Positions 1 through 9,734 of a stretch of DNA of 9,734 bases are shown one piece after another. The stretch's first letter is position 1. Each line of letters opens with the position of its first letter. Source of the stretch: Hyphomicrobiales bacterium (lineage in GTDB: Bacteria > Pseudomonadota > Alphaproteobacteria > Rhizobiales > Aestuariivirgaceae). The stretch covers positions 1 through 9,734 of the forward strand of contig JALUFY010000291.1 of NCBI GenBank assembly GCA_027051995.1. Reading direction: 5' to 3'. The notes under the pieces are model-generated. The model searched no databases and was not told the origin of the DNA. It saw only the letters and a list, made by a program, of their open reading frames with translations. Position numbers and translations under genes: made by a program.

Positions 1-102
1 AGGTTCTTCGAGCTGATCGATGTGCCCTTCATCAAGCATCACATCGACACCTGGACCTACGCGCGTCTGACGCACAATCACTCGACGCATATCCAGTATT
101 GA
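1..102 (+). CDS. dsrB: DsrB C-terminus (partial): reverse dissimilatory sulfite reductase, beta subunit
   Basis: Only the last 33 codons and a TGA stop are in the window; the gene begins upstream. The frame is open from base 1 and the visible peptide starts RFFELIDVPFIKHHIDTW and ends in HIQY. The aromatic and His-rich tail and the place directly before dsrEFH fit the C-terminus of DsrB. DsrB pairs with DsrA in the cytoplasmic siroheme and iron-sulfur enzyme that, in sulfur oxidisers, turns DsrC- or carrier-bound sulfur into sulfite. None of the cluster-binding cysteines lie in this piece, so the call rests mostly on synteny plus the tail. A strong hairpin begins 11 nt after the stop. Confidence 0.85.
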   Translation, partial: RFFELIDVPFIKHHIDTWTYARLTHNHSTHIQY

Positions 103-113
103 CGACAGCGCGC

Positions 114-147
114 CGGGGCCGGCGCGGAGGTTTCCGCGCCGGCCCCG
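114..147 (+). promoter_or_regulatory. Strong GC-rich hairpin between dsrB and dsrE
   Basis: Bases 114-128 pair perfectly with 133-147, giving a 15-bp stem almost wholly of G-C pairs and closed by a GGTT loop. There is no T-run after it; the following bases are CGAGCATCC. It is therefore not a canonical intrinsic terminator. Its place just after dsrB suggests a 3'-end stabiliser, a processing boundary or a partial attenuator that sets dsrAB message apart from dsrEFH. The structure is seen directly; the function is inferred. Confidence 0.8.
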
Positions 148-211
148 CGAGCATCCGCCGGGCGCGTGTGAGCACGGCTGGCCATTTCAAGTCCAACAGG
201 GGAAGAGTTTC

Positions 212-604
212 GTGAAACTTGGAATTGTGGTGAACGAGGGGCCCTATACCCACGAAGCGTCCGACACCGCCTACAACTTCGCGGTGGCGGCGCTGGAGAA
301 AGGGCACGAGATCTACCGGATCTTCTTTTATCATGACGGCGTCAACAACGCGACGCGGCTGACCGTGCCGCCGCAGGACGACCGCAACATCCAGCAGAAA
401 TGGACCGAGCTTCAGGAGAAGCACGATCTCGATCTGGTGGTCTGCATCGCCGCCGCCCAGAGGCGCGGCATTCTGGACGAGAACGAGATGAAGCGGCAGG
501 GCAAGGACGCCTACAACATCGCGCCGGGCTTCCGCATTTCCGGCCTTGGCCAGCTCATCGAGGCGGGCATTCAGTGCGACCGCCTGGTGACGTTCGGCGA
601 CTAA
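212..604 (+). CDS. dsrE: DsrE, sulfurtransferase subunit of DsrE2E2F2H2
   Basis: The protein has 130 residues and belongs to the DsrE/TusD family. It is the catalytic subunit of the cytoplasmic heterohexamer (two each of DsrE, DsrF and DsrH) that receives sulfane sulfur from a carrier (TusA or rhodanese route) and hands it to DsrC. The family's active cysteine is at residue 78 in the segment LDLVVCIAAAQRRG, the same number as the catalytic Cys78 known for Allochromatium vinosum DsrE. The N-terminus MKLGIVVNEGPYTHE is typical of the family. The start is GTG, preceded by AGGGGAAG at about 198-205 with a 6-nt spacer; no upstream in-frame start fits better. A second cysteine (Cys122, near the C-terminus) is present. 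dsrF follows after 22 nt, so the two are probably co-translated. Identification is secure. Confidence 0.97.
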   Translation: MKLGIVVNEGPYTHEASDTAYNFAVAALEKGHEIYRIFFYHDGVNNATRLTVPPQDDRNIQQKWTELQEKHDLDLVVCIAAAQRRGILDENEMKRQGKDAYNIAPGFRISGLGQLIEAGIQCDRLVTFGD

Positions 605-626
605 TCGAGAGACAGGGGAAAACGGA

Positions 627-1037
627 ATGTCTGAAGGCGTTAAAAAATTTCTTTACGTCAACCGGAAAGCGCCGCACGGCACCATCTATGCGCTCGAGGC
701 GCTGGAAGTGGTGCTGATCGGCGCGGCGTTCGAGCAGGACGTGGAGCTGGCCTTTCTGGATGACGGCGTCTTCCAGCTGGTGAAGGGCTGGGACACGAAG
801 GATCTGGGGTCGAAGAACTTCGCGCCGACCTACATGGCGCTGGGGGACTTCGAGGTGACCAAGGTCTTCGTCGAGAAGGAATCGCTCGACGAGCGCGGGC
901 TGACCGCGGACGACCTGATGGAGCTCATGTACGAGGACGAGGATGACGACTGGGCCGAGAAGCCTTCCATCCGCATCGTCTCGCGTGAGGAAATGGCCAG
1001 GATCATGGCCGCGAACGACGTTATCCTGAGCTTCTGA
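627..1037 (+). CDS. dsrF: DsrF, subunit of the DsrE2E2F2H2 sulfur relay
   Basis: This 136-residue protein is of the DsrF/TusC family and is the structural partner of DsrE and DsrH in the sulfur-transfer hexamer. The N-terminal stretch VKKFLYVNRKAPHGTIYALE, the central FLDDGVFQL and the APTYMALGDFE segment are characteristic. The ATG start has a CAGGGGAA ribosome site at 613-620. The translated protein contains no cysteine at all: position 40, which I recall as cysteine in A. vinosum DsrF, is Glu here. This fits a non-catalytic role, since the cysteines shown to matter are in DsrE and DsrH. An acidic run EDEDDD lies near residues 103-108. dsrH starts 15 nt downstream. Confidence 0.96.
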   Translation: MSEGVKKFLYVNRKAPHGTIYALEALEVVLIGAAFEQDVELAFLDDGVFQLVKGWDTKDLGSKNFAPTYMALGDFEVTKVFVEKESLDERGLTADDLMELMYEDEDDDWAEKPSIRIVSREEMARIMAANDVILSF

Positions 1038-1044
1038 GGGAGGG
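1036..1044 (+). promoter_or_regulatory. Ribosome binding site that fixes the dsrH start at ATG 1053
   Basis: The run GAGGGAGGG overlaps the dsrF stop and ends where the longest reading frame would start (GTG 1044). That GTG is therefore too close to be served by it, while the ATG at 1053 has a workable spacer of about 8-9 nt. Starting at 1053 also puts the conserved cysteine at residue 20, as in known DsrH. Confidence 0.75.
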
Positions 1045-1052
1045 TGCGCGAA

Positions 1053-1358
1053 ATGGCCATGTTGCATACCGTGAACAAGTCGCCTTATGAAAAGAGCGCG
1101 CTTGAGAGCTGCCTGAACCATGTCAGCGAGGGCGATACCGTCCTGCTGATCGAGGATGGCGTCTATGCCGTCGTCAAGGGCGGCCGCGCCGCCAACGCGC
1201 TGGCGTCCGTCAAGGGCGTGAAGATCGCCGCTCTCGAAGCGGATCTGAAGGCGCGCGGAATTGGCGGAGACAAGATCACCGAGGGCGTCGAGGTCGTCGA
1301 TTACGGCGGCTTCGTCGATCTGGTGGAAGCCAACGACAAGACCGAAGCCTGGCTGTAA
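1053..1358 (+). CDS. dsrH: DsrH, subunit of the DsrE2E2F2H2 sulfur relay
   Basis: The protein has 101 residues from ATG 1053 and belongs to the DsrH/TusB family. With DsrE and DsrF it forms the cytoplasmic hexamer that relays sulfur to DsrC. It begins MAMLHTVNKSPYEKSALESC, and the cysteine in that run is residue 20, matching the conserved Cys20 of A. vinosum DsrH. The segment VLLIEDGVYAVVKG near residues 30-45 is also typical. A longer frame from GTG 1044 would add three residues, but the ribosome site and the Cys numbering argue against it. An 80-nt gap with a weak hairpin separates it from dsrC. Confidence 0.95.
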   Translation: MAMLHTVNKSPYEKSALESCLNHVSEGDTVLLIEDGVYAVVKGGRAANALASVKGVKIAALEADLKARGIGGDKITEGVEVVDYGGFVDLVEANDKTEAWL

Positions 1359-1381
1359 GGCCTGGCGGGGTGAAAACAGTT

Positions 1382-1406
1382 TCCGGGGCCGGGACGCGGC
1401 GCCGGA
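1382..1406 (+). promoter_or_regulatory. Weak hairpin between dsrH and dsrC
   Basis: Bases 1382-1390 can pair with 1398-1406: five pairs, one G/G mismatch, three pairs, and a 7-nt loop. It lies in the 80-nt gap before dsrC, about 17 nt ahead of that gene's ribosome site. A chance fold is possible in GC-rich DNA. I saw no convincing -35/-10 pair here, although dsrC in some sulfur oxidisers has its own promoter. Confidence 0.35.
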
Positions 1407-1438
1407 TGCAAGAGTAAATCAAGAGGAGAGGCTGAAAA

Positions 1439-1771
1439 ATGGCTTACGATGTGAACGGCACGACGGTCGAGCATGACGAAGAGGGCTACATCACCAACCT
1501 GAGCGACTGGACCAAGGAGCTCGCCGAGGTGATCGCCAAGGAAGAGAATGTGGAGATGACCGACGAGCACTGGGAGGTGGTGAACTTCCTGCGCGAGTAT
1601 TATGACGAATACCAGATCGCCCCGGCCATCCGCGTGCTGGTGAAGGCCATGAAGAAGAAGTTCGGCCCGGAGAAGGGCAACAACAAGTATCTCTACGAGC
1701 TGTTCCCCTACGGCCCGGCCAAGCAGGCGTGCAAGATCGCCGGCCTGCCGAAGCCGACGGGCTGCGTCTGA
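1439..1771 (+). CDS. dsrC: DsrC, sulfur-carrier protein and substrate of DsrAB
   Basis: This 110-residue DsrC/TusE-family protein is a true DsrC. It ends in KQACKIAGLPKPTGCV, with both cysteines of the flexible C-terminal arm: the penultimate Cys109 and Cys98 ten residues before the last-but-one arm position. TusE-like relatives lack the first of these. In the oxidative pathway DsrC accepts persulfide sulfur from DsrEFH, delivers it to DsrAB, and forms a trisulfide or disulfide handled by DsrMKJOP. The FLREYYDEYQIAPAIRVLVKAM segment and the KGNNKYLYELFPYGP segment are classic. The ATG start has GAGGAG at 1423-1428 with a 10-nt spacer. A strong hairpin follows 28 nt after the stop, which may protect or separate this normally abundant message. 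Confidence 0.98.
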   Translation: MAYDVNGTTVEHDEEGYITNLSDWTKELAEVIAKEENVEMTDEHWEVVNFLREYYDEYQIAPAIRVLVKAMKKKFGPEKGNNKYLYELFPYGPAKQACKIAGLPKPTGCV

Positions 1772-1799
1772 TCCCAGTCAGCGAAAAGCACTGAAAACG

Positions 1800-1825
1800 G
1801 GCGGGTCCGGTCCGCCGGGCCCGCC
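1800..1825 (+). promoter_or_regulatory. Strong hairpin with UCCG loop between dsrC and dsrM
   Basis: Bases 1800-1810 pair with 1815-1825 over 11 bp (ten Watson-Crick pairs, one G-U), closed by TCCG, a member of the UNCG tetraloop class. No T-run follows (TTGATC), so a full intrinsic terminator is unlikely. The position after dsrC suggests attenuation before the membrane genes or 3'-end protection of dsrC message; that function is inferred. Confidence 0.8.
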
Positions 1826-1835
1826 TTGATCAACC

Positions 1836-1843
1836 GGGAGGGG
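1836..1843 (+). promoter_or_regulatory. Ribosome binding site that fixes the dsrM start at GTG 1850
   Basis: GGGAGGGG lies six bases before GTG 1850. The longest open frame would begin at TTG 1826, directly at the foot of the hairpin and with no ribosome site, so the GTG is preferred. Confidence 0.8.
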
Positions 1844-1849
1844 AAACAG

Positions 1850-2602
1850 GTGATCACTGTTCTCTATGCGCTGTTGTATTATGTGGCGTTCATCGTCTTC
1901 GCCGCCGGCGTAGCCTATCGCGTCTGGGGATACTGGAAGACGCCCGCGCCCGCCGTCATTCCGACGACTCCGGCGCCGGTGACGCGCACGGGCGTTGTCT
2001 GGCGCATGTTCAAGGAAGTGGCGTTTTTCGAATCCTTGTGGAAATCCAACAAGTGGATCTGGATTTTCGCCATGATGTTTCACCTGTCCCTGTGGCTCAT
2101 CCTGATCCGCCACGCGCGCTATTTCGTGCAGCCCGTTCCCACGCTGATCACCCTGGCGCAGCCCTTCGGGAAATACGCCGGCATCTTCTTCGTGCTCGGC
2201 GGGCTGGGCCTGTTCGCGCGGCGCATTCTCGTTTCCCGCGTGCGCTACATCTCCAGCCCCTCGGACTATCTGATGCTGCTGATGTTCATCCTGATCGGCT
2301 TTTCCGGCCTGATGATGACCTTCGTCAACAAACCCGACGTGGTTGGCGTGAAGGCTTTCTTCCTGGGGCTGATGACCTTCAACTGGCAGCCGCTGCCCAC
2401 GGACTTCGGCGTGCTCGTGCATCTGGGTCTGGTGGCGCTGTTCCTGATCATCTTCCCGTTCTCCAAGCTGGTGCACGCGCCCGGCGTGTTCTTCTCGCCG
2501 ACGCGCAACATGGTGGACAACCCGCGTGAGAAGTTCCACCCGGTGCCGTGGCTGCCCAGCATCGATGAAGTGGTTTACGACGAGCCGCCGGGCAAGAAAT
2601 AG
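1850..2602 (+). CDS. dsrM: DsrM, membrane cytochrome b subunit of DsrMKJOP
   Basis: The protein has 250 residues from GTG 1850 and belongs to the NarI-like respiratory gamma-subunit family. It spans the cytoplasmic membrane, binds heme b, and links the quinone pool to DsrK. Five hydrophobic segments are visible at about residues 3-24, 69-88, 107-124, 139-158 and 187-205. Candidate heme-ligand histidines are His78 and His88 near the second segment and His191 and His209 around the fifth. It has the short form usual in sulfur oxidisers. The C-terminus is hydrophilic and proline-rich (FHPVPWLPSIDEVVYDEPPGKK) and presumably cytoplasmic. A 50-nt gap leads to dsrK. Confidence 0.95.
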   Translation: MITVLYALLYYVAFIVFAAGVAYRVWGYWKTPAPAVIPTTPAPVTRTGVVWRMFKEVAFFESLWKSNKWIWIFAMMFHLSLWLILIRHARYFVQPVPTLITLAQPFGKYAGIFFVLGGLGLFARRILVSRVRYISSPSDYLMLLMFILIGFSGLMMTFVNKPDVVGVKAFFLGLMTFNWQPLPTDFGVLVHLGLVALFLIIFPFSKLVHAPGVFFSPTRNMVDNPREKFHPVPWLPSIDEVVYDEPPGKK

Positions 2603-2652
2603 CCCCACAGACGCTCAACGAGAGACAATGACAGATTTGGCGGGAGAGTACC

Positions 2653-4230
2653 GTGGCTGAGGAAGAAAAAGTCGTCGAGGAGCTGACCACGCAGGAGGCC
2701 CTGACCGATCCCCTTTACGTGCCCGAGCCCGTGGATGGCGCGGCGGCGCATATCAAGTCCTTTCCGGCGGCTCCGGAATTTCAGGAGAAGCTGGGCTATC
2801 CGGGCGAGCGGCCCGACAACTGGCAGGAAGTGGCGCTCAACAAGATGCAGGACTTGCGCGGCAAGTTCCGCTCGTTCCGCCTGTTCCTCGACATCTGCGT
2901 GAAGTGCGGCGCATGCACCGACAAGTGCCACTACTTCATGGGCACCGCCGATCCGAAGAACATGCCGGTGGCGCGCGCCGATCTGATCCGCTCGGTCTAC
3001 CGGCGCTACTTCACCCTGCCGGGCAAGTGGTTCCCCTCGCTGGTGGGGGCGCGCGAGCTGACAGAAGAGGTGCTGGACGAGTGGTACACCTACTACTTCC
3101 AGTGCTCCGAATGCCGCCGCTGTTCGGTCTACTGCCCCTACGGAATCGACACCGCCGAGATCACCATGGCGGCGCGCGAGATTCTCGACTCCGTCGGCGT
3201 CGGCATGAAATACACCAACGAGATCATCGGCAAGGTCTATGACATCGGCAACAACCTGGGCCTTCAGGCCCCGGCGCTGAAAGCGACGATGGAAGATCTC
3301 GAGGAGGAAATCGAGGAAGATACCGGCGTGAAGGTGCGCATCCCGGTGGACGAGCCGGCCGATATCCTGCTCATTCCGCCGTCGGCCGACTTTTTCGCCG
3401 AGCCGCACATCGACGGCTTCATCGGCTACGCAAAGGTGTTTCACGCCGCGGGCGTGAAGTGGACGATCAGCACCTACGCCTCCGAGGCGGCCAACTTCGC
3501 CATGTTCATCGGCTCCTACGAGAACATGCGCAGGATCGCCCAGCGAATCCGCCGCGAGGCCATCCGGCTGGGTGTGAAGCGCATCATCATCGGCGAGTGC
3601 GGGCATGCCTGGCGCGCCGCCTATCAGTTCCTCAACACGCTGGCCGGGCCGTTCGACTTCCTCGATCCCAATTATCCGGTGCCGCAGCATATCTGCGAAT
3701 TCACCTGGGATCTCATCCAGGAAGGCAAGCTGCGGTTCGACAAGTCGCAGAACGATCACCTGACGCTGACGTTCCACGATTCGTGCAACGTGGCGCGCGC
3801 CTCCAGGATGGGCAAGTATCCCGGCGGGCAGTTCGACATTCCGCGCAACATCATCAAGGCGGTGTGCAACAACTACTACGACATGCCCGAGGACACCATC
3901 AAGGAGGCCACGCTGTGCTGCGGCGGCGGCGGCGGCCTGCTGACCGATGACCTGATGGAGCTGCGCAAGAAGGGTGGCAGCCCGCGCATGAAGGCGCTCA
4001 AGCAGGTGACGGAGGAATACGGCGTCAACAAGATGGCCGCCATCTGCGCCATCTGCAAGACGCAGTTCTCCAAGATCATGCCCTACAACGGCTACGCCAT
4101 GGACGACATCATGTCCGTGCATCAGCTGGTGTCCAACGCCATCGTCCTGCCCGGCTCGGAGCAGGAGGCGGAGCTGGACGGAACGGCGGATGAATCCGGC
4201 GACAGCGAGCAGGCAAAAGAAGACGCGTAA
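2653..4230 (+). CDS. dsrK: DsrK, HdrD-like iron-sulfur catalytic subunit of DsrMKJOP
   Basis: The protein has 525 residues and is related to heterodisulfide reductase subunit HdrD. It is the cytoplasmic subunit that exchanges electrons with DsrM and is thought to act on DsrC disulfide or trisulfide. Two [4Fe-4S] motifs are seen: Cys82/85/88/92 and Cys151/154/157/161. The C-terminal CCG-type region has Cys378 in HDSCNVARASRMGK, Cys422/423 in LCCGGGGGL and Cys465/468 in ICAICK, the layout that binds the special non-cubane catalytic cluster. Cys316 in GECGHAW is a further candidate. The acidic N-terminus (AEEEKVVEE) and the tail after about residue 500 are low-complexity. The start is GTG 2653, with GGGAG at 2642-2646 and a 6-nt spacer. 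Identification is secure. Confidence 0.97.
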   Translation: MAEEEKVVEELTTQEALTDPLYVPEPVDGAAAHIKSFPAAPEFQEKLGYPGERPDNWQEVALNKMQDLRGKFRSFRLFLDICVKCGACTDKCHYFMGTADPKNMPVARADLIRSVYRRYFTLPGKWFPSLVGARELTEEVLDEWYTYYFQCSECRRCSVYCPYGIDTAEITMAAREILDSVGVGMKYTNEIIGKVYDIGNNLGLQAPALKATMEDLEEEIEEDTGVKVRIPVDEPADILLIPPSADFFAEPHIDGFIGYAKVFHAAGVKWTISTYASEAANFAMFIGSYENMRRIAQRIRREAIRLGVKRIIIGECGHAWRAAYQFLNTLAGPFDFLDPNYPVPQHICEFTWDLIQEGKLRFDKSQNDHLTLTFHDSCNVARASRMGKYPGGQFDIPRNIIKAVCNNYYDMPEDTIKEATLCCGGGGGLLTDDLMELRKKGGSPRMKALKQVTEEYGVNKMAAICAICKTQFSKIMPYNGYAMDDIMSVHQLVSNAIVLPGSEQEAELDGTADESGDSEQAKEDA

Positions 4231-4248
4231 ACCTTTTCGAGCAACGCC

Positions 4249-4276
4249 GCCTGCCGCGGCCAAGGCCGGCGCAGGC
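4249..4276 (+). promoter_or_regulatory. Imperfect hairpin between dsrK and dsrL
   Basis: Bases 4249-4254 pair with 4271-4276, and 4257-4260 pair with 4265-4268, around a 2x2 internal mismatch and a small loop at 4261-4264. It ends just before the dsrL ribosome site (GGAGGG, 4281-4286). There is no T-run. It could affect dsrL translation or mark a processing point; chance pairing in GC-rich DNA cannot be ruled out. Confidence 0.45.
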
Positions 4277-4292
4277 AGATGGAGGGAAATCA

Positions 4293-6239
4293 ATGACCGA
4301 CAACAAGACCGAGGGAAAGAACTTTCGCCGCTTCAAGCCGGGGGTGACGCCCGACGACTGGGATCTGGAAGAGAAGATCTTCAAGGCGGATCATTCCTAC
4401 AAGTGCCCGACCTACATCGTGAAGACGCCGCCGTGCTCGGCGTCGTGCCCGTCCGGCCATGACATCCGCGGCTGGCTGGCCATCGCGCGCGGCATGGACA
4501 AGCCGGCGAAGGAGGGGCAGCCCTGGCAGGAATACGCCTTCGAGCGCATGACGAAGGCCAATCCCTTCCCCGGCGTGATGGGGCGCGTGTGCCCGGCTCC
4601 GTGCCAGGAAGGCTGCAACCGCAACGTGGTGGACGATTTCGTCGGCATCAACGCCCTGGAGCACTATGTCGGCGACTGGGCGGCGGAGAACGACGTCAAA
4701 TTCACCATTCCCTCCGAATCCACCGGCAAGAAGGTGGCGGTCATCGGCGCCGGGCCGGGCGGCATGGCCATGGCCTATTTCCTGCGCAAGAAGGGTCATG
4801 CGGTGACCATCTTCGACGAGCACGAGAAGCTGGGCGGCATGATGCGCTATGGCATCCCGACCTACCGCGTGCCGCGCGACAAGCTGGATCAGGAAATCCA
4901 GCGCATTCTCGACATGGGCGTGGAGGTGAAGACCAATACCCGCGTCGGCCGCGACGTCTCCGTGGAGGAGCTGGAGCGCGACTATGACGCCATCTACTGG
5001 GCCATCGGCGCGCAGAAGGGGCGCGGTTTGCCGATCCCCGGCTGGCAGGGCACAGAGAACTGCATCACAGGCGTGGAGTTTCTGGAAGCCTTCAACCAGG
5101 GCTGGGTCTATGGCACCGCCAAGCGCATCATCGTGGTGGGCGGCGGCGACACCTCCATTGACGTGGCCTCTGTGGCGCGCCGCCTGGGCCATATCGCCGA
5201 GGTGAAATCCGTTGACAACATCGACGGCAAGATCAGCGGCTTCACCGCCGAGGACGTGGCCGGCATCCTCAAGCGCGAGGGCGTCAAGGCGGTTCTGACC
5301 TCGCTGTTCGAGATCGACGAGATGTTCGCCGCCAAGCACGAGCGCGACGAGGCCATGCGCGAGGGCGTGGAGATCAAGGGCGGCATCATGCCGCTGGAGG
5401 TGGTGAAGGACGAAAACGGCCGCGCCACGGGCCTGAAGATGTGCAAGTGCACCATGGACGGCATGACGCCCATCCCCGTCGAGGGCACCGAGTTCGTGCT
5501 GGAAGGCGACATCATCGTCTCGGCCATCGGCCAGTCCGGCGACTTCGAGGGCTTCGAGGACATGGCCAACGAGCGCGGCTTCATGGACACCGACGCCTAT
5601 TTCCGCGTGTCGGGCAAGGAGAAGCATTTCGCCGGCGGCGACATCATCCGCCCGCATCTGCTGACCACGGCCATCGGGCACGCGCGCATCGCCGCCGACG
5701 AGATCGATTTCTTCCTCTCCGGCGAGGAGCTGGCCAAGCGGCCGAAGGTGGATGTGGCGCACTTCAACCTGCTGGCGGAGCTGAACCAGCGCGGCCGGGA
5801 TTTGCAGCCCTATGACGGCACGCAGACGCTGGGCACCTCCAGCGCCGATTGGGCGGTGCACAACTTCGAGGACCGCTCGAGCAAGGACGTGATTACCCAC
5901 GAGGAGATGTTCCTCGGCCACTTCACCGAGCAGCCGCGGGCCATCCGCGAGGAAATTCCGGTGGACGCCGATCATGTGCTGGGCAACTTCCAGGAGCGCA
6001 TCAAGCCGCTGACCGAGGAGCAGGCCAGATACGAGGGCGAGCGCTGCATGAGCTGCGGGCTGTGCTTCGAGTGCGACAACTGCGTGATCTTCTGCCCGCA
6101 GGACGCGGTGCACAGGGTCAAGAAGGACGAGCGCGCCGTTGGCCGGTATGTCTTTACCGACTACAGCAGGTGCGTCGGCTGTCACATCTGCTCCGATGTC
6201 TGCCCGACGGGCTACATCAAGATGGGACTTGGGCAGTAA
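4293..6239 (+). CDS. dsrL: DsrL, NAD(P)H-binding iron-sulfur flavoprotein partner of DsrAB
   Basis: The protein has 648 residues and resembles the small subunit of glutamate synthase (GltD/NfnB type). In sulfur oxidisers DsrL binds DsrAB and passes the electrons from sulfur oxidation to NAD(P)+. The N-terminal dicluster region carries Cys38, 48, 52, 100, 104 and 108. An FAD-binding Rossmann motif follows (VIGAGPGGMAMAYFLRKKG, about residues 150-168), then a nucleotide-binding motif (VVGGGDTSIDVASVARRLG, about 281-299). The C-terminus is a ferredoxin domain with Cys585/588/591/594/597/601 and Cys627/630/633/637. Where many NADPH-using relatives have Tyr-Arg-Arg, about 24 residues after the GGGDT start, this protein reads VDN (307-309); I infer a preference for NAD+/NADH. 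ATG 4293 has GGAGGG 12 nt upstream. Confidence 0.97.
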   Translation: MTDNKTEGKNFRRFKPGVTPDDWDLEEKIFKADHSYKCPTYIVKTPPCSASCPSGHDIRGWLAIARGMDKPAKEGQPWQEYAFERMTKANPFPGVMGRVCPAPCQEGCNRNVVDDFVGINALEHYVGDWAAENDVKFTIPSESTGKKVAVIGAGPGGMAMAYFLRKKGHAVTIFDEHEKLGGMMRYGIPTYRVPRDKLDQEIQRILDMGVEVKTNTRVGRDVSVEELERDYDAIYWAIGAQKGRGLPIPGWQGTENCITGVEFLEAFNQGWVYGTAKRIIVVGGGDTSIDVASVARRLGHIAEVKSVDNIDGKISGFTAEDVAGILKREGVKAVLTSLFEIDEMFAAKHERDEAMREGVEIKGGIMPLEVVKDENGRATGLKMCKCTMDGMTPIPVEGTEFVLEGDIIVSAIGQSGDFEGFEDMANERGFMDTDAYFRVSGKEKHFAGGDIIRPHLLTTAIGHARIAADEIDFFLSGEELAKRPKVDVAHFNLLAELNQRGRDLQPYDGTQTLGTSSADWAVHNFEDRSSKDVITHEEMFLGHFTEQPRAIREEIPVDADHVLGNFQERIKPLTEEQARYEGERCMSCGLCFECDNCVIFCPQDAVHRVKKDERAVGRYVFTDYSRCVGCHICSDVCPTGYIKMGLGQ

Positions 6240-6261
6240 CCTTCAACCACGGGCGGACGCC

Positions 6262-6732
6262 ATGATTTCGAGGCTGACACAACTCGTTTCCGTCTTCGCC
6301 GCCGCCGCCGTGCTCGTTCTGGGCGCGGCGGGGGCCCAGGCGGGCGGAATCGCGCCGAAGGTGATCATTGACAAGAGCAAGGGCGAGTGTGTGCTTCCGG
6401 CGGAGCAGATGAAGCGCCAGCACATGAAGATCCTCAAGCACCGGCGTGACGCAACCATGTATCAGGGGGTGCGTGGCGGCAAGAGGTCGTTGCAGGCCTG
6501 TCTGAGCTGTCATGCCGTGAAGGGGGATGACGGAAAACCCGTGACCATCAAATCGGAAAAGCACTTCTGCCGCACCTGCCACGACTACGTGGCGGTCAGG
6601 CCCGACTGCTGGGATTGTCATGTCTCGGTGCCGGACAAGGCGGCGGGGCGGGCGGCCCTGAAGCACCGCGCCGGGACGATGCGCGCGGAGGCGTCCGGAC
6701 TGATCAAATACCTTGAGGGAGGCAGGAAATGA
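6262..6732 (+). CDS. dsrJ: DsrJ, periplasmic triheme cytochrome c of DsrMKJOP
   Basis: The protein has 156 residues from ATG 6262. The N-terminus is a Sec signal (Arg4, hydrophobic stretch about 7-23, AQA at 25-27); in A. vinosum this segment is reported to stay as an anchor, and here an AQA/GG site could be cut. Three heme c motifs are seen: CLSCH (80-84), CRTCH (103-107) and CWDCH (116-120). Cys43 in KGECVLP lies outside these motifs and matches the conserved cysteine proposed as distal ligand of the unusual His/Cys-coordinated heme. His54, His60 and His101 are other possible ligands. A longer open frame from 6139 overlaps dsrL and lacks a signal at its start, so ATG 6262 is chosen. Its stop overlaps the dsrO start (ATGA). 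Confidence 0.96.
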   Translation: MISRLTQLVSVFAAAAVLVLGAAGAQAGGIAPKVIIDKSKGECVLPAEQMKRQHMKILKHRRDATMYQGVRGGKRSLQACLSCHAVKGDDGKPVTIKSEKHFCRTCHDYVAVRPDCWDCHVSVPDKAAGRAALKHRAGTMRAEASGLIKYLEGGRK

Positions 6733-7475
6733 CCAGTCATTCTCCCGATACCCGCGTTGACGAGGCGCGCCGCGAATTCATGAAGAAATCGGCGGCGGCG
6801 GGCGTCATCGCGCTGGCGCCCGGCGTGACGCTGATGACCATGAGCAGCGAGGCGGCGGCCAAGGCCGATCCGAAAAAGCGCTGGGGCATGCTGATCGACA
6901 CCACCGTGTGCAAGAGCGGCTGCGACAAGTGCGTGGCCGCCTGCAAGGCGGAAAACGGCTGGGAGGCCAAGGCGGGCTCGCCCACCGATCCGCAATGGAT
7001 CCGCAAGGTGGACGTGAAGGATCCGAAGACCGGCTTCGCCATGTCGCTGCCGGTCATGTGCCAGCATTGCGCCAATCCGCCCTGCGTGGACGTGTGCCCG
7101 ACGGGCGCGTCGATGAAGCGGGCCGACGGCATCGTGCTGGTCAACCGGCATATCTGCATCGGCTGCCGCTACTGCATGATGGCCTGCCCCTACAAGGCGC
7201 GCTCCTTCGAGCATCACGAGGTTCCGGAAGAGGAGAAGGCCCCCTGGGCGCCGCGCGGACAGGGCACGGTGGAAGCCTGCACCATGTGCGTGCACCGGGT
7301 GGACGCGGGCGGGATTCCGGCCTGTGCCGAGGCCTGCGACAAGGGCGCGATCCTGTTCGGCGATCTGAACGACCCGGATTCGGATATCTCCAAGCGGCTC
7401 GCCAGCGGGCCATCCTATCAGATCCGCGCCGATCTGGGCGCTGATCCGGGCGTGCGCTACGCACGGCTGCCTTGA
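6729..7475 (+). CDS. dsrO: DsrO, Tat-exported ferredoxin subunit of DsrMKJOP
   Basis: The protein has 248 residues. The twin-arginine motif ARREFMKK (residues 13-20) and a hydrophobic stretch (about 21-37) direct folded export; cleavage could fall near residues 43-46. Sixteen cysteines are arranged for four [4Fe-4S] clusters: 61/65/68/72, 111/114/119/123, 143/146/149/153 and 184/187/199/203, as in the NrfC/DmsB-like ferredoxins. It is thought to carry electrons between periplasmic DsrJ and membrane DsrP. The ATG overlaps the dsrJ stop by 4 bp, which implies translational coupling. The ribosome site lies inside dsrJ (GAGGGAGG, 6716-6723). Confidence 0.97.
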   Translation: MTSHSPDTRVDEARREFMKKSAAAGVIALAPGVTLMTMSSEAAAKADPKKRWGMLIDTTVCKSGCDKCVAACKAENGWEAKAGSPTDPQWIRKVDVKDPKTGFAMSLPVMCQHCANPPCVDVCPTGASMKRADGIVLVNRHICIGCRYCMMACPYKARSFEHHEVPEEEKAPWAPRGQGTVEACTMCVHRVDAGGIPACAEACDKGAILFGDLNDPDSDISKRLASGPSYQIRADLGADPGVRYARLP

Positions 7476-7498
7476 GCGAGAGAGGGAGAGAGACGACG

Positions 7499-8746
7499 AT
7501 GAAGCGGATTCACTATTCCCTGCTTGAGGGGCGCGTGGGCTATTACGCCACGCTCGCCATTCTGGGCGCCATCGCGGGCGCGGGCGTGCTGGCCGCGTGG
7601 TACATGGAGCATCACGGGCACATCGTGACGGGCATGACCAACCAGATCGTCTGGGGCATGCCGCATGTCTTCGCCGTGTTTCTGATCGTGGCGGCCTCCG
7701 GCGTGCTCAACGTGGCCTCCATCGGCACGGTGTTCAACAAGACGCCCTACAAGCCGCTGGGGCGGCTTTCGGCGATCATGGCCATGGCCGTGCTGGCCGG
7801 CGGCCTGACCGCCCTGGTGCTTGATCTCGGCCGCCCGGACAGGCTGATCGTCGCCATGACGAAATACAATTTCAAGTCGATTTTCGCCTGGAACATCTAT
7901 CTCTACAACGGCTTCTTCGCCGTGGTGCTGCTCTATCTCTACACGCAGATGTCGAGCAAGTTCCAGGTGCGCCGCTACTACAAGGCGGCGGGCACGCTGG
8001 CCTTCGTCTGGCGGCTCATCCTGACCACCGGCACGGGCTCCATCTTCGGCTGGCTGGTGGCCCGTCAGGGGTATGATCTGGCCATCTACGCGCCGATGTT
8101 CATCGCCCTGTCGTTCTCCTTCGGCCTGGCGTTCTTCCTGATCATGCTGATCTCGCTCTACCGGCTGACGGAGCGGCCGCTGGGCAACGGGCTGATCAAC
8201 CGCGCCGGGCGTCTGCTGGGCGTCTTCGTGGCGGCGGCGTTCTATTTCGTCGCGGTGCAGCATCTGACGAACTTCTACGCGGCGGAGCATCAGGGCGTGG
8301 AGCATTTCCTGCTGTTCGGCGGCAATGTCTATTCCTTCCTGTTCTGGGCCGGGTTCGTGCTTGTTGGCACCATTATTCCCTTCGTCATGGTGTTTTCAAA
8401 ATCGGCGAAGACCAGCATGAAGCCGGTGTTCATCGCCTCGCTGCTGGTGGTTCTTGGCGGGCTCAGCCTGATTTACGTCATCATCATCGGCGGGCAGGCC
8501 TATCCGCTGGTGCTGTTCCCCGGCAAGGAGGTTTCCAGCTCGTTCTTCGAGGGGATGATCAATCCCTATACGCCGAGCTTCCCGGAGATCGTGCTGGGCG
8601 CGTCGGGTTTCGCCATCGCGGCGCTGATTACGGTGCTGGCCACCAAGGTGCTGCCGCTGATGCCCAAATCCCTGGCCGACGCGGATGTCGATCCGCATCT
8701 GGTGATCAAGGACGCCGATGTCGTGGAGATGAAAAAGGCCGCCTGA
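7499..8746 (+). CDS. dsrP: DsrP, NrfD-like integral membrane subunit of DsrMKJOP
   Basis: The protein has 415 residues from ATG 7499 and belongs to the NrfD/PsrC family. About ten hydrophobic spans are seen, for example around residues 15-36, 54-75, 90-110, 131-149, 165-185, 197-220, 238-256, 276-299, 309-331 and 363-383. It is thought to exchange electrons between DsrO and the quinone pool. Family-like features include LDLGRPDR (108-115) and the Asn and Trp in IFAWNIYLYNGFF (128-140). The longest frame begins at TTG 7472 inside dsrO, but GAGGGAGAG at 7482-7490 serves ATG 7499. The C-terminus after about residue 390 is hydrophilic. It is the last gene before a strong terminator. Confidence 0.96.
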   Translation: MKRIHYSLLEGRVGYYATLAILGAIAGAGVLAAWYMEHHGHIVTGMTNQIVWGMPHVFAVFLIVAASGVLNVASIGTVFNKTPYKPLGRLSAIMAMAVLAGGLTALVLDLGRPDRLIVAMTKYNFKSIFAWNIYLYNGFFAVVLLYLYTQMSSKFQVRRYYKAAGTLAFVWRLILTTGTGSIFGWLVARQGYDLAIYAPMFIALSFSFGLAFFLIMLISLYRLTERPLGNGLINRAGRLLGVFVAAAFYFVAVQHLTNFYAAEHQGVEHFLLFGGNVYSFLFWAGFVLVGTIIPFVMVFSKSAKTSMKPVFIASLLVVLGGLSLIYVIIIGGQAYPLVLFPGKEVSSSFFEGMINPYTPSFPEIVLGASGFAIAALITVLATKVLPLMPKSLADADVDPHLVIKDADVVEMKKAA

Positions 8747-8767
8747 TCCGGCCGGAGCGAAACGGAC

Positions 8768-8800
8768 AAGGGCCCGCACCCGTTGCGGGCCCTTTTTCTT
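8768..8800 (+). terminator. Intrinsic terminator of the main dsr operon
   Basis: Bases 8768-8778 pair perfectly with 8784-8794 (11 bp) around a 5-nt loop CCCGT. The T-run starts within the right arm and continues TTTTTCTT at 8793-8800. It begins 22 nt after the dsrP stop. It is the only hairpin in the window with a clear U-tract and probably ends most transcripts. Confidence 0.93.
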
Positions 8801-8864
8801 GTGTTTGTGTTTGACGCGCTCCCGGGGGATGAAAAGACGGGCCGTTCGCCGTTGCCTGTCCCGG
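8801..8864. other. Non-coding stretch after the terminator
   Basis: No credible gene is seen. The only structure is a weak inverted repeat: GACGGGC (8836-8842) against GCCTGTC (8854-8860), seven pairs with one G-U and an 11-nt loop. It is too weak to assign a role. Confidence 0.4.
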
Positions 8865-8877
8865 AATGCGACGCATT
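8865..8877. repeat. Perfect palindrome upstream of the DUF4202 promoter
   Basis: AATGCG-A-CGCATT is a perfect dyad with a one-base centre. It lies 13 bases before the proposed -35 box at 8891, a usual place for an activator site. Protein binding is inferred only from symmetry and position. Confidence 0.5.
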
Positions 8878-8890
8878 ATCAATATCGATG

Positions 8891-8920
8891 TTGAGACGCG
8901 ACCATGAACGCATGGATAAT
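8891..8920 (+). promoter_or_regulatory. Sigma70-type promoter for the DUF4202-dsrN unit
   Basis: TTGAGA (8891-8896) and GATAAT (8915-8920) are separated by 18 bases and each match the consensus at five of six positions. Transcription would start near 8927, giving a leader of about 65 nt. The position between a strong terminator and the next gene supports it. The spacer holds a dyad, CCATG-N4-CATGG (8902-8915), whose last base is the first base of the -10 box. Confidence 0.65.
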
Positions 8921-8968
8921 CCGCTTTTCCGCTCATGCGGCCATGCCGTGTGCATGGAAAAAAGCATG
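8902..8968. repeat. Cluster of CATG words forming two dyads in promoter and leader
   Basis: CATG occurs at 8903, 8911, 8934, 8942, 8953 and 8965. Four of these make two dyads with the same half-site: CCATG-N4-CATGG (8902-8915) and CCATG-N7-CATGG (8941-8957), their starts 39 bp apart. The first sits in the promoter spacer and the second in the leader. This could be a repressor operator pair; it is an inference from pattern only. Confidence 0.45.
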
Positions 8969-8978
8969 TTTCGGATTC

Positions 8979-8984
8979 AGGGAG
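8979..8984 (+). promoter_or_regulatory. Ribosome binding site for the DUF4202 gene
   Basis: AGGGAG lies seven bases before GTG 8992. An out-of-frame ATG at 8990, followed at once by TGA (8993-8995), overlaps this GTG and may compete for initiation. Confidence 0.65.
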
Positions 8985-8991
8985 AGATGAT

Positions 8992-9630
8992 GTGACGGAG
9001 AGATTGCGCAAGGTTCTGGCGGATATCGATGCGGCCAACGCCGATGATCCGCGCCGGGATGTTCTCGATGGCGTGGAGATGCCTTTCGAGCAGGTCTATT
9101 CGCGCCGTCTTCTGGCGCGGCTCGAGGCGATGTATCCGGACGCGCCGGAGGTGCTGAAGGCTGCGGCCTATGGCCAGCATCTGCGGCGCTTCGATGTTGC
9201 GCGCGCCTCTTATCCCGCCGGGCGCAAGGGTTACAACGCCTGGCGCAAGGCCTGCCGGGAGCATCACGCCAAGGTGCTCGGCAAAATCATGGCGCGGCAT
9301 GGCTTTCCGGATGAGGATGTCGCCGTGGCGCAACGGCTGGTGCGCAAGCAGGCGCTGAAAAGGGACAGGCTCTCGCAGGCTCTGGAAAACGCCGTGGACG
9401 TGGTTTTCATCGAACATTACCTGCAACCGTTCGTGGACAAGTATGCGGATTATGACGAAGACAAGCTGGTGGATATTCTGGCCAAGACGCTGCTGAAGAT
9501 GTCGCCCAAGGGGCACCGGGCCGCGCTGGCGCTGGATTTGCCGGAGGCGCACCGGGCGCTTCTGGAAAAGGCCCTGGCGCGGGAAAAGGATAAAATCGCG
9601 CAACTGGCGTCCGGCGCGCCGGACTGGTAA
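8992..9630 (+). CDS. DUF4202-family protein of unknown function
   Basis: The protein has 212 residues from GTG 8992. It resembles the uncharacterised DUF4202 family (some members misnamed as glutamyl-tRNA synthetase) along its whole length: DIDAANADDP (11-20), the GQHLRRF motif (61-67), YPAGRKGYNAWR (74-85), HHAKVLGKIM (91-100), DVVFIEHYLQPF (136-147) and DKLVDILAKTLLKMSPKGHRAALAL (about 157-181). No signal peptide or membrane segment is seen, so it should be cytoplasmic. The spread of His63, His91/92 and Asp136 is faintly like an all-helical metal-binding (HD-like) fold, but that is a guess. An open frame runs further up to 8935, yet the ribosome site and family start point to 8992. It is separated from dsrP by a terminator and a promoter, and dsrN follows after 35 nt, so it is probably co-transcribed with siroheme amidation. 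Its function is unknown. Confidence 0.85.
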   Translation: MTERLRKVLADIDAANADDPRRDVLDGVEMPFEQVYSRRLLARLEAMYPDAPEVLKAAAYGQHLRRFDVARASYPAGRKGYNAWRKACREHHAKVLGKIMARHGFPDEDVAVAQRLVRKQALKRDRLSQALENAVDVVFIEHYLQPFVDKYADYDEDKLVDILAKTLLKMSPKGHRAALALDLPEAHRALLEKALAREKDKIAQLASGAPDW

Positions 9631-9665
9631 AGGTATCCAGTTGATTACTTCAGGGCGGGCACGAC

Positions 9666-9734
9666 ATGGCCTTATCCATTCCGCGCATCTTCATCGCGGC
9701 GGCGCACAAGTCGTCGGGCAAGACCACCATCTCC
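9666..9734 (+). CDS. dsrN: DsrN N-terminus (partial): siroheme amidase, CobB/CbiA-like
   Basis: Only 23 codons are present; the gene runs off the window. The peptide MALSIPRIFIAAAHKSSGKTTIS carries a P-loop of the form AxxKSSGKTT, as at the N-terminus of cobyrinic acid a,c-diamide synthases. In sulfur-oxidiser dsr clusters this family member is DsrN, thought to amidate siroheme for DsrAB using ATP and glutamine. A true CobB of the cobalamin pathway would look the same in this short piece; the dsr context favours DsrN. The ribosome site is modest (AGGGCGGG, 9652-9659). Confidence 0.8.
   Translation, partial: MALSIPRIFIAAAHKSSGKTTIS

Follow-up and report, generated by a model that had tools for sequence, protein, structure and literature searches.

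The window, the 9,734-nucleotide stretch of DNA analysed here, is an entire contig of a draft genome and carries on its plus strand a dsr operon running from dsrE to dsrP, followed by a DUF4202 gene and the first codons of dsrN. A protein of the closest group (P0010) carries the name Thermopetrobacter, an alphaproteobacterium, and the organism probably belongs there. The operon opens with dsrE, F, H, C, M, K, L and J (212..6732), of which dsrE was recognised by Pfam and the others bear names assigned by order and size; dsrO (6729..7475), encoding a 4Fe-4S protein, and dsrP (7472..8746), of the NrfD family, were recognised by Pfam. The frame at 8992..9630 has a GTG start, encodes 212 amino acids and matches PF13875 (DUF4202) with 188.1 bits, against a cut-off of 35.1, over residues 7–190. 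Its stop is followed after 35 nt by the ATG (9666) of dsrN, the gene of a siroheme-amidating enzyme, which was named from the sequence and from copies in relatives and is truncated by the contig end (9666..9734). The initial annotation had described a DUF4202 gene between the dsr operon and dsrN, 35 nt before the latter, and the Pfam match and the gap read from the sequence confirm it. An intrinsic-terminator-like hairpin with a T tail (8768..8794, plus strand) lies 3' of dsrP, between the dsr operon and DUF4202-dsrN, and a sigma-70-like promoter site (TTGAGA-18-GATAAT, 8891..8920, plus strand) lies 5' of the latter pair; the promoter site is a consensus match only, and the hairpin is a consensus match with similar hairpins in relatives. 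Two terminator-like sites were found in the region against 1.2 expected from shuffles, and one sigma-70-like site against 0.2 expected. Judged by sequence, the two elements look like the marks of a separate DUF4202-dsrN unit that would adjoin the dsr operon rather than lie inside it.

The arrangement recurs within the genus. A dsrN match adjoins DUF4202 in all nine other genus genomes that carry DUF4202, some of these matches being cut by the end of the stretch; dsrP lies on the other side in eight of the nine, while the contig of the remaining one, G001, breaks off some 540 nt upstream. Of the genus genomes searched, only G010 gave no DUF4202, and its dsr contig stops in dsrL, so that the end of the locus is not covered. 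Across eight relatives and the window, the gap between dsrP and DUF4202 is 98–345 nt, a terminator-like hairpin follows dsrP in eight of nine loci (a count made without a shuffle control), and 15–43 nt separate dsrN from the DUF4202 stop in seven of nine, measured to the first aligned dsrN residue in the relatives and to the start codon in the window. The sole full dsrN copy scanned, that of L047, encodes an a,c-diamide synthase of the CobB/CfbB type; in one published account, DsrN is considered necessary for amidation of DsrAB siroheme (PMC10504309). In addition, dsrA and cysG share a contig and are no more than 4 kb apart in 7/7 genus genomes compared, and thus genes of siroheme supply flank the dsr locus.

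Genomic distribution and neighbours of DUF4202

Outside the genus the link to dsr is not maintained. Among 299 Pseudomonadota genomes, DUF4202 is found in 19 (17 with DUF4202 proper, the two others, G095 and G131, having distant HD proteins), dsrA above its cut-off in 51, and both in four, where 3.2 would be expected. Both genes occur in 12 members of a set of 40 near relatives in which the window's own genome is counted, 10 of these 12 being the genus, and among six dsrA-positive relatives outside it DUF4202 is present in two, both times on a contig other than that of dsrA. A dsr-specific role was rejected on this co-occurrence, and the suggestion that DUF4202 serves in control of sulfur oxidation finds no support.

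A scan of genome contigs gave at least 570 DUF4202 relatives, and 80 named loci were fetched with flanks of at most 8 kb, in which five siroheme families were counted: SUMT, precorrin-2 dehydrogenase (PC2DH), CbiX, NIR_SIR and NirD. A siroheme-pathway or siroheme-reductase gene lies in the flank of 32 of the 80 loci, which span several phyla, and in none of the 60 controls, 17-kb stretches that come from 13 DUF4202-positive genomes of one phylum and were hand-picked at round coordinates. The reference sequences for this count were all drawn from DUF4202 loci; the same references do detect cysG in three regions holding one. When the loci are thinned to below 70% identity, 18 of 49 retain a siroheme neighbour (p 7e-8), and at below 60% this is so for 10 of 27. 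None of the five families is found near the remaining 48 of the 80 loci, and in five more loci the sulfate-activation genes sat/cysQ alone lie near DUF4202 (one of each checked). Among 22 further non-genus loci from a first phylum-wide look, four have a siroheme gene, CbiX in every case, and 18 have none. The neighbourhoods uphold an association of DUF4202 with siroheme genes, and the part of the expectation that tied it to dsr is not supported.

The arrangement met most often, with 11 named loci from Bacteroidota, is NirB-NirD-DUF4202-sensor kinase; the order cobA-sirC-DUF4202 is found in L119 and L149, and in L089 DUF4202 and cobA abut with a gap of zero. Identity was checked on examples of NirB, NirD, SUMT, PC2DH, NirA, CbiX, Sat and CysQ, and the names of sensor, regulator, transporter and nitrate-reductase neighbours are presumptive, given by similarity. 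Gene calling yielded no DUF4202 frame in three loci, L094 and also L050 and L060, both of which do contain the gene. A CbiX chelatase domain and an AsmA-family protein share one frame directly 3' of DUF4202 in L073 (3846–6917, checked), and L074 and L075 were assigned the same arrangement by cluster. The DUF4202 frame of L156 (G496) contains one TAG stop.

Co-occurrence over whole genomes, with p-values that ignore kinship between genomes, points in the same direction as the neighbourhoods. Among 178 genomes of the Bacteroidota class to which Algoriphagus aquimarinus belongs, DUF4202 occurs in 10 and NIR_SIR in 45, and all 10 fall within the 45 (p 5e-7); DUF4202 is carried by 7/8 genomes of this class with a NirB-length frame, NirB having been recognised there by frame length (836–851 aa) and not by a NirB model. 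In Pseudomonadota, NirB is present in 15/17 DUF4202-positive genomes and in 35 of 63 negative ones, sampled at even steps from 139 complete negative genomes (p 0.02). The two NirB-less positives, G229 and G308, carry dsrA, as we remarked post hoc, and in the comparison framed on that remark 'NirB or dsrA' is present in 17/17 positives against 36/63 negatives. The window's own genome also has NirB, so DUF4202 may serve both. The reverse relation does not hold: DUF4202 is absent from 35 of the 45 NIR_SIR-positive genomes of the Algoriphagus class, and from 260 of the 279 Pseudomonadota genomes (of 299) that have a siroheme reductase. With so many siroheme-reductase genomes lacking it, DUF4202 is dispensable for siroheme enzymes.

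Fusion proteins and predicted fold

DUF4202 is also found joined to other domains. When the DUF4202 portion of a fusion protein served as query, 84 proteins were listed, of which 36 have a CbiX domain, a class favoured by the choice of a CbiX fusion for the search; other partners are PAPS reductase (CysH) in four, and PC2DH, a siroheme-decarboxylase-like AsnC domain, Crp and cytochrome b in one each. A few further singleton fusions are listed that may be annotation errors, and single-copy fusions in general may be errors of gene calling. Fusions to siroheme or sulfite-pathway enzymes make up 42/84. When ten fusion candidates were scanned, a second family was found in six (PC2DH, AsnC-like, PAPS reductase twice in both orders, cytochrome b and Crp), and DUF4202 alone in the remaining four. 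The CbiX-DUF4202 fusion was confirmed in L003. The solved chain 4ccs_A, named CBIX, is matched by the neighbouring chelatase of L037 (E 5.7e-51) and by the fusion P0121 (E 3.3e-22); we take 4ccs to be the Paracoccus ferrochelatase of the CbiX type (PMC4063343). In P0163 DUF4202 is fused to PC2DH, and in P0186 (542 aa) it is joined to two siroheme-decarboxylase-like parts; the decarboxylase-like part gives sub-threshold matches to AhbB and AhbA, and one of E 2e-10 to 4ch7, a NirD-like protein of solved structure. A fungal protein, P0193 (named for Colletotrichum karsti), combines DUF4202 with cytochrome-b5 and FMN-dehydrogenase domains, and is possibly a gene-model error. From the linkage to dsrN, DUF4202 had been proposed to serve in maturation of siroheme or of sulfite reductase; neighbourhoods, co-occurrence and fusions all point to siroheme, in a wider form than was claimed.

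The predicted structure of the window protein is helical, without a Rossmann domain, and has the fold of the HD superfamily, its best structural match being 2pq7, a predicted HD hydrolase; the earlier guess of an HD-like fold thus holds at the level of the model. Foldseek returned no match under E 0.001, a PDB sequence search with the single protein as query gave two matches (E 0.19 and 0.29), neither convincing, and a PDB profile search gave none at E up to 1, nor did the bridge protein L034 have a match. The positions that we take to be the HD metal ligands (H, H, D and D in the bridge proteins) align with Y36, Q62, H63 and V135 of the window protein, and in the 24 DUF4202 rows of A1 they are Y (23, with one H), Q (24), H (24) and V/A/I/T. 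The H...HD...D ligand set of a metal-dependent HD phosphohydrolase is thus not found, that candidate was rejected with all four ligand positions replaced, and DUF4202 is probably no HD hydrolase. L034 and L035 are HD-domain proteins that score above the DUF4202 cut-off, and the Pfam model hence reaches into true HD proteins.

Across 55 sequences 25 positions are strictly invariant, and 18 of them are charged, polar, Tyr or Trp (D13, D19, E33, Y36, R39, Q62, H63, R66, R71, Y81, W84, R85, K119, Q129, E132, K158, T166 and K169), seven being Arg or Lys. The initial annotation had singled out the motifs QHLRRF, HH and DVVFIEHY as conserved; Q62, H63 and R66 of the first and F139 of the last are indeed invariant in the 55, but H92 (one H of HH) and V138 of DVVFIEHY reach 96%, and the motifs are thus conserved in part.

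Proposed siroheme hand-over and its alternatives

The partners of DUF4202 differ with the route by which siroheme is made. Of the 11 distinct genomes in which CbiX is joined to DUF4202 or lies close to it, one has a PC2DH that scores above its cut-off, versus 51 of 68 other handles (p 5e-5), G024 and G346, with identical coordinates, being counted as one genome. The 80 genomes surveyed (50 of the 80 named loci and 30 numbered genomes) include many drafts in which an absence may be a gap, and 52 of them have PC2DH above the cut-off. PC2DH lies beside or near DUF4202 in G351, G370, G377 and G386; G370 has a weak match to CbiX (E 6e-4) and the other three have none; L050 and L060 hold no CbiX. 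In Stappia (G379, L138) DUF4202 and CbiX lie 25 nt apart despite a CysG-length siroheme synthase in the genome, which makes this the only genome to break the partner rule. With CbiX linkage where PC2DH is absent and PC2DH linkage elsewhere, DUF4202 appears to accompany whichever enzyme makes siroheme, or one that uses it. Since it is fused to the chelatase in one group and to the dehydrogenase in another, DUF4202 is unlikely to perform either step, which leaves siroheme, the product, as the common factor. The chelatase was rejected as a candidate on its fusion to DUF4202 and on the 35/45 NIR_SIR-positive genomes of the Algoriphagus class that have no DUF4202.

These findings are consistent with the idea, which we favour while giving it somewhat less than an even chance, that DUF4202 hands siroheme over from the enzyme that finishes it to the reductase or modifying enzyme. 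The donor would be a finishing enzyme of either the CbiX type or the Met8/CysG type, and the recipient would be the user of the cofactor. Siroheme has eight carboxylates, and the seven invariant Arg/Lys residues could hold them. In this genus the recipients would be DsrN, which would amidate the siroheme, and DsrAB; outside the genus DUF4202 does not always keep such company: it is located with NirBD, cobA/sirC, the CbiX chelatase or sulfate-activation genes. Judged from context, fusions and co-occurrence, DUF4202 is a candidate siroheme-binding protein that would transfer its ligand to apo-reductase, and such a hand-over would be the best among several candidate mechanisms. Against it speak the 48 of 80 named loci and the 18 of 22 further ones with no siroheme gene close by, the many siroheme-reductase genomes that do without DUF4202, and the wealth of invariant polar residues, which an enzyme might equally have.

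An enzymatic function, which the initial annotation had thought possible in preference to a scaffold, for example a modification or repair step on siroheme or on a reductase in a remodelled HD pocket, is unlikely in our estimation. It would account for the 18 invariant charged, polar, Tyr or Trp residues and for fusions with several catalytic partners, but the four HD metal-ligand positions are replaced and DUF4202 is not known to contain a cofactor motif.

A quite improbable reading makes DUF4202 the missing precorrin-2 oxidising enzyme of the CbiX route, redundant elsewhere. A recognised PC2DH is absent from 10 of the 11 distinct genomes with CbiX-linked DUF4202, and outside family f44 of the phylum sample a hand count finds DUF4202 in 8/41 NIR_SIR-positive genomes without PC2DH against 9/167 with it (p 0.007), PC2DH having been scored on ten candidates per genome; the other 33 of the 41, however, do without DUF4202. 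In f44 itself, 0/71 NIR_SIR-positive genomes have a PC2DH above the TIGR01470 cut-off. One study describes a Paracoccus genome without an obvious PC2DH candidate, but also reports that CbiX alone rescued E. coli with cobA but without dehydrogenase and chelatase (PMC4063343). Furthermore, PC2DH coexists with DUF4202 in those 52/80 genomes, on which a simple replacement of PC2DH was rejected (this reading being retained as a rival), P0163 fuses the two, and the DUF4202 model is helical and lacks a Rossmann domain. The window protein has no match to PC2DH (SirC/Met8/CysG-N; PF13241 / TIGR01470), and a PC2DH domain is absent among the 25 families shown, of 35, for 55 DUF4202 members of A3.

We strongly doubt, too, a sensory or regulatory role for DUF4202 in nitrogen/sulfur metabolism, with the state of siroheme or nitrate as its signal: its gene shares 4 nt with that of a Crp-type regulator in G011, G012 and G018, is fused to Crp in P0176 and lies beside sensor-kinase genes in Bacteroidota, but that single regulator fusion compares with 42/84 to siroheme or sulfite-pathway enzymes, and Pfam finds no DNA-binding or signalling domain in the window protein. 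Finally, it is very unlikely that DUF4202 is merely carried along in this genus with an incidental adjacency to dsrN, as might be argued from dsr loci in which dsrN directly follows dsrP (G229) or a presumed TrpD-like gene, so named by similarity, sits between dsrP and dsrN in place of DUF4202 (G017, G022, G031 and G035, the last with a second gene; loci L042, L043, L044 and L045), for dsrN is beside DUF4202 in 9/9 other genus genomes with the gene and the siroheme link recurs across several phyla.

Significance and relation to known systems

Returning to hand-over of siroheme by DUF4202, its broadest version is the more doubtful one: on genomic grounds the family might be the first dedicated siroheme escort, a former HD protein ranging from Bacteroidota to fungi that would bring siroheme to NirB, to DsrN/DsrAB or to a siroheme decarboxylase. 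DUF4202 or PF13875 is named in no open-access paper found, and siroheme delivery, chaperone, transfer, trafficking or carrier are phrases found in none, though print beyond open access may differ. Siroheme synthesis is reviewed in PMC7242693, and in a CysG structure paper the passages with transfer- or channel-type terms do not concern siroheme hand-over (PMC7018833). How siroheme, once finished, reaches the nitrite and sulfite reductases is thus not covered under these phrases in the open-access literature searched, and a family that is fused both to makers and to users of the cofactor is a concrete candidate for the hand-over step; with at least 570 relatives, re-annotation of many 'unknown' genes would be warranted.

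Among known systems, DUF4202 shares its predicted fold with the HD domain superfamily (PF01966; 2pq7) but not the metal ligands, and no HD phosphohydrolase site is expected. DsrN and other CbiA-type amidases are its neighbours in this genus, although the window DUF4202 itself matches no amidase family. The window protein likewise has no CbiX match and is mainly helical in its model, whereas the CbiX-type sirohydrochlorin ferrochelatase (Paracoccus; 4ccs) belongs to the same pathway and is fused to DUF4202 or adjoins it.
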